Below are positions 1 to 64,000 of a stretch of 64,000 nt of DNA, piece by piece. Every line of letters begins with the position of its first letter. Positions within the stretch are counted from its first letter, which is position 1. Made by a program: the position numbers and the translations under genes. The stretch is taken from contig NZ_BMXI01000001.1 of NCBI RefSeq assembly GCF_014651675.1, positions 375,968 through 439,967 of the forward strand, read 5' to 3'. Origin of the DNA: Roseibacillus persicicus (GTDB taxonomy: Bacteria > Verrucomicrobiota > Verrucomicrobiia > Verrucomicrobiales > Akkermansiaceae). The notes beneath the pieces are model-generated. The model ran no database searches. It saw only the letters and a list, made by a program, of their open reading frames with translations, and was not told the origin of the DNA.

Positions 1-2
1 AG

Positions 3-1838
3 TTCAAGACTCCCCTCCCCAGCTACGCGCCGGATATTCCCTTCGAGCAGATTGGCCTCTATGTGGACGAATACCGCACCAGCATTCCTGACAAGGACAC
101 CTATCGTGCGATTGTTGCCGACCATTGGAAGAACACCGCCTCTTCTGGCGGCGGGGGCTACAATCCGGCTACCGTTGGGGATCGTATTTACTTCAACACG
201 GGCAAACTCCTGCGAGATCTCGACGCGATTCCGACTTCTCCCCCCAGCTTGCCCACCAATGTGGTGGCTGATTCAATTCAGGAATGGCAAGGAGCGGCAG
301 ACCAACCCCAGGGCAATTGGAAGTTTGGCTACTACGCCTCCGGCACCGACTTTACGGAGTTTTCCGAAACTGAAATCTATAATCCCGAGAGAATTGGAGG
401 AGACGGCCTGATCTGGGAACGCGCAGTGGGACTCTACCCGCGGATTGGCCAATTCAGCATGGCGCCTCACACCACCTTACCCGCCGTGCGCCGCTGGACG
501 AGCCCCCATGACGGCTTGCTGACCGTCACCGTCGACGCGCGCCAAATACAAGATAGTAGAAACAATCAAACACTGGAGATTCGCAAAGACGGCGAGCTCT
601 TGGAGACCCTGGAACTCACCGGGTCCAACAAGCATCGCGTCTTTGTTCAGACTTTGGATTTCGCGCCCGGGGACAAGCTGGATGTCAGCGTGCACTCGCT
701 GGGAGAGCAGAGTGCCGATTGGACCTCCGTCCATGTGCGTATCAGCAACCTCCACCACTCGGACGAGGATCTCGTGGCTCTTCTTCCTCTGAATGAAAGC
801 AGCACGCTCCCCGAGGGCGATGGCGGCGACTATGACCGACGCGTTGCAGCGGGCGACCACTCGGGTCTGAATCATCACGCGCTTCTTGAAAATCTGGGAG
901 GGCTCTCAGCTTGGCGAACCGGCATCCTGGGAGAAGCTCTCTATCTCAATGGAATCGACAACTATGCGACCCTAACCGAAAGCGGGGTCGGCAATGGAGC
1001 AAGTGAACTCACCCTTTCCCTCTGGTTCAAACCCGATATCAAGGGCGACAACGAAGCACTGATTTCAAGCCAGGGAACGGACTATTTCAGTTTGATCTTG
1101 AGTGGCTACGGAAGTGGCAATCCGGTCGAATTCCGGGCCAAGTCATCCAGCCTCGTCGGACCAGACGCCTCCGGACCAGTGGGAGTCTGGACCCACGCGG
1201 TGGGAGTTTGGAAGTCGGGTGAAATCCAGAAGCTCTATCTCAATGGAGTGGAAGTCGCCAGTCACCCTACCCCTCCCTCGGGAACAGTCGATGTCGGCCA
1301 GTGGCTTCTCGGCACCGATCGCTTGCTCTCGGATCGCTACTACGGCGGAGCCTTGGACGATGTCGCCATCTGGACCCGCGCCTTGAGCGCATCGGACGTT
1401 GCTGAGCTTCATGAAGGCGGGCTTGCTGGCTATGGCGCTGGTCAAAATCCGGGAGACACCCTTTCCGACAACTTGCCGGACGACTGGCAGGAGAAGTATT
1501 TCGGCGCGGCGGATTCGCCCATGGCTTTGCCTGATTATGATGCCGATGGCGACGGACTGACCAACTACGAGGAATGGATTGGAGGGAACAACCCAACCGA
1601 CCCAAACTCTCGCTTCCAAGTTTTAAAAATCGAAAGACCCGACGACTCCTCGGTCTCCCTCGAGTGGAACTCGGTCTATGGTCGAACCTACGGAGTCGAG
1701 TGGCAGTCCGGCTTGGGAGGAAACTGGAGCGAGATCCTCTCGGGTATCACTCCCACGCTGCCGGTCGCTTCAACTCAATTTGAGAGTTCTGACGAGAAGG
1801 GTTTCTTTAGAGTAAAAGCCTATCCTCCCACGCGATAG
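3..1838 (+). CDS. Secreted LamG-domain protein, 5' end missing
   Basis: The reading frame is already open at base 3, so the N-terminus lies upstream of the window; the GTG at 63 is only the first start codon in view. Counting from that GTG, residues about 275-435 look like a laminin-G/concanavalin-like beta-sandwich, with 'LYLNG' and 'LSLWFKP' strands and a 'LDDVAIWTRALS' closing motif. Then comes an acidic thrombospondin type 3 calcium-loop segment ('DYDADGDGLTNYEEW'), and a final ~70-residue beta module ending in FFRVKAY. This architecture is typical of exported verrucomicrobial carbohydrate-binding or adhesion proteins. The N-terminal part in view is not recognised, so the catalytic role, if any, is unknown. 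Confidence 0.8.
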   Translation, partial: FKTPLPSYAPDIPFEQIGLYVDEYRTSIPDKDTYRAIVADHWKNTASSGGGGYNPATVGDRIYFNTGKLLRDLDAIPTSPPSLPTNVVADSIQEWQGAADQPQGNWKFGYYASGTDFTEFSETEIYNPERIGGDGLIWERAVGLYPRIGQFSMAPHTTLPAVRRWTSPHDGLLTVTVDARQIQDSRNNQTLEIRKDGELLETLELTGSNKHRVFVQTLDFAPGDKLDVSVHSLGEQSADWTSVHVRISNLHHSDEDLVALLPLNESSTLPEGDGGDYDRRVAAGDHSGLNHHALLENLGGLSAWRTGILGEALYLNGIDNYATLTESGVGNGASELTLSLWFKPDIKGDNEALISSQGTDYFSLILSGYGSGNPVEFRAKSSSLVGPDASGPVGVWTHAVGVWKSGEIQKLYLNGVEVASHPTPPSGTVDVGQWLLGTDRLLSDRYYGGALDDVAIWTRALSASDVAELHEGGLAGYGAGQNPGDTLSDNLPDDWQEKYFGAADSPMALPDYDADGDGLTNYEEWIGGNNPTDPNSRFQVLKIERPDDSSVSLEWNSVYGRTYGVEWQSGLGGNWSEILSGITPTLPVASTQFESSDEKGFFRVKAYPPTR

Positions 1839-1851
1839 CCGATCATATCCG

Positions 1852-1884
1852 ATAAAAAAAGACTGCTGAGATAGCAGTCTTTAG
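1852..1884 (-). terminator. Rho-independent terminator of rex
   Basis: A perfect 10-bp inverted repeat (AAAGACTGCT / AGCAGTCTTT, 1858-1867 and 1873-1882) with a 5-nt loop. The A-run at 1854-1860 becomes a U-tract on the minus strand, so it best serves rex. It may also stop the convergent gene ending at 1838. Confidence 0.8.
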
Positions 1885-1946
1885 GAGAGAGGAGCGACCA
1901 GGACGTTAACTCCTCTTCTCCTCGGGTCTCCGGCCTGCCGGAGAAA

Positions 1947-2642
1947 CTACTCCTCCTCTTCTCCATCGCGGTCGATGAAAAAGCTGAGGTTTTCGAGCTC
2001 GAGAGCGAGGTCGACGTTATTGACAGTTACTTTCTCGGGAACCTGCAAGACAGTAGGTGAAAAGTTGAGGATTCCTTGCACACCAGATAACACGAGGTCG
2101 TTGGCGACCTCTTGTGCTTTCTCCGCAGGAACACATAGAATGGCGAGTTTGACTTTATTTTTAACGATAAAGGAATCGAGCTTTTCGGAGTTGAAGAGCG
2201 GAACACCGATATCCCGTTTCATGACTGCTTCAGGCACTGCATCGAAGGCCGCGATGACCTCGAATCCCTCTTTCTGGAATCCGCCATAACGCAACAACGC
2301 GCAACCCAAGTTACCCGCACCCACTAGAATTACGGGCTGAAGGTGCTCTCGGCCAAGAACCTCCCTGATTGCCATGCGAAGCTCCTCGACCTGATAGCCC
2401 AAGCCCCTGGTACCAAACTGACCCACGTGGGAAAGATCGCGCCTCAGTTGCGAAGCTTTCACCCCGGCGGCTTTGGCGAGAGCGGACGAGCTCACCGTCT
2501 CCAGCCCATTTTCGGTTAACTTAAATAAGCACCGATGATAGAGCGAGAGCCGATAAATAGTCTTCTTGGGGATTCCCGCTTTTTCACGATCAATTTCCAC
2601 GAACTTAACCAGCCTTCGATTTCCGGTCTTGTCAAGGAACAC
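1947..2642 (-). CDS. rex: Redox-sensing transcriptional repressor Rex
   Basis: Rex is a homodimeric repressor that senses the NADH/NAD+ ratio and releases DNA when NADH is high. It often controls cytochrome oxidase and fermentation genes. The N-terminal winged helix (about residues 20-85) carries the family DNA-recognition stretch 'SQLRRDLSHVGQFGTRGLGY'. The Rossmann NAD-binding domain follows, with VGAGNLG at 107-113. The C-terminal helix is acidic (DGEEEE). The GTG at 2642 gives 231 aa; a GTG at 2600 would give 217 aa, closer to the usual ~210-215, so the first 14 residues are uncertain. No classical Rex operator was found before the cbb3 genes at 25.8 kb, so a link to them is only inferred from function. 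Confidence 0.93.
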   Translation of the reverse strand: MFLDKTGNRRLVKFVEIDREKAGIPKKTIYRLSLYHRCLFKLTENGLETVSSSALAKAAGVKASQLRRDLSHVGQFGTRGLGYQVEELRMAIREVLGREHLQPVILVGAGNLGCALLRYGGFQKEGFEVIAAFDAVPEAVMKRDIGVPLFNSEKLDSFIVKNKVKLAILCVPAEKAQEVANDLVLSGVQGILNFSPTVLQVPEKVTVNNVDLALELENLSFFIDRDGEEEE

Positions 2643-2692
2643 TCTGGACTGCAGGTGCTCGCAGAATCCTCAAAAATCCACTCCCAGAGAAC

Positions 2693-2721
2693 GAAAAAGG
2701 CCGGACCAAAGCCCGACCTTT
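2693..2721 (-). terminator. Rho-independent terminator
   Basis: A 9-bp stem with one G-U pair on the minus strand (arms 2696-2704 and 2713-2721), followed by five T residues on the minus strand. It ends the transcript of the exported 773-aa gene just upstream. Confidence 0.75.
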
Positions 2722-2748
2722 CTGAAAAATCACCTTTCCAGTCTCTCT

Positions 2749-5070
2749 TTACTTGGTCTTGAAGTGAGTCGTGGTTCGCAATTGGCCGTCTTCCAAGCGG
2801 GTGTGACTGGTCACTCGGTCGAACTCAGCCAAAGACTCGACCACTGCAGCAATGGTCTCTTTATTGTCTTGGTAAAACTCCAGCATTTCGGCATTTGGAA
2901 TGATCCCTTCCGGATTCTTGTCGACGAGAGCCAGCCAGTCAGCCAGGAAGGCGCGCAAAGGGTCGAAGCGCATCTCGACCACGATACCCGTTTTGCCGCT
3001 TCCCCTCTTCTTGGCAGCCTTGGCCAGAGCCACTGCGCGCTCTTTCGAGGTGCTCATCACCATCACCTCATCATCAAGCGTGACAGAGGGAACAAAGTCG
3101 TCCGTTTGCATTGGGAAAGGAAAGAACCAAGTCTTGAGACCGTCGGTCTGGGAGCTCATCGGCTTTTGCATCGGGATATTCTCCCCGACTTTCTCACTCA
3201 CGGTTTTGAGCAAATTACTGGCTGCGCCTTCAACCTGCTTCCAGGATTCGCCTAGCTTGGCCCGGTCCTTGACGGAAGAAACAATACTGATTCGTGGAGC
3301 CAGCCCTTCCTGAACGATCTCCTCGGGCACCCCGGGCACAGTCGGCCAGGAACCGGCAAGGTCCACCTCCATAATGCTCTCTGTCCCGACCCCTTCATCT
3401 GTCACGAGCAGGCCCTTCCACAAAGCCAGGGCATCGTCTTTCATCGAGTCGTTGAAGAAATCAAATCCCTCGAGAAACTCTTGAAACTCCGCTGGCGGCT
3501 CATCGGCATCATTCAAGACCCCCGCCATCTGGTAAACGGCTTCAAAGGCTGTCTCGAGGTAGTCCGTTTCCAACTCCGCGGAGGCGCGATTGTATCCCAA
3601 CTGAACAGTTAGGAAGCTGCCCTCCGCTATCGATCCAAGTTGGTGCGGAGTCGTCCAATCATAGGAGGCCTCGAGCAGCCCTCCAAACGTCTCGGCATGC
3701 AAGCCATCCGCCCGCAGGAAAGAGACCGAGGCGGTCGGCTGATATTGATAGGTAGCGAGATAGTTTTTCTCAAGCTTCTGTAGCTTCGCAAGAGACTTCT
3801 TAAGTTCCTTCGGATTGCCCAAGGTTTGGTTTCCTTGCAGCCCTAAACGGATTCCCTCAATATAGTTTCCAAAGATTGGCTGACCTTTGGTCGTCGCTTC
3901 GAGGAGGTCTTGCTCCATCCACAGCACGCTTACCAAGTCTTCATTCAGATAAGGATCGGCAAAGGAAAAGGAATCGGAAGCGGTGAGCCGTTCGGCCGGG
4001 CCCTTGGCGAGAGGAATGTCTTCCGCCCGACTGCCAAGGTAGAGGTAAACCGCCTCACCCGAGACTCCACTCATTAGAACGAGGTCCTTTTTCTTGAGAG
4101 AATTGATCATGTCCTGCGCACCCGCCGGATCGATGAACTCGCCGAGAACCTGCTGCAGATCCATCTCCTCCTGCAAGGTCTCGATGAGAACCTCGCCATC
4201 GATCTGAAGACCTGAGAAGTTAATCCCTCCAACCTCAGAGCTGGTGTCGCTCATGAAGGGCATTTCTTCGGCCCCAAACTCGAGAGCCATGCCAGCGCCC
4301 ATTTGCAAGAGCGCCGCAACCTCGTCACGCTGCTCGGCATCGGAGATCCGGCTTGCGATCAAGATAGGAGGCATTTCGGCGGAAGCGATGAGGTTCACCA
4401 GAAAGTCCGGATTCTCGCGAATCGCTTCGCTGAGGGAACCGAACGGGCCGGCATCCATGAATAATTCCTCATCCGCCATACCGATGGTCCACAGGCGCAT
4501 CATCAAGGCAGTTTGATACTTTTCGTTGAGGTTGTTGAGCTTGAGCAGGTTGGCAGCTTGTTTCGGCGTGCCCTTGCCAACTGCGAGCAGAAACTCCTCC
4601 CCGAACAGAGCGGCCACCTTGGCACCGGGACTATCCGGATCGCTGAAATCAACCTCGTTCTCTTCCAAGATATCGAGAAAAACCTGACCCATAGCCGACT
4701 CTTCAACCTCGCCCCAAAGACGCTCTCCATTCGTGAAGGTCAATACTGCGGAAACGTCTTTGCTGAGACTGGACAAAAGACCCAGCTTCTCCGCCCGCTT
4801 TTCCAAATCCACAGGGGCAGCTTTTTCTTCCCCGGCCTTGTTCTCTCCGGCTTTTGCGTTCGCCTGTTTCGGTTCAGTCTTCTCCGGCACGGCATCCGCA
4901 ACCGGTTTCTGCTCTTTCTCTCCGGCCTTGGGAAGATCGCCCGCAGCTTGCCGAGCCTTCTCCGCCAAAGCTTCCAAATCCGCAGGACCGTCAGCCGCAA
5001 CCGGTTGCAAAAGAGCCCCTACGGACAAACCTCCAATAGCTAGCACTCGACAAAAAATCGTCTTCTTCAT
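2749..5070 (-). CDS. Exported hypothetical protein, 773 aa
   Basis: Not recognised as a named family. The ATG at 5070 gives MKKT and a clear signal peptide (cleavage near 'VAAD'); a TTG nine bases upstream is a weaker choice. A low-complexity Ala/Glu/Lys/Pro linker (residues ~30-85) precedes a region with 'LTFTNGERLWGEVEE', similar to the start of the SHD1-like strands in the two genes downstream in coordinate. The rest alternates helical and beta segments without visible catalytic motifs or membrane helices. It stands alone, with terminators at both ends (2693-2721 and 5144-5180). Probably periplasmic; the function is unknown. Confidence 0.75.
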   Translation of the reverse strand: MKKTIFCRVLAIGGLSVGALLQPVAADGPADLEALAEKARQAAGDLPKAGEKEQKPVADAVPEKTEPKQANAKAGENKAGEEKAAPVDLEKRAEKLGLLSSLSKDVSAVLTFTNGERLWGEVEESAMGQVFLDILEENEVDFSDPDSPGAKVAALFGEEFLLAVGKGTPKQAANLLKLNNLNEKYQTALMMRLWTIGMADEELFMDAGPFGSLSEAIRENPDFLVNLIASAEMPPILIASRISDAEQRDEVAALLQMGAGMALEFGAEEMPFMSDTSSEVGGINFSGLQIDGEVLIETLQEEMDLQQVLGEFIDPAGAQDMINSLKKKDLVLMSGVSGEAVYLYLGSRAEDIPLAKGPAERLTASDSFSFADPYLNEDLVSVLWMEQDLLEATTKGQPIFGNYIEGIRLGLQGNQTLGNPKELKKSLAKLQKLEKNYLATYQYQPTASVSFLRADGLHAETFGGLLEASYDWTTPHQLGSIAEGSFLTVQLGYNRASAELETDYLETAFEAVYQMAGVLNDADEPPAEFQEFLEGFDFFNDSMKDDALALWKGLLVTDEGVGTESIMEVDLAGSWPTVPGVPEEIVQEGLAPRISIVSSVKDRAKLGESWKQVEGAASNLLKTVSEKVGENIPMQKPMSSQTDGLKTWFFPFPMQTDDFVPSVTLDDEVMVMSTSKERAVALAKAAKKRGSGKTGIVVEMRFDPLRAFLADWLALVDKNPEGIIPNAEMLEFYQDNKETIAAVVESLAEFDRVTSHTRLEDGQLRTTTHFKTK

Positions 5071-5143
5071 TACCCCCAATGCCTAACCCGCGAACTGGCA
5101 TTCAGCAATGGGAAAGAACTCTGGAGAGACTCAGTAGGTCACG

Positions 5144-5180
5144 AAAAAAGGGAGCCGCGAATGAACGCGAACTCCCCTTG
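5144..5180 (-). terminator. Rho-independent terminator after the retropepsin gene
   Basis: Inverted arms around 5148-5159 and 5166-5179 pair, with small bulges, to give an 11-bp stem. A run of six T residues follows on the minus strand. It separates the SHD1/retropepsin operon from the 773-aa gene. Confidence 0.7.
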
Positions 5181-5219
5181 ATGATATTGGAAAGACTTTC
5201 GAAAGATGAGCGCCCCGCC

Positions 5220-6593
5220 CTACTCGGTAGGCTTCAGGAAGATTCGACTCTCCCGATAAGTGATCACGGCATCCAATTCGCGCATATAATCAGCCCCAAA
5301 AAGACCGACCCACTCCAGAGCGTCATCGGGCCGGAAACGAGTCAGGTCGGTGGAGAGCAAAACACGATTTGTCAGCACGGCATCACCCAGAGTGATCTTG
5401 TCGATTTTGGTGGCTGCGGCCGGGGCCTTGCCGCCAATCCCGCGCACTTCCTTGTCCATCGCTCCGACCTGACAATTGTATTCCTTGGCCCAATGCAAGT
5501 GAAGGAGGCTGCTATCGGCTCCGGTATCGATCAGCCAAACCACATCGTGGTCATTGAGAGTCCCATCCACCAGAATGTGATTCCCCTGCCTCTTGTATTG
5601 GAAGGATTGGTAGGCCCGCAACTCGAGGAGTTCTTCCACAGTGAGAGAACGACAATGCTGGAGAAAGAAGGCGCCCTCTTCACTCCAGTTATAGATATAC
5701 CGCCCATCCTCCGCAGAGAAACGGCTCACGGGGAATTGCTGAGTCTTGCCGTTGACAAGCTCCAGGGTGACGACGTTGGGGTTCTTCGTGGTGATTTTCC
5801 CCCGCAAGGTGCTTCCGTCCTTCAATTTGAAAATGCGGAAGCTCAAATCGTCATCGGACTCCACTCCAACCTCATCCTGATCGGAGAGGTCGGGACGAAA
5901 GAAGATGCGGCGCTCCTTGTAATCAATGACGGCCTCCAGCTGCTCCAGGAGGTCGGCACCGAGAAGCATGTCCTCGCTCTTCATCACTTTCTTCTCCTCT
6001 GGGGTGAGATCCTCTTCCAAGTCCGCCGCTAGAATCTGAATGTCTTTGAAGCCGGATTCACCAAAAGTCAGAGAAGGAACGTCAGTCCAAGCCGCCTCGG
6101 TTTCACCCGCGACCCCGTAGACCTTCTCATCCAAAGGACCCACCTTGCACTTGGAGCGGCGCGCGCTTTCCAAGTGAAGCAGGCTGGTGCCCGCCCCCGT
6201 ATCCACCAGAAACTTGGCATCCATCCCATTCATCTTGCCTGGAATGACGATGCTGTTGCTTCGCAGCTCATATTTGAAGGACTCGTAGCCCCGTAATTCC
6301 AGTAACTGCCGGACCGTGAGCCCCCGGCATTCTCGCACAAATATCGCTTTGTCCCGGTTCCAGTTCGAAACGTATTCCTGATCTTCCGTGCTGAGCTTTT
6401 CGGCGGGAAACGTGGAGCGCTTCCCATTGCGCAGCAGCAAGGTGACGTTCTCGCCTTTCTTATCCAGGAGAACAGCTTCGATCTTCTTGCCGTTGCTGCC
6501 CACGAAGGTCCGGTATTCTTCTTCCAACGTCTCGCCGAAAGCAGACGAAGCCAGCGCCAGAGTGGCCGCGACGAGTAGTGAGGTAATCTTCAT
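5220..6593 (-). CDS. Exported tandem SHD1-retropepsin-like aspartic protease
   Basis: The signal peptide covers residues 1-20. The mature protein is an internal duplication: SHD1-like strand domain (~27-78), retropepsin-like domain with D131-T-G-A, second SHD1-like domain (~252-303), and second retropepsin-like domain with D356-T-G-A. Each protease unit ends with the hydrophobic-hydrophobic-Gly element (LLGAD near 210, LFGAD near 431) followed by 'AVI.Y....IF'. Retropepsins normally act as homodimers with one Asp per chain; here two catalytic halves sit on one chain, so a pepsin-like intramolecular pair is inferred. It starts 27 bp after the stop of the other SHD1 gene (6621-7868), so they are likely one operon. 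Substrate unknown; envelope location. Confidence 0.85.
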   Translation of the reverse strand: MKITSLLVAATLALASSAFGETLEEEYRTFVGSNGKKIEAVLLDKKGENVTLLLRNGKRSTFPAEKLSTEDQEYVSNWNRDKAIFVRECRGLTVRQLLELRGYESFKYELRSNSIVIPGKMNGMDAKFLVDTGAGTSLLHLESARRSKCKVGPLDEKVYGVAGETEAAWTDVPSLTFGESGFKDIQILAADLEEDLTPEEKKVMKSEDMLLGADLLEQLEAVIDYKERRIFFRPDLSDQDEVGVESDDDLSFRIFKLKDGSTLRGKITTKNPNVVTLELVNGKTQQFPVSRFSAEDGRYIYNWSEEGAFFLQHCRSLTVEELLELRAYQSFQYKRQGNHILVDGTLNDHDVVWLIDTGADSSLLHLHWAKEYNCQVGAMDKEVRGIGGKAPAAATKIDKITLGDAVLTNRVLLSTDLTRFRPDDALEWVGLFGADYMRELDAVITYRESRIFLKPTE

Positions 6594-6620
6594 CTTAGAT
6601 TTTTGAAAAGGGTTCCCAGT

Positions 6621-7868
6621 TTATTTGAAGTCGCGGCTGAGAACGAATTCCTTCCAGTCCTCCTGCAATGCTTCAACGGAGTCGAAGCCAAAGATCTTCG
6701 CAATCTCAACCGAAGCGGGGATCTGTTTGTTCGATTCAATCCGGCGCACCATCTCGGCCAATGCCGAAACACGGGCGGGAGTGCTGTTCATATAGTAGGC
6801 AAAGGAATAAAGAGTCACGAGTCCTTCCGGGGTCAGGCCCTGCCCTTCCAGGCTGAGCATCTGGTTAACGTCCAATTTCACATCCCCACTCTTGACCAAC
6901 TTGCGCAAGGTCTTGGCCCAAGAGGTGCCGTCTTGGAAGCCGCGAGTCTCTGCGATCTCATCACCTTCATAATCGTCGGCCGACAGCATGGTAGTCTCCG
7001 ACTTCTCTGCCAGTTGGATCTCCTTGTAGTAAGCATGACCAACTAACAAGGCGAAGTAACCTGGAGGTGAAATGTCGCTTTGTCCGCCCATCTGCTTGGC
7101 GAGCAGGGTGGATGCGATGGTGTGTGTCGGGAACGCTCCGAAGACCTTGCGGTAGGAGCGCGACTGGGAATCGCGGATGCGCAACACCCGTGCGCGCGAG
7201 AACACGTTGTAGTTGTCCTGCACGTCATTGGGCAGGGAAACGCTGGTCCCTGAGACCCGGTCCCACAGCTGACTGGTTTTGTTAGCTGCTTCTTCTTCAC
7301 CCAACTTCTTGAGGTGACCAATATACCACTTGCCCATTGCCGCATAGAGTCCCTCGTCTTCAATGAGGAAAATCACGAGCTTCTGGTCACCCCAGTCGGT
7401 GCGAAAGTTCATGTGCTGAAAGGCCATGCCATGCCAAAGTCGCTCGGCAATCTCCGCCACTGCGTTGGGGCGAGCCTTGCCGGCGGTCGCGATGAGAAAG
7501 TGGTCGCTTTCCATGAGGTCGAAAAGAAGCTCGGAGTCTTCATCAAAGACGAGTTGCTTATCCAACTTCTTGAATTGCTTCTTATCGATACGGACGTCCT
7601 CTTCAGGCACCCCCAATTCAATCTCGGTAATGATGGATTCAGGTTGATCGGCGTATTCCACCAGATGCTGCCGGTCGGCCAAGCTCAGGTCTTCGACCTT
7701 CACTTTGATCTCCTTGGGCTCAGGCGTTACCAGGACCGCAAAATCCCCGTCCACCCGCGAAAGCTGGGCCTCAATGGTTGAACCCTGCCGAGAAGTCCAA
7801 ACTCTCAAGTCTGCCGCTTGAGCAAAAAACCCTCCTAATATAACACAAATGATTACAGGTATTTTCAT
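6621..7868 (-). CDS. Exported SHD1-domain protein, 415 aa
   Basis: The signal peptide (MKIPVIICVILGGFFAQAA) follows the ATG at 7868; a TTG nine bases earlier is possible. Residues ~22-75 form an SHD1-like module ('R.W.S..G.TIEAQL', ending 'VEDLSLADRQHLVEY'). The remainder, ~330 residues, has a layout like zinc-peptidase-related exported proteins of planctomycetes and verrucomicrobia. However, I see no HEXXH motif; the place where it could lie reads HTIAST, so it is either a degenerate enzyme or a different fold. It is the first gene of an apparent operon with the tandem retropepsin protein. Function unknown; a partner or substrate relationship with that protease is only inferred. Confidence 0.75.
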   Translation of the reverse strand: MKIPVIICVILGGFFAQAADLRVWTSRQGSTIEAQLSRVDGDFAVLVTPEPKEIKVKVEDLSLADRQHLVEYADQPESIITEIELGVPEEDVRIDKKQFKKLDKQLVFDEDSELLFDLMESDHFLIATAGKARPNAVAEIAERLWHGMAFQHMNFRTDWGDQKLVIFLIEDEGLYAAMGKWYIGHLKKLGEEEAANKTSQLWDRVSGTSVSLPNDVQDNYNVFSRARVLRIRDSQSRSYRKVFGAFPTHTIASTLLAKQMGGQSDISPPGYFALLVGHAYYKEIQLAEKSETTMLSADDYEGDEIAETRGFQDGTSWAKTLRKLVKSGDVKLDVNQMLSLEGQGLTPEGLVTLYSFAYYMNSTPARVSALAEMVRRIESNKQIPASVEIAKIFGFDSVEALQEDWKEFVLSRDFK

Positions 7869-8256
7869 CCCGAGCAAACTGCCCGAAAGCCCACCTCATG
7901 TCGATTGGCAAATCCATGAAACAGACCTCCCTCTCAAGCCTCGCCAAGATTAATATTCCTCATAATTGCACTCGGCGGCACCATCACCATTCGGGTTTTC
8001 CAAGAGAATTTTGGCGCATTCAATAGCCGAAAAACCAAAGCGTTTTCAGCACTTCTCATCGCCTCCGTTTCTTTCCGACTTTTAAAATCGAGAATTCAGA
8101 CGGTCTGACGCTTGATTTGAAGGGAATCTGCTAAAAAAACCTACAAACAGACTTTTTTGTAATGACAATGTGCCCCGTTTCGTATTGCATCTTTCCAACG
8201 GAGGGATTTTAAAACCCATGATTCCTCCCAATAAATCACTTGGTGTGTGCGTAAGC
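7869..8256. other. Intergenic region with possible leader or small RNA
   Basis: No long gene. Near 8199-8230 there is a purine-rich GGAGGG, a small GGG-ATTTTAAAA-CCC hairpin and a CCTCCC that could pair back with the GGAGG. An ATG at 8218 opens a 33-codon frame that runs through the terminator stem, so it is probably not a protein. The forward strand ends in a strong terminator (8257-8298) although no gene precedes it on that strand. Confidence 0.4.
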
Positions 8257-8298
8257 CGGTCGGTAGTGTCTTTACAACGCTACCGACCGCTTTTTTTT
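8257..8298 (+). terminator. Strong orphan Rho-independent terminator
   Basis: A 13-bp stem (8257-8269 with 8277-8289, one G-U pair), 7-nt loop and eight T residues on the plus strand. No plus-strand coding gene lies upstream, since the neighbour at 6621-7868 is on the minus strand. It may therefore end a small RNA. Confidence 0.85.
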
Positions 8299-8383
8299 AC
8301 GAGAGGCAGCTTTCACTGAAACCGAATCTGTTTAAATTCGTGGTTGCGGCTAAAAACGCTACGCCCTAGCCTGTTAAGTAGTT

Positions 8384-8722
8384 TTGATATTTCCACGACA
8401 TAGCTCAGGCGTCATCAGCTTTGCTGAGCTCCTGAGTATTGTGATCGGCATTCCTGCTCTGATTCTCGGCATGCTCATCGGAATTCCGAGCTATCAAGTC
8501 ATCGAATCAACTCCAAATCTCGAGGAGGCCATCACCATTATCTTCGACGATCATTCCATCCGGGGGGTATTCCTCTGGTGGATGGTGTTTTCCGTCCTTG
8601 TCTTTGCGGTCCGGACCGAGCGTTGGAAGGTTGACCGGTTCAAGCTGCGACTGGTCTGGTTCTGCGCCTCGCTCCTAGGAATGGTCGGTGGCGCTGCGGC
8701 CTTCGGACTTTTTGCTCGGTAA
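8384..8722 (+). CDS. Small membrane protein, about 112 aa
   Basis: Not recognised. The frame opens directly after a stop at 8375 and begins with TTG; a GTG at 8441 or ATG at 8471 could also be used, and no convincing ribosome site is visible. Three hydrophobic helices are predicted by eye (about residues 13-37, 62-77 and 88-111), with basic residues between the second and third. The last 48 bp overlap, tail to tail, the FeoB-associated protein gene on the other strand. The steady hydrophobic pattern argues for a real gene, but the non-ATG start and the overlap lower confidence. Confidence 0.5.
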   Translation: MIFPRHSSGVISFAELLSIVIGIPALILGMLIGIPSYQVIESTPNLEEAITIIFDDHSIRGVFLWWMVFSVLVFAVRTERWKVDRFKLRLVWFCASLLGMVGGAAAFGLFAR

Positions 8723-8887
8723 AGGCAGGTCCCCGTTCTTCTTCACGCATCCGCACTGGCCGCTGCCGCAGGACTTGCTCTTCTTGCCTCGGGTGAGGCT
8801 GACCAGATAGACGATGGCGCCTAACAGGAGGGCAAAGACGACGATGGCCTGCCAATCCACGGTGGTTGCTTGGAAAAGAATCGTCAT
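8675..8887 (-). CDS. FeoB-associated Cys-rich membrane protein
   Basis: A 70-aa protein with one membrane helix (residues ~13-32), followed by a basic stretch and a cysteine cluster (C40, C45, C47), as in the FeoB_associated family found behind feoB in many bacteria. Its ATG overlaps the feoB stop in an ATGA arrangement (8884-8887), implying translational coupling. It probably helps or modulates ferrous iron uptake at the inner membrane; its exact role is not established for the family. It lies third in the feoA-feoB operon. Confidence 0.85.
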   Translation of the reverse strand: MTILFQATTVDWQAIVVFALLLGAIVYLVSLTRGKKSKSCGSGQCGCVKKNGDLPLPSKKSEGRSATDHS

Positions 8888-10932
8888 GTGAGGAGACTGA
8901 CCAGCTGGAAGGTGATGAGGGCCGCGAGGTAGGCAAACAGGGACATGCCGACCAGTTGCACTACCGCCCATTTCCACGAGTTGGCCTCGCGGCTCACCAC
9001 CGCCGTGGTGGGCAGGCATTGCAGAGCGAAGACGTAGAAGACGAGCAGGGACAGCACGGTGGCGATGGAATAGGAGCTGCGGAATTCTTCCCGAATGTCA
9101 CTCCGGGTCTTTTCCTCATCATCCCCCTCCTCAATGGCGTAGGAGATGGCGACCTGGGAGTTGAAGACCTCGCGCGCGGCGAAGGAAGCGAGCATCGCGG
9201 TGCCGAGGCGATGGTCCCACCCCAGTGGCTTGACCACGGGCTCGATGACGTCACCGATGCGGGACATCGCGGAGTAGTTGAACTGGTCCTGCTCCTCGCC
9301 GGAGGGAGCTTTCGGAAAGGCGCCGAGCACCCAGAGAATGATGGAAAGAGCGAGGATGACGGTTCCCGCCTTTTTCAAGAAACTACCCGCTCGGTCAATG
9401 AGGTGGCGGAAGATGAATCCCCAATCCGGCTTCTGATAACGAGGCATTTCCATCAGGAAGCTCGGCTGGTGGTCCTTGGCGATCCCGACCTTTCCCCGAA
9501 GAATCAGCGCAGCGATGAAGGCCGAAGCGGTGCCCAGGAAATAGAGGCCAAAGAGCACCAGACCCTGCGCCAAACTCCCTGCCACCAAGAGCGGAATGAG
9601 GAGCAGATAGACTGGAAGACGTGCGCTGCAGGACATCCAGGGCAAGATGAGAATCGTGAGGAGCCGTTCCTTCGCACTGGGCACGGAACGCGCGGCCATG
9701 ACCCCGGGGATGGCGCAGGCGTATCCGCTGAGCAGGGGCAAAAAGCTCCGTCCGCTCAAGCCCACCTTGCTCATCACGCCATCCATCAGGAAAGCGGCGC
9801 GAGCCATGTAGCCCGTGGATTCCAGCACCCCAAGGAAGAAAAAGAGAAAGAGAATCTGGGGCAGGAAGACCACCACCCCGCCAATCCCCGCAATGATGCC
9901 GTCCACCAGAAGGTCGTTGAGCAAGCCCGGCGGCAGCATGCCCGAGACCGCTCCGCCGAGAGCCTCGAAACCACCTTCGATGAGGTCCATGGGAATCCCC
10001 GACCACTTGAACAGAGCCCAGAAGACGAGGAAGAAGATGGCGAGAAAGTAGAACCATCCGCGAATGGGATGCAGCAGTTCGCCATCGAGCTTGTCTGAGA
10101 ATGAAAGCCCATCCGCCCCTTCGGCCGATTGATGGGTCACCACCAGTCCGCTCAGATCACGCACGCGGTCGCGCCGGGCTTTTTCGAGAATATCTTCGGC
10201 GGTTTCGCCATTGGCCGAGAGCTCGTCGGCAATCGAGACCGCCTGCGCTTGAGCCTCCTGCGAAAGCTCGCTGCCTCCGCTGCGGTAATCTTTGTCCGCC
10301 AAGAGCATCCAGGCCTGGCGCTTGGGGTGCGGCTCTCCGAGGTCTTCCAGCTTTTTGGCCAACTCCTCCTGCGCCTTGACCACGGGGCCCGACTCGTGCC
10401 AGGCAGGATGAGGAGGCAGGGGCAAGGGAAAACGAAGCGCCTGCTTGAGGTCCAGCACGCCCTTTCCGGCGTCGGCCTGCAGTGGAACCACGGGCAGACC
10501 GAGCTCTTCGGCCAACAGCTCGTGATTGATGCGAGTGCCGTTCTTCTCGGCCAAATCGATTTTGTTGAGAACGACCAGGGAAGGAAAACCCAGCTCGACG
10601 ACCTGCAACGCAAGCGGCAGATGGCGCTCCAGGGCCGAGGCATCCAACACGATGACCACCAGATCGGGCACTTTCTCGCCCGAAATTCCGCCCAAAAGAA
10701 CATCCCGCGTCACCGCCTCATCAGCCGCACGCGACACCAGAGAAAGACAGCCCGGCAGGTCGACCAACTCGGCCTTTTTCCCATGGGGAGTAAAAAATTC
10801 GCCTGTTTTATGGGAAACAGTGACCCCGGGATAGTTGCCGACCTTGGCCTTTCCGCCCGTCAGTGCATTGAACAACGTCGACTTTCCCACATTGGGATGC
10901 CCCACCAAAACCAACCTCGGCACTTCCTCCAT
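8884..10932 (-). CDS. feoB: Ferrous iron transporter FeoB
   Basis: FeoB imports Fe(II) across the inner membrane. The N-terminal G domain shows G1 GHPNVGKST (11-19), G3 DLPG (58-61) and G4 NKID. A linker helix bundle follows, then a permease half with two Gate segments ('GYACAIPGVMAAR' and the related later segment). At 682 aa it is slightly shorter than typical FeoB (700-770). The ATG at 10932 is chosen because the G domain begins immediately after it; the frame extends further upstream without homology. It starts 11 bp after feoA and is coupled to the Cys-rich gene downstream. Confidence 0.95.
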   Translation of the reverse strand: MEEVPRLVLVGHPNVGKSTLFNALTGGKAKVGNYPGVTVSHKTGEFFTPHGKKAELVDLPGCLSLVSRAADEAVTRDVLLGGISGEKVPDLVVIVLDASALERHLPLALQVVELGFPSLVVLNKIDLAEKNGTRINHELLAEELGLPVVPLQADAGKGVLDLKQALRFPLPLPPHPAWHESGPVVKAQEELAKKLEDLGEPHPKRQAWMLLADKDYRSGGSELSQEAQAQAVSIADELSANGETAEDILEKARRDRVRDLSGLVVTHQSAEGADGLSFSDKLDGELLHPIRGWFYFLAIFFLVFWALFKWSGIPMDLIEGGFEALGGAVSGMLPPGLLNDLLVDGIIAGIGGVVVFLPQILFLFFFLGVLESTGYMARAAFLMDGVMSKVGLSGRSFLPLLSGYACAIPGVMAARSVPSAKERLLTILILPWMSCSARLPVYLLLIPLLVAGSLAQGLVLFGLYFLGTASAFIAALILRGKVGIAKDHQPSFLMEMPRYQKPDWGFIFRHLIDRAGSFLKKAGTVILALSIILWVLGAFPKAPSGEEQDQFNYSAMSRIGDVIEPVVKPLGWDHRLGTAMLASFAAREVFNSQVAISYAIEEGDDEEKTRSDIREEFRSSYSIATVLSLLVFYVFALQCLPTTAVVSREANSWKWAVVQLVGMSLFAYLAALITFQLVSLLT

Positions 10933-10943
10933 TATCACATCTA

Positions 10944-11195
10944 CTAGGACACGCGCCGAACCTGAATTTGCTCCGCCAAATGACTCGAAATTGCGAGACG
11001 CGAGCCACAAACCGAGCAGATCAAGTTGCGTCCGTTAGTGAGCTTGCGCAGGCGCATTTGCTCACAAAATCCCAAGTCGCGAAGCTGGTTACAGTCCGCG
11101 CCTTCCACCAATTCAACCTGAAGATCACACCCAGATGCCGCCTGATTCAGCGAAACAGTGCTATCCAGTTCGATTTCGTGCGCGATAACCTTCAT
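10944..11195 (-). CDS. feoA: FeoA-domain protein
   Basis: An 83-aa cytoplasmic SH3-like protein that works with FeoB. The FeoA fold is seen from about residue 22 (GCDLQVELVEGADCNQLRDL) to the C-terminus, with the usual 'R....G......G....' spacing and the final strand 'SSHLAEQIQVRRV'. It is first gene of the feoA-feoB-Cys-rich operon, with 11 bp to feoB. A weak Fur-like inverted sequence lies 15-40 bp upstream. Confidence 0.9.
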   Translation of the reverse strand: MKVIAHEIELDSTVSLNQAASGCDLQVELVEGADCNQLRDLGFCEQMRLRKLTNGRNLICSVCGSRLAISSHLAEQIQVRRVS

Positions 11196-11210
11196 CTTAG
11201 TGGGGAGAAT

Positions 11211-11236
11211 TTGCTCTTATTGAGACTCGTTTGCAA
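11211..11236 (-). promoter_or_regulatory. Possible Fur-type operator before feoA
   Basis: An imperfect inverted sequence bounded by TTGC and GCAA. Read on the minus strand it begins TGCAAACGAG, which agrees with the left half of the classical Fur box at roughly two thirds of positions. Its position, just upstream of feoA, suits iron control, but the match is weak. Confidence 0.3.
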
Positions 11237-11312
11237 CAACAAATCAGGAAACGGATGAAAAAGTAGACACCTTTCAAGATTCAGGCAATCGAGAGTTCCT
11301 AAGCATCAAAGT

Positions 11313-13145
11313 CTAGGACTTCTTGGTCGGCAAGGGAGCATTGACTAACAGGCTGTCGAGGTCCTTCAGATTTTGTTGAGCCGCCCCCAGCATCTTCTTT
11401 TCGTCTCCGAGGTGCTCTTGCATTTTCTTGATGGACTCGATTTCGTGGATCTTGAAACGCCGCGCCGCGTCCTTGGCGTGGTCGGAGTCGTGCCCCAATT
11501 CCTCGAAGGCCGCGATGGCGCAATCCAGCGACGAACCCAATTGCTCGATGAAAAAGCGCACTCCTTTCGCTTCCAGCTGGTAGGCGTGATTTCGTGAGCA
11601 GGCTCGGGCGAGAATCTTGAGATGCGGGAAGTGCTTGTGACAGATCTCGATAATCTTGTCGCAGTCATCCTCCTGATCCACCGCGATGATGAGCAGCTCG
11701 GCGGTCTCCGCGCCCGCAGCCTTCAGCAAGCCCAAGCGAGTGGCGTCACCGTAGTAACAAGTCATGCCGATGCGTCGGATAAAGTCGACGTGGTCACTGT
11801 CGCGCTCCAGCACCGTGGGGGTCTCCCCCGCGCTGCGCAAAAGGCGAATGATGGGATGGCCGAAGCGCCCGAAGCCCGCGAGCAGCACCCGCGCGTGCTC
11901 GTTTTCCACATCGGGGCTGCGTTCGTCCTCCGTCGCTTTCAAGGTCCCCACCCGGGGCAGCACCACCTTTTGCACAAAAAGGAGTAAAAGAGGAGCCAGC
12001 GCCATCGAAAGAGCGACCGCCGCGATCATCTCGCCACCGAGGTCCTCCCCCAGCACCGCGCTATCCACCGCAAAGGCTCCCAGCACGAAGGCGAATTCCC
12101 CACCCTGGGCCAGTGCCGCCGCCAGCAAAAGCCGCTGGTCCAGCGAGAGCCCGAAGAAGCGCGCCAAGAGATAGAGCACCGCGAACTTGAGGCTCATCAG
12201 GAGCACCACCATGAGCGCAATCTTGGCGGGCTGGCTGGCAATGAGCCCAAAGTCGATCCCCGCCCCCACCGAGAGGAAAAAGACCGCGAGCAGAAGGGAC
12301 TTGAAGGGCTCGATGTCGCTTTCCAGCTCATGCCGGAACTGGCTGCTCGCCATCATCACCCCCGCGATGAAGGTGCCCAAGGCCGGTGACAAGCCCACCG
12401 TGTTCATCAACAGCGCCACCCCAATCACGAGCGCCAGAACTGTCGCAGTCAGCGCCTCCGTCACTTGCAGGCGGGTGATCCAACGCAGCCAGGGATTGAG
12501 CAAAAACCGACCGACCAGAATCACGAGAATCACCGCCCCAACAATCGCCAGCGGCTGTCCCCAACTGGGCAGAGTATCGATCCAACGGATTCCGTGCGAG
12601 CCATGTCCCGCGTCCCCCGCGACCTCCCGCATCGCCAGCAATGGCAGAATCGCGAAGATGGGGATGACCGCGATGTCTTGAAAAAGGAGAATGGCAAAGC
12701 TCTGGGTGCCCGAGCTCGTCTCGCTCAATCCCCGCTCACGCAAAGTCTGGATCACGATCGCGGTCGAGGACAACGCGAGGATGAGCCCCAGCGCAAGGGA
12801 CTCGCGCCAAGAATATTGGAAAATCACTGCAGTCAACGCGATCAACACCGTGGTCGCTAAAACCTGCAACCCACCCAGCCCGAAGATGGGACCGCGCATT
12901 CTCCACAAGCGCGACAGGTCCAGCTCCAGCCCCACCACGAAGAGCATCAGCACCACCCCGAACTCCGCGAAGTGCATCACTTTCTCACTATCACCGCGCA
13001 GCAGCTGAAAAGCCGAGGGACCGATCAGGGCTCCCACAATGAGATAACCCAGCACTGCACCCAGTCCCAACTTGCGACCCAAGGGGGCGGCCACTGCGGC
13101 TGCGGCAATGTAAATGAGCCCGTTGAGAAAGAGTGTCTGATCCAT
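11313..13145 (-). CDS. CPA2 cation:proton antiporter with RCK domain (Kef-like)
   Basis: An integral membrane protein of 610 aa. Residues ~1-395 form the Na+/H+ exchanger fold with about 12 helices. Residues ~417-540 form a TrkA-N/RCK Rossmann domain (LLAGFGRFGHPIIRLL, then an acidic residue near the end of strand 2) that likely binds nucleotide and gates the channel. The family includes KefB/KefC, glutathione-gated K+ efflux systems protecting against electrophiles, but substrate cannot be fixed from sequence. The last ~60 residues are helical. It lies 56 bp behind an NlpC/P60 lipoprotein gene and a disulfide reductase gene on the same strand; that redox neighbour would fit a thiol-responsive efflux system. 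Confidence 0.88.
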   Translation of the reverse strand: MDQTLFLNGLIYIAAAAVAAPLGRKLGLGAVLGYLIVGALIGPSAFQLLRGDSEKVMHFAEFGVVLMLFVVGLELDLSRLWRMRGPIFGLGGLQVLATTVLIALTAVIFQYSWRESLALGLILALSSTAIVIQTLRERGLSETSSGTQSFAILLFQDIAVIPIFAILPLLAMREVAGDAGHGSHGIRWIDTLPSWGQPLAIVGAVILVILVGRFLLNPWLRWITRLQVTEALTATVLALVIGVALLMNTVGLSPALGTFIAGVMMASSQFRHELESDIEPFKSLLLAVFFLSVGAGIDFGLIASQPAKIALMVVLLMSLKFAVLYLLARFFGLSLDQRLLLAAALAQGGEFAFVLGAFAVDSAVLGEDLGGEMIAAVALSMALAPLLLLFVQKVVLPRVGTLKATEDERSPDVENEHARVLLAGFGRFGHPIIRLLRSAGETPTVLERDSDHVDFIRRIGMTCYYGDATRLGLLKAAGAETAELLIIAVDQEDDCDKIIEICHKHFPHLKILARACSRNHAYQLEAKGVRFFIEQLGSSLDCAIAAFEELGHDSDHAKDAARRFKIHEIESIKKMQEHLGDEKKMLGAAQQNLKDLDSLLVNAPLPTKKS

Positions 13146-13201
13146 GCTGGCCCATCCTCAACCGAACCCGGCCCGCTTGCAACCCGAAGTCGCAAGTTCG
13201 C

Positions 13202-13894
13202 TCAGTCCCGGATTCCCCGATAGCGATACGGTCGATACCCCTTCGCCTTCAATCGCGACACGGGGAGATGATGCACGACCGTCTTCCAAGTCGGCGGCGC
13301 CCCCGTCTCGTAAACCACGGCCACCTTTTTCGCCGAGTCCCTATAAGCACCGAACAGGAGGACATGGTCGTTGTGTCGATTCAAAATATCGCCCGCGAGA
13401 AGATCCTCGTAGGACGCGAGTTCCTCGCAAAGAGTTGGAAGCTCCCGGGTGGAATAGGCGCGCGGCAGACGCCAGCAACGGGAGATGAAACCCGAGCAGT
13501 CCACGCCGCAAGCCTGCCGGCTAACGGCGTCCTCCAGTCCTTTCCGCTTCGCCGGGGTATAGATGTCTCCGGCCGCAAATCCTTGCGCGACCTTTTCATC
13601 AAAGTCAGCTGGCGTATCAAAGCCACCCCACTGATAGGGAACCCCCTCGTTCACCTCCCCCACAACCCACCACCCGGGTCGCGTTCCCGCCTGCCGAAAG
13701 CCACGGTCGGGAGTGTCGACCCGAATCCCCTGCTCGTCCTCGCCGTGAAAGACATTGGCCTCGGTGGGAGTCCATTCATGCAAGCAATACGCATTGGCCA
13801 ACTGGATGACCTCCGCCCGAGTCACGCTCTGTTGACACGAGGTGAAAAGGGTCGCGAGAAGAAGAAAAGGGAGGCTGCGAGTCAAAATTTGCAA
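13202..13894 (-). CDS. NlpC/P60-like lipoprotein
   Basis: A lipoprotein signal with lipobox LFTSC places the mature N-terminus at C20. The catalytic cysteine is likely C133 in GVDCSGFISR and the histidine H177 in NDHVLLF, the C...H order of NlpC/P60 cell-wall peptidases. The stretch 'VPYQWGG' (86-91) matches the usual 'Y.wGG' before the cysteine, although the spacing (about 40 residues) is longer than in compact family members. It probably cleaves peptidoglycan stem peptides in the periplasm. It starts 24 bp after the disulfide reductase stop, same operon. Confidence 0.8.
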   Translation of the reverse strand: MQILTRSLPFLLLATLFTSCQQSVTRAEVIQLANAYCLHEWTPTEANVFHGEDEQGIRVDTPDRGFRQAGTRPGWWVVGEVNEGVPYQWGGFDTPADFDEKVAQGFAAGDIYTPAKRKGLEDAVSRQACGVDCSGFISRCWRLPRAYSTRELPTLCEELASYEDLLAGDILNRHNDHVLLFGAYRDSAKKVAVVYETGAPPTWKTVVHHLPVSRLKAKGYRPYRYRGIRD

Positions 13895-13918
13895 AGAGGT
13901 TCTCGCTCAATAGAAAGC

Positions 13919-15298
13919 CTACTTCTCCAGATATGTCCACGACTCAGCGAGCGTGGGATGGTAATGGGGAACCTTCAGCATCTCCTCCAAGGTCATCTCC
14001 TGTCGGATGGCAAAGACCATGGAGTGAGAGAAGTCGATCACCCCTCGCCCCACTCCAGTTGCCGCGATCAATTTGCCACTCTCTTTCTCGAAAGTCACTT
14101 TCAAGAGACCTTCGTCCAATCCCCGGATGATGGCCTTTCCGAAATTTGAAAGATCCAAGGTTCTCTCCTCCAAGTCATCCCGGTCTGCCAATTCGCTCTG
14201 CGGAGGACCGATGTGAATGATCTCGGGATCGGAGAAAATAGCGAAAACCGTGGGAGTCTTGTCGGCGGGTTCCTGTGCTTTGTGGTCGATGATGGCGCGG
14301 GCATTTCGCGCGGCTTGTTCGCCCTCGATGACGGCATGATGAACAATGTCGATTCCATCGGCACAGTCTCCGACCGCGAAGATATGTGATTGCGAAGTCT
14401 GGCAATTCTCGTTGGTTAAGATTCCCTTTTCATCAGAGTCAATTTGAGCGGCTTCCAGATTGAGAGAGTCGATTTGCGGCGTTCTCCCCGTGGCGATCAA
14501 GAGATGGCTTCCCCGCAGTTCCTCCGTCTGTTTTCCACGCTCAATAGTGACGATGAACTCTCCGTCCTCCTGCTTTACTGATTTCGTTTCGGCATCGAGT
14601 TTCAGCTCGATTCCTTTTCGTTCACAGGCTTGTTCGATTTCCTGGCTCGCCTCGGGTGGCAATTTTTCCAGAAGAGTATCGGACCGATTGATGATCGTAA
14701 CCCGGCTTCCCAAGCCCTCGAAACAGCACCCCAGCTCGCAAGCAATGACGCCCCCTCCCACCACCAGCAGATGCTCGGGCAACTCTTCAGCCACCAAGGC
14801 ATCGCGACTCAGCCAGAAGGGAACCTCCGAAAGGCCCTCGATATCCGGAATCCTCGGCGAAGATCCAGTGGCAATGACCGCAGTGCGAAAGGAAAAACGC
14901 TTCTCGCTCTCCCCGTCCGTGATCTTCAGATGATGCGAATCCACGAACTGAGCCCGGCCCCGAATCAGGTCGAACTCCTCGGTCTTCAACTGCTCTTCGC
15001 GCTCTCTTTGAAATTTTGAAACCATTCTCCGCCGCCTTTTCTGCAGCTCGTCCATGTCCACCCGCGCCCCCTCAGGCACCTCGATTCCAAACTGGGAACC
15101 TTCGCGCAAATCTCTCATGCGATTGGCGGTTTCGATGATCGTTTTGCTCGGCATACATCCCCTCTGAACACAAAGCCCGCCCAGAGTCTCGGCGCCTTCA
15201 ATGACGGCCACCTTCAAGCCCTGTTCGATTCCGGTAGACGCCGCACCATATCCCGCGCTCCCTCCGCCAACCACCACCAAATCATAATCCCTCTTCAT
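13919..15298 (-). CDS. Flavin disulfide reductase (dihydrolipoyl dehydrogenase/mercuric reductase type)
   Basis: A 459-aa FAD- and NAD(P)-dependent class I pyridine nucleotide-disulfide oxidoreductase. The FAD-binding GGGSAG is at 11-16. The redox-active pair C43-V-Q-R-G-C48 lies in 'GG.CVQRGCMPSK'. A second nucleotide-binding motif (VVGGGVIACELG) and a C-terminal dimerisation domain with 'HPTLAE' complete the fold. The ATG at 15298 is chosen because the FAD motif follows at once. No lipoyl domain or ketoacid dehydrogenase genes are nearby, so a role in a dehydrogenase complex is not supported; a stand-alone thiol or quinone-type reductase is as likely. First gene of a three-gene run. Confidence 0.88.
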   Translation of the reverse strand: MKRDYDLVVVGGGSAGYGAASTGIEQGLKVAVIEGAETLGGLCVQRGCMPSKTIIETANRMRDLREGSQFGIEVPEGARVDMDELQKRRRRMVSKFQREREEQLKTEEFDLIRGRAQFVDSHHLKITDGESEKRFSFRTAVIATGSSPRIPDIEGLSEVPFWLSRDALVAEELPEHLLVVGGGVIACELGCCFEGLGSRVTIINRSDTLLEKLPPEASQEIEQACERKGIELKLDAETKSVKQEDGEFIVTIERGKQTEELRGSHLLIATGRTPQIDSLNLEAAQIDSDEKGILTNENCQTSQSHIFAVGDCADGIDIVHHAVIEGEQAARNARAIIDHKAQEPADKTPTVFAIFSDPEIIHIGPPQSELADRDDLEERTLDLSNFGKAIIRGLDEGLLKVTFEKESGKLIAATGVGRGVIDFSHSMVFAIRQEMTLEEMLKVPHYHPTLAESWTYLEK

Positions 15299-15400
15299 AA
15301 AGGAAGGGATTTGCACAATGCGAGCCAGTCCCCGTTTCCCAACCTGCAAGCCCGCGCAAATGAAGAGCCCGCACCCTTTCCCGCCGCGAACCCGACACGA

Positions 15401-15426
15401 AAAAGGCCCCCGAATCGGGAGCCTTT
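15401..15426 (-). terminator. Rho-independent terminator of the CNNM gene
   Basis: Arms AAAGGC.CCCG and CGGG.GCCTTT (15402-15412, 15416-15426) with a 3-nt loop, followed by Ts on the minus strand. It lies 60 bp past the stop of the gene at 15487-16515. Confidence 0.75.
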
Positions 15427-15486
15427 CTTTCAAAATGTCACCCTGCCTCTTGCAAGTTGCAGGATTGGAACCGCCTGAATCCGGCC

Positions 15487-16515
15487 TTAACTCTCGGCGC
15501 TCCTTCGAATCACGATGCCGTGCAAGAGGCGCCCGAGCAGGTCGGGTCCGGTGATGATGCGCTTGCTGCGTTCCCCCCAGTAGAGAATTACTTCGCGGTC
15601 CAGCACGCGGTCGTGGTGCGTATCGTGTTCAACGTGCAGCTGCGGCAAAATCCGGTCGATGGAAAGGTCCGGGTCGGTGGTGACCACAGGCTTTTGACAA
15701 TGGTCCGCGAGGGCGACCGGGGCGGTGGCGTCGTAAAGCTCGCGCAAATAGTCATCCACGTTCAGGGCCTCGCAGGGATAGCCCTTCTCGTCGATGAGGA
15801 CCACCCACTTGCGGGGAGTCGCAGCGATTTTTCTCACCAAGTCACTCTCCTCCTCGTCGCCGGGCGCAGGGAGCACGGCCTTGCCATCGCGCGTCGGCAG
15901 GGCGATCACGGTCTCGGGATCCAACTGCGCTCCTTCACCTGAAACCCGGAGATCGTCCAGCCGCAGGAAGTTCAGCGCGCCCCGTCCCTCGGCGTAGGAA
16001 ATGTCGGAAGAGGGCTCGCGAATATGCTGATCGAGAATGACCTCGAACTCATCCTCTTTAAAGAAGCGCGTGCCCTCGGGCCCAATCCAGCGGTCGAGCA
16101 ACATCGCGCAGGGCTTGGCGACGGGATACAGCGCAAAGCGATAGAATCGAATGACGGGGCTCAGTCGCGCGCCCATGCGCAGAGCGTGGCGCGAGAAGTA
16201 GGCCTGCGGCATGATCTCGCCGAAGAAGGTGATACCCACGGTCGAGAAAAGGAAACCCAGGACTCCGGCCATCACGCTGTCGGCCAGAATGGTGAGCAAA
16301 ACGTTCACCGAGACATTTCCCCACAAGATGGTGCACAGCAGCAGGTTGGCATCGCCACGCAGGCGGGCGATTTGGACGGCGGCCTTGCTGCCTTTCTTGA
16401 CCTCGGTATCGAGCTGCAGCTTGGAGAGAGAAAACAGGGCCAAGTTGAGGCCGGAGAACATTGCGGATTGCGAGAGACAAAGGGCGATGAGAATCCAGGT
16501 AAGAAGGTCGTTCAT
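15487..16515 (-). CDS. CNNM/DUF21-type membrane protein with CBS-like pair
   Basis: A 342-aa protein with the DUF21/CNNM membrane domain in residues 1-150 (first helix MNDLLTWILIALCLSQSAMF, then 'SGLNLALFSLSK', the 'SG.E.AL.S....'-type signature, and 'FGEIMPQAY' matching the usual GE..P). A cytosolic part resembles a CBS pair (~200-320), less conserved. Relatives (CorB, YhdP, CNNM) are linked to Mg2+ efflux or Co2+ resistance. The gene is monocistronic, with a terminator downstream and a divergent ftsY upstream. Confidence 0.85.
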   Translation of the reverse strand: MNDLLTWILIALCLSQSAMFSGLNLALFSLSKLQLDTEVKKGSKAAVQIARLRGDANLLLCTILWGNVSVNVLLTILADSVMAGVLGFLFSTVGITFFGEIMPQAYFSRHALRMGARLSPVIRFYRFALYPVAKPCAMLLDRWIGPEGTRFFKEDEFEVILDQHIREPSSDISYAEGRGALNFLRLDDLRVSGEGAQLDPETVIALPTRDGKAVLPAPGDEEESDLVRKIAATPRKWVVLIDEKGYPCEALNVDDYLRELYDATAPVALADHCQKPVVTTDPDLSIDRILPQLHVEHDTHHDRVLDREVILYWGERSKRIITGPDLLGRLLHGIVIRRSAES

Positions 16516-16803
16516 GAAGGGGGACGCCGATTTTGGGTCCAGAGGGAGGCTTACTCGAATTTCGCCTGCTGCAACAAGATTTCATTTTATCCATCCCCTC
16601 TCCTCCCGCTTCGCGGTGGTGAAATTGAGACGGTCCAGCCTCCCCCATTTGGCGGAAGTCGTTGCGATTGAATTTTGTGCTAGAAAGGCAGACTCGTTCG
16701 TCTCCGACAACTCCCGACTGCTTGCGCTGCTGGGATTCGGACGGGAGGAAGAACATTCTGGTCTTTTAAAAGAGGCGGCTTCGTGCCACATCCCTTTCTT
16801 TCC

Positions 16804-17658
16804 ATGGCTGGCTTCTTCAAAAATCTTTTCAACAAGGTCACTAACAAGGCCGAGATCGACTGGGACGAACTGGAGGCAGACCTCATTGCCGCCGACCTCG
16901 GTCCCCGATTAACCGTGACCATTGTGGACGAGCTCCGCGCTCTCGGCCGGGAAATCACCGCCGATGATGTGGTGCAGACCACCCGCGCACATATCTCGAA
17001 GGTGTTCCCGGAAGACCAACCATTCCCGCCAGCTTTGCAGGAATCCGGCAAGCCCACCGTCATCCTCGTCGTCGGGGTCAATGGCACTGGCAAGACCACT
17101 TCCACCGCCAAGCTCGGCCACCTTCTCAATGTCTACGGTCACACCGTCCGGGTCGCTGCGGCGGATACTTTCCGCGCGGCTGCGGTCGAGCAATTGCAGG
17201 CTTGGGCCGCTCGCCTGGACCTGCCCATCACCACCGGCAACCATCAGGCCGACCCCGCCTCGGTGTGCTACAAGGCGCACGAACAAGCCATCGCCGAGGG
17301 CGCCGAATATCTCATCTGCGACACCGCAGGACGCCTCCACACCCGACACAATCTGATGGAGGAACTGGGCAAAATTCGCCGCACCCTTTCCAAGCAAGAC
17401 GAGACCGCACCGCACAAAACCATCCTCGTGGTCGACGCCAGCACGGGCTCCAACGCCCTCGCACAAGCCAAGGAATTCAATAAAGCGGTGAAGCTCGACG
17501 GGCTCATCGTGACCAAGCTCGATGGCTCGGGCAAAGGCGGCATCGCCGTCTCCATCCAACAGGAGCTCGGCATCGCACCCCTTTTCATCGGCACGGGCGA
17601 GGAACCCAACAAGTTCCAGCCCTTCCAGCGCGAAAGCTTTGTTTCGGAGATTCTTTAG
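16804..17658 (+). CDS. ftsY: Signal recognition particle receptor FtsY
   Basis: SRP receptor GTPase that docks ribosome-nascent chains at the membrane. 284 aa with only a short N-terminal tail before the NG domain: the four-helix N part is ~10-70, then G1 GVNGTGKTT (91-99), the insertion-box 'AADTFRAAAVEQL', G3 DTAGR, G4 TKLDG and the closing GTGE. There is no acidic A domain. The ATG at 16804 is preferred; an in-frame GTG at 16783 would add seven residues. It ends nine bases from the convergent ABC ATPase gene. Confidence 0.95.
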   Translation: MAGFFKNLFNKVTNKAEIDWDELEADLIAADLGPRLTVTIVDELRALGREITADDVVQTTRAHISKVFPEDQPFPPALQESGKPTVILVVGVNGTGKTTSTAKLGHLLNVYGHTVRVAAADTFRAAAVEQLQAWAARLDLPITTGNHQADPASVCYKAHEQAIAEGAEYLICDTAGRLHTRHNLMEELGKIRRTLSKQDETAPHKTILVVDASTGSNALAQAKEFNKAVKLDGLIVTKLDGSGKGGIAVSIQQELGIAPLFIGTGEEPNKFQPFQRESFVSEIL

Positions 17659-17667
17659 CGGCTGCTG

Positions 17668-18456
17668 CTAGCCCGCAATCTTGACCTGGCACCAACCGTC
17701 CTGCCAGCGGACTTTCAGCGCAAGATCGTAGAGGGCGCTCAGCGTCCCGCTCTCAAGCTGCTTGCGCTTGATGCCATCGCGAAAGACCCGTCCCTCCTTC
17801 AAAAGAATGACCCGCTCAACCTCGGGCGGAATCTCGCCGGGATGGTGGGTGACCCAGACGAGGGTCTGCCCTTCCTGCGCCAGTTTGCGCAGCAGCTGAC
17901 TGAGCTGCAGTCCGGCCGAAAAGTCCAAAGCGGTCGAGGGCTCGTCAAGGACGATGACCTGCGGCTGATGCACTAGCGCCCGCGCGATCAAAAACCGTCG
18001 CTGCTCCCCCGAGGAGAGCTCACCGAAGTCCTTCTCGATGCATCTCTCCATCCCCACCCGCAGAATAGCGTCGCGGGTGGCATCCTTTTCCGCTTGAGAA
18101 AAACGCATCTGCCGCGTCCGCCCATAGGCCCCGCGCAACGAAGAGAGGACGACATCGAAGGCCGCCTCGAAGGGCTCGAACCGCTTCACCTCCTCCGGCA
18201 TCACCACCCCAATGCGCTCGCGCAAGGTATCGAGATCCCAGAACTTTTCGCCAAACAGCCGGCACACCATTCCTTCGGTCGCCGCGGGACGCAGCTCCCC
18301 TGTTAGAATCTTGAGAAAGGTGCTCTTTCCCGCCCCGTTGGGTCCCAGGATGGCCACACTCTCCCCGAGGGAAAGGCTCAAATCCACCGACCGCAAGGCC
18401 TCGGTTTCTCCCTGCCAGACACTGGCTTTTTGAATCTCTAAGAAGGTTTCGCCCAC
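17668..18456 (-). CDS. ABC transporter-type ATPase subunit
   Basis: A single ABC nucleotide-binding domain of 262 aa. Walker A GPNGAGKST is at 38-46, then a Q-loop-like segment, the signature 'LSSGEQRR', Walker B 'VIVLDEPS' and the H-loop in 'VWVTHHPGE'. No permease gene is adjacent, so its partner is unknown. The lone-domain organisation resembles YbbL/ModF-like ATPases. The start is GTG. It lies 48 bp downstream of an exported-protein gene on the same strand and is convergent with ftsY. Confidence 0.88.
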   Translation of the reverse strand: MGETFLEIQKASVWQGETEALRSVDLSLSLGESVAILGPNGAGKSTFLKILTGELRPAATEGMVCRLFGEKFWDLDTLRERIGVVMPEEVKRFEPFEAAFDVVLSSLRGAYGRTRQMRFSQAEKDATRDAILRVGMERCIEKDFGELSSGEQRRFLIARALVHQPQVIVLDEPSTALDFSAGLQLSQLLRKLAQEGQTLVWVTHHPGEIPPEVERVILLKEGRVFRDGIKRKQLESGTLSALYDLALKVRWQDGWCQVKIAG

Positions 18457-18504
18457 CGCGCCATCGCAGCCTCACGCGGCCGGATTTGCGAGTCTTTTAT
18501 CCCC

Positions 18505-19908
18505 TCAACCTTGCGGAGCCGGAGGCAAAATCCGCCAGCGAAAGTAAGTCTTCTCTCCCGGCAAGGCTGGCAAATTACTGAAAATCACATCGCCCGTTCC
18601 CGCCATAATCGGCCCGAGTGACTGCCAGTCGTCCAAGTCCTCACTCATCTCCACCTGATAGCGCACCCCTTGCACAGTGGGAGTTTGAAGCACCGGCCGA
18701 GCGCCATTTTCTTCCTCAATGAGGACCAAGTCCAAAGGAGCTCTCCCAAAGCCCGCGACATCAGGCAGTCGAACCATGGCGAAGTAGTCAAAGGACTCAC
18801 TCTCCTCACCCAGATTGGATTCGAAGTTTTGCATGGCGGCAAAGTCTTTCTCCGCCGACATCACAAAGCGATAAGCCTGCCCTTCAACAACCAACTCCAC
18901 CTCGTTGCCGACCAACGACCAGGTGAAGTCTTCCGTCAGCCCAATCGCGGCCGGCTCCCGGTTGTCCACCACCCGACGTGTGCCAGTGCCATCGGCGCGA
19001 AAGTCCAATTCCGATTCCTCGAAACCGATATCATCCAGATATTGGCCGCCTCCCCCGGCATCGACTTCCAAGTCGATGGTGGTCCCCGCAATCGCCCAAA
19101 CCCCGACCAAATCTGCCGTAGTGAGGGTTTCCGGCTGCTTCACCCACAGATCCATTTTTGAGCTGTTGAAGGTTTCCTCGAAGACCTCATAACTTTCCTC
19201 CTCCGTCGCAACCAAGAGATCACCTCCGCTGGAAAAATGGCTCAAGGTAATCACCTCTCCCCCGGCATCAGCCTCCAAATCGCCACCACTTATGGTCCAC
19301 GTTCCGCCAAAGAGATCACCCACCTCGCTCGGGTCGTCAGTATCACTCACCTTCTCGGCAGTGAAGGTCCCATTGGCATTGAAGGTGACGTCTATCCGTT
19401 GGTGGCTCACCCCGTCCCAAGTGCGCACCGTGCCCCCTCCACTCGGGGAATCAATGCTATCCACTTCCTGCTGAAAGTAGACCCAATCCCCCACCACCTG
19501 CGTGGCCGTCAAAGATGTGGTCGGGCTCTTGACCCCCACATTGAAAGTGGTTTTCTGGGTGAAATCGCCTCCACCCAAGTCTTCGAAATCCGCCTCCGCA
19601 AAGATGAAGGTGTCCCCCGTGGTATTCGCGGCCACCACTCCCACATTGCCCGGCTGCACCGCCAGTAGGTAGTTGTCGGAGAAAAACCAACGCCCCGACT
19701 CCGCACCCGTGGCGAAGGTTCCATCAGCGAGAAAGTTCACCGGCGAGAGTTCCGCGGAGATTTCGTCCGGAATCCGCTCGTCTCCCACTCCCCGATTCTC
19801 CACGGACAGCTGCGCGAGTTGCCAGTTCCCGGCCATGGGAGGCTCTTGGGCCCCACAAAGCGAGCTCCCGACGACGGAAAAAACAAGGCACAGACAAGGA
19901 GATTTCAT
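18505..19908 (-). CDS. Exported protein with repeated lipocalin-like units
   Basis: Signal peptide (MKSPCLCLVFSVVGSSLCGA) followed by three related beta units, each starting 'G.W' and containing 'F.ADGT(F/G)' (about residues 25-130, 135-255 and 260-380), as in lipocalin-like exported proteins. The C-terminal ~80 residues form the sandwich module often found at the end of verrucomicrobial exported proteins ('YQVEMSEDLDDWQSLG', ending FRWRI). Catalytic motifs are not visible. It is divergent from the FKBP gene. Function unknown. Confidence 0.75.
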   Translation of the reverse strand: MKSPCLCLVFSVVGSSLCGAQEPPMAGNWQLAQLSVENRGVGDERIPDEISAELSPVNFLADGTFATGAESGRWFFSDNYLLAVQPGNVGVVAANTTGDTFIFAEADFEDLGGGDFTQKTTFNVGVKSPTTSLTATQVVGDWVYFQQEVDSIDSPSGGGTVRTWDGVSHQRIDVTFNANGTFTAEKVSDTDDPSEVGDLFGGTWTISGGDLEADAGGEVITLSHFSSGGDLLVATEEESYEVFEETFNSSKMDLWVKQPETLTTADLVGVWAIAGTTIDLEVDAGGGGQYLDDIGFEESELDFRADGTGTRRVVDNREPAAIGLTEDFTWSLVGNEVELVVEGQAYRFVMSAEKDFAAMQNFESNLGEESESFDYFAMVRLPDVAGFGRAPLDLVLIEEENGARPVLQTPTVQGVRYQVEMSEDLDDWQSLGPIMAGTGDVIFSNLPALPGEKTYFRWRILPPAPQG

Positions 19909-20034
19909 GATTGGGATTCTACAACACCCCTACCGGAGAAGGAAGAGCCCATTGTCAAATCACCCCTCGCGCCCCCTCGGAAAAAGTCAGATATTGGTTT
20001 GACCCCTCCGCCATGCGCCCCGAAAGTCCCGCCG

Positions 20035-20748
20035 ATGATGAAATCATTCCTGACCGCGGGCCTCATGGTGGCCGCCTTTTCGCCCCTCTGCCTCGCGGAG
20101 GAAGTTAAGCTCGAAACCGATAACCAGAAAGTCTCCTACCTGATTGGCCGCAATATCGCGGAAAGCATGAAGGCCGACGGCCTGGAGCTCGACTTCGACA
20201 TCCTCTTCGCCGGCATGAAAGAAGCTGCCGCTGGCACCGAATCCAAGATCGCGGAAGCAGACGCCCAAGCGGTGATGATGAAGTTCCAAGGCGAAATGCA
20301 GGCCAAGGCCCAAGCCCAAGCCGCTGAGCAGCAGAAGGAAGCAGAAGCTGCCGCCCAAGTGAACATCGAGGCTGGCAAGAAGTTCCTCGCCGAGAACAAG
20401 AAGCGCGAAGAGGTCACCGAGACCGAATCCGGCCTTCAATACGAAGTCCTCACTGCTGCCGAAGGCGACAAGCCTGCTGCGACCGACACCGTCAAGGTTC
20501 ACTACCACGGCACTCTCCTCGACGGCACTGTGTTCGACAGCTCTGTCGACCGCGGAACTCCCATCGACTTCCCTCTCAACGGAGTGATCAAGGGCTGGAC
20601 CGAAGGCGTGCAGCTGATGCCCGTCGGCTCCAAGTATAAGTTCTACATCCCTTCCGACCTGGCCTACGGCAACCGTGGTTCCGGACCAAAGATCGGCCCT
20701 GGTGAGACCCTCGTCTTCGAGGTCGAACTCCTCGAAATCGCCAAATAA
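20035..20748 (+). CDS. Exported FKBP-type peptidyl-prolyl isomerase (Mip/FklB-like)
   Basis: A 237-aa protein with signal peptide (MMKSFLTAGLMVAAFSPLCLA). The N-terminal helical dimerisation segment (~25-130, Ala/Gln/Glu-rich, 'KVSYLIGRNIAESMK') is typical of Mip/FklB proteins. The C-terminal FKBP domain (~140-237) has 'VKVHYHGTLLDGTVFDSS', 'VIKGWTEGVQLMPVGSKYKF' and 'LAYGNRGSGPKIGPGETLVF'. It folds or remodels periplasmic proteins by proline isomerisation. The ATG-ATG at 20035 begins the signal peptide; the upstream extension of the frame is not conserved. It is followed by a strong terminator. Confidence 0.93.
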   Translation: MMKSFLTAGLMVAAFSPLCLAEEVKLETDNQKVSYLIGRNIAESMKADGLELDFDILFAGMKEAAAGTESKIAEADAQAVMMKFQGEMQAKAQAQAAEQQKEAEAAAQVNIEAGKKFLAENKKREEVTETESGLQYEVLTAAEGDKPAATDTVKVHYHGTLLDGTVFDSSVDRGTPIDFPLNGVIKGWTEGVQLMPVGSKYKFYIPSDLAYGNRGSGPKIGPGETLVFEVELLEIAK

Positions 20749-20770
20749 GCGCCCCGCTCCATTCTTTTCG

Positions 20771-20803
20771 AAGCCAACCTCGTTCGCGAGGTTGGCTTTT
20801 TTT
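20771..20803 (+). terminator. Rho-independent terminator with UUCG tetraloop
   Basis: A perfect 12-bp stem (20771-20782 with 20787-20798) closed by a TTCG tetraloop and followed by a T-run. It ends the FKBP transcript. Confidence 0.95.
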
Positions 20804-20857
20804 GTGGGCAAAAAACGAGCCCAAGCAAAAACGTCTTCCCAAGGCCCAGTCTCACAA

Positions 20858-20891
20858 TTTTGTAAATTCCGTGAATTCTGTCAGAAAATCC
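20858..20891. repeat. Dispersed 'AATTC-TGTC' type repeat
   Basis: Reads GTAAATTCCGTGAATTCTGTCAG with flanking A-rich bases. It belongs to the same family as copies at 23386-23422, 36148-36187 and 36352-36392, all between genes. Confidence 0.5.
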
Positions 20892-20968
20892 TCGTCCCCC
20901 TTTCCCTTATCCTAACGACAGCGAAATCGTTCTTTGCGGACGCATCTCAACCCGCTAGGTCTTTTGTT

Positions 20969-21472
20969 ATGGAATCGCATGAAGTTTTGAAAGAGGCCTT
21001 CGAGAAAACCTCACCCAAGGCCGTTGCGTCGGAATTGGGGGTCTCTCTTTCCCTCGTCTACAAATGGGCGCAGGAGCAATCCGCCACCGGTTCAGGCTCC
21101 CGCAACCCACTCGACCGCATTCTGGAAATCGTGCGACTGACCGAGGACATTCGCATCGTGGAATGGCTTTGCGCCCAGTCCGGCGGCTACTTCGTCCGCA
21201 ATCCCGACTCCGCCTGCGAGAAAGGCTTCGAATACCTTCCCGCCACCAACGAGATCGTGGCCCAGTTCTCCGTGCTCCTCACCCGGATCTCCCAAGCCGC
21301 CCTCGACAACTCCATCGACGGGGACGAATCCGCCGACATCCGCCAGCACTGGGACAAACTGAAGTGCTACGCCGAGGGCTTCGTCCGCTGCTGCGAAGAA
21401 GGCGACTTCGAGAAAGTCAAAAAAGCCAACGAGCAACCACCCGAGCAAGAAATCCGCAAGACGCTCTACTAG
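20969..21472 (+). CDS. Small HTH protein resembling phage CII-family regulators
   Basis: 167 aa. A helix-turn-helix lies near the N-terminus (about residues 14-34, 'SPKAVASELGVSLSLVYKWA'). An all-helical body contains 'RILEIVRLTEDIRIVEWLCAQSGGYFV', with the layout of phage P2/186 CII-type proteins. No phage genes are nearby, so it is likely a chromosomal regulator. The ATG at 20969 is the start that keeps the helix-turn-helix near the N-terminus; the frame is open further upstream but runs through the terminator and repeat. The next gene follows after 31 bp. Confidence 0.75.
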   Translation: MESHEVLKEAFEKTSPKAVASELGVSLSLVYKWAQEQSATGSGSRNPLDRILEIVRLTEDIRIVEWLCAQSGGYFVRNPDSACEKGFEYLPATNEIVAQFSVLLTRISQAALDNSIDGDESADIRQHWDKLKCYAEGFVRCCEEGDFEKVKKANEQPPEQEIRKTLY

Positions 21473-21503
21473 CCTTGCACCGCAACCCGCCCCGACTCTC
21501 CAG

Positions 21504-22481
21504 ATGATTCGCCTCGCACTCATCGCGTTCTCCTTGACTCCCATCCTCTGGGCCAACGAGGCCGTTCTCTACGACCTCGACTACCGATCGTCGGAGTTGC
21601 CCTCGAACACCCCTCTCCCCGTCGAGCGAGGTCCCTACCCGGGCCGCCCCACCTGCTCCGAGCTCCCCTTCGGCAGCGCTACCATCGTAGCCGATCCCTC
21701 CGAGCCGACTGAAAAGGTCATCCTCATGGAGGCCGAGCCTTCGGGTTCGGTCAGCTATTCCCAGCTCAAATTTGTTCTCTTCGAAGGAGGCGCTTATATC
21801 TTTAACAACCACCGGATCGAAGCTCGCTTTCAATTGTCCGACCCTTCCGGTTTTTCAGCATCAGACGGCATCAGGTTGTTCACTGACGGTGGGGTCTTTG
21901 CCAGCCTCGACTTCAATGCCGACGGTTCCGTCGCTGCTCACGTTCAGATCGAGAACCCCAGCACCTTCGGGCAAAGCGTCATTACCGAAACCCACTCCCT
22001 TGGAACTTTCGATCCGAACGAGTCCGTTCACCTCATCTTGGAAACCAAGGACGAAGAGAAATCGGCAACGATCACCCTCAACGGAGAAGTCTTCACCTTC
22101 GACAATCTAACGACCAAGAACCTTGCCATTCGCAACGGCAAACTGTCCCCCGGGCCGCTGTGGGTTCGCTTTTCTCTCAATGATAGCAATCAAGACTCGC
22201 CGCTGATTTTGAGGTCTTTCAAAATCTCAGGCAGCTACTTCGCCGGCCCCCAGTTCGTCAGCGCAGAAACCCCACAACCCACCCTTGAGAAAATGATCGT
22301 CCGGGTTCCCGTAACAGTGGATCCCACCAAAACCTGGCTTCCCGAATACTCCTTCAACTCTACGAACTGGATTCCCTTCGGCGCCCCCATGTCAGGAGAG
22401 TTACTCAACAACAAGAATGCCGAATTTGGCGCCACAGTCGCCGACAGCATCTTCGTCCGCTTCACCGAGGTCATCGATTAA
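21504..22481 (+). CDS. Exported beta-rich hypothetical protein
   Basis: 325 aa with a short signal peptide (MIRLALIAFSLTPILWA). The body looks like a concanavalin-type beta sandwich ('YIFNNHRIEARFQLSDP...DGIRLFTDGGVFASLDFN' region, residues ~95-215), then a shorter C-terminal beta module. No catalytic motif. It sits 31 bp behind the HTH gene and 16 bp before the C39-like membrane peptidase, so the three may be co-transcribed and this protein could be a substrate or partner. That is inference from position only. Confidence 0.7.
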   Translation: MIRLALIAFSLTPILWANEAVLYDLDYRSSELPSNTPLPVERGPYPGRPTCSELPFGSATIVADPSEPTEKVILMEAEPSGSVSYSQLKFVLFEGGAYIFNNHRIEARFQLSDPSGFSASDGIRLFTDGGVFASLDFNADGSVAAHVQIENPSTFGQSVITETHSLGTFDPNESVHLILETKDEEKSATITLNGEVFTFDNLTTKNLAIRNGKLSPGPLWVRFSLNDSNQDSPLILRSFKISGSYFAGPQFVSAETPQPTLEKMIVRVPVTVDPTKTWLPEYSFNSTNWIPFGAPMSGELLNNKNAEFGATVADSIFVRFTEVID

Positions 22482-22497
22482 GAGCCCGTAGCCCCAC

Positions 22498-23313
22498 ATG
22501 AATGATCCCTTGAAGTCGGGCACAAACTTCTTTCGAAGATGGCTGGCTTCTCTGGCCATATTCACAATAGTTCTCGCGCCCCTGCTACAAGCCGGCAGTC
22601 GTCAGCCCTCCCCCGTCTCGCAAGATATCCGACGCCAGCCTAGGGAGCTGACTCCGAAGGTTCAGGACGACGACTATTCCTGTGGATTTCTTGCCCTCTC
22701 GGCTATCTACGAAAGCTATGGTCTCGATCCCGTGGAGTATCGACTACGCGAAAGACTGGGCACGAGTGTTCCAGCCATTCCCTTTGTCGAATCTTCGACC
22801 GGCACCTTACAGGCCGACCTATTCCGGGTTCTCCAGCAAGATGGATTCAACGCGACTCCCATCAATCCGAAAGACCCCGTTGGCTACCGTCAGCTCACTC
22901 GACATCTCGAAGGTGGTTATCTCTCTTCTCATGGCGATCAATATGCGCTGGCCCTCATCAGCACCGAGCAGGTCGGCGGACTTCATTGGATTGCCTTCAC
23001 CCACTTCGATCCGGAAAGCGAAGAAGTCACCATTGGCGATTCCCTCATTACAGGTCTTCACTCCAAAAGCCTTCCCTCAATGGTCGAGGACAACCTCCTG
23101 CGCGTCATCTTGTTAGAGCCTGCTCTGGCCGATCCTTATGGTTCCTACGGGATAGCCCATCTACGCGGAATCGGCGAAATGGCGCTCTCCCTGCCCCCCT
23201 TACTCCTCGTCATTGTCCTCCTCCTTCTCATCGGGCTCGTCGTCGCCGGATCCTACCTAACCAGAAAATTGTTCCGCTCTCTCCGACTTCGCTTCAAGTC
23301 CTCAAAATCGTAG
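22498..23313 (+). CDS. Membrane-anchored C39-like cysteine peptidase
   Basis: 271 aa. An N-terminal signal or anchor helix (~15-32) is followed by a papain-like C39 domain with C62 in 'DDDYSCGFLALSAIYE', H163 in 'GGLHWIAF' and D181 in 'TIGDSL', a complete Cys-His-Asp triad in the expected order. A long C-terminal membrane helix (~231-255) and basic tail follow. C39 enzymes are best known as the leader peptidase domain of peptide exporters; here there is no ABC transporter part, so it is a stand-alone, probably periplasm-facing enzyme. It lies 16 bp behind the beta-sandwich protein gene. Confidence 0.72.
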   Translation: MNDPLKSGTNFFRRWLASLAIFTIVLAPLLQAGSRQPSPVSQDIRRQPRELTPKVQDDDYSCGFLALSAIYESYGLDPVEYRLRERLGTSVPAIPFVESSTGTLQADLFRVLQQDGFNATPINPKDPVGYRQLTRHLEGGYLSSHGDQYALALISTEQVGGLHWIAFTHFDPESEEVTIGDSLITGLHSKSLPSMVEDNLLRVILLEPALADPYGSYGIAHLRGIGEMALSLPPLLLVIVLLLLIGLVVAGSYLTRKLFRSLRLRFKSSKS

Positions 23314-23385
23314 CCGGAAAGACCTCCGATCAAAAAAAGCAGAGAATCCAATTTCGCTAGTTGAGCCAGTTTCACTGGTCCAAAA

Positions 23386-23422
23386 AATTCCTGCAAATCC
23401 TGTCCATCCTGTCAAAAAATCC
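23386..23422. repeat. Dispersed 'AATCCTGTCCATCCTGTC' type repeat
   Basis: Two 'ATCCTGTC' half units in tandem with A-rich ends. Related copies occur at 20.9, 36.15 and 36.37 kb. Noncoding. Confidence 0.6.
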
Positions 23423-23481
23423 CCCCTCCCCCAATCTCCATCCAGTCTTGTTAGAAGACTAACACCTGTTAACCTCCCCCC

Positions 23482-23694
23482 GTGTTCGGAATCACCCAAT
23501 GGGATATCATCGGCTGGGTCGTCTTCGGATCCATTGGCATCATCGTATGCGCCTGGGCCAAGATGAAGGAACTCTGGCAGCCCTGGATTCTTGGTTTTGC
23601 CCTCATGGTCTATCCCTACTTCGTGGGACACGGAATCTGGCTTTGGGTCATTGGCATTGTTCTCACTCTCCTCGTCCCCTTCGCCCGGGACTAG
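23482..23694 (+). CDS. Small membrane protein, 70 aa
   Basis: A GTG start at 23482 gives 70 aa with three hydrophobic helices (about 6-24, 31-48, 50-66) and short turns ('AKMKELWQP', 'VGHG'). Such proteins are common in many phyla without a known function. It overlaps the convergent SDR gene by four bases. Confidence 0.7.
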   Translation: MFGITQWDIIGWVVFGSIGIIVCAWAKMKELWQPWILGFALMVYPYFVGHGIWLWVIGIVLTLLVPFARD

Positions 23695-25133
23695 ACCTTC
23701 TCATCCCCCGCCGCCAACCGTCGCGCCATTTGCGGGAAGAGAAACCAGTGAGCCGGCAGAACCGCGAACCAGTAGACCCGACCTAACAAACCCTGTGGAC
23801 GAAAGGTCGCAGTCTGAATCAAGGTCCCATCCTTCACCTCGAACTGCAACCAGGCTTCTCCCGGGAGCTTCATCTCAGCATAGAGCATCAAACGCCCTTT
23901 CGACTGGTCGGCCAAAATCACTCTCCAAAAGTCCAGGGCATCCCCCGCCCGCAACTCACTGGGATGACGACGACCCCGCCGCAATCCAATCCCACCCATC
24001 AAGCGGTCAAGCCATCCCCGGACTCCCCAAGCCCAGTTCATCGACGGCCACCCCCTTTCCCCACCCAGAGACCAAATCGCCTGAATCACCTCCTCCCGCG
24101 AAGCCACCAGAGCCACCTTCTGCCGGTCGCGATAGACTCCATGCTCCGGCACCTTCACCGCATCAATGAAGCGCGGATCCAACCGGTCATCAATCAAGGC
24201 ATCGGTCCAACTCGACGGCACCCGGTTCTGCGCAATGCGCGAGAGCGCCCGCTCTACCGCCACCCGATAGGTCGAGAGCTCATGCGGAATCAACTCGCGA
24301 ATTCGATGTTCACGGCAGACGGTCTCATTTTTCATCGAGTTCACCAAAGCCTGCGCCAGGGAAAACCGGGTCGAGGTCATCAGATAGAGCCACCACGACG
24401 ACAGGTGCGGGCTGAAATAGGGCACCGGAATAAAGTGACGCGACAAGCCCCGCACCTCCGCATAACCCGACAGCAGATCGCGATATCGCAGCACCTCCGG
24501 GCCCCCGATATCGAACACTCCCGCCCGGGTCTCCGCACAATCTAACAAGGCGGTGAGATAAAAAATCACATCCCGAATCGCAATCGGCTGACAGCGGGTA
24601 TTCACCCAGCGAGGGCAAATCATCACCGGAAGCTTCTCCGCCAAATCGCGCACGATCTCGAAGGACGCGGACCCCGAACCCACAATGATGGAAGCACGGA
24701 GAACCGTCAGGTCAGCCTGCCCTCCGCCCAGAATCTTCTCCACGTTGCGGCGGGAGCCCAAGTGCTGCGAGAGCTGATCCTCCTCATCCACCAGCCCGCC
24801 GAGATAGATGATTCGCTCGCAGTCCCCTTTTTCTACCCAATTCAGAAAGTTCCGAGCCGTGCGCTCCTCCCTCTCCGCAAAGTCGCCCCCCGCCCCCATC
24901 GAATGCACGAGGTAATAGGCCGCATCGAAACTCCCCACCTCCTCCGGCAAATTTTCGGGTAAAAGCAGATCCCCTTCGCACACCGTCAGCTGCTCCCCCG
25001 ACTGGTCCAACTCCTCCCAAGGAAAGCGACGCTTGTCCCGCACCAGAGCCGTCACCGTGTGGCCCGCCGAGAGCAGTTCCGGCAACAGACGCAGGCCGAT
25101 GTAACCATTGGCCCCAGTAACGAGAAGATTCAT
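23691..25133 (-). CDS. SDR-family NAD(P)-binding protein with DUF2867-like C-terminus
   Basis: 480 aa. An atypical short-chain dehydrogenase domain covers residues 1-~300, with the cofactor motif TGANGYIG (5-12) and 'DAAYYLVHSMG'. The C-terminal ~170 residues correspond to DUF2867 ('GDALDFWRVI', 'EMKLPGEAWLQFEV', 'QTATFRPQGLLGRVYW', 'FPQMARRLA'), a StAR-like lipid-binding fold. The conserved YxxxK is not obvious, as in other atypical members. The ATG at 25133 starts directly at the cofactor strand. Substrate unknown. Confidence 0.85.
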   Translation of the reverse strand: MNLLVTGANGYIGLRLLPELLSAGHTVTALVRDKRRFPWEELDQSGEQLTVCEGDLLLPENLPEEVGSFDAAYYLVHSMGAGGDFAEREERTARNFLNWVEKGDCERIIYLGGLVDEEDQLSQHLGSRRNVEKILGGGQADLTVLRASIIVGSGSASFEIVRDLAEKLPVMICPRWVNTRCQPIAIRDVIFYLTALLDCAETRAGVFDIGGPEVLRYRDLLSGYAEVRGLSRHFIPVPYFSPHLSSWWLYLMTSTRFSLAQALVNSMKNETVCREHRIRELIPHELSTYRVAVERALSRIAQNRVPSSWTDALIDDRLDPRFIDAVKVPEHGVYRDRQKVALVASREEVIQAIWSLGGERGWPSMNWAWGVRGWLDRLMGGIGLRRGRRHPSELRAGDALDFWRVILADQSKGRLMLYAEMKLPGEAWLQFEVKDGTLIQTATFRPQGLLGRVYWFAVLPAHWFLFPQMARRLAAGDEKV

Positions 25134-25262
25134 AGCGCAACATCCGCTCTCCCCGCCATTTGTCGAGCGATTGCCTCGCCATTCGGGTCCCAGCAAGACA
25201 CGCACATCCTTCCGCAAGCCATGCGAGGCCAAAGCTTGCCCCTCCCGCTAGCTTCTCGCTCC

Positions 25263-25802
25263 GTGGAAATACTCCCTCTCGAACTCGCCGATTGCTCCCG
25301 TTGGATTCTTCAGCGCCCCGAGCTTGTCGTCCCACCGTATTCCATCGCGGTCGACATCAATTGCCCGGCCTGTCAGCCACCCGTAGCCGCGCCTCTCGCC
25401 GCCTACCTCAATGAGTTCAGCGACCTCCCGACCTTATCCTGGAAGTCCTTCGATCCCCAACTCTTGGGTCGCTTGGAGAAAAGCCCGCTGGCCGCCCAGC
25501 TCAAGGTCGCCGACGAAGACCTTCATCTCACTTTGGCCAAGATGGGAGGCTCCATCCTCGAGGGACCGGGCGTCATCTCTCGCACCAGACCCCATCCCTA
25601 CACCTTTCAAGTCTGTCTCGCCTGCAAAGAACCCGAGAACCAGCCCTTTCATCTTCACCTCAACCAAAAGCGATTCGAGCCCGGCAAGGTTGTGAACGTC
25701 ATCGCCGATTCCTTCCTGGAGTGGGTCGATGGCGGGGGTGATCCCCCTTCCGCAAAATGTGAGCAAGGTCCGGCAAGTCACGCGAAGCCAACTCTTCTCT
25801 AG
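25263..25802 (+). CDS. Hypothetical protein with two Cys pairs, about 179 aa
   Basis: Not recognised. The GTG at 25263 is taken as start; an ATG at 25221 would add 14 residues. Two CxxC pairs, C-P-A-C near residue 39 and C-L-A-C near residue 119, suggest a zinc or other metal knuckle. There is no signal peptide or membrane helix. It stands divergent to the SDR gene, with the cbb3 operon 25 bp downstream on the same strand, so it could be a first, metal-related gene of that operon; this is inference. Confidence 0.6.
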   Translation: MEILPLELADCSRWILQRPELVVPPYSIAVDINCPACQPPVAAPLAAYLNEFSDLPTLSWKSFDPQLLGRLEKSPLAAQLKVADEDLHLTLAKMGGSILEGPGVISRTRPHPYTFQVCLACKEPENQPFHLHLNQKRFEPGKVVNVIADSFLEWVDGGGDPPSAKCEQGPASHAKPTLL

Positions 25803-25827
25803 ACCCCTACCGTCCCCCACCAATCCC

Positions 25828-25995
25828 ATGGAAGTTCTCGCCCTCACCATTCTGGTCTCCCTCGTTCTCGCGATCATTTTTTTGGTCTGCTTCACCTGCG
25901 AGGTGATCAAGCCCCGCAAGAACTCCCTCGAACACACCTCCCTCCTCCCCCTCGACGACGACCCCACTCCGCCCGCCAAATCAGCGAAAAACTAG
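25828..25995 (+). CDS. Small cbb3-operon membrane protein (CcoS/CcoQ-like)
   Basis: 55 aa: one membrane helix (residues ~4-24), then a basic-polar tail ending in 'LPLDDDPTPPAK'. Its position just before the oxidase gene and its size fit CcoS, needed for cofactor loading, or CcoQ. Its tail motif LPLDD is shared with the second small protein at 28538-28702. It ends 13 bp before ccoNO. Which of the two it is cannot be decided by eye. Confidence 0.65.
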   Translation: MEVLALTILVSLVLAIIFLVCFTCEVIKPRKNSLEHTSLLPLDDDPTPPAKSAKN

Positions 25996-26008
25996 CATCC
26001 TTTCCCAA

Positions 26009-28510
<2,502 letters not shown>

Positions 28511-28537
28511 ACCCTGACAACCCAATAGAACAAAATT

Positions 28538-28702
28538 ATGTTTCATCGTATCATTCACGAAAACTGGGTCGCGATTGTCCCCATCGCCGCCTTTGCCCTC
28601 ACCTTCACGGTCTTCATCGGCGTCCTCGTCCGGGCGGTGGTGATGAAGAAGGACAAGCGCGAGCACCTCGCCTCGCTGCCCTTGGATGACAACCGGAACT
28701 AA
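28538..28702 (+). CDS. ccoQ: CcoQ-like small membrane protein
   Basis: 54 aa with one membrane helix (about 11-36) and a polar tail ending 'REHLASLPLDDNRN'. The tail matches the CcoQ-type ending 'LPLDD' and the position between ccoNO and ccoP is that of ccoQ, whose product stabilises the CcoP-core interaction. The ATG lies 27 bp after the ccoNO stop and the stop is 20 bp before ccoP. Confidence 0.8.
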   Translation: MFHRIIHENWVAIVPIAAFALTFTVFIGVLVRAVVMKKDKREHLASLPLDDNRN

Positions 28703-28722
28703 CCTCGAACCGACCTCCCCGC

Positions 28723-29328
28723 ATGAGCAAGAAACATCCCGAAGAAGAAGCCCCGCTCCGCGAGCACAGCTACGACGGCATCCAGGAATACGACCACAAG
28801 CTCCCCAACTGGTGGCTCTACACCCTCTACGGAGCCATCGTCTACTTCGTCGTCGACTGGGGTCTCTACTACAAGACCGACTGGTTCGATACCGATCAGG
28901 AAAAGGTGGTGGCCGAGATCGAAGCCATCGCCGCAAAGCGTGACAAAGCCCTGGCAGACACCCTCGCCACCCTTGATGACAAGTCCCTCGTCCACACCTG
29001 GGCCACCGACGGAGCAGTCGTCGCCCGCGGCGAGGCCATCTACAATCAGGTCTGCGTCGGTTGCCATGCCGCCGACATGACGGCCACCATGGTGGCGGGC
29101 GACCAGAAGATTCCCCTCCCCGGACTCTCCCTCGTCGATGGCGAGTGGAAGTACGGCGCCACTCCCCTGGACATCTTCAAGATCATCAACGACGGCACCC
29201 CCGCCGAGTCCACCGGACACAACGGCGCCCGCATGCAGCCCTGGGGCCAGACCTACAGCGCCAAGCAAGTGGCCGAGCTGACCGCCTACATCATTTCGAA
29301 AAACCCAACCGACTTCACCGCTTACTAA
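28723..29328 (+). CDS. ccoP: cbb3 oxidase subunit CcoP with a single heme c site
   Basis: 201 aa. The N-terminal CcoP domain ('YDGIQEYDHKLPNWW', one membrane helix ~30-52) is followed by a coiled linker and one cytochrome c domain: C111-VG-C114-H115, with a possible Met ligand in 'ARMQPWG'. Canonical CcoP carries two CXXCH hemes and is about 300 aa; here one is missing. It passes electrons to CcoO/CcoN at the periplasmic face. Last gene of the operon; a terminator follows 22 bp after the stop. Confidence 0.9.
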   Translation: MSKKHPEEEAPLREHSYDGIQEYDHKLPNWWLYTLYGAIVYFVVDWGLYYKTDWFDTDQEKVVAEIEAIAAKRDKALADTLATLDDKSLVHTWATDGAVVARGEAIYNQVCVGCHAADMTATMVAGDQKIPLPGLSLVDGEWKYGATPLDIFKIINDGTPAESTGHNGARMQPWGQTYSAKQVAELTAYIISKNPTDFTAY

Positions 29329-29350
29329 CAGTTCCCCCAAGCTGGTGATG

Positions 29351-29390
29351 AAAAGGGACGGAAGCCACCGGCGACCGTCCCTTTTATTTT
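29351..29390 (+). terminator. Rho-independent terminator of the cbb3 operon
   Basis: An 11-bp perfect stem (29351-29361 with 29375-29385) containing a small inner GCC/GGC pair, followed by a T-rich tail. Confidence 0.9.
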
Positions 29391-29478
29391 ATCCGCACAA
29401 ATCTCCCTCGAGGATTAACTCCACCGACTCGTTAGCCCCAAATACTCACCCCCTTCCCCATCACCCGCGAACACAGAG

Positions 29479-29591
29479 CTTTGGTTTTTGAGTTTTTGAA
29501 CATTCAGTTTTTCAAGGCCTCGGGGACTCCCCGCCCCCAACAGCCCCCGAACCAACCTCAAGGATAAAGCCCCCGCGTCTTCTTCACATCC
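29479..29591 (+). repeat. 113-bp direct repeat, left copy
   Basis: Identical to 31935-32047 except for one base. It contains a copy of the last ~34 bases of the glutamate dehydrogenase gene (the codons for VKKTRGLYP and stop, minus strand) although that gene lies 2.4 kb away. Together the two copies bracket the P-type ATPase gene. Confidence 0.95.
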
Positions 29592-29660
29592 ACCGGCTCC
29601 CCTTCCTCCCCCTTTCCAGCCATTGACCTTTCTCTCTAAAAGTCCGACTCTCAAACCCTG

Positions 29661-31889
29661 ATGCTCGAAAAAGATTCCCCCGACTGGATTGCTCGACTGC
29701 AAGAATTTCTCGCTGAAGAGCCAGCCGTCGAGTCCGTGATTCTCGAGCCCGAACGACACAAAATCTCCGTCGCGACCACCGGCGACTTTCCCGAGGAACG
29801 ACTACGCCATCGCCTCACCTCCCTCATCGACGCCCTGGACCATTCACTCGAAAATCAATCCGAGGTCCAACGCGACTCCCTCACAATCCGCAAGCGTGGC
29901 TCAGCTTCGGTGCTGGAACGCAACCAACCGTCGAGTCGCAAGAAAGTCTGGCGCGAATTCGACTGGCCGGACTCCGATGCTACCGAAGCAAACAGCGGCG
30001 AAGAGTGGCGCGTGCTCGCCCTCCAGGCAGGCGTCTGTGGGCTCGGACTTTTACTCGGTTGGGTCTTGGGAAGATTCACCGACCTGCACGCCCTCTCCAT
30101 CGCCTGCTATCTGGTCGCGCTCGTGGCCGGAGGTTGGGACGCGGCCATCGATTCTTGGCACAACTTGCGCAAGGCCAACCTCGACATCCACTTCCTCATG
30201 CTCGCCGTCGCCCTGGGTTCGATTGCGGTTGGCGCATGGACCGAGGGCGCCCTCCTCCTCTTCCTCTTTTCCGCCTCGGGCGCGATGGAGCACTACGCCC
30301 TCCACCGCACCCATCGCGAAATCAATTCCCTCAGCAAAGCCGCGCCCCGCTCGGCCATCGTCCGCTTGCCCGACGGCACGGAGGAAGAACGCCCCGTGAC
30401 CGCCATCGAGCCCGGAACCATTGTCCTGGTCAAACCCGGTGAAGCCTTTCCCAATGACGGCGAAATCGAAGAGGGCACCACCGCCGCGGACGAATCCACC
30501 CTAACCGGAGAGGCCCAACCAGTGGAAAAAGAACCCGGCGACGAGGTCTTCAGCGGAACGGTTAACCTCTGGGGCGCGGTCGCGGTGAAGGTCACCCACC
30601 ACGCCGCCGACAGCACCCTGCAAAAGGTCATCACCCTCATTCTCGACGCCCGCCATCGGCGCGCGCCCAGCCAGCGCTTCACCGACCGATTCGGAACCCG
30701 CTACACATGGGGCGTCCTTGCGCTCACCACCACCATGTTCTTCATCTGGTGGCAGGTGATGGGGCTGCCGGCCTTCCAAAGCACCGACGAAATTCGTTCG
30801 GCCTTCTACCGCGCGATGACCCTGCTCGTAGTCGCCAGCCCTTGCGCGCTGGTCCTCTCCATCCCCTCCGCCATTCTCGCAGGCATCGCGTGGGCGGCCA
30901 AACACGGCATCCTCTTTCGCGGCGGCGCAGCCTTGGAGAAACTCGCCGAAATCGACACCGTCGCTCTCGATAAGACTGGGACCCTCACCACTGGCGAGAT
31001 GAGCATCGCCTCCATCGAGTGCTTCCCACCCGGCCGGGAAGACGAACTGGCCTCCCTCGCCTACTCCCTGGAGGTCAAGTCCGGCCACCCCATCGCCCGA
31101 GCCATTGTCGATTATGGCAAAAAGAACAAGCTCCCCCGCCTCGCCATCGACTCCTTTCAATCCCTCACCGGCAAGGGACTCCGCGCCGTCGTGGACGGGC
31201 AAACTTGTTATTTGGGTCGACGCGAGTTGTTAGCCGAAAGCGATTCTCCCCTGCCCCTCGCCGACCTTCCCGAACCTCCCATCGGCTCCACCGAGGTCTG
31301 GGTCGTGCGGGAAGACCTGGTTGGACGCATCCTTCTAACAGACCAGATTCGGCTCGAAAGCAAAGCCGTCCTCGCCGCCTTTGCCCGCGAGGGAATCGAC
31401 ACCCTCATGCTCACCGGCGATCGCCGCGCCGCGGCCGAAAAGGTCGCTACTGAACTCGGGGTCGGCCGTATTCTCTCCGGGCTTCATCCCGAGGACAAGG
31501 TGCATGAGATCGAGCGCCTGCGCGACGCGGGTCACAAGGTCGCAATGGTGGGCGACGGGGTCAACGATGCCCCCTCCCTCGCGGCAGCCCACGTCTCCGT
31601 GGCAATGGGCGGCCGGGGCAGCGATGCCGCCATCGAGCAATCGGAGATCGTGCTGATGGATGATCGGGTCGAGAAGCTTCACTCCGCCCTACAGCTCAGC
31701 CGCAGCACGCGCAGAATCATTTCCCAAAACCTCGCCATCTCGCTGGGCACCATCATCATTATGGTGATTACCGCCTTGTTCGGACTCACCCCTCTCACCC
31801 TCGGGGTCCTCGCCCACGAAGGCTCCACCGTCATCGTCTGCCTCAATAGCCTGCGCCTGCTCTTTCTCAAAGAAGACAAGCTCGCCTAA
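29661..31889 (+). CDS. P1B-4-type heavy-metal ATPase (Co/Zn/Fe exporter)
   Basis: 742 aa. N-terminal ferredoxin-like segment (~20-58) without the CxxC of HMA domains. After two helix pairs come the actuator TGE in 'DESTLTGEAQPVEK', the ion-site motif S393-P-C395 in helix 6, the phosphorylated D437 in DKTGTLT, the nucleotide domain with 'SGHPIARA', the hinge 'GDGVNDAPSLA' and the last helix pair with 'HEGST...NSLRLL'. SPC plus HEGxT is the signature of the P1B-4 group, known to export Co(II), Zn(II) or Fe(II). It acts in the inner membrane. It lies alone between 113-bp direct repeats and so may have arrived separately. Substrate is not certain. Confidence 0.9.
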   Translation: MLEKDSPDWIARLQEFLAEEPAVESVILEPERHKISVATTGDFPEERLRHRLTSLIDALDHSLENQSEVQRDSLTIRKRGSASVLERNQPSSRKKVWREFDWPDSDATEANSGEEWRVLALQAGVCGLGLLLGWVLGRFTDLHALSIACYLVALVAGGWDAAIDSWHNLRKANLDIHFLMLAVALGSIAVGAWTEGALLLFLFSASGAMEHYALHRTHREINSLSKAAPRSAIVRLPDGTEEERPVTAIEPGTIVLVKPGEAFPNDGEIEEGTTAADESTLTGEAQPVEKEPGDEVFSGTVNLWGAVAVKVTHHAADSTLQKVITLILDARHRRAPSQRFTDRFGTRYTWGVLALTTTMFFIWWQVMGLPAFQSTDEIRSAFYRAMTLLVVASPCALVLSIPSAILAGIAWAAKHGILFRGGAALEKLAEIDTVALDKTGTLTTGEMSIASIECFPPGREDELASLAYSLEVKSGHPIARAIVDYGKKNKLPRLAIDSFQSLTGKGLRAVVDGQTCYLGRRELLAESDSPLPLADLPEPPIGSTEVWVVREDLVGRILLTDQIRLESKAVLAAFAREGIDTLMLTGDRRAAAEKVATELGVGRILSGLHPEDKVHEIERLRDAGHKVAMVGDGVNDAPSLAAAHVSVAMGGRGSDAAIEQSEIVLMDDRVEKLHSALQLSRSTRRIISQNLAISLGTIIIMVITALFGLTPLTLGVLAHEGSTVIVCLNSLRLLFLKEDKLA

Positions 31890-31934
31890 CCAAGCTGACA
31901 AACGCCCCCCGGTTTCAGCACTTCGATTTCAGCA

Positions 31935-32047
31935 CTTTGGTTTTTGAGTTTTTGAACATTCAGTTTTTCAAGGCCTCGAGGACTCCCCGCCCCCAACAGC
32001 CCCCGAACCAACCTCAAGGATAAAGCCCCCGCGTCTTCTTCACATCC
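31935..32047 (+). repeat. 113-bp direct repeat, right copy
   Basis: Matches 29479-29591 with one mismatch. This copy overlaps the genuine 3' end of the glutamate dehydrogenase gene, so it is probably the ancestral location. Just upstream is a short tandem 'TTTCAGCACTT'. Confidence 0.95.
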
Positions 32048-33276
32048 GCAACTTCCTTAATCCCCAACGCTAGCGCCGCCACCCGATGTCCGCACTTGCG
32101 AGCCTCGGCAAAGGCCACCAGACGATCGAAGGTCGCCGCCATCAGCGTTTCCAACTTGGAAATCACTTCCCGCTCCGTCCACGAGAACCGCTGCAGGTTC
32201 TGCACCCACTCGAAGTAACTCACCGTCACCCCGCCCGCGTTGCACATCACATCGGGAATCAAGAAAATATCACCCCGCTCCTCGATAATGGCATCGGCCT
32301 CGGGAGTCGTGGGACCATTCGCCCCCTCTGCCAGCACCCGGCATTGCAGCTTCTCCGCCATCTCTTTGCTAATGGCTCGCTCCATTGCACAGGGAGCGAG
32401 GACATCCACTTTTTGAATCATCATCTCCTGCGGGTCGATGGCTTCCGAATTGTCAAAGCCCACTACGCTTCCGGTCTTCATCACATGCTGGCGCAGGCCA
32501 CAGATATCGAGCCCGTTATCGTTCCAGATCGCACCCGACACATCGGACACCCCCTTCACCTTCACGCCATCGAACATCAAGGTCTCCGCCGCATAGCTTC
32601 CCACATTACCGAAACCCTGCACCACCGCGGAGGCATTGTTCGTCTTGACCCCCAGGCGGCTCAGAGCACGAGTCGCGGTGAAAGCCACCCCATGTCCCGT
32701 CGCCTGCGTGCGACCAGCCGAACCCTGCAATTCCAGCGGCTTGCCGGTCACTACGCCCGGCGTAAAGCGCCCTGCCTGCGTCGAAGCGGTATCTACGATC
32801 CACGCCATCGTCTGGGCATTGGTCCCCACATCCGGCGCCGGAATATCAATATCTTCGCCAATGAAGGGCAACAACTCCTGCGCAAAGCGACGAGTCAGAC
32901 GCTCCTGCTCCCCCAACGACATCTCGCGCGGGTTGCAGGCGATACCGCCCTTGGCTCCCCCATAGGGCAATTTCATCAGGGCACACTTCCAGTTCATCCA
33001 CATCGCCAGCGCCGCCACTTCCCCGATCTCCACACTGGGATGATAGCGAATCCCGCCCTTCACCGGACCACGCGAGAGGTGATGCTGAACCCGGTGGCCA
33101 AAGAAAACCTCCGTCCGGCCATCGTCCATATGAACGGGCAGGGAGAAACTCAACATCCGCTTCGGCCACTTGCAGCGCTCGCGCACCGACTCGTTCAACT
33201 CCAGAAACTCCGCCGTGCGGTCAAACTGCTCCGCCGCCATTCCAAAGGTCTCGTTCGCCAGTAAAATCTCTTTCAT
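32014..33276 (-). CDS. gdhA: Glutamate dehydrogenase family protein
   Basis: 420 aa, hexameric Glu/Leu/Phe/Val dehydrogenase family; interconverts glutamate and 2-oxoglutarate plus ammonium. The substrate lysines appear in 'GPVKGGIRYHP' and 'MKLPYGGAKGGI'. The catalytic Asp is in 'DIPAPDVGTN'. The Rossmann motif is 'GFGNVGSYAAE' and the C-terminal 'PDVMCNAGGVTVSYFEWVQN' is typical. Length ~420 suggests the NAD-type clade common in bacteria and archaea; cofactor is not certain. Its last 34 bases are duplicated 2.4 kb away in the left 113-bp repeat. No terminator hairpin was recognised behind it. Confidence 0.93.
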   Translation of the reverse strand: MKEILLANETFGMAAEQFDRTAEFLELNESVRERCKWPKRMLSFSLPVHMDDGRTEVFFGHRVQHHLSRGPVKGGIRYHPSVEIGEVAALAMWMNWKCALMKLPYGGAKGGIACNPREMSLGEQERLTRRFAQELLPFIGEDIDIPAPDVGTNAQTMAWIVDTASTQAGRFTPGVVTGKPLELQGSAGRTQATGHGVAFTATRALSRLGVKTNNASAVVQGFGNVGSYAAETLMFDGVKVKGVSDVSGAIWNDNGLDICGLRQHVMKTGSVVGFDNSEAIDPQEMMIQKVDVLAPCAMERAISKEMAEKLQCRVLAEGANGPTTPEADAIIEERGDIFLIPDVMCNAGGVTVSYFEWVQNLQRFSWTEREVISKLETLMAATFDRLVAFAEARKCGHRVAALALGIKEVADVKKTRGLYP

Positions 33277-33409
33277 CTAACCTAAGCTAGCGGCTTCTTT
33301 TAGATTTGGAAAAAGGAATCTGTCAGATGTCACTCCTCGTCTGGAGCTCATCCCAACCGGGCGCTTTCCCAAGATTGACCCGCCTCCGAGAACCTGCCAA
33401 TCTGCCTCC

Positions 33410-33535
33410 ATGCTCAAGCTCATCGCCCTTGCCCTCACCGCGACTCTTCTTCTCTCATCCTGCGGGCTCGTCAGCCGCACCCTGCAAGTCCCCGGTCGCA
33501 CCGTCCAGTCCCTGGGCCGCACCCTCGGCTTCTAA
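33410..33535 (+). CDS. Very small lipoprotein, 41 aa
   Basis: ATG at 33410 gives a lipoprotein signal with lipobox LLSSC (mature start at C18), followed by a 23-residue tail with 'RTLQVPGRTVQSLGRTLGF', an amphipathic repeat of 'GRT'. Entericidin-like tiny lipoproteins have this size, but the sequence is not the same. Located alone, divergent to gdhA. Function unknown. Confidence 0.65.
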   Translation: MLKLIALALTATLLLSSCGLVSRTLQVPGRTVQSLGRTLGF

Positions 33536-33556
33536 CAACAGACCTCCGCCAAAGCT

Positions 33557-33618
33557 GACCGCGAGTGCCCCCACTCGCCCCAGAGCCAGCCAAAGCCTTC
33601 GTCCACCCCGGACGAAAA
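33557..33618. repeat. 62-bp repeat with two hairpins, copy 1
   Basis: Contains CGAGTG-CCCC-CACTCG and TTCGTCC-ACCCC-GGACGAA hairpins. About 90 percent like the copy at 33745-33806. Confidence 0.75.
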
Positions 33619-33744
33619 AACCGATCGCCCCCCCACGCGACCAAGCCAGGACTCGAGCCCCAAAGAGTCCAAGGATTTCTCATCTCCCAGATTTTCGCGC
33701 TCTTTTCACACCTCTTCGCGGCCAAAAAGTAACCGTCCCCCCCG

Positions 33745-33806
33745 GACCGCGAGTGCCCTCACTCGCCCCAGAGCCAACCAAAGCCCTCGTCCACCTCGAA
33801 CGAAAA
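33745..33806. repeat. 62-bp repeat with two hairpins, copy 2
   Basis: Differs from copy 1 at a few positions. The GCGAGTG/CACTCGC stem is kept while the second stem is partly lost. Confidence 0.75.
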
Positions 33807-34331
33807 GTCCCCCATCCAACCACCATTCCGGTGTTGACCCCTCTCGCCATTTTCGCGGTTTCAAAATCTCCCCGAACCTCTCTACCAGTCTCCCCCTCCC
33901 CTAAAAAAAGATTTTTGAACTCGAAAACCCCATTTTCGACCCCGATCCCGGCCCAGCCTTCTGTCATACCCCCACAAAACCCACATCTTTCGTCGCTGTT
34001 AGAGCGAAAATGCCTTTTTAAGTAGTATCAGGCATTGGGGGATTTTCAGGTCTTTGTAAAGTCTATTTAAGACAAGTTAACAAATAAAATTTAGTTCCCT
34101 TCAACTGCGCGAATTCTCCCCCTCGCGCCCCCTACGAGGGCTTCCGGCAAGTCTTTCGTTCAACTTTTTTTAAAACTCTTGAGGCGCGAACTTGGGCGTC
34201 TCGTTCCACGCATTTTTTCGCGCACCAGCGTCACCCTACCCCAACCTGTTAGAAGCTGGCGCAATCCCTTCTCCCACTCCACTTTGAGCCCTTTCAAGCC
34301 TAAAGACAGTCTTTCGACAAATCACCCACAA

Positions 34332-34371
34332 CCACAACATCTGGTATGTGAATAATTTGTGGACTACCACA
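34332..34371 (+). promoter_or_regulatory. Possible NrdR box and palindrome before nrdB
   Basis: 34332-34347 agrees with the NrdR consensus (ACACWATATMTWGTGT) at 12 of 16 positions by eye. A perfect TGTGG-ACTA-CCACA palindrome follows at 34358-34371. They lie about 140-175 bp before nrdB. The usual second NrdR box at one helical spacing was not found, so the call is tentative. Confidence 0.3.
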
Positions 34372-34508
34372 TAAGCAAAATCGCGTTGACCGGAATCTCC
34401 CCACTCAGCTAGGCTTGCCCTGCTTCTGGGAAGACGGCTCCGGTCCTAAAAAACCCCGCCCCGGAAGCCTCGAACGCCCCCAAACTTTTCACCCTACTGC
34501 TAATCCAA

Positions 34509-35600
34509 ATGTCCGAAAACACCACCACCTATACCGTCGGAAACCGCACTTTTGTTCTCGATAAAGAGAAAGCTGACGCAGCCATCGCCGCCAAAGCCGT
34601 CATCAACGGACGCGACACCATGTTCTTCAACATTCTCCCCCTGAAATACCAGTGGGCGTATGACCTCTACAAGACGATGAAGAACAACCACTGGGAGCCC
34701 GAGGACATCCAGATGCAGACCGACATCCAGCAGTGGCAGGGCAACGACATTTCCGACGTGGAGCGCTGGATCATCAAGATGGGCATCGGCTACTTCTCCG
34801 CCGCCGAAGGCATCGTGGGGGACAACATTCTCCACGTGGTGCGCGAGCTCGTCACCGCCCCCGAGCTCAAGCTCGTCCTCGGCCGTCACGCCCACGAGGA
34901 AAACATCCACGCCGACAGCCTCGTCTACATGATTTCCTCCCTCGGCATCAACCCGCACGAATGCGAGGCCATGTTCGAGGACATCCCCACCATCAAGGCC
35001 AAGAACAACTTCGTGGTCTCCAACTCCCGCGCCCTCCGTCGCGACGTGGACCTCACCGTCCTCGAGAACAAGCAGGCTCTCGCCAAAAACATCTTCATGT
35101 TCGGCCAGGTCATGGAAGGCACCCAGTTCTACGGTCTCTTTGGCATGATCCTCAGCCTCTATCGCCAGAACAAGTTCCCCGGCATCGGGCAAATGTTCCG
35201 CTACACCCTGCGCGACGAGTCCAACCACATCGAGGTCTTCCGCAACCTGCTCAACACCCTCATCACCGAGAACCCCGACATCTGGACCAAGGAGTTCCAA
35301 CAGGACCTCCGCGACACCATGGCCGAAGGCGTCCGCCTCGAGAAAGAGTTCATCCGCGACTGCCTCCCCGTCAGCGCCGTCGGTCTCAGCTGCGAGGAGT
35401 TCGAGCAATACATCGACTACATCTCCGACCGTCGCCTCGTCAACTGCCGCCTCGAGCCCCTCATCGGCGGCGTCGAAAACCCCTTCCCCTGGCTCTCCGA
35501 GTCCATGGACCTCAAGAAGGAGCAGAACTTCTTCGAAGGCAAAGTCACCGAATACCAGAAGGCCAGCGCCCTCGCCGGTGCCGACGACGACGAGCTCTAG
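34509..35600 (+). CDS. nrdB: Ribonucleotide reductase beta subunit, subclass Ic-like
   Basis: 363 aa. The small subunit generates the oxidant that starts dNTP synthesis. Metal ligands are visible: E100 (FSAAEGIVGDN), E131 and H134 (HEENIH), the Glu in 'QVMEGTQFYG', and Glu/His in 'RDESNHIE'. At the position of the radical Tyr of class Ia (four residues after H134) there is L138, with Y140 two residues on. The first ligand is Glu, not Asp. This is the Chlamydia-type pattern (Glu89, Phe127, Tyr129 there), in which a Mn/Fe cluster replaces the tyrosyl radical. The C-terminal tail for binding NrdA ends in DDDEL. It precedes a small membrane gene and nrdA on the same strand. Confidence 0.93.
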   Translation: MSENTTTYTVGNRTFVLDKEKADAAIAAKAVINGRDTMFFNILPLKYQWAYDLYKTMKNNHWEPEDIQMQTDIQQWQGNDISDVERWIIKMGIGYFSAAEGIVGDNILHVVRELVTAPELKLVLGRHAHEENIHADSLVYMISSLGINPHECEAMFEDIPTIKAKNNFVVSNSRALRRDVDLTVLENKQALAKNIFMFGQVMEGTQFYGLFGMILSLYRQNKFPGIGQMFRYTLRDESNHIEVFRNLLNTLITENPDIWTKEFQQDLRDTMAEGVRLEKEFIRDCLPVSAVGLSCEEFEQYIDYISDRRLVNCRLEPLIGGVENPFPWLSESMDLKKEQNFFEGKVTEYQKASALAGADDDEL

Positions 35601-35789
35601 TCCGACTCGCCCTTCCCCATCCAAAGGGGAGCGGATCGCCCGCCGACCGCTTCCCTCCCAGTGCTGGAAAAAAACAGCACCCAAAAACCTAAAAAACAAA
35701 CCTCCCAACCAGACCACCTTCCCCGATTTCGCCCCCGCCAAAACCCCAGTTCAGTCCCCCTCGCCCATCATCTCCAACCCTCGCCATCC

Positions 35790-36041
35790 ATGTTCTCACT
35801 CACCCGCCCAACCCTCCTCGGAATCTGCCTTTTGGCAACCGGCGGAACCGCTTGGGCCGGAGTCACTCCCATGACGCATGAGCAGCATCTCACCAACGGA
35901 CTCTACAATCTCGGCGACGCCCTCTGGGCCATTTTCGGCGCCCTTCTCCTCCTAGCCCTCTCCCTCCTCATCGTCGGCCTCAAAGTCGCCAAAGCCCTCG
36001 AAAACCGGCCCCCCACCCCGGCAAAAAAATCCCCCGACTGA
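35790..36041 (+). CDS. Small exported membrane protein, 83 aa
   Basis: ATG at 35790 gives a signal peptide (MFSLTRPTLLGICLLATGGTAWA), a short polar loop with 'THEQHLTNGLYNLGD', one membrane helix (~46-66) and a Pro/Lys tail. Not recognised. It lies between nrdB and nrdA but with wide gaps, so co-transcription is uncertain. Confidence 0.6.
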   Translation: MFSLTRPTLLGICLLATGGTAWAGVTPMTHEQHLTNGLYNLGDALWAIFGALLLLALSLLIVGLKVAKALENRPPTPAKKSPD

Positions 36042-36147
36042 CAAAACCCACTTCCCTTCTGGCCCACAAAATTCTTTCCCAAACGTTGCCCCCGGCCGCC
36101 TCCCCAAGACAACCCTTCACCCAAAAAGAAAGACCACCAAAGCCCCC

Positions 36148-36392
36148 GTCAAAATCCTGTCCCATCCCATTCATCCTGTCCCAAAAAGCAACGAATCGTC
36201 CCCCAAAAATCCCCACCAAACCCCACCCGAATTCCGTCCAAAGAAAACCACCAGTCACCCAAAACCCCGTCCTCAAAAAAAATCTCTCTGCGCCCCTCTC
36301 TGATTCCTCCGCGCCTCAGCGTCAAAAAAACACAACCCGTCCCAAGCCCCCGTCAAAATTCTCTTTAATTCTGTCCATTCCGTCCAAAAAAC
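36148..36392. repeat. Cluster of dispersed noncoding repeats before nrdA
   Basis: Two 'CTGTCC-TCCTGTCC' type copies (36148-36187, 36352-36392) flank a segment near 36280-36334 reading 'CTGCGCCCCTCTCTGATTC' and 'CTCCGCGCCTCAGCGTC', a common genomic noncoding repeat type. The gap 36042-36437 holds no gene and is C/A-biased. Confidence 0.5.
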
Positions 36393-36437
36393 CACACAGC
36401 CCCCTCCCCCCAAAAATTTCCACCAGTTAAAAAAATC

Positions 36438-39400
36438 ATGTATCGCTCAATCACCCTCGAAGAAGACATCGCCCTCAAAGAAGTGATCTCCAATCGCTTC
36501 CAAAACACCAACCCGGACTTCCGTGCCCACAGTTGGCGCGAGACCCTCCAGTCTTCCGAGCGAAACCCCATCCCGGAAATCACCGTCACCAACGGTTCCA
36601 CCGAGGAACACTTCTCCCTCGCTAACGTCGCCGACGCCATTGGCGAATCCCTCACCGACCTCCTCATCGCCCGCAAGCAGGACCACGACAGCATCTTCAA
36701 CGAGGAAAACCGCTCCTTTGTCTCCGCCGTCGCCTACAGCGTCTCCAAGCGCCTCATGGAGCAGGTGCAAAAGGGCAACTCCCTCAAGCTCACCCAGAAC
36801 GACCTTTACCTCCTCATCGAAAAGGCCCTCATCGAGAACGACGCCCATGACGTCGCCAAGTCCCTCGTCTTCAAGCGTCGACTTGAAAGCAGCGGCGAGA
36901 TCTCCCTCGATGAGGAGCCCGCCACCATGCCCGTGCGCCTCATCCGCCGCAACGGCAACGTCGTCCCCTGGTCGGAGACCAAGATCGAGTCCGCCGTTCG
37001 CAACGCCTTTCTTTCCAGCAAAGAAGACCCCACCCCCGCCGCCGCCATCTGTCACGCCGTGACCCAGATCGCCCGCCAGGGAGACCAGGCCTTCGTCCAC
37101 ATCGAGGATGTCCAGGACATGGTGCAGAACGAACTCATGCGCCAGGGATTCTTCAAGGTCGCCGAGAGCTACATCCTCTACCGCGCCGAGCGCTCCCGCA
37201 TGCGCGAGCTCCAGACCGGCCCTGCCGAGGACCCCAATCAGGAATCCTTCGTCACCGTCGTGCGCGATGGCGCCTCCGAGTTCTGGGACGGACAAGAGCT
37301 CAAGAAGCGCATCCAGTTTGCCTCCATCGGCTTGAACCTCGACATGACCGACGACGTGCTCGAGCGCGAACTCCGCCGCTCTATCGGAGCCGAGATCTCC
37401 GCCGAGGACCTTCAGAAAACCATCTGCCTCAACGCCCGCGCCCTCATCGAGAAAGACGCCGACATGGCCAAGTTCGCCGGCCGCATCCTCCTTTCCTACA
37501 TCTACGAGGAAGTCCTCGACTGGAACATCGTGCGAGACGGCATCGAGCGCCTCAAGGAAGCGCACAAAAAGGCCTTCCGCGCCTACCTCAAGCACGGGGT
37601 CAAGATCAAGCGCCTCAGCCCCGACCTCCTCGACGGTCGCTACGACATCCCGAAACTCGCCGAAGCCCTCGACCCCTCCGCCGACCTCGACTTCGACTAC
37701 CTCGGCATCCAGACCCTCTACGATCGCTACCTCATCGTCGACAAGACCGGTGCCAAGCCCCGCCGTATGGAGACCCCCCAGTTCTTCTGGATGCGCGTCT
37801 CGATGGGACTTTTCAAGGCCGAGAAGAACCGCCGCAACAACTGGGCCACCCGCCTTTACAATCTCTACAAAGGACGCCGCTTCTGCAGCAGCACCCCCAC
37901 CCTCTTCAACTCCGGCACCCTCCACAGCCAGCTCTCCAGCTGTTACCTCTACAAGGTCGACGATAGCATCGAGTCCATCATGCAGCGCGGCATCGCCGAC
38001 AACGCCTACCTCAGCAAGTGGGCAGGCGGACTCGGGGGCTCCTGGACCGCTGTGCGCGGCACCGGTGGCTACATCCAGGGCACCAACGGCGAGTCCCAGG
38101 GCGTCATTCCTTTCCTCAAGCTCCACAACGACCAGCTCATCGCCGTCAACCAGGGCGGCAAGCGCCGGGGCTCCGGTTGCGCCTACCTTGAGACCTGGCA
38201 CAACGACATCGAGGACTTCCTCCAGCTTCGCGTCAATACCGGTGACGAACGTCGCCGCACCCACGACATGAACACCGCGAACTGGATTCCCGACCTTTTC
38301 ATGCAACGCATGGAGGCCCGCCAGAACTGGACCCTCTTCCGCGCCAACGAGACCCCAGACCTGCACGACCTCTACGGCAAGGCCTTCCAACTCCGCTACG
38401 AGGAATACGAGAAACAAGCCGAAGAAGGCAAAATCTGGTCCCGCCAAATCCCCGCCATCGACCTCTGGAAGAAAATGCTCTCCATGGTCTTCGAGACCGG
38501 ACACCCCTGGATCACTTTCAAGGATCCCTGCAACGTGCGCAGCCCGCAGGACCACGTCGGCGTCATCCACAGCAGTAACCTCTGCACCGAGATCACGCTG
38601 AATACCTCCGAGGAAGAAACCGCCGTCTGCAACCTCGGTTCCGTCGTCCTCGACACCCACATCACCGAGGACGGAGCGCTCGACCACGACATGCTGCGCG
38701 AGACCATCCTCGTCGCCATCCGGGCCCTCGACAACGTCATCGACATCAACTTCTACCCCACCGACGCCGCCGCTACCGCCAACAGCCGTCACCGTCCCAT
38801 CGGACTCGGCGTCATGGGTCTCCAGAATGCCCTTTACAAGAAAGGCTACTCCTTTGCCAGCGAGCAGGCCGTCGACTTCAATGACGAGTTCATGGAAGCC
38901 ATCTCCTACTATGCCTATAGTAGCTCCAGCGACCTCGCCGGCGAGCGCGGAACCTACCAGAGCTACAAGGGCTCCAAGTGGGACCGCGGCCTCCTTCCCC
39001 AGGACACCCTCGACCTCCTGCAGGAAGAGCGCGGCCAGGACATCGAAGTCCCCCGCGGCGGCAAAATGGACTGGCGTCCCGTGCGCGAAAAGATTGCCCA
39101 GAACGGCATGCGCAACTCCAACGTCCTCGCCATCGCCCCTACTGCGACCATCTCCAACATCATGGGCACCACCCCCTGCATCGAGCCCAGCTACAAGAAC
39201 CTCTTCGTCAAGAGCAACCTCAGCGGCGACTTCATCGTTCTCAACCGCGAGCTCGTCAACGACCTCAAAAAAGAAGGCCTCTGGAACCAAGAAATGCTCG
39301 ACCAGCTCAAATACTTCGACGGCGAGCTCTCCGACATCGACGGCATCCCTGAGCAACTCAAGAAGAAACACCTCACCGTCTTCAGCATCGGCCACGACTA

Positions 39401-39689
39401 CCTCATCGACGCCGCCGCCCGCCGCCAGAAGTGGATTGACCAGTCCCAGAGCGTCAACCTCTTCCTCGCCACCCCCGAGATGAAGACCCTCAGCCACATG
39501 TATCGTCGCGCCTGGTCCACTGGCCTCAAAACCACCTACTACCTCCGCACCTTGCAGGCTTCCAACATCGAAAAGAGCACCGTAGGAGCCAACACCAGCG
39601 GCAACGCCAAAACCTACACCCCCGCCGAAAAAGCTGCCTGCTCAATCGAAGCCATGCGCAACGGCGAAGAGTGCGAGGCTTGTCAATAA
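36438..39689 (+). CDS. nrdA: Ribonucleotide reductase alpha subunit with three ATP-cones
   Basis: 1083 aa, longer than E. coli NrdA (761). Residues ~45-150, ~163-258 and ~268-365 each look like an ATP-cone, so overall activity control by ATP/dATP is probably elaborate. The catalytic barrel shows the redox cysteine in 'LSSCYLYKV', the N714-L-C716-T-E718 active-site triad, C731 in 'AVCNLGS' and the radical-transfer pair Y1034-Y1035 in 'GLKTTYYLR'. A CEAC pair (C1079/C1082) at the end can shuttle electrons. Works with NrdB 0.8 kb upstream. Immediately downstream is a hairpin repeat and a degraded second nrdA 3' end. Confidence 0.95.
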   Translation: MYRSITLEEDIALKEVISNRFQNTNPDFRAHSWRETLQSSERNPIPEITVTNGSTEEHFSLANVADAIGESLTDLLIARKQDHDSIFNEENRSFVSAVAYSVSKRLMEQVQKGNSLKLTQNDLYLLIEKALIENDAHDVAKSLVFKRRLESSGEISLDEEPATMPVRLIRRNGNVVPWSETKIESAVRNAFLSSKEDPTPAAAICHAVTQIARQGDQAFVHIEDVQDMVQNELMRQGFFKVAESYILYRAERSRMRELQTGPAEDPNQESFVTVVRDGASEFWDGQELKKRIQFASIGLNLDMTDDVLERELRRSIGAEISAEDLQKTICLNARALIEKDADMAKFAGRILLSYIYEEVLDWNIVRDGIERLKEAHKKAFRAYLKHGVKIKRLSPDLLDGRYDIPKLAEALDPSADLDFDYLGIQTLYDRYLIVDKTGAKPRRMETPQFFWMRVSMGLFKAEKNRRNNWATRLYNLYKGRRFCSSTPTLFNSGTLHSQLSSCYLYKVDDSIESIMQRGIADNAYLSKWAGGLGGSWTAVRGTGGYIQGTNGESQGVIPFLKLHNDQLIAVNQGGKRRGSGCAYLETWHNDIEDFLQLRVNTGDERRRTHDMNTANWIPDLFMQRMEARQNWTLFRANETPDLHDLYGKAFQLRYEEYEKQAEEGKIWSRQIPAIDLWKKMLSMVFETGHPWITFKDPCNVRSPQDHVGVIHSSNLCTEITLNTSEEETAVCNLGSVVLDTHITEDGALDHDMLRETILVAIRALDNVIDINFYPTDAAATANSRHRPIGLGVMGLQNALYKKGYSFASEQAVDFNDEFMEAISYYAYSSSSDLAGERGTYQSYKGSKWDRGLLPQDTLDLLQEERGQDIEVPRGGKMDWRPVREKIAQNGMRNSNVLAIAPTATISNIMGTTPCIEPSYKNLFVKSNLSGDFIVLNRELVNDLKKEGLWNQEMLDQLKYFDGELSDIDGIPEQLKKKHLTVFSIGHDYLIDAAARRQKWIDQSQSVNLFLATPEMKTLSHMYRRAWSTGLKTTYYLRTLQASNIEKSTVGANTSGNAKTYTPAEKAACSIEAMRNGEECEACQ

Positions 39690-39711
39690 AACCCACCGTC
39701 AGTCCTTCCTA

Positions 39712-39749
39712 GCTCATGTCCTCCGAAGCCTTGGCGTAGGGGGATGAGC
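39712..39749. repeat. REP-like hairpin after nrdA
   Basis: GCTCAT...CCTCC...GCC-TT-GGC...GGGGG-ATGAGC: nested imperfect inverted repeat of 38 bp, without a T-run, so not a normal terminator. It lies exactly between nrdA and the broken second nrdA 3' end. Confidence 0.6.
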
Positions 39750-39759
39750 GGAGGAAGGC

Positions 39760-39823
39760 CCCTCGCCGAACAACAAGTCGCCTGCTCCATCGAAGCAATG
39801 AGGAATGTGAGGCCTGTCAGTAA
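39760..39823 (+). pseudogene. Divergent relic of an nrdA 3' end
   Basis: Aligns to the last ~22 codons of nrdA (39626-39689): GCCTGCTC.ATCGAAGC.ATG.G.AA, then ...TG.GAGGC.TGTCA.TAA. Differences are mostly third-base changes, as between two homologous genes, plus a 10-base deletion that breaks the frame. It probably marks a junction of transferred DNA. Confidence 0.8.
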
Positions 39824-39843
39824 TTTCTTCCAAATTTAGCCTT

Positions 39844-42366
39844 ATGAAGACTTATGCCCGAGCCAAGAAACTTTCTTCGCAATTCACTGGTGATACTCTC
39901 AATGAAGCAGACACGAGACATCAAATTATAGATTGCATTCTTCACGAGGTTTGGTCTTGGCCTAAGAGCAACACCAAATGTGAAGAACATGTAAAGACAG
40001 GATATGCCGACTACATTCTAAGTGATTCAAAAGGTAACCCTATCATTGTAGTTGAAGCCAAAAAAGAAGGAAATCACTTCAAACTTCCTCGCGCAATAGC
40101 ATCGAAGCCATCTGATTTTCAAACCGCCAAGATCGGGGTATTATCAAGCGTAAAAGAAATCAAAGAAGCCGTAGCACAAGTTGCTGGATACTGCCTGCAA
40201 ATCGGATGCGAGCTAGCGGCAATTACAAACGGTCACTCATTCGTGATCTTCAAAGCCTTCACGCGAGGTTCTAAATTAGAAGACAGTTTAGCATTAGTAA
40301 TACCATCTCTAGATTGCTTGCACCAGTCATTCACTGAGCTAGACGACATGCTCTCCTATCTGCCTCTTTCAAAAAGTGGAAACTTAGAGCGACTTCTCTC
40401 AAAGAAGGGAAAAGGACCAACAGAATTATTTTACCCAAAAAACTCAATACCTCACTACGATAACCCTCTAAACAAAAATGACTTCGCAAAGTTCACCGAA
40501 CCGCTTGCAAAGGTTTTCTTCCAAGACATTTCACCTACGGACAAAGAACTAATGGAAAAATGTTATGTTTACTCGACCGGAAGCGAGGTTGTCGAGCACG
40601 AATTAAAGAAAGATATAAAAGATTCAATCACTCCATTTTTTGAGCAAGACGGAGGAAAAGAAATTCAAAAATTACGAGACGGTAGTTATTTGACAGCCCG
40701 AATCGCACAGTCGATTCAACATAATACGAACGATGTCGTAATTCTCTACGGAGGAAAGGGCGCAGGAAAATCAACCTTTCTGAGAAGACTCTTCTACTTC
40801 GAGCAACCTACGGAGTTTAGGATGTATGCTTTTCCGGTAATTGTAGATTTCTTACAAGCGCCTCAAACTGCCACAGGCATTGCACGGTATGCGTGGGACC
40901 AGCTAATTAAATCATTGGACCAAGACAACATTTTAGAAAGCCCCATAGAGGAACTCGCTAAACTCTTCAAGGATAGATTAGACGTCTCAGCTTCACAAGA
41001 ATTGGCTGCATTCGACGGCAAAGACTTTGAGGTAAAACGAAACGAACTCTTATGCAAATGGAAAGAAGACGACAAGTATGTATCCAAATGCTTAATCGAT
41101 TACTGGAAAGAAAAAGACAAGTGCCTCGTTGTAGCTTTTGACAACACGGACCAACTTTCACCACAATTACAGGACACCTGCTTTTTGTTAGCTCAAAATT
41201 TTTCTCAAACATTGGGTTCAACGATTATCATTTCAATGAGAGAGGAAAGATACTGTCGCGCTCGCACGAACGGAGTTTTGGATGCATATCACAATTCCGG
41301 GTTCCATCTTTCGTCTCCAAACTTAACAATGGTTTTCGAGAAAAGGCTGAAATTCCTTATTTCACAATTATGGAAACACAAAAAGGGCGATAAAAAACTC
41401 AAGATTCCAGACGATGCACCACTGGATGATATAATAAAATTTTTCAACCAATGCCTAAGGCAATTCAAAAACTCTAGCAATCCACTACGAGTTTTCTTGG
41501 CACGTTGCGCTCATGACAACGTGCGCCAAGCCCTTTTGTTTTTTCGTCAGTTCACAACTTCAGGTTATACCCACGCTAGGGATTTGATTAACAATCCACA
41601 TTGGACTGTGTCCGATCATCAGGTCATCAAGCCAATGATGGTTCCTGAGCGGCATAACTACAACGAAAACAAGAGCCTTATCCCTAATGTTATTCAATAT
41701 CGAAATGCTGCAAACGGCTCCTATTTCACAGGAATGAGACTCTTAGCCCTGCTAAAAAAGGACCTCAAGACCACACCAGACCGCACTAGCTTTCGAGACG
41801 TGGTTTCGATTTGCGACGATTTCGAATCCAAATTTGGAATGCGCTCAGACGTAGAACAGTCGTTGGACGTCTTTTTAAGAAATGGACTTATAGAGTCAAA
41901 CAACCGATTAGACACTTACAAGGTTGAGTTTGAGAACAATGAAGGAAACAAGGATCTGGTTTATGCTGATGAAGTGCGACTTACTTCATTCGGATCTTAC
42001 CTCTACGAATTCATGTCCGTAGCCTTCGCGTATCTAGACCTTGTCTCATTGGACACGGGCCTCACTAGCGAATCACTATATAATTCATTTTGTGAGGGCG
42101 CAGAAAAAGAGCGAGGATTGGCTAAAGACGGCAATAGAAAGGAGCGCTTGGAATATCGAATCCAAAGAACTCGGGCATTCATTGAGCACTTAAAAACCGA
42201 GGAAGAGTCCGAACAAGAGGAACTTGGCTTTACTCTCGAAGAGATGGTGACACCTCGAATCGCAGAAAAATTCGAGGAAGATATTTTAAGAGTTGAGAAA
42301 AGTGCGAAGAGAAATTTCAAGAACGACGAGCCTAAGTTTGGCTCGATGGAGCATCTTTGGGAATAA
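39844..42366 (+). CDS. PD-(D/E)XK nuclease-P-loop ATPase fusion, candidate defence protein
   Basis: 840 aa in visibly AT-richer DNA than the neighbours. Residues ~1-170 resemble the HSDR N-terminal nuclease: 'EEHVKTGYADYIL' with D56, then 'IVVEAKKEG' with E71 and K73, a PD-(D/E)XK pattern. A linker (to ~295) leads to a P-loop NTPase: Walker A GGKGAGKST (303-311), Walker B 'LVVAFDNTD' (D433), and an arginine in 'IIISMREERYC' that may be a sensor or finger. The C-terminal ~300 residues are helical without recognised motifs. A single-gene nuclease plus ATPase beside a restriction-modification pair suggests an anti-phage function, but the family is not recognised. Confidence 0.8.
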   Translation: MKTYARAKKLSSQFTGDTLNEADTRHQIIDCILHEVWSWPKSNTKCEEHVKTGYADYILSDSKGNPIIVVEAKKEGNHFKLPRAIASKPSDFQTAKIGVLSSVKEIKEAVAQVAGYCLQIGCELAAITNGHSFVIFKAFTRGSKLEDSLALVIPSLDCLHQSFTELDDMLSYLPLSKSGNLERLLSKKGKGPTELFYPKNSIPHYDNPLNKNDFAKFTEPLAKVFFQDISPTDKELMEKCYVYSTGSEVVEHELKKDIKDSITPFFEQDGGKEIQKLRDGSYLTARIAQSIQHNTNDVVILYGGKGAGKSTFLRRLFYFEQPTEFRMYAFPVIVDFLQAPQTATGIARYAWDQLIKSLDQDNILESPIEELAKLFKDRLDVSASQELAAFDGKDFEVKRNELLCKWKEDDKYVSKCLIDYWKEKDKCLVVAFDNTDQLSPQLQDTCFLLAQNFSQTLGSTIIISMREERYCRARTNGVLDAYHNSGFHLSSPNLTMVFEKRLKFLISQLWKHKKGDKKLKIPDDAPLDDIIKFFNQCLRQFKNSSNPLRVFLARCAHDNVRQALLFFRQFTTSGYTHARDLINNPHWTVSDHQVIKPMMVPERHNYNENKSLIPNVIQYRNAANGSYFTGMRLLALLKKDLKTTPDRTSFRDVVSICDDFESKFGMRSDVEQSLDVFLRNGLIESNNRLDTYKVEFENNEGNKDLVYADEVRLTSFGSYLYEFMSVAFAYLDLVSLDTGLTSESLYNSFCEGAEKERGLAKDGNRKERLEYRIQRTRAFIEHLKTEEESEQEELGFTLEEMVTPRIAEKFEEDILRVEKSAKRNFKNDEPKFGSMEHLWE

Positions 42367-42495
42367 GCCCCCTTAACCTAGACAGGAAATAACTGTACAA
42401 TGAAAGTTACCTGTCCCTTTGTATCGAAAATTTCAACTTCGTCAAACGAGGACATCTGAATTGACCTCCTCCGTCAAAAGTGTTCTCTTGAACTA

Positions 42496-43728
42496 ATGAA
42501 ACCCACTTCGATTGAACTTTTCTCAGGAGCTGGCGGCCTAGCCCTAGGGCTCCACTCAGCAGGCTTTCGGCACAAAGCCGTCTTCGAGTGGAATCAAGCG
42601 GCAGTCGAAACCCTCCAGTTCAATCAAAATGCTGGGCACAAAGCTCTCAACGGGTGCTCCATCCATCGCGCCGACGTTCGTGAAGTTGATTTCTCACAGT
42701 ATCAAGGAGTTGATTTGGTAGCGGGCGGCCCTCCTTGCCAACCGTTCTCCATGGGAGGCAAAGCCGCAGGCATGAACGACACCCGCGACATGTTCCCGCA
42801 AGCCGTTCGGGCGCTCTCTGAGATTCAACCCCGGGCCTTCATCTTCGAGAACGTGCGCGGCCTCCTCCGCCCTGCCTTTTCCAACTACGTCGAATTCATC
42901 CGCCTCCAGATGGAATTCCCCGACTTCCCCATCTCCGCGAATTCGACTTGGGAACAAAACCTCGGCCGCCTGCAACGCCACAAAGAGCAATCCGGCAACC
43001 GAGACAACGGCCTTCGCTACCGAGTCCATATTCACCAAGCCAATGCTGCCGATTACGGCGTCCCCCAGCAGCGTCACCGCGTCTTCTTCATCGGCTTCCG
43101 CTCGGACGTCGAGACCAACTGGTCCTTCCCCCTCCCTACCCACAACGAAGAAGAGCTCCTCATCGACCAATTCGTCGAAAACTCCTTCTGGAAGCGAGCC
43201 GCCCTCCGCAAGCAGCCGTCCACCGAACTCAATTCCGCCACCCAGAAGCGAATCCAGAAGCTCCGAAACCTCGGCCTCCCCCACCCCAGCACCCGCAAAC
43301 AACCTTGGCTCAGCTTGCAAGAAGCCATCAAAGACCTTCCCAAGCCCACCAAAACCGCCTCACGAACTTGGCTCAACCATCAGCTCCAAGAAGGCGCCAA
43401 ATCCTACCCAGGCCACACCGGCAGCCCGCTCCACCGCCCCTCCAAAGCTCTCAAGGCCGGAGACCACGGAGTGCCCGGCGGTGAGAATATGATCCGCTAC
43501 CCCGACGGCACCGTCCGCTACCTCACCATCCGTGAAAGCGCCCGCGTCCAAACCTTCCCCGACGACTACCAATTCCTCGGCAGCTGGACCGAATCCATGC
43601 GCCAACTCGGCAACGCCGTCCCCGTCGAACTAGCGAGAATCGTAGGAGAATCAGTTGCCAAAGCCCTCAAAAAGGATTCTGCTCGCCTTGCGAAACTCGC
43701 CAAGCATGAAGCCCTACAATCCACTTGA
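42496..43728 (+). CDS. DNA cytosine-5 methyltransferase of an Eco29kI-type RM system
   Basis: 410 aa m5C methyltransferase. Motif I 'ELFSGAGGLALGLHSAGF' (AdoMet), motif IV 'GGPPCQPFSMGGKA' with the catalytic Cys, motif VI 'FENVRG', motif VIII 'QQRHRVFFIGF', and motif X 'QLGNAVPVELA' are all present in order; the target domain lies between VIII and IX. It protects host DNA from the cognate endonuclease, whose gene overlaps its last 23 bases. If specificity follows Eco29kI, the site is CCGCGG; that is inference from the partner. Confidence 0.93.
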   Translation: MKPTSIELFSGAGGLALGLHSAGFRHKAVFEWNQAAVETLQFNQNAGHKALNGCSIHRADVREVDFSQYQGVDLVAGGPPCQPFSMGGKAAGMNDTRDMFPQAVRALSEIQPRAFIFENVRGLLRPAFSNYVEFIRLQMEFPDFPISANSTWEQNLGRLQRHKEQSGNRDNGLRYRVHIHQANAADYGVPQQRHRVFFIGFRSDVETNWSFPLPTHNEEELLIDQFVENSFWKRAALRKQPSTELNSATQKRIQKLRNLGLPHPSTRKQPWLSLQEAIKDLPKPTKTASRTWLNHQLQEGAKSYPGHTGSPLHRPSKALKAGDHGVPGGENMIRYPDGTVRYLTIRESARVQTFPDDYQFLGSWTESMRQLGNAVPVELARIVGESVAKALKKDSARLAKLAKHEALQST

Positions 43729-44323
43729 GAAAGAGAACCTCGGCAAAAGCGTCGCCGAGTCTCTCCTCAATTCACCTCCAGTCCCTCTCGGTGAGATTAA
43801 AACCTTCAAAGGTGCAGGCATCTACGCCATCTACTACAACGGGAAGTTCGAGCCTTATCTACCGTTCCAGAAATGGAACACTTCTGCCACCGAGCTACGA
43901 CTACCCATCTATGTCGGAAAGGCGATTCCATCAGGAGCACGAAAAGGCAACGTAGACCCAGAGGTCTCAGCGCGAGGAACCGACCTCTACAAACGCCTTG
44001 AGGATCATCGCAAATCAGTAGTCAAAGCCACGAATCTAGAAGTCACTGACTTCTGGTGTCGCTACCTCACCGTTGACGACATCTGGATTCCCTTGGGAGA
44101 GTCCCTCATCATACAGCTCTACCGTCCCCTCTGGAACTCAGTCGTCGATGGCTTTGGAAATCACGATCCAGGTAGCGGTCGGTACAAAGGAGCTCGTCCC
44201 AGTTGGGACGCTATCCACCCCGGACGCTCATGGGCGACCAAATGTGCTCCGGCAAAACTCAGCGAAGAAAATATCTTGAAAAAGATTTCTGATTATTGGT
44301 CCACCCAGACGCTAGTTCTTTAA
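43706..44323 (+). CDS. GIY-YIG restriction endonuclease, Eco29kI family
   Basis: 205 aa. GIY-YIG core with G38-I-Y40 and Y69-V-G. The other catalytic residues known for R.Eco29kI are all found at matching spacing: R97 and H101 (R...H, four apart), E132 and N144 (twelve apart). Together they fit the set Y49, Y76, R104, H108, E142, N154. Cuts both strands with one active site per subunit. The gene starts inside the methyltransferase gene in another frame (23-bp overlap), which helps keep nuclease synthesis behind that of the methyltransferase. Confidence 0.92.
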   Translation: MKPYNPLEKENLGKSVAESLLNSPPVPLGEIKTFKGAGIYAIYYNGKFEPYLPFQKWNTSATELRLPIYVGKAIPSGARKGNVDPEVSARGTDLYKRLEDHRKSVVKATNLEVTDFWCRYLTVDDIWIPLGESLIIQLYRPLWNSVVDGFGNHDPGSGRYKGARPSWDAIHPGRSWATKCAPAKLSEENILKKISDYWSTQTLVL

Positions 44324-44346
44324 CTTCATCATCAAAGTTGAACGCT

Positions 44347-44545
44347 ACAAAGTGTCTGTCCCGAATGGAGATTGGTTAAGCGGGTTTTCGATAAGAGGAG
44401 CGGTGTGGGATTTCTTCAAAGATTGGGCAAAGTCGTAGTTGGACAGACAAGTTATTGAAAGGGAATGAAAAGTGTCTATCACCTTACAAGAAGTATTCCG
44501 TTCAGTGTAAAGTGGCTGTCCATTTTGATCCTGTCCTTTTAATCA
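44347..44545. repeat. Short 'AAAGTGTCTGTCC' repeats near the transposase
   Basis: Copies at 44347-44366, 44468-44493 and 44507-44531. The middle one agrees with 45412-45437 at 22 of 26 positions. The stretch 44324-44594 holds no gene and consists largely of these repeats. Confidence 0.6.
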
Positions 44546-44594
44546 AGAGCTGGCCTTTGAGCTTCTCGACGGTCGAACAACGCTCAACGTCATT

Positions 44595-45182
44595 TCAGGA
44601 AACGAAAAGTTGGAGCATCTCATGGTTTGCCGGTGCCAGCATCAAATCAATCGCCAAAACATCCCCAGAAACAGTCTTCTTGAAGTTTGGACACCTGGCG
44701 TCAACCATGACCACCCTTTCAACAGGATGTATCCACGCTGTAGCCATCAAGTTATGCGGGAGACTGTGAAACTGCGTCGGAATCCTCTGCCAGCCCAAAT
44801 CTCCCAAGGTTGTTTCGATCTCCTTTTCTACAGGTTCTCCCCCTTTGATCGTCGTTTGAGACGTTACGATCTTCCCACTTGAGAGAGCTCCCTCAACCCG
44901 CAGGTCATCGCCAAAAAGCTGATTTTGCAGGGTTAATCGAGCCAGATATTCTGTTGGTAATGCTTCTCTGACCGCAAGCTTCTTGCCTTGTAGAATGGGA
45001 TGTAAAGCAGGCCCGATCTGGTATTTCCATACTCTCTTCCCTCGAAAAAAAACCTCGTGCTCTTTTCCTCTCACCTCTTTGCCTCCGCGAGAAGGCCATT
45101 TCAACGGCGGAAGGTCCGACTTTACGAACTCATACTCTTCAGCTGCCCGCGAGAGGCCGGAACTCGGACTTCCTTCGGACAT
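44595..45182 (-). CDS. Hypothetical protein, 195 aa, possibly frameshifted
   Basis: Not recognised. ATG at 45182 gives 195 residues with 'KVWKYQIG'-like strand patterns ('EVFFRGKRVWKYQIGP'), 'PTEYLARLTLQNQLFGDD' and a C-terminal 'GDVLAIDLMLAPANHEMLQLF'. The last part resembles the end of proteins in which a substrate-binding Asp is followed by a helix, but no family is assigned. A second frame on the same strand (45319 down to 45122, 'MDRLSMSLKQRKK...') overlaps its start, so the real gene could begin there and be frameshifted. It is bordered by repeats on both sides. Confidence 0.5.
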   Translation of the reverse strand: MSEGSPSSGLSRAAEEYEFVKSDLPPLKWPSRGGKEVRGKEHEVFFRGKRVWKYQIGPALHPILQGKKLAVREALPTEYLARLTLQNQLFGDDLRVEGALSSGKIVTSQTTIKGGEPVEKEIETTLGDLGWQRIPTQFHSLPHNLMATAWIHPVERVVMVDARCPNFKKTVSGDVLAIDLMLAPANHEMLQLFVS

Positions 45183-45411
45183 TGCAGATAGAATTCGCTC
45201 TCGGACATAATCTGGGAGGAAGCCTTCTTGCGAGCCACAACCATCCGATGCACTTTCGCTGGAGAGTGGAGAGCGCTCACTTTCTTTCTCTGTTTCAGAC
45301 TCATTGACAGCCTATCCATACCACCTGAACGCTGTCGCGTCATCCCAAGAATTAAGAAACCACCGACCGCAACGGAACGCCATGAAAAGAAGAAATTAAA
45401 AGAGTTCCATG

Positions 45412-45437
45412 AAAAGTGTCTGTCCCCTTTTAAGAAG
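45412..45437. repeat. Repeat copy in front of the REP transposase
   Basis: AAAAGTGTCTGTCCCCTTTT plus AAGAAG, the best-preserved copy of the short family, 38 bp before the transposase start. Confidence 0.65.
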
Positions 45438-45475
45438 AATTGACAAACCCTCCGCTCCCCTGCCACTCTCCCATC

Positions 45476-46597
45476 ATGCGCCGCGCCCGTTTCAAGGCTC
45501 CTCAATCCCACCCTTTCGCCTACTACCACTGCGTTTCTCGCGTCGTGAATCGCGACTTTGTTCTCGGGGAGGCGGAGAAGGCCCAGTTCTCGCAGTTTAT
45601 GCGTCTCTATGAGCGGCTTTATGGTCTGCGCATTGTTTCCTATTGCCTGATGTCGAACCACTTTCACCTCTTGGTGGAAGTCCCCCAGCGCCCTGCCGAC
45701 GAGGCTCTCCCCGACGACGAGGGTTTGATCGTTCATGTCCAGAAATGCCTTGGCGAGAAGGCTGCCACTAATCTCCGCTGGGAACTGGAACTCTACCGCA
45801 GCCAGGGCAACGACGTAGCCGCGGAGGCCCTGCGGCAGAACTGGTTTGGCCGCATGTGGGACATCAGCCAATACATGAAGGTTCTCAAGCAACGGTTCAC
45901 CCAATGGTTCAACAAGCGCCACAATCGACGCGGCACCCTATGGGAGGACCGCTTTCGCAGCGTTCTGGTCGAAGGCAAGGGCCCAGCCCTCAAAGCCATG
46001 GCCGCCTACATTGACCTCAATCCGGTGCGGGCCGGGATTTGCGATGATCCCAAGGACTATCGTTGGTGCTCCTATGGCGAAGCGGTGTCGGGCGGCAAGA
46101 AGGCGGCCAAGGCCCGCGAGGCCTTGCTTCGGCTGGATTCGTTCACCATTGGAATGACGGGCGAAGCTCGAGAGCGATCCCGTGTTCAGGGGCAAAAACG
46201 CCCCAGCACTGTTGCAGAATCCTTGCGTCGCTACCGTTGTTATCTCTTTGGAATCCCCGAGAGCGAAGCCCGCCAAGAGGAGGAACTCGCCCGTGAGAAG
46301 TCCGGAGGCCGAGCCCAGATCTTCCGCTCCCGAATCCCCCGCCAAAAGGCCCTCGAAGTCCTCAAAAACGGAGGCCGCCTCGAGAAAGCGGATTATCTGC
46401 GCTGCCGGGTTCGCTACTTCGTCGATGGGGCTGCGATCGGCTCCAAAGCCTTCATCGAAGAAGTTTTCCAAGAATCCCGAGCCTATTTCCATCCCGAACG
46501 AAAAACCGGCGCCCGCTCCCTACGCGGAATCGAAACCGTCCCCAAGCCCGAGCGCCTCTACAACCTCCGCCAACTCGGCAAAGACGCCCTTGGTTAG
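45476..46597 (+). CDS. REP-associated tyrosine (HUH/Y1) transposase
   Basis: 373 aa, IS200-like Y1 family. The HUH motif is 'SNHFHLLVE', strand 1 is 'YYHCVSRVVNRDFVL', and the catalytic Tyr is probably in 'SQYMKVLKQRFTQWFN'. Then 'GTLWEDRFRSVLVE' and 'AAYIDLNPVRAGIC' complete the typical core (to ~205). A C-terminal extension of ~165 residues is not usual in short forms and includes a basic helix region. Such enzymes mobilise REP hairpins as single-stranded DNA. ATG at 45476 is preferred over an upstream start. Downstream lie three long-hairpin units, a likely target. Confidence 0.9.
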   Translation: MRRARFKAPQSHPFAYYHCVSRVVNRDFVLGEAEKAQFSQFMRLYERLYGLRIVSYCLMSNHFHLLVEVPQRPADEALPDDEGLIVHVQKCLGEKAATNLRWELELYRSQGNDVAAEALRQNWFGRMWDISQYMKVLKQRFTQWFNKRHNRRGTLWEDRFRSVLVEGKGPALKAMAAYIDLNPVRAGICDDPKDYRWCSYGEAVSGGKKAAKAREALLRLDSFTIGMTGEARERSRVQGQKRPSTVAESLRRYRCYLFGIPESEARQEEELAREKSGGRAQIFRSRIPRQKALEVLKNGGRLEKADYLRCRVRYFVDGAAIGSKAFIEEVFQESRAYFHPERKTGARSLRGIETVPKPERLYNLRQLGKDALG

Positions 46598-46683
46598 CAG
46601 GCAGATTGTTGGGGAGTAGACAACATTCTGCCCTTTCGGGAAAAAATCGACAAACGCATGACAGCGACTTTCCCCCGCTAAGC

Positions 46684-47616
46684 ATCATCGTGCGCCCCGT
46701 TAGGACTCCTAGCTGCAGGCTTCACCACCGCAATGGATTCAGCCGACCCATCTCGCGAACGTGTGGGTCATTTTCAACGGCACTTCAATCGCAACGGAAT
46801 CATCAGCCGAATCGTCAGCCCCAATGGGGCGAAATAGGATAGCCCAGGGCAACGCCCTGGGTCTCCCCGTTTCGACCAGAGCCAAAGCGAGCGGGTGATT
46901 CGAAAGTTCTGCCGCCATCCCGAAGCGGTTTCTCCGGCAACGAGTCGGCGCAAGCCTCTTTCGCCCGCGCCAGATGCTCACGCCGCGAACCCGCCATTCA
47001 ATCCACTTCGAGAAGGTCTTCGAACTCACCTATCGAACGCTCGCTCCCAATCTCTCCCACTTCACATCCCCGGGGTTGCACCCCGGGCTATCTTCGTGCG
47101 CCCCGTTGGGGCTCTTCGCTGCGGTCTTCACCACCGCAACGGAATCGTCAGCCCCAATGGGGCGAAACAAGATAGCCCAGGGCAACGCCCTGGGATTACC
47201 CGTTTCGACCAAAGCCAAAGCGAGCGGGTGATTCGAAAGCTCTCCCGCCATCCCGAAGCGATTTCTCCGGCAACGAGTCGGCGCAAGCCTCTTTCGCCCG
47301 CGGCAAATGCTCACGCCGCGAACCCGCATTTCAATCCACTTCGGGAAGGTCCTCGAACTCACCCATCGCACGCTCGTTCCCAACCTCCCCCCTTCACATA
47401 CCCGGGGCTGCACCCCGGGCTATCTTCGTGCGCCCCGTTGGGGCTCTTCGCTGCGGTCTTCACCACCGCAACGAAATCGTCAGCCCCAACGGGGCGATAC
47501 ACGATAGCCAAGGGAAACGCCCTGGGTCTCCCCGTTTCGACCAGAGCCAGCGCGAGCAGGTGATTCGAAAGTTCTCCCGCCATCCCGAAGCGGTTTCTCC
47601 GGCAAGGAGATGTCGC
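46684..47616. repeat. Array of three ~333-bp units with long hairpins
   Basis: Core hairpins at 46684-46861, 47068-47194 and 47401-47526; corresponding points are 333 and 332 bp apart. Each core pairs GGGCTATCTT with AAGATAGCCC, GCCCCGTTGGGGCT with AGCCCCAATGGGGC (13/14) and an inner TGCGGT with ACCGCA. The first copy carries an extra ~70 bp and lacks the outer left end. The ~200-bp spacers are also related to each other. Open frames across it are repeats, not genes. Confidence 0.88.
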
Positions 47617-47657
47617 TCGACCGGCGCTCATCTTCACCCTATCCCGACATCTTCAAT

Positions 47658-48179
47658 CTAGAGACCGCGGGGATGGCGCATGGCGTGGCCGTCGACCCGG
47701 CGAGGCTGAGGCTTCCAGCGCGGACCGCTTTCGCCATTCCCTCCACTACCTCCGGTATCGAAACGAAGACCACCAATGACCATGAAGGCGTGTCCGTTGC
47801 GGACATAGATCGTGATCCACTTGCCCTTCCCCTTTTTCCCATAGTTGAAAAATCCATTGGAGGTCAGCTGACCTTGGAGAAGCCCTGCTTCGCGAAGAAC
47901 GTAGCTGGTGGCACCGCTGCAATCATAGCCTGAATCGTTAAGAACGGCATGCCCTCCACCGTATTTGTAGGGCTTGTCGAGGAGACGATTGGCTGCCGCG
48001 ACCGCGAGCTTCACCTCCTTCGGGGCGATCAAGGGCGCGCGAGCCTCGCCGTTCTTCTTCAAGTTGACGGACCGCATGAATTTCTTTTCGTGCTCAACGG
48101 TCCCTTTCGCCCACTTTTGATCACCCCCACAACTGACGAGAAAGAGGCTGGCAACAAGAAGAAGGAATACGCTTTTCAT
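47658..48179 (-). CDS. NlpC/P60-like lipoprotein (second)
   Basis: 173 aa. Lipobox LVSC (mature start C17). 'YKYGGGHAVLNDSGYDCSGATSYV' holds catalytic C87 and 'RNGHAFMVIGGLRFDTGG' holds H130, so a compact NlpC/P60-type peptidase is likely. The C-terminus is short and Arg/Pro-rich ('RWKPQPRRVDGHAMRHPRGL'). It ends 41 bp from the hairpin array. It is not closely like the lipoprotein at 13202-13894 outside the motif. Confidence 0.82.
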   Translation of the reverse strand: MKSVFLLLVASLFLVSCGGDQKWAKGTVEHEKKFMRSVNLKKNGEARAPLIAPKEVKLAVAAANRLLDKPYKYGGGHAVLNDSGYDCSGATSYVLREAGLLQGQLTSNGFFNYGKKGKGKWITIYVRNGHAFMVIGGLRFDTGGSGGNGESGPRWKPQPRRVDGHAMRHPRGL

Positions 48180-48659
48180 TAAGAAAACTTAATCGAAAAA
48201 CGGGAGACTGACAAGCGTCCCGGCGCCGGGCTAACCGATCACAGAGAATCCCATTTGGAATGAGTGGAAGAACCTCGACCTCGGAAAAAACCGAGGCCCA
48301 GAACTTTGCGAGCTTTCAACCAATTCGGCGACTGCGAGATCTTTCGAGTTGCTCAAAGGGGCGTCACTCGTGCGCCTGTTAGAAGGCCTACACTCGACCA
48401 CTCCCTTCCACGGTCCCAGGCAACCCCACCTCCACCTCAGCAACGACGAAAGCCCGGCAGGCGTGCTTGACGCCTGGAAATTTCAGCCCCCTTTCCAAGG
48501 CGGATCGCAATTTCGCTCCATGAAACTCTAACACCTGTTAGAAGACTGGTATTTTTCACATGCGCCTTAGGCGGCGCACAAAGTCTAGAGAGACGAGGCG
48601 CTCCTTAAAAAAATTGAGAATCTCTTGTCTTCCTGACTCGAATATCTCACTGCTTTTCA
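48180..48659. other. Gene-free region of 480 bp
   Basis: Contains small inverted repeats (CAGGCGT/ACGCCTG at 48458-48476; CTAACA-CC-TGTTAG near 48529) but no coding frame or RNA that I can support. A TTG-rich, AT-rich stretch at 48605-48650 may hold the promoter of the next gene. Confidence 0.4.
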
Positions 48660-50615
48660 GTGAGCTACAGACAAACCCTCCTCCTTGTTAGTTTCCTGCT
48701 TCCCCCTCTTTCGGCCCAGCAGGTTGATACCTATCCTAATATCCGATCGGTGGGTTCTCCCGAGGGGGTTTTCTTCGACGGCACTGGCTTTCAAATCATC
48801 GGCTCGAAGATGGGATTGGCTTCCTCCGATGGGTTTCGCTGGGAGAGCGGTCCCACCTTGCCCTCAAGCGCTCGGCATGTCGCACAAGGAGGCGGCGTGA
48901 CGGTGGCGATCTCCACCAATCGTATCAACTATTCTACCGATGGGGTGACCTGGAACAGTGCGAGCCATGGGGCTTCCGCCACTTTTGAAGAGATCGCCTA
49001 TGGCAATGGAGTCTTCGCGATTAGCTTGGATGATGGCAGTTTCCTGACCTCTCCCGACGGCAGCACTTGGGTGGCAAGAACAGGGCTTCCCTTGCAAGGG
49101 TCAGTGGTCATTCGAGATTTTCAGTTCATTCACGGTTCCTTCTATGTGACAGGGTTTGGACCTTTTCTATACCGTTCGACTGACGGCATCACTTGGACCG
49201 AGGTTGATAGTCCGATCACCTCCACCAATAGTTTTGCGCTCACTGCGGTGGGCAATCAGGTGGGGGTCTTTGCACTGGACGAAGGCTACTTGTTCGATCC
49301 TGCCAGTCCGGACGACGGGGACTTCTACGAGTACGGCGCATTCACTGGGATTCAGTTCTGGTATGAAGCTGCCGCCGGCAACGATCTGATTGTGTTGGCC
49401 GGATATGATGGCCGCTACGCTCTTTCCCAGGATTTCGGTCAGACTTTTACCCTTTCCCTCCTCGACACCCCCGAGGACTTGGAGAGCGTTGCTTTCGCCA
49501 ATGGCGCCTTTCTCCTCGTCGACAAAGATGGTCGTGCTTTTCGCTCAGTCGACGGCGTGAATTGGACCCAAGTGATGGAAAAGGCACCGGGCACCAACTA
49601 CCTGTCACTCCCCATTATTCACGACGGCGAGCAATTCATTACGAAAGGAGAGGAAGGCATCGCGCTGTCCCCAGAAGGCGGGTCTTGGACCAATAGTTCG
49701 CAAGTGGGAAGCGCGACGACGATTTCCGGGATTGCCTATGCCAATGACTACTACGTGGTGCTCGGCTCAGAAGGGTCGATTGCCACCGGCACGGACCCGC
49801 TCAATCTGGTGGAAAGACGTTCTAGCGCATCAGTCAATCCCCGCTTGTCGGCAGCAGCCTATGGCGGAGGTCGATGGGTTGCAGTGGGCGCTCTCGGGAG
49901 CGCTTGGTATTCCTCAAACGGCCAGAGCTGGCTCCAGAGTGGGATGCCGAACTCGGAGACTTACGAGCATGTCGCCTATGGGAACGGAATCTTCCTCGCC
50001 TGCGGAGACGACCTTACCAAAGCTGCGACCAGCACCAACGGAATCAACTGGACCGCAGTTACCACTAATCAGACCGCCCGCATCGAACGGCTTCAGTTCT
50101 TGGGAGGGCACTTCGTTTCTGTGAGGAGCGGCTACCTCTACACCTCACTCGATGGGATCACTTGGGACCGTTCCGAGTATCTGAGCGAACGGCCCGAGGT
50201 GATTGCCTACGACGAGTTGTTAGGTCAGTTCATTTTAGGCCATGACAATGGTTATCTCATCTCGGATTCTCTGGATGGACCTTGGGAGAGACGCACTTTG
50301 CCGGAAGGGTATGATTTCAATGCCATCTCCGCCAAAGACGGGCTCATTCTCTTGCGCACCTCTGGTCAGGTGATCGCGACTTTCTCGCATGTCCCCTTCG
50401 ATATTTCATTATCCAAATCCTCCGCGACTCGTGGTGAACTGAGCTGGAATCTGGTCCCGGGTGGAGAACGCGAGGTCTGGAGCTCCAACTCACTCGAAGG
50501 ACAGTGGGAGCTACTGAACACTTCTCCGATCGTAGAAGGTGTCGAGCGCGAAAGTATGACCATCGACTACGAGAACTTCGGAGCACAGCAATTCTTCCAA
50601 ATTCGAATCAAGTAG
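48660..50615 (+). CDS. Exported BNR-type beta-propeller protein
   Basis: 651 aa with signal peptide (cleavage near 'LSAQQ'). Blades are marked by a repeating 'S.DG.(T/N)W' Asp-box-like motif ('YSTDGVTWN', 'TSPDGSTWV', 'RSTDGITWT', 'RSVDGVNWT', 'YSSNGQSWL', 'TSTNGINWT', 'TSLDGITWD'), at least seven copies, as in BNR/sialidase-type propellers. Catalytic residues of sialidases are not evident. The last ~75 residues are the beta module ending FFQIRI. Begins with GTG. Extracellular or outer-surface binding role is inferred. Confidence 0.82.
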   Translation: MSYRQTLLLVSFLLPPLSAQQVDTYPNIRSVGSPEGVFFDGTGFQIIGSKMGLASSDGFRWESGPTLPSSARHVAQGGGVTVAISTNRINYSTDGVTWNSASHGASATFEEIAYGNGVFAISLDDGSFLTSPDGSTWVARTGLPLQGSVVIRDFQFIHGSFYVTGFGPFLYRSTDGITWTEVDSPITSTNSFALTAVGNQVGVFALDEGYLFDPASPDDGDFYEYGAFTGIQFWYEAAAGNDLIVLAGYDGRYALSQDFGQTFTLSLLDTPEDLESVAFANGAFLLVDKDGRAFRSVDGVNWTQVMEKAPGTNYLSLPIIHDGEQFITKGEEGIALSPEGGSWTNSSQVGSATTISGIAYANDYYVVLGSEGSIATGTDPLNLVERRSSASVNPRLSAAAYGGGRWVAVGALGSAWYSSNGQSWLQSGMPNSETYEHVAYGNGIFLACGDDLTKAATSTNGINWTAVTTNQTARIERLQFLGGHFVSVRSGYLYTSLDGITWDRSEYLSERPEVIAYDELLGQFILGHDNGYLISDSLDGPWERRTLPEGYDFNAISAKDGLILLRTSGQVIATFSHVPFDISLSKSSATRGELSWNLVPGGEREVWSSNSLEGQWELLNTSPIVEGVERESMTIDYENFGAQQFFQIRIK

Positions 50616-50725
50616 CAATTAGGGCGAACTTCAGTCCCAGAGCCCTCTTTGTATCACATGTCATGGTTGGGTAGACTGGAGTTCGAATCTCCGGCTCCCT
50701 TGGCCAAGGCGCAACCCTGAGTCAT

Positions 50726-51649
50726 TCATCGCGTGGGGGAAACAAGAGGAAGCTCGCTCATGAAAGCCGACCAGCTTCCCCCTGCTTTCCGTCGGGCCGT
50801 GGTGCTCTCGACGAAGGCACGGGTCTCCAGATCGTAACTGACCTTGGCGAAAAGAAATCTGGAATCATGCTCCTTGCCTGAAAAAAGCCCCTGTTCTTCG
50901 ATGGTGTGATATTCGGATACGATGAGCTCTTTGCCTCGCTCTTCGGGAATGTCCAAGTTGAAGTGAGAGTCCCAAGCGTTTTCTTGCGTGGGAACAAAGC
51001 CAAGGCTCGCTCCCAGGGAATGGGTTACTTCTTGAGGGTCCTTGAACTCACTTTTATTCATGAAGAAAAAGAAAAAGTTCTCAGGAGTGGGGTATTGGTT
51101 TCTCAAGGTCCAAGGATGCCCCCCGCTCCACCAAATATAAGTCGCGCTCAAAGGATTGCTAACCTCGAATCGAGACTCGAAGACCACATCGGGCAAACTG
51201 TTGGGAGAGGCAGGCTCTCTCTCAAGCACGATAACCCGACGACCCTCTTCCAAGAAATAGGCACTCGGAGTCCAGAGCTTGCCCAGCTTTCCGGACAAGG
51301 AAACCGAGAGGGATTTTTCAGGAGGAGGACGTTTGATGGAAAAGTCTCTGAAGAGAGACTGTCGGTCGACTCGGGATTGATAGGTCGAGAAAGCAAATTG
51401 ATCGACTGGCTCACGAAAAGGATGCTTGCTCCCCTCTTTTCCAAAGTCGATGCGTTCGATTTCTTTAATCGCCTCATCGTCCACAAGCGATTGCAGCCGA
51501 CTATTGATACTCTTTAAACTGGCGAGATCGAGAGTCCGAAACTTCTCGAGAAAATAGTCACCGTGTTTCTCGGGTAACTCCAAGCACCACAGTTGGGGAG
51601 CAGCTGGCGCGAATTGGGCGAGGATGAAGATGGATAGAATCGTTCTCAA
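50726..51649 (-). CDS. Exported hypothetical protein, about 307 aa
   Basis: Not recognised. A TTG at 51649 begins a good signal peptide (MRTILSIFILAQFAPAAP). The frame is open to 52024 and would add 125 residues without a signal at the front; those residues include 'DLEKAAAEFGSFRDAVLREL', which looks protein-like, so the long form or a relic of another gene cannot be excluded. The mature part is mixed alpha/beta with 'FFFFFMNKSEF' and several Trp. Convergent with the beta-propeller gene. Confidence 0.6.
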   Translation of the reverse strand: MRTILSIFILAQFAPAAPQLWCLELPEKHGDYFLEKFRTLDLASLKSINSRLQSLVDDEAIKEIERIDFGKEGSKHPFREPVDQFAFSTYQSRVDRQSLFRDFSIKRPPPEKSLSVSLSGKLGKLWTPSAYFLEEGRRVIVLEREPASPNSLPDVVFESRFEVSNPLSATYIWWSGGHPWTLRNQYPTPENFFFFFMNKSEFKDPQEVTHSLGASLGFVPTQENAWDSHFNLDIPEERGKELIVSEYHTIEEQGLFSGKEHDSRFLFAKVSYDLETRAFVESTTARRKAGGSWSAFMSELPLVSPTR

Positions 51650-52176
51650 AATTAGATCTGGCAAACACTCGGTTGCTGCTTCGAAAAGAGGACAGAAAGA
51701 CAATCGAGAGCACAACGAAAATATTGGGGGTAGACTAGCCGGAAACCTGAACTGCCGTTGAGTGACTTGCCCAGTGAGAACCGGGAATGTGCAGGCATGA
51801 TACTTTTTGCCATCGAGTTCTCGAAGCACCGCGTCCCGGAAGCTCCCGAATTCGGCCGCGGCTTTCTCCAGGTCGAGGCTTTGTGAGTCGCTCGAATAGG
51901 CGCGCCGGCAAGTCTTTGATTGAATTTGGAGAAGGAATGCGTCGCACTCTAAGAAACGATTTGTAGGTTTTGATGTGGCTTTGGCGATTAAAGAAACGGA
52001 CAACTCCATTTGCAAAACCGACAACTCCTATGGCCACGGAATCTGCTCTCCGCCCCATCACCAGCCAGAAACCGGCATGGACCAAGGCGATGCATACTCA
52101 ACGATTCCATTCAGACAAAACCAAGCTCACCAAAAACGCCCGGAAACGGTGCTGTAGATGCCCCGAAGGTGCTGTG
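51650..52176. other. Region between divergent genes with possible relic
   Basis: No separate gene is supported. On the minus strand an open stretch (51650-52024) joins the exported hypothetical; on the plus strand an open stretch (51970-52176) joins the GH30-like gene but has a Lys/Arg-rich, unlikely N-terminus. Confidence 0.4.
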
Positions 52177-55100
52177 ATGGCTGCGGACTTCTCTCGAGGG
52201 AGGGCCGTGTTGTTCGCGATAGTGGGATGGACTTTGGCGGTGTTCTGGCCGGCTATCGGGACCGCTGGGATTCTGTCCTCTAGTGACGTCATGCGGACAG
52301 GTCCGGTAGCGACACTGTCCTCCGGTGATGGCAGCGTTGTGATATCCGGCAGTGCGAACGTGAGTGCGTCGCCCTCTGGCTTCGGGATCAGTGGGGGCCT
52401 CAGTTCCTCTGCGGTTGATGATGCCGATGGTCAGCTTCCCGCCGACGAGTTTCTTACCATTCAACTGAGTGCCGACGATGGGCTGACTGGTCTCGACGTC
52501 ATTTGGACCCGGGGGACGGTTGTGCTATCCGGATTCACCGATGACCCCGTGGGCAATGTGGGAAGCTATGATGCGGCGACTCAAAGCTGGTCCATCGCTC
52601 AGCCATGGACCGGCGGTTCGCCTGTTGCCTACCGCTTTGGAAATCCGGATGCTTCCAAGGGAGCGACCCTTTCGCTCACCATTCTGGATGAGTCCACGGC
52701 GGGGCCCCAGCTCTCCCTGCTGGTGGTTTACGCTGGCGACATTCCCTCGGACACGCCGGCCGCAGTCGTGCAAACGAGGCTCGACCAGGTGCACCAGCAC
52801 ATCGACCACTTCGGAGGCTCGATGCTCTGGTCGATTGACCCAACCGAAAATTGGGATGAAACCGTAAAGGAAAGCCTCGCTCTCAAACTGATGTCACGTG
52901 CCGGAGGAATCGGACTTTCGAATCTTCGCTTCGACTTCGGCGGCGGCGATACCGGAACCGGCAATCAAACGGCCGAGCCTTGGTCCTGGCGCTTCCCGGT
53001 CGCACTCAAGGATGGACCCGACGAACCCTTTGACTGGTCCCGCCGCGCGGGGCAGCAATGGTTCCTACGCCGTGCCGCTGATCTGGGAGTTGATAAACTG
53101 ACGCTTGCCTCAATCTCCCCACCCTGGTGGATGACCAAAAATGGCAGAACCTTCTGCAGTCCCGAAATCGGAACCACCAATCTGGATCCGAACAAGCTGG
53201 AGGACTACGCCGAATACCTCGTTGATATTCTGACTCACTTCCAAGAGAACGAAGGGATCACCTTTGACGACATCAGTCCCTTCAATGAACCGGAATACAC
53301 TTGGGAAAATGGAAGCCAAGAAGGCTGCCGCTACACCGCCGCCGACATCATTCCGCTCGTTCAAACTCTTTACGAAGAGCTAGAAGAACGAGGATTCGAA
53401 GAGACGACCAAGATCGTGCATGGCGACCACGCGAATGTCGCGGCGATGCTCGATGACGAGCTCCACAATACTTACGATGGAGGAGTCTGGGGCGGAGGAA
53501 GCAATGGCGTCTACGGCAAATACCGTGAGTATATGAAAAGCCTGCAAGGCGAACCGTCCGTCGCCAACCTGCTGGCTCCGGTCAGCAGCTATCACTCATA
53601 CTTCACCGACAGTCTGCAGACGCTGGACTCGCCACTGCGAGATTTGCTTCGACAAAATGCCGAGTCACTTGGCGTGGACGTGCTGCAATCGGAATACAGT
53701 ATCCTTGGTAGCTACGGCCCGGGTAGAAACCTCCAGATGGGGCCGGCGCGACATGTTGCCAGAGTCATGCATCGCGACCTCACAAGGGCCAACTCGGTGG
53801 GATGGAACTGGTGGTTGTCGCTTTCCCCACACGATTACAAGGACGGCCTCATCTACACCGACTCCCGGAGCGCTGCCGACACTGACGCGCAACTTCATGA
53901 GTCGCGGGTCTATCATCTGATTGGTCACTACAGCCGCTTCATTCGACCGGGCTGGCATCGGATCGGAGCCGGCACCCTCGACGACTTGGAAGGACTTCTC
54001 GCCTCCGCTTGGACGTCTCCCGACCAGACGGAATTCGCACTGGTGGTTTCGAACTTTGGAGAAGCGGACGAGCTCCTCCTGCTACCCCAAGGCGACGCCA
54101 ATAGCCCGAGCTACGTTCGGGAGTGGCACCCTTGGATCACGGATCGAGGTCGCAGCTTGTCCCCCCTTTCTCCCGCGATTGGTTCCATCACAATTCCGGC
54201 CCAGTCGATCATCACCTTGCATGGCTATGCCTCTTCCTCCCCATTCCGACTGAGAACCAGTATTACACCCTCGAATCGGAATCCGGAACCAGAGGAAGAA
54301 ATCACTCTGGTCGCCCACGCCACCTGGGAAAATGGGGTCTACGAGCTACCGTCGAAAGTTCCACCTGGCCCGTGGGTGTTTGAGCCAATTGACTTTGTAT
54401 CCACCGGCTGCCTCGAAGCAGGCCCGCATCGCTTGCGTCGGCTGAGTGACGGCCAGTATTTGACTGCCGCGCCCGACTCCTCTTCCACCCTTTTTCTTTC
54501 CACTACTCCTTCGGAGCAAACAGCCTGGGAAGTGTTTCTATCAGACGCGAATCACATCCAACTCACCCACCAACCGAGTGGATTGAATCTGCATGATACA
54601 GGACAGCTTCTCCCCTCTTCCGGTTCGCTGTTGGAAATCCAAGCCGTTTCGATAGACGCGAGCTTCGACTGGGACGATGGCTTGGGCTCGAATCAAACGG
54701 CAACCCTCTCCACAGCTATATCCCGATGGGTGGGAGTCCGCGCCTCAGTCCCGGGCGCGATGGCCTCCGGCCGCTGCCTGATTAGCCCGGATGAACTGCC
54801 ACCAAGTTTAAGCGGCCTGCCGGAGGAGATCACGGTGCGGAGAGGCGACCCTGTCCAACTCAGGGCCCAAGCCCTGCACCCATCCCATCCGTGGCGATTC
54901 CGACTGGTGCCAGCCGATCGCGATCAGGTGGTCATTTCGACGTCGGACTCCTCACTCGCCATGGCCGATCCCAAAGGTCGCACCAGCGAGATCTGGGAAT
55001 TGGTCGATGCCGAAGATGGCAGAATCTGGAGCACGCCGGAGCCCGGCCGGATCTGCAGAATTCGCTCCGTGCAATCGGACCTCTACCTGCAACCCGATGG

Positions 55101-55803
55101 GGAAAACGCCAGCCGAGGAGACGTCCTAGGGACGAGTGCGGAAACGGGAGAGACTTCGCAGTGGATGGTCGACGAGACGGCCTCCTCTCGCTACCGACTG
55201 ACGCATCTTGGCAGTGGTCTCGTCTTGAACATTTCCGGAGCAACAGGCCTTCCAATTCTCTGGCCGGATACCGGAGTGGGCAATGATCGCTTCCACTTCG
55301 ACTCCCTCGACCTCGAGCCTGCCACCCTGCGGTGGTCGCATAGGCTAGGCGATGCTCCCGCCATACAAGCGACCCCAGTCAACAGCACGAACTACACGGT
55401 GCATGCAAACTTTGAAGGAAATTCCGTCAGTGCGACCACCCGCGTGACCGTGCAGCGGACCTTCTCGGAATGGTCGCTGGATTGGCTCGGCGAATTGGCA
55501 CCGGAAGACGATGATCGCGATCTCGACGGGGTTCCGCTTTTATTGGAATACGCACGCGGCTCGAACCCTCTCGCGAAAGACTCCACCGGTTGGGAACAAG
55601 TCGAACTCTCCTCGCACACCGTCAGCTGGGTTCGCAATACAGAGGCTCTCGGCTCCTGGACGATTGAACAAAGTGAAAACCTTGAGGATTGGAGACCATC
55701 CGAGCTGCCCCTCCGAGAGTTTTCGGACCGCCTTGAAATCGAGCTGTCGAACACTCACGAACCGTCGGCCTACTTCCGCTTGAGATTCCAGCCAACACCA
55801 TAA
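52177..55803 (+). CDS. Exported GH30-like glycoside hydrolase with lectin-like repeats
   Basis: 1208 aa from the ATG at 52177, which has GAAGG seven bases before it and starts a signal peptide. After an N-terminal beta module (~30-200), the (beta/alpha)8 domain resembles GH30 endo-beta-1,6-galactanases: acid/base E371 in 'SPFNEPEYTW' with 'GSQEGCRYT' soon after, nucleophile E506 in 'LQSEYSIL', and a side beta domain. The C-terminal third contains two ricin/trefoil-like segments ('HRLRRLSDGQYLTA...', 'YRLTHLGSGLVLNIS'), and the closing module with 'RDLDGVPLLLEYARG' and final 'YFRLRF'. Likely degrades a galactan or related polysaccharide outside the cell; substrate is inferred. Confidence 0.85.
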   Translation: MAADFSRGRAVLFAIVGWTLAVFWPAIGTAGILSSSDVMRTGPVATLSSGDGSVVISGSANVSASPSGFGISGGLSSSAVDDADGQLPADEFLTIQLSADDGLTGLDVIWTRGTVVLSGFTDDPVGNVGSYDAATQSWSIAQPWTGGSPVAYRFGNPDASKGATLSLTILDESTAGPQLSLLVVYAGDIPSDTPAAVVQTRLDQVHQHIDHFGGSMLWSIDPTENWDETVKESLALKLMSRAGGIGLSNLRFDFGGGDTGTGNQTAEPWSWRFPVALKDGPDEPFDWSRRAGQQWFLRRAADLGVDKLTLASISPPWWMTKNGRTFCSPEIGTTNLDPNKLEDYAEYLVDILTHFQENEGITFDDISPFNEPEYTWENGSQEGCRYTAADIIPLVQTLYEELEERGFEETTKIVHGDHANVAAMLDDELHNTYDGGVWGGGSNGVYGKYREYMKSLQGEPSVANLLAPVSSYHSYFTDSLQTLDSPLRDLLRQNAESLGVDVLQSEYSILGSYGPGRNLQMGPARHVARVMHRDLTRANSVGWNWWLSLSPHDYKDGLIYTDSRSAADTDAQLHESRVYHLIGHYSRFIRPGWHRIGAGTLDDLEGLLASAWTSPDQTEFALVVSNFGEADELLLLPQGDANSPSYVREWHPWITDRGRSLSPLSPAIGSITIPAQSIITLHGYASSSPFRLRTSITPSNRNPEPEEEITLVAHATWENGVYELPSKVPPGPWVFEPIDFVSTGCLEAGPHRLRRLSDGQYLTAAPDSSSTLFLSTTPSEQTAWEVFLSDANHIQLTHQPSGLNLHDTGQLLPSSGSLLEIQAVSIDASFDWDDGLGSNQTATLSTAISRWVGVRASVPGAMASGRCLISPDELPPSLSGLPEEITVRRGDPVQLRAQALHPSHPWRFRLVPADRDQVVISTSDSSLAMADPKGRTSEIWELVDAEDGRIWSTPEPGRICRIRSVQSDLYLQPDGENASRGDVLGTSAETGETSQWMVDETASSRYRLTHLGSGLVLNISGATGLPILWPDTGVGNDRFHFDSLDLEPATLRWSHRLGDAPAIQATPVNSTNYTVHANFEGNSVSATTRVTVQRTFSEWSLDWLGELAPEDDDRDLDGVPLLLEYARGSNPLAKDSTGWEQVELSSHTVSWVRNTEALGSWTIEQSENLEDWRPSELPLREFSDRLEIELSNTHEPSAYFRLRFQPTP

Positions 55804-56039
55804 GGGACGGATACGGGTAGATTGTGAGCGGGTCGAATCCATTCATAGGTCGGGCGCTTCGGAGCGTTCGAATGGGGATGAAAGTGAAATCCCTCCAAGA
55901 ATCCGCAGCCTGATTTCATTTCGATGGGCGAGAGTTGGCTCCCGTAGAGAATCCAATTCTCGTCATCCTTTACAGGGCGGAATCGCTGGTGTTTAGCACT
56001 GGCAAGGAGATCGGCTTGAGGGGGCGAAAGCCTCTTCAT
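55770..56039 (-). CDS. Possible small protein, 89 aa
   Basis: A frame from ATG at 56039 with plausible composition ('DENWILYGSQLSPIEMKSG', 'FHFHPHSNAPKRPTYEW') but no homology known to me. Overlaps the end of the GH30-like gene by 34 bases, tail to tail. The rest of 55804-56392 shows nothing else. Confidence 0.25.
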   Translation of the reverse strand: MKRLSPPQADLLASAKHQRFRPVKDDENWILYGSQLSPIEMKSGCGFLEGFHFHPHSNAPKRPTYEWIRPAHNLPVSVPYGVGWNLKRK

Positions 56040-56392
56040 TGAGGCTGGATCTCGCACGATTGATGGGAATGAGTTCCATCAATTTCGATTCGGGCCTCCT
56101 GAGTCTCTCGGAAGCTTTTTTCGCCGACTATGAGTGGGTGATCGTATCTGATTGGTTTCGAACCTGATGCGAGGAGCCTCTAAGGAAGAATTCTGAAGCG
56201 GTTGCAGGAAAGTTTCGGCACAACCGCAAGCGCCAAACTCATTGCCCTTTCAGGATTCAGGGGACGCAAAATAGCAACCATTTGGTGAAATCGCATAAAT
56301 TAATCACGAAAACTTTGCATCATTTCTGGCCCTAAGGACATGACCCCTTACCTGCGCATGTAAATACATCCGCTTGACACCTTAGGACGAAA

Positions 56393-59300
56393 ATGAAACC
56401 CAACTTTTCTAGGAACCAGCATAAAGCCTTCAGGTCAGGTTTTTCCCTCATCGTAACGATCAGTATGATGATTCTACTGTCTCTCGTCGCAGTGGGACTC
56501 CTGTCGCTCTCCTCGGTATCAATCCGTTCTGCGAATTTGGACCATGCCAATCAAGAAGCCCGAGCGAACGCACGCTTGGCGCTGATACAGGCGATTGCTG
56601 CTCTACAAAAGCATGCCGGACCCGACCAGCGGGCAACGGCGACGAGTGGGGTTCTCGATGGGAATGTTGGTCAGGGGCAATGGGTCGGAGTTTGGAGCAC
56701 GCAGAACGAGGATTCGCTCCCATTCTGGCTGGTGAGTGGAAATGAACTGGCGGCGGTGGACGATCTTTCGTCTTTGAACTCCTATCCCGCGAACTTCAAG
56801 ACTCCGGACAGTCAAAGCGGAAGTCATTTTGCCATCTTCTCCGAGACCGAGAATTCGAAGGAGGTGGAAGTCCCCTTCGTATCCGTCACCGATTCGCTTT
56901 CAGAAAGATCGGGGCGTTACGCCTGGTGGGTTTCTGACGAAGGAACCAAGGCGCGCATCGATATCGAAGCACCCGAAGAGGAGCGAGTCACCAACTCCCA
57001 GCGAGTCGCTCGCTCGCAGTTGGCGCAGGAAGCAAACCTCGCGAGGATCTCCAAGGACTTCGAGGCCTTTTTAGGTTCGGATAGCGAGAGGGATGTCGAA
57101 ACGCTGGTGAGTCTGGCGACCGCTGACTTGGCGCTGGCGCAGACCGGGGAGGGAAAACCTCTAAGCAGCCGATATGGGCACGACTTGACCGTGGGAGGAT
57201 ATGGTCTTCCCGTCAATGTGGTCGACGGCGGGATGAAGTCCGACCTTTCCGTCGCCTTCGACAGTTCTCAACAGAGCAATCTCGCCATGGTGCGCGAAGT
57301 CATGGGGGCTTCGCCAGCCAGGAAGAACACCGAGCGGGGTGACGGAAAGAGCTTCTACCCCATGTCTCGGGTCTCTTCTCCGGAAAAATTCTACTTGGAC
57401 CAGCGATTGACCGAGATCTCGGGAAAGGACGTGGGTCCCAATTGGGGAATTCTCTATAACTACGGTCGCTTGTGGGAAAACGTCTCCGCCGAGTCCATCG
57501 GCGTGTCGCATCTCTATCCCAAGCTCGAAATCAATGGCGCCGAGCGCGATTGGGCTCCCTACACAAACTTCAATGAAGGGAACTGGCGGAGAGATATCCA
57601 GCACATCAACTCGGGGGCCGCGCCGGTACTGTGTATGATGCAGATGGGAGTTCGTTTGAAGGCTCGCAGGGATGGCGTCATCGAAGACTCCACACGGCCC
57701 GTGCCTGCCTACCGGTTGCAGCTTCAACTGAAGCCGGTGTTGGGATTTTGGAATCCTTACAATGTGAAACTTCAGCCGCAGACGATTTCGGTGAAGTGGT
57801 ATGTTTACCCCAACATCCGGCTCGGAGCGGACACTCCCAGTTTGCCGGGCTATGGCGAAGGCGGGACAACTGGCAGAAGATGGTATCGCACAAACATCTG
57901 GTTGCGGGAATTGTGGGCTTCCGGAGGAACAAGTCTGACTCGGTTCAATCTACGCATACAGAATGCTGAATTCCAACCCGGTGAAATCCGTTACTTTTCA
58001 ATCGAAGATGATGAAGAGCTGATTACAAAACCGCCCTCGGGTGTCAACTGGGGCTCCCCTACCGAAACCAAGCATTACACCCTCAGCCCGGGTTGGCATG
58101 ACGATGGAGGCTTCACCTTCGATTTGGTCTTTCCCGCTGTCTCGGGCGCAACCCAGAGGCCCTTTCAGACTCCTGGCCAACCGTTCCGGGTTCCCGCTGG
58201 CTCCGATGTTCATCACGGATACGCCTACCTCGACGATTCGGTTTTGGGAGCGACCAGAGACCACTTTACAGAACTCTCCGACCCCGGGCGAACTTCTTGT
58301 GGTATTGAGATCAATATGGCGGGCAACAACGTCGGCCCAAGACTCACCGACATCTGGCTGCCGCAAAACCTTCCGGAGGGAAAACTCAAATACAGTCTCC
58401 CCGAAGTGGTGATTGGCGGATATGCGCGCGGAATCGGAAACGAACAGATTCCCATCGAGCGACTCGAAAGAACTCCCTCGCACATTTCCACTTGGAGAAT
58501 TGTTGCCCGGACGGCGGCCGATGCCATCGATGCCGAAGCCGGGGCGGGAAGTCAGAAGATTCGGGGCTGGATCGATACCAACCCACGCTATGCAGCCATG
58601 AACTCGAGGTGGGATGGTTCTCGTATCGTCGGCTCCAAGCAGGATGGCTTGCACTTCGCTTCTCCCTATCTCGGTGAGACCTATGGCGACTCTTACGATG
58701 GTGGTCCTGGCGGTCGCGGCAAAGTCGCCGAGGGCCGTAATCAACGCGGCGTGGAACCGGAAGTGGATAACACCAGAGGCCGCTATCAAGGCTTCGGAGG
58801 GAATTCAACTTCCTCCTTCGGAGGCTCCACCCACGTTCCTCTTTTTGATATCCCCAGAGGCCCGCTGGTCTCGCTAGGGCAATTTCAACATGCCCAGCTT
58901 TCCCGCTACGGTTATGAACCGAGTTTCCCGTTTGGTAATTCCCACGCCAATATTCGGATTCCTCTCGGCCAGCGCACAGTAGCCAACTTTGCGGATATCC
59001 CGAACTTTACGATGTCTGATATCTCCTACGCCGTGAACGAAGCGATCTGGGATGGAAATTTCTTTTCTACGATCGGGGTGGACTACGACGGTGGTGGCTC
59101 GACCCTCGATTCCGTATTCCCGCCCGACGAGTTGGCAAAGGGGACCCGGAAGCTCACCAATCACCGCCACCGTTTTATCCCGCTGAAGAGCGGTGAAGGT
59201 CTTGATGATCTGATTAAGGATGCCGGCAGTGATGGAGCGAGAGCGATTGCTTCCCGCATTGCCATCGATGGAGCCTTCAATGTGAACTCCACTTCGAAGG

Positions 59301-60070
59301 AAGCTTGGAAAGCGATTTTTTCGAGTATGGAGAATTTCGAATTCCCTGTAATTGACGAGAGTGGCGATGTCTCTTGGGAAAAGGAGGGCGGAATTCGCTT
59401 CCCCCGGTTTGGCCATGTGATGCAGGAAGGCGGATGGTCAGCGGGAGACGGGAGCAATTCCTCAAGCTTTTGGAAAGGCTATCGACGCTTGAGCGAGAAC
59501 GATTTGGATGACCTCGCTGCTTCGATGGTAGAAGAAGTCCAAGAGCGGGGTCCATTCCGCTCCTTGGCCGAATTTGTCAATCGTGACCCCGAGAGTTCGC
59601 AATCCGCTCATCAGAGCCGTGGCGCGCTCCAGGCAGCTCTCGACAAATCCGCCAACGCCGACCTCGTTGATTCCGTGGGTGACGAAGTGGATGGCTTGCA
59701 AGGAGACTTGTTCCAAAATGAAGTTCTCGGTATCGGCTCTAACAGCATTGGAAAGAAGACCTCGGAACTCACTTCTGGTGGTTTCGCGGGTTACATCATG
59801 CAAGGAGACGTCCTCCAGAGTCTCGCTCCCCTGTTGCAAGTGCGCTCTGACTACTTCCGCGTTCGCGCTGCTGGCCAATCACTCGACAAAAGCGGAAAGG
59901 TTCTGGTCACCGCCGTTTGTGAAGCCTTTGTCCAACGGACTGCCGAGTTTGTTAATCCAACCGACGAACCCCACCTGAGACCGGATGAGATGTCCAAGGA
60001 GGAAAACAAAAACTTCGGACGTCGTTTTCGCGTCGTTTCTTTCCGTTGGCTGAGTCCGAGCGAAGTTTAA
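56393..60070 (+). CDS. Verru_Chthon cassette protein A
   Basis: 1225 aa. The N-terminus has a pilin-like class III segment: a basic lead, then 'GFSLIVTISMMILLSLVAVGLLSLSSV' as one helix, followed by 'ANARLALIQAIAALQKHAGPDQR', the hallmark of cassette protein A (TIGR02600 type). The large remainder contains beta-rich and Gly-rich parts and ends with a conserved 'SLAEFVNRD...RGALQAALDKS' region. The cassette is multi-gene in many Verrucomicrobia and Chthoniobacter, with proteins B, C and D having prepilin leaders; here only A and one small exported neighbour are seen. Probably part of a surface or secretion structure; function unproven. Confidence 0.92.
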   Translation: MKPNFSRNQHKAFRSGFSLIVTISMMILLSLVAVGLLSLSSVSIRSANLDHANQEARANARLALIQAIAALQKHAGPDQRATATSGVLDGNVGQGQWVGVWSTQNEDSLPFWLVSGNELAAVDDLSSLNSYPANFKTPDSQSGSHFAIFSETENSKEVEVPFVSVTDSLSERSGRYAWWVSDEGTKARIDIEAPEEERVTNSQRVARSQLAQEANLARISKDFEAFLGSDSERDVETLVSLATADLALAQTGEGKPLSSRYGHDLTVGGYGLPVNVVDGGMKSDLSVAFDSSQQSNLAMVREVMGASPARKNTERGDGKSFYPMSRVSSPEKFYLDQRLTEISGKDVGPNWGILYNYGRLWENVSAESIGVSHLYPKLEINGAERDWAPYTNFNEGNWRRDIQHINSGAAPVLCMMQMGVRLKARRDGVIEDSTRPVPAYRLQLQLKPVLGFWNPYNVKLQPQTISVKWYVYPNIRLGADTPSLPGYGEGGTTGRRWYRTNIWLRELWASGGTSLTRFNLRIQNAEFQPGEIRYFSIEDDEELITKPPSGVNWGSPTETKHYTLSPGWHDDGGFTFDLVFPAVSGATQRPFQTPGQPFRVPAGSDVHHGYAYLDDSVLGATRDHFTELSDPGRTSCGIEINMAGNNVGPRLTDIWLPQNLPEGKLKYSLPEVVIGGYARGIGNEQIPIERLERTPSHISTWRIVARTAADAIDAEAGAGSQKIRGWIDTNPRYAAMNSRWDGSRIVGSKQDGLHFASPYLGETYGDSYDGGPGGRGKVAEGRNQRGVEPEVDNTRGRYQGFGGNSTSSFGGSTHVPLFDIPRGPLVSLGQFQHAQLSRYGYEPSFPFGNSHANIRIPLGQRTVANFADIPNFTMSDISYAVNEAIWDGNFFSTIGVDYDGGGSTLDSVFPPDELAKGTRKLTNHRHRFIPLKSGEGLDDLIKDAGSDGARAIASRIAIDGAFNVNSTSKEAWKAIFSSMENFEFPVIDESGDVSWEKEGGIRFPRFGHVMQEGGWSAGDGSNSSSFWKGYRRLSENDLDDLAASMVEEVQERGPFRSLAEFVNRDPESSQSAHQSRGALQAALDKSANADLVDSVGDEVDGLQGDLFQNEVLGIGSNSIGKKTSELTSGGFAGYIMQGDVLQSLAPLLQVRSDYFRVRAAGQSLDKSGKVLVTAVCEAFVQRTAEFVNPTDEPHLRPDEMSKEENKNFGRRFRVVSFRWLSPSEV

Positions 60071-60111
60071 GTCTGAATCAAATCCGCAAAATCATTCCCC
60101 CCTCCAAAACA

Positions 60112-60885
60112 ATGCTAACAAAGCTACTCGCCCTATCTGCCCTTTTCTATCTCGCAGCCGACCCCGCAACCGCACAACAGCCCTCCAAGTCTATCGAAAC
60201 GGAGTTGCTAACCCTTGCCTTCAACGGGGTCGTCAAAGACCTCTACTACCTGCATGGAAAAGAGGTCCGGGAGATGGAGGCATCCTCCTTGTCCTTGGCG
60301 GGTCCAATCTATTACAAAGGCCCGCGGGCTCTCCGCTTTTACAAGACTGAGGCGGAGGCCTTGAGGTCATTGGAAGAAACCGAGAACGCTCCCAAGCCGG
60401 TGCTCTCCACCTTCATCGCCGAAAAGACAAACCGCACGCTCTTGCTTTTCGTCTTTGCCGACAAAAAAGATAAAACTCCGAAATTGAAAACCTATGGCGT
60501 CAGCGATTCCGACCTTTCGGAAGCGGACTACAAGATTTTCAACTTTTCGAAGCAGAACCTTTATCTCAATTTCAATGATAAGAAGGTGGCCGTCCGCGCG
60601 GGTGAGGATCGGAATGTTCGCACTCCGGAGTGGAAGCGTGAAGTGCAGGATATGAACGTCCTCTTCGGGGCCAAATTGAATGGGAGCAAAGAGGTCCAGC
60701 GCGTCTACTCTTCAGTGTGGGCTCATCGACCCGAGCGGAGAAACTTCATCTTTATTTTTGATAGTGGTGACCGCAATCGTCCCCTTGGAATCTATCGCTA
60801 CTACGATGTTCCTTCGGTAGCAGCACGCAAGAACGACCCCTCCGGCGGTGATGCCCCCGAAGGGATCGACAAAGCCCTCGAGTGA
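60112..60885 (+). CDS. Exported hypothetical protein next to cassette protein A
   Basis: 257 aa with signal peptide (MLTKLLALSALFYLAADPATAQQ). The body is alpha/beta with 'LAFNGVVKDLYYLHGKEV', 'GPRALRFYK' and 'NFIFIFDSGDRNRPLGIYRYYDV', no catalytic motif known to me. Starts 41 bp after the cassette A stop and likely shares its transcript. Such small exported proteins often accompany the cassette. Confidence 0.75.
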   Translation: MLTKLLALSALFYLAADPATAQQPSKSIETELLTLAFNGVVKDLYYLHGKEVREMEASSLSLAGPIYYKGPRALRFYKTEAEALRSLEETENAPKPVLSTFIAEKTNRTLLLFVFADKKDKTPKLKTYGVSDSDLSEADYKIFNFSKQNLYLNFNDKKVAVRAGEDRNVRTPEWKREVQDMNVLFGAKLNGSKEVQRVYSSVWAHRPERRNFIFIFDSGDRNRPLGIYRYYDVPSVAARKNDPSGGDAPEGIDKALE

Positions 60886-61169
60886 ACTGCCATTGAGGGG
60901 CGAGGAACTAGGAATTCGCTCCAAAGGAGGGAACTCTAACAGAAGCGGTCGACACTGCTTGAGTTGAATCAATCTTTCTTCAGTCTGCGGCACCTTCGAT
61001 AGCAAAGAGACAACTTCACTCCAAGTGACACTCTTTCAGTTTGGCTTTGCCGGAACCGGCATCAACACAGCTCAAGAAGGTTTCGTCACCTCGGTCGTTT
61101 CTCGCGGGTGCAACCGTCACCGTCCCAGAACCCTCCTCATGGAGACGGAATGATTGCTGAACTGCTCTC
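60886..61169. other. Gap with no feature seen
   Basis: 284 bp between convergent genes; no terminator with a T-run, repeat or small gene could be supported. Confidence 0.4.
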
Positions 61170-62336
61170 TTACTCGAGCATCAGTTCTTCACGAATCTCC
61201 TGATCGTTGAGGAGATTTTCCCGCTCGGCAACCACGGTCTCAACCATTTGGTTGAACTTTTCAACCTGTCCCCTGCTAATTTGAGAACGGCCACGAAGCT
61301 GTTTCACATAGTTGGCCACATCGCTGTAGGAATCCGAATAGTCCAGCGTCCGGGGGTCCAGCATGGGACGCATGTTGGCGATATCATTTGCCAGTCGGAA
61401 GAGCACGTTGTCATTGCCCTTCGATTCCAGGAATGAGCCATCCTGCAACATGGCGGAAAGACTTCCGGCAGCCTGTTCGATCTTGGTCAAAGAGCCAGGC
61501 AAGGAGAGCTGACTCGGTGCCTTGCCTACGCTTTCAAGATAAAGGAGGCGGGCGGAAACGTGATTGGGTGCCAACTGAACGATGTTCCGCAGCTTTTCAC
61601 GGACCTTTTGGTTTTTCAAAAAGGCTTCATCTTTCTTGAGAGCCCCTTGGACGAGCTCGAACTCGTCGATGGCAGTCTGCATGTCTTCATCTCTTTCCTC
61701 CATCGCAATGGCCCGGGCTTGCTCGAAATCAGAAATGGTAAAGAGCTGAATCTCGTAAAGCGGCTTGATGCCATCGATGAGCAAAAGGTCTTGGAATGAC
61801 GATTTGTTCGCTTCGGGCGCGGCCAGCAGCTCGCATCCTTTTTTAATCGCTCCACTGATCTTGCCGGTCAGTCCTCCGATGGAGCGGACCTCTCCGGTTG
61901 CGGTCATGTCTCCCGTCGCAGCGAATCCTGAATCAATGACATCACCCGAAATGATGGATTCACACAGGAGAGCCGACACGACCGCTGCGGATGGACCGTC
62001 TTTGGGTGAATACTTGTCAGCAAAGGCCAGCTCCACCTTCACCCCCTCGGGCAAATCGTCACCATGGCGAACGGACATGAATTTGGCGACCTCACTGGTC
62101 GCCGATTCCATCATCTCCCCGACTTCCTGATTGAAGGAAACCTCAAAGCCCGTGCCGCTGCCTTTGACCACAGTTCCGTTCATCTGGGAAGCGGTCCCCG
62201 CATGAGAGCCATCTCCAAGCTCCACGACCAAGAGCCCCTTGATCATGGCCTGCCGCAGGGCGGGCTCTTCAGCCACCGCCACCTGAAACAAACTCCCCGT
62301 CAACAGGCAAACAAGTAACTGAACAGATCCTTTCAT
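61170..62336 (-). CDS. Exported Lon-type (S16) protease-domain protein
   Basis: 388 aa. Signal peptide (MKGSVQLLVCLLTGSLFQVAVA) then a Lon proteolytic domain at ~30-200. The catalytic Ser is S116 in 'KDGPSAAVVSALL' and the catalytic Lys K159 in 'IGGLTGKISGAIKKG'; the Ser-Lys distance of 43 equals that of E. coli Lon (S679-K722). No AAA+ domain is present. The C-terminal ~190 residues are helical. Lon enzymes act in the cytoplasm, so an exported, ATPase-free form is unusual; it may act on unfolded or small substrates in the periplasm. ATG at 62336 is chosen over a TTG two codons before. Confidence 0.85.
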   Translation of the reverse strand: MKGSVQLLVCLLTGSLFQVAVAEEPALRQAMIKGLLVVELGDGSHAGTASQMNGTVVKGSGTGFEVSFNQEVGEMMESATSEVAKFMSVRHGDDLPEGVKVELAFADKYSPKDGPSAAVVSALLCESIISGDVIDSGFAATGDMTATGEVRSIGGLTGKISGAIKKGCELLAAPEANKSSFQDLLLIDGIKPLYEIQLFTISDFEQARAIAMEERDEDMQTAIDEFELVQGALKKDEAFLKNQKVREKLRNIVQLAPNHVSARLLYLESVGKAPSQLSLPGSLTKIEQAAGSLSAMLQDGSFLESKGNDNVLFRLANDIANMRPMLDPRTLDYSDSYSDVANYVKQLRGRSQISRGQVEKFNQMVETVVAERENLLNDQEIREELMLE

Positions 62337-62465
62337 AGACAACTTTCACTATCCATCTAACTGACCATTTGGCCAGCCTATTCAGGCAAAGCCATCTGGT
62401 TTCGCCCCGCTCGACTTTCTCCACGGCAGATTTCACAAACTCCTCCCGACATACATCTCCCTCTC

Positions 62466-64000
62466 ATGCATCGCATTCTCCTTCCTCAGCTATTGGCAGT
62501 CTTGACGCTCTCAGCCGAACCGGTGATCACAGGCGAGCTGAAGCAATGGCACAAAGTGAGTCTCACCTTCGAAGGCCCCGTGAGCGCTGAAACCGCCGAG
62601 CCAAACCCCTTCAGTGACTACCGCCTCAACGTCACCTTTCGGTCAGGTGAACGAAGCCTCATTGTTCCGGGATATTTCGCTGCGGATGGCGATGCCGCAA
62701 ATTCTTCCGCGTCCGAGGGAAACAAATGGCGGGTTCACTTCTCGCCTCCTTCGACTGGCGAATGGTCATGGAGTGCGTCCTTTCGGACGGGGGAAAACAT
62801 CGCCGTTTCCGAAGCAGCCGAAGAGGGATCGGCAATTTCGTTCGATGGCCAAAAGGGGAGCTTCACCGTCACCGAGAGCGACAAAACCGCACCTGACTTC
62901 CGTGCGCTAGGACGCCTCGTCTACGACGGAACTCGTTACCCGAAGACCCTCGGGAACAACCAAATCTTTCTCAAGGCCGGGGCAGACGCACCGGAAAATT
63001 TTCTCTCCTATACTGACTTCGACGGCGATTTTGCCACTGACGGAATCAAAGACCATTTGGTTAAAACCTGGGAACCCCACGTTCGCGACTGGAACGAAGG
63101 CGACCCCGTTTGGCAGGGAGAAAAAGGCAAAGGCATGATCGGTGCCCTCAACTACCTTTCCTCAAAAGGACTCAATGCCTTCTCCTTCCTGACTATGAAT
63201 ATTGAGGGCGACGATGCCAACGTCTTCCCCTATCTTGACCAGCAGCAACTCGATCGCTTCGATATCTCGCGGCTCGCGCAGTGGGAGATCGTCTTCAGTC
63301 ATGCCACTGCCAAAGGACTCTTTCTGCACTTCAAAACTCAGGAAACCGAGAACGAGCTTCTCCTCGATAAGGGAGATACAGGCCCTCTTCGCAAACTCTA
63401 TTACCGCGAACTAATTGCCCGCTTCTCCCATCACCCCGCTCTCAATTGGAACATGGGGGAAGAAAATGGGCGCTGGAAAAACAAACCCGAGAAGCCCTAT
63501 CAGACCACCGCCCAGCGGCTCGCTATGGGTCGCTATTTCGAGAAACACGATCCCTATCAACACCCCATCGTGATTCACAACGGACAATGGTTCGACGACG
63601 TCTACGGGCCGGACTCCCCCTACTGCGGAGCCTCATTGCAAACCGGACAAGCTGATTTCAAGAACGTCCACCGCTCTACGAAGGGAATCCTCGAAGCCAG
63701 CGCCAAAAAGGGAAAACAATGGATGGTCGCCTGCGACGAACCGGGTGACGCCCAGCACTCCCTGGTACCCGACAAAGTGGATCCAGACCACGACCACGCC
63801 CGCCAAAATGCCCTCTGGGGGAACTACCTTGCTGGCGGCTGGGGCGTGGAATGGTACTTCGGCTACAAGCACGCCCATTCGGATCTAACCTGCCAAGACT
63901 ACCGAAGCCGCGACCTCATGTGGGACCAATGTCGACATGCGCTTGAGTTCTTTCGCTCTCAGCAACTCCCCCTTGGCAAAATGAAAAATCACAACAGCCT
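62466..64000 (+). CDS. DUF5060-type glycoside hydrolase, 3' end missing
   Basis: ATG at 62466 gives a signal peptide (MHRILLPQLLAVLTLSA), and the frame is open to the end of the window (511 codons seen). The N-terminal DUF5060-like sandwich lies at ~20-140 ('WHKVSLTFEGP', 'WRVHFSPPSTGEWSW'), then a (beta/alpha)8 glycosidase domain with 'LNYLSSKGLNAFSFLTMN' and 'NWNMGEENG', the probable catalytic Glu. Such proteins belong to polysaccharide-use loci. The divergent S16 protease gene is 130 bp away. Confidence 0.85.
   Translation, partial: MHRILLPQLLAVLTLSAEPVITGELKQWHKVSLTFEGPVSAETAEPNPFSDYRLNVTFRSGERSLIVPGYFAADGDAANSSASEGNKWRVHFSPPSTGEWSWSASFRTGENIAVSEAAEEGSAISFDGQKGSFTVTESDKTAPDFRALGRLVYDGTRYPKTLGNNQIFLKAGADAPENFLSYTDFDGDFATDGIKDHLVKTWEPHVRDWNEGDPVWQGEKGKGMIGALNYLSSKGLNAFSFLTMNIEGDDANVFPYLDQQQLDRFDISRLAQWEIVFSHATAKGLFLHFKTQETENELLLDKGDTGPLRKLYYRELIARFSHHPALNWNMGEENGRWKNKPEKPYQTTAQRLAMGRYFEKHDPYQHPIVIHNGQWFDDVYGPDSPYCGASLQTGQADFKNVHRSTKGILEASAKKGKQWMVACDEPGDAQHSLVPDKVDPDHDHARQNALWGNYLAGGWGVEWYFGYKHAHSDLTCQDYRSRDLMWDQCRHALEFFRSQQLPLGKMKNHNS

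What the first reader, a model, noticed from the sequence alone, without database searches (positions are those of the whole stretch)
34509..35600. NrdB has Leu in place of the radical tyrosine (subclass Ic, Mn/Fe type)
Alignment of the E..H motif places L138 at the position of Tyr122 in E. coli and Phe127 in Chlamydia trachomatis, with Y140 kept two residues later and Glu (E100) as first ligand. These features define the R2c group that uses a Mn(IV)/Fe(III) cofactor and no Tyr radical. Leu in this place is rarer than Phe. The window also has iron uptake and a possible Fe/Co/Zn exporter.
Basis: partly seen in the sequence, partly recalled or inferred. Interest (0 to 1): 0.68.

Follow-up and report, generated by a model that had tools for sequence, protein, structure and literature searches.

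The report
Tyrosine-less ribonucleotide reductase with leucine
The bacterium's only DNA-building-block enzyme of this type lacks the usual radical-carrying tyrosine and has leucine there instead; this is a fixed trait of a whole lineage of Verrucomicrobiota and so probably a metal-powered enzyme related to, but not the closest kin of, the known Chlamydia one.

Summary
NrdB (34509-35600) aligns L138 with Phe127 of C. trachomatis R2 and Tyr122 of E. coli, E100 with their first ligand (Glu89/Asp84), and all other ligands and radical-transfer residues are kept. It is the genome's only class I RNR beta subunit; I found no class II or III enzyme and no NrdI. Leu is not an oddity: all 151 distinct relatives of the clade examined have it, across much of Verrucomicrobiota plus scattered Armatimonadota, Rhodothermota and Actinomycetota. 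Leu in R2c is already documented (Hogbom 2010, cited in PMC3824934). What I add is that the Leu clade is separate from the Chlamydia-type Phe clade: Phe-type proteins are 57% identical to Tyr/Asp neighbours but only 39% to Leu-type ones, although one Tyr-less clade is not rejected (AU p=0.14). Every Leu-type protein also has Thr at position 233, the class Id Thr position, where all Phe-type and class Ia proteins sampled have Ile. A metal-centred oxidant is likely; Mn/Fe is plausible but not testable here. In seven relatives, not in this genome, a tandem NrdB paralogue that has lost its metal site precedes nrdB-nrdA under purifying selection: a possible bacterial counterpart of yeast Rnr4.

The parts
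34509..35600 (+). nrdB, class I ribonucleotide reductase beta subunit, Leu-type (363 aa)
34920..34922 (+). codon of L138, in the place of the radical tyrosine (E. coli Y122, C. trachomatis F127)
34806..34808 (+). codon of E100, first metal ligand (Ct E89, E. coli D84)
34899..34910 (+). E131..H134, metal ligands (Ct E120, H123)
35115..35117 (+). E203, metal ligand (Ct E193)
35205..35207 (+). T233, position of class Id Thr191 (F. johnsoniae) / Thr294 (L. blandensis); Ile in class Ia and Phe-type Ic
35217..35228 (+). E237..H240, metal ligands (Ct E227, H230)
34692..34694 (+). W62, radical-transfer Trp (Ct W51, E. coli W48)
35553..35555 (+). Y349, C-terminal radical-transfer Tyr (Ct Y338, E. coli Y356)
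36438..39689 (+). nrdA, class I alpha subunit with ATP-cone (1083 aa); N714-C716-E718, Y1034-Y1035 and C-terminal C1079/C1082 intact

Best explanation
NrdB is the working beta subunit of the genome's only ribonucleotide reductase. O2 (or peroxide/superoxide) reacts with a dinuclear metal site held by E100, E131, H134, E203, E237 and H240 to give a high-valent metal centre, most likely Mn(IV)/Fe(III) as in C. trachomatis. That centre, not a tyrosyl radical, stores the oxidising equivalent, since L138 cannot be oxidised. On substrate binding the hole passes via W62 and Y349 to Y1034/Y1035 and C716 of NrdA. Shown: the residues, their alignment, their conservation, and the absence of another RNR. 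Inferred: metal identity, oxidation states, activation route. The protein belongs to a Leu/Glu/Thr lineage distinct from the Chlamydia Phe/Glu/Ile lineage.
For: Residue alignment to Ct R2c and E. coli; W62, Y232 and Y349 kept in 151/151 Leu-type sequences and the metal ligands in all of them tabulated; NrdA radical-transfer and catalytic residues intact; sole RNR: one PF00268, one PF02867, no PF13597, no NrdI in a 97% complete genome, so it must work; AlphaFold2 model (pLDDT 84.5) best matches C. trachomatis NrdB, Z 43, 2.3 A; an Nramp-type (Mn/Fe) transporter family member is encoded elsewhere (weak support).
Against: No metal, EPR or activity data exist for any Leu-type protein that I could find. 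It is not in the Phe-type clade and shares Thr233 with the Mn2-type class Id, so the cofactor could differ from Chlamydia's.
Confidence: 0.65

Rival explanations
1. Metal-centred oxidant, but dimanganese (Mn(IV)/Mn(III)) as in class Id rather than Mn/Fe.
For: Glu first ligand and Thr233 at the class Id Thr position in all 151 Leu-type sequences; class Id also stores the oxidant on metal.
Against: The class Id Lys71 (first ligand +4), proposed to attract superoxide, is Gly104 here; the essential Tyr104 of class Id is Leu; far closer in sequence and fold to Ct R2c than to class Id.
Confidence: 0.15
2. Di-iron class Ia-like enzyme with a stable radical on a different tyrosine (Y140, Y208 or the lineage-specific Y95).
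For: Y95 is Tyr in 151/151 Leu-type and Phe in 30/30 Phe-type and 12/12 neighbouring Tyr-type sequences.
Against: Y140, Y208 and Y232 are equally present in Phe-type R2c and class Ia neighbours; Y140 is His in a 5-member sister group; Y95 lies five residues before the first ligand, where E. coli also has a Tyr (Y79) not known as a radical site (own knowledge).
Confidence: 0.1
3. Fe/Fe metal-centred oxidant (Fe(III)/Fe(IV)) without Mn.
For: Early proposal for Chlamydia R2 (own knowledge); sequence alone cannot separate Mn/Fe from Fe/Fe.
Against: In C. trachomatis Mn/Fe proved to be the active form (PMC8463856).
Confidence: 0.07
4. Artefact or inactive gene (sequencing error, pseudogene).
For: None found.
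Against: Same motif in all close relatives, open frame, sole RNR.
Confidence: 0.01

Closest known systems
Class Ic RNR beta (R2c), Chlamydia trachomatis NrdB (Mn(IV)/Fe(III), Phe127)
   Same: Glu first ligand, redox-inert residue in place of Tyr, all ligands and radical-transfer residues; closest solved fold
   Different: about 35-40% identical; Leu instead of Phe; Thr233 instead of Ile223; Leu210 instead of Gly200; separate clade
R2c proteins with Leu, Ile or Val (Hogbom 2010, cited in PMC3824934)
   Same: the same substitution class, already on record
   Different: I could not read the original list, so whether Verrucomicrobiota proteins were in it is unknown; Thr233 and the separate clade are not mentioned in the papers I could search
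Class Id RNR beta (F. johnsoniae, L. blandensis; Mn2(IV,III))
   Same: Glu first ligand, metal-stored oxidant, Thr at position 233
   Different: keeps Tyr, has Lys71; only about 14-19% identical over the structural alignments
Class Ia RNR beta (E. coli, and the phage/gammaproteobacterial Tyr/Asp group)
   Same: fold and other ligands
   Different: Tyr radical and Asp first ligand
Class O ferritin-like radical subunits (PMC9531940)
   Same: Phe or Leu at the radical site
   Different: minimal proteins of a different RNR class; not compared here

Membership tests
Class Ic RNR beta (R2c) | Glu as first metal ligand | tested here: met
   E100 = Ct E89
Class Ic RNR beta (R2c) | radical Tyr replaced by a redox-inert residue | tested here: met
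   L138 = Ct F127
Class Ic RNR beta (R2c) | monophyly with Chlamydia-type R2c | tested here: inconclusive
   best trees separate them, AU test p=0.14 does not reject one clade
Class Ic RNR beta (R2c) | Mn(IV)/Fe(III) cofactor and no Tyr radical | not testable with these tools
   needs metal analysis, EPR, Moessbauer
Class Ic RNR beta (R2c) | C-terminal radical-transfer Tyr and partner NrdA | tested here: met
   Y349; nrdA 36438-39689
Class Id RNR beta | Tyr at the radical position with Glu first ligand | tested here: not met
   Leu138
Class Id RNR beta | Thr191/Thr294 | tested here: met
   T233 in 151/151
Class Id RNR beta | Lys71 at first ligand +4 | tested here: not met
   G104
Class Ia RNR beta | Tyr radical site with Asp first ligand | tested here: not met
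   L138, E100
Class Ib RNR beta (NrdF) | NrdI partner and Tyr/Asp pair | tested here: not met
   no PF07972 in the genome; L138/E100; below the NrdF cut-off
R2lox | no C-terminal radical-transfer Tyr, no nrdA partner | tested here: not met
   Y349 and nrdA present; R2lox models far below cut-off
Class Ie (R2e) | three ligand Glu replaced (QSK/VPK), Tyr kept | tested here: not met
   all ligands kept, Tyr absent

The most novel reading that the evidence does not exclude
The Leu/Glu/Thr proteins are a metal-oxidant RNR lineage that lost the tyrosyl radical independently of the Chlamydia type, with a differently built pocket (Leu138/Thr233/Leu210) and possibly a different metal preference; in some Akkermansiaceae it works with a dedicated metal-free partner subunit (beta-prime), a bacterial counterpart of yeast Rnr4.
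Probability: 0.3. Interest if true: 0.68.

Novelty: new variant of a known kind. Interest (0 to 1): 0.43.

Why it matters
In the papers I could search, only Phe-type enzymes (chiefly C. trachomatis) are biochemically characterised members of class Ic. A lineage that supplies the sole RNR of a free-living bacterium, lacks the tyrosine, and differs at residues that line the radical pocket would test whether Mn/Fe chemistry follows from Glu plus a non-tyrosine residue or from the wider scaffold, and how often the tyrosyl radical was lost. The beta-prime operons would show whether inactive partner subunits arose outside eukaryotes.

Tried and rejected
NrdR box search in the window with ACACWATATATWGTGT, up to 3 mismatches: none. 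Hogbom 2010 is not held, so I rely on its citation. Papers naming Verrucomicrobia with class Ic: only one, on Chlamydiae evolution. Papers on bacterial Rnr4-like paralogues: none found. Viral contigs gave Val/Glu (Thr233) and Tyr/Asp proteins but no Leu-type. The possibility that Leu is a one-genome oddity was rejected. A clean claim of independent Tyr loss was rejected as unproven (AU p=0.14). I predicted a structure for beta-prime (pLDDT 87) but did not search it against solved structures.

Full report
WHAT IS THERE. The ORF at 34509-35600 (+) encodes a 363-residue NrdB, followed by nrdA at 36438-39689. The alignment with C. trachomatis R2 places E100, E131, H134, E203, E237 and H240 on the six ligands, L138 on Phe127, Y140 on Tyr129, W62 on Trp51, Y232 on Tyr222 and Y349 on Tyr338. 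With E. coli NrdB in the alignment, L138 falls on Tyr122 and E100 on Asp84. NrdA keeps the N-C-E active-site triad (N714, C716, E718), the YY pair (Y1034-Y1035) and a C-terminal CxxC.

IS IT REAL AND USED. The genome (97% complete) has one PF00268 protein, one PF02867 protein, no anaerobic NrdD and no NrdI. The single PF02867 match is this NrdA, so no class II enzyme was seen either. This RNR must therefore supply the cell's deoxyribonucleotides, with the caveat of 3% missing sequence. All intact close homologues fetched within the order have Leu. In 387 genomes sampled from the phylum, 126 match; about 84 of these are at least 67% identical to the window protein (counted by hand), and every one I fetched has Leu. 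A scan of named genomes adds Haloferula, Prosthecobacter, Opitutaceae and Pelagicoccus, and outside the phylum Roseithermus (Rhodothermota), Solirubrobacter (Actinomycetota) and Fimbriimonadaceae (Armatimonadota); these last suggest horizontal transfer, which was not tested further. In total 151 distinct Leu-type sequences were aligned, five of them a 51-57% identical sister group with His for Y140. Many are near copies, so these counts are not independent events.

WHERE IT BELONGS. Residue by residue it meets the class Ic definition. The structure model (pLDDT 84.5) is closest to C. trachomatis NrdB (Z 43, rmsd 2.3 A over 325 residues), then 6y2n, then Aquifex and E. coli R2. But trees built without the two defining columns put the Leu clade (98/98 support) apart from the Phe clade, with Tyr/Asp class Ia sequences among or next to the Phe sequences (a first quick tree with all columns, agrees). 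Mean identity says the same: Phe-type to neighbouring Tyr/Asp-type 57%, Phe-type to Leu-type 39%, Leu-type to those Tyr/Asp sequences 36%. Holding all Tyr-less sequences in one clade costs 8.3 log-likelihood units and is not rejected (p-AU 0.14). So several losses of Tyr are favoured by the best tree but not shown; part of the 17-row Tyr group is distant, and the polarity is unrooted.

A POCKET DIFFERENCE. Among the positions fixed differently in Leu- and Phe-type proteins, 138 (Leu/Phe), 210 (Leu or Met/Gly) and 233 (Thr/Ile) bear on the radical site. Position 233 is Thr in all 151 Leu-type sequences, in 3 phage Val/Glu proteins and in the class Id protein of a relative, but Ile in all 30 Phe-type and all Tyr/Asp sequences sampled, E. 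coli included. The alignment to L. blandensis NrdB (5olk) shows that this is its Thr294 (numbering fixed by its Tyr207), the residue that hydrogen-bonds the sequestered Tyr (PMC5794259), and so by alignment Thr191 of F. johnsoniae (PMC8463856; a T191I variant exists as PDB 8dq5). The class Id Lys71 is not there (Gly104). That 210 and 233 face the pocket is inferred from the E. coli equivalents S211 and I234 (own knowledge); I had no coordinates to measure.

MECHANISM. Most likely a high-valent metal centre is the stored oxidant and the hole leaves through W62/Y349 to NrdA. Mn/Fe is the best guess from the Chlamydia precedent (PMC8463856) but is inferred, and Thr233 keeps Mn2 open. A substitute radical tyrosine is unlikely: the conserved tyrosines near the site are shared with Phe-type and class Ia proteins, except Y95, which sits where E. 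coli has Y79.

WHAT IS KNOWN. Leu, Ile and Val in R2c were reported by Hogbom (2010), as cited in PMC3824934; earlier work already found R2c possibly polyphyletic (PMC3824934, discussing Lundin 2010, PMC3019208). The Leu itself is therefore not new. I found no paper on the Thr233 pairing, on the Leu clade as a unit, or on its biochemistry, within an open-access library only.

A PARTNER SUBUNIT IN RELATIVES. Seven genomes of the window's family (all five sampled from one genus, Persicirhabdus sediminis, and one genome of a third genus) have the order beta-prime, nrdB, nrdA. Beta-prime is 44-48% identical to the window NrdB but has lost E100 (Gln or Gly), H134 (Arg or Gln), E237 (Ile, Val or Ala), H240 (Arg) and the C-terminal Tyr with its KKEQNFF motif, while keeping the acidic C-terminal tail (DDDDL) that probably docks on NrdA. 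It evolves under constraint: for G532/G541 dN 0.093, dS 1.44; for G014/G532 dN 0.126, dS 1.74, though dS is near saturation. Its partner beta keeps every ligand. This looks like yeast Rnr4, which lacks metal-site residues and may act as a chaperone (PMC3824934), but it arose inside the Leu clade. It is unlike class Ie, which keeps its Tyr (PMC11846895). Two genomes of another family carry a different tandem copy that keeps the ligands but has lost Y140 and Y232. The window's genome has no beta-prime. Its role is a proposal only.

VERDICT. Observation confirmed; interpretation partly supported. A documented substitution, but in a distinct and widespread lineage with a class Id-like Thr that I did not find described and, in some members, an unusual partner gene.

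Noticed in passing
L033:4784-5842 (-), L034:4955-6016 (+), L178:4864-5922, and L243-L247 (genomes G014, G016 = Persicirhabdus sediminis KCTC 22039, G532, G535, G541, G573, G584): Tandem NrdB paralogue upstream of nrdB-nrdA with the metal ligands and the C-terminal Tyr lost but the acidic tail kept, under purifying selection: a candidate bacterial beta-prime subunit.
   Followed up: partly
L063:5456-6529, L064:5981-4896 (genomes G151, G238): A different tandem NrdB copy downstream of the normal one: ligands intact, but Y140 to His and Y232 to Asn.
   Followed up: partly
L065, L183, L184, L185, L186: Sister group of the Leu-type (51-57% identical) with His in place of Y140 (the Ct Tyr129 position).
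   Followed up: partly
L214:5001-5930, L215:5001-5933, L217: Viral contigs encoding an R2 with Val in place of the radical Tyr, Glu first ligand and Thr at position 233.
   Followed up: partly
window:39844-42366 (+): 840-aa P-loop ATPase with a weak HsdR_N-like N terminus directly after nrdA; weak defence-like matches only.
   Followed up: no
window:35661-36041 (+): Small ORF (126 aa) between nrdB and nrdA, with a signal-peptide-like stretch and one membrane helix from about residue 44; no Pfam match.
   Followed up: no
window:26009-28510 (+): Fused cbb3 oxidase subunits I and II (CcoN-CcoO) in one 833-aa ORF.
   Followed up: no
genome G369 (L066, L067, L068): One genome encodes a Leu-type NrdB plus two distant Tyr/Asp-type R2 proteins.
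   Followed up: no
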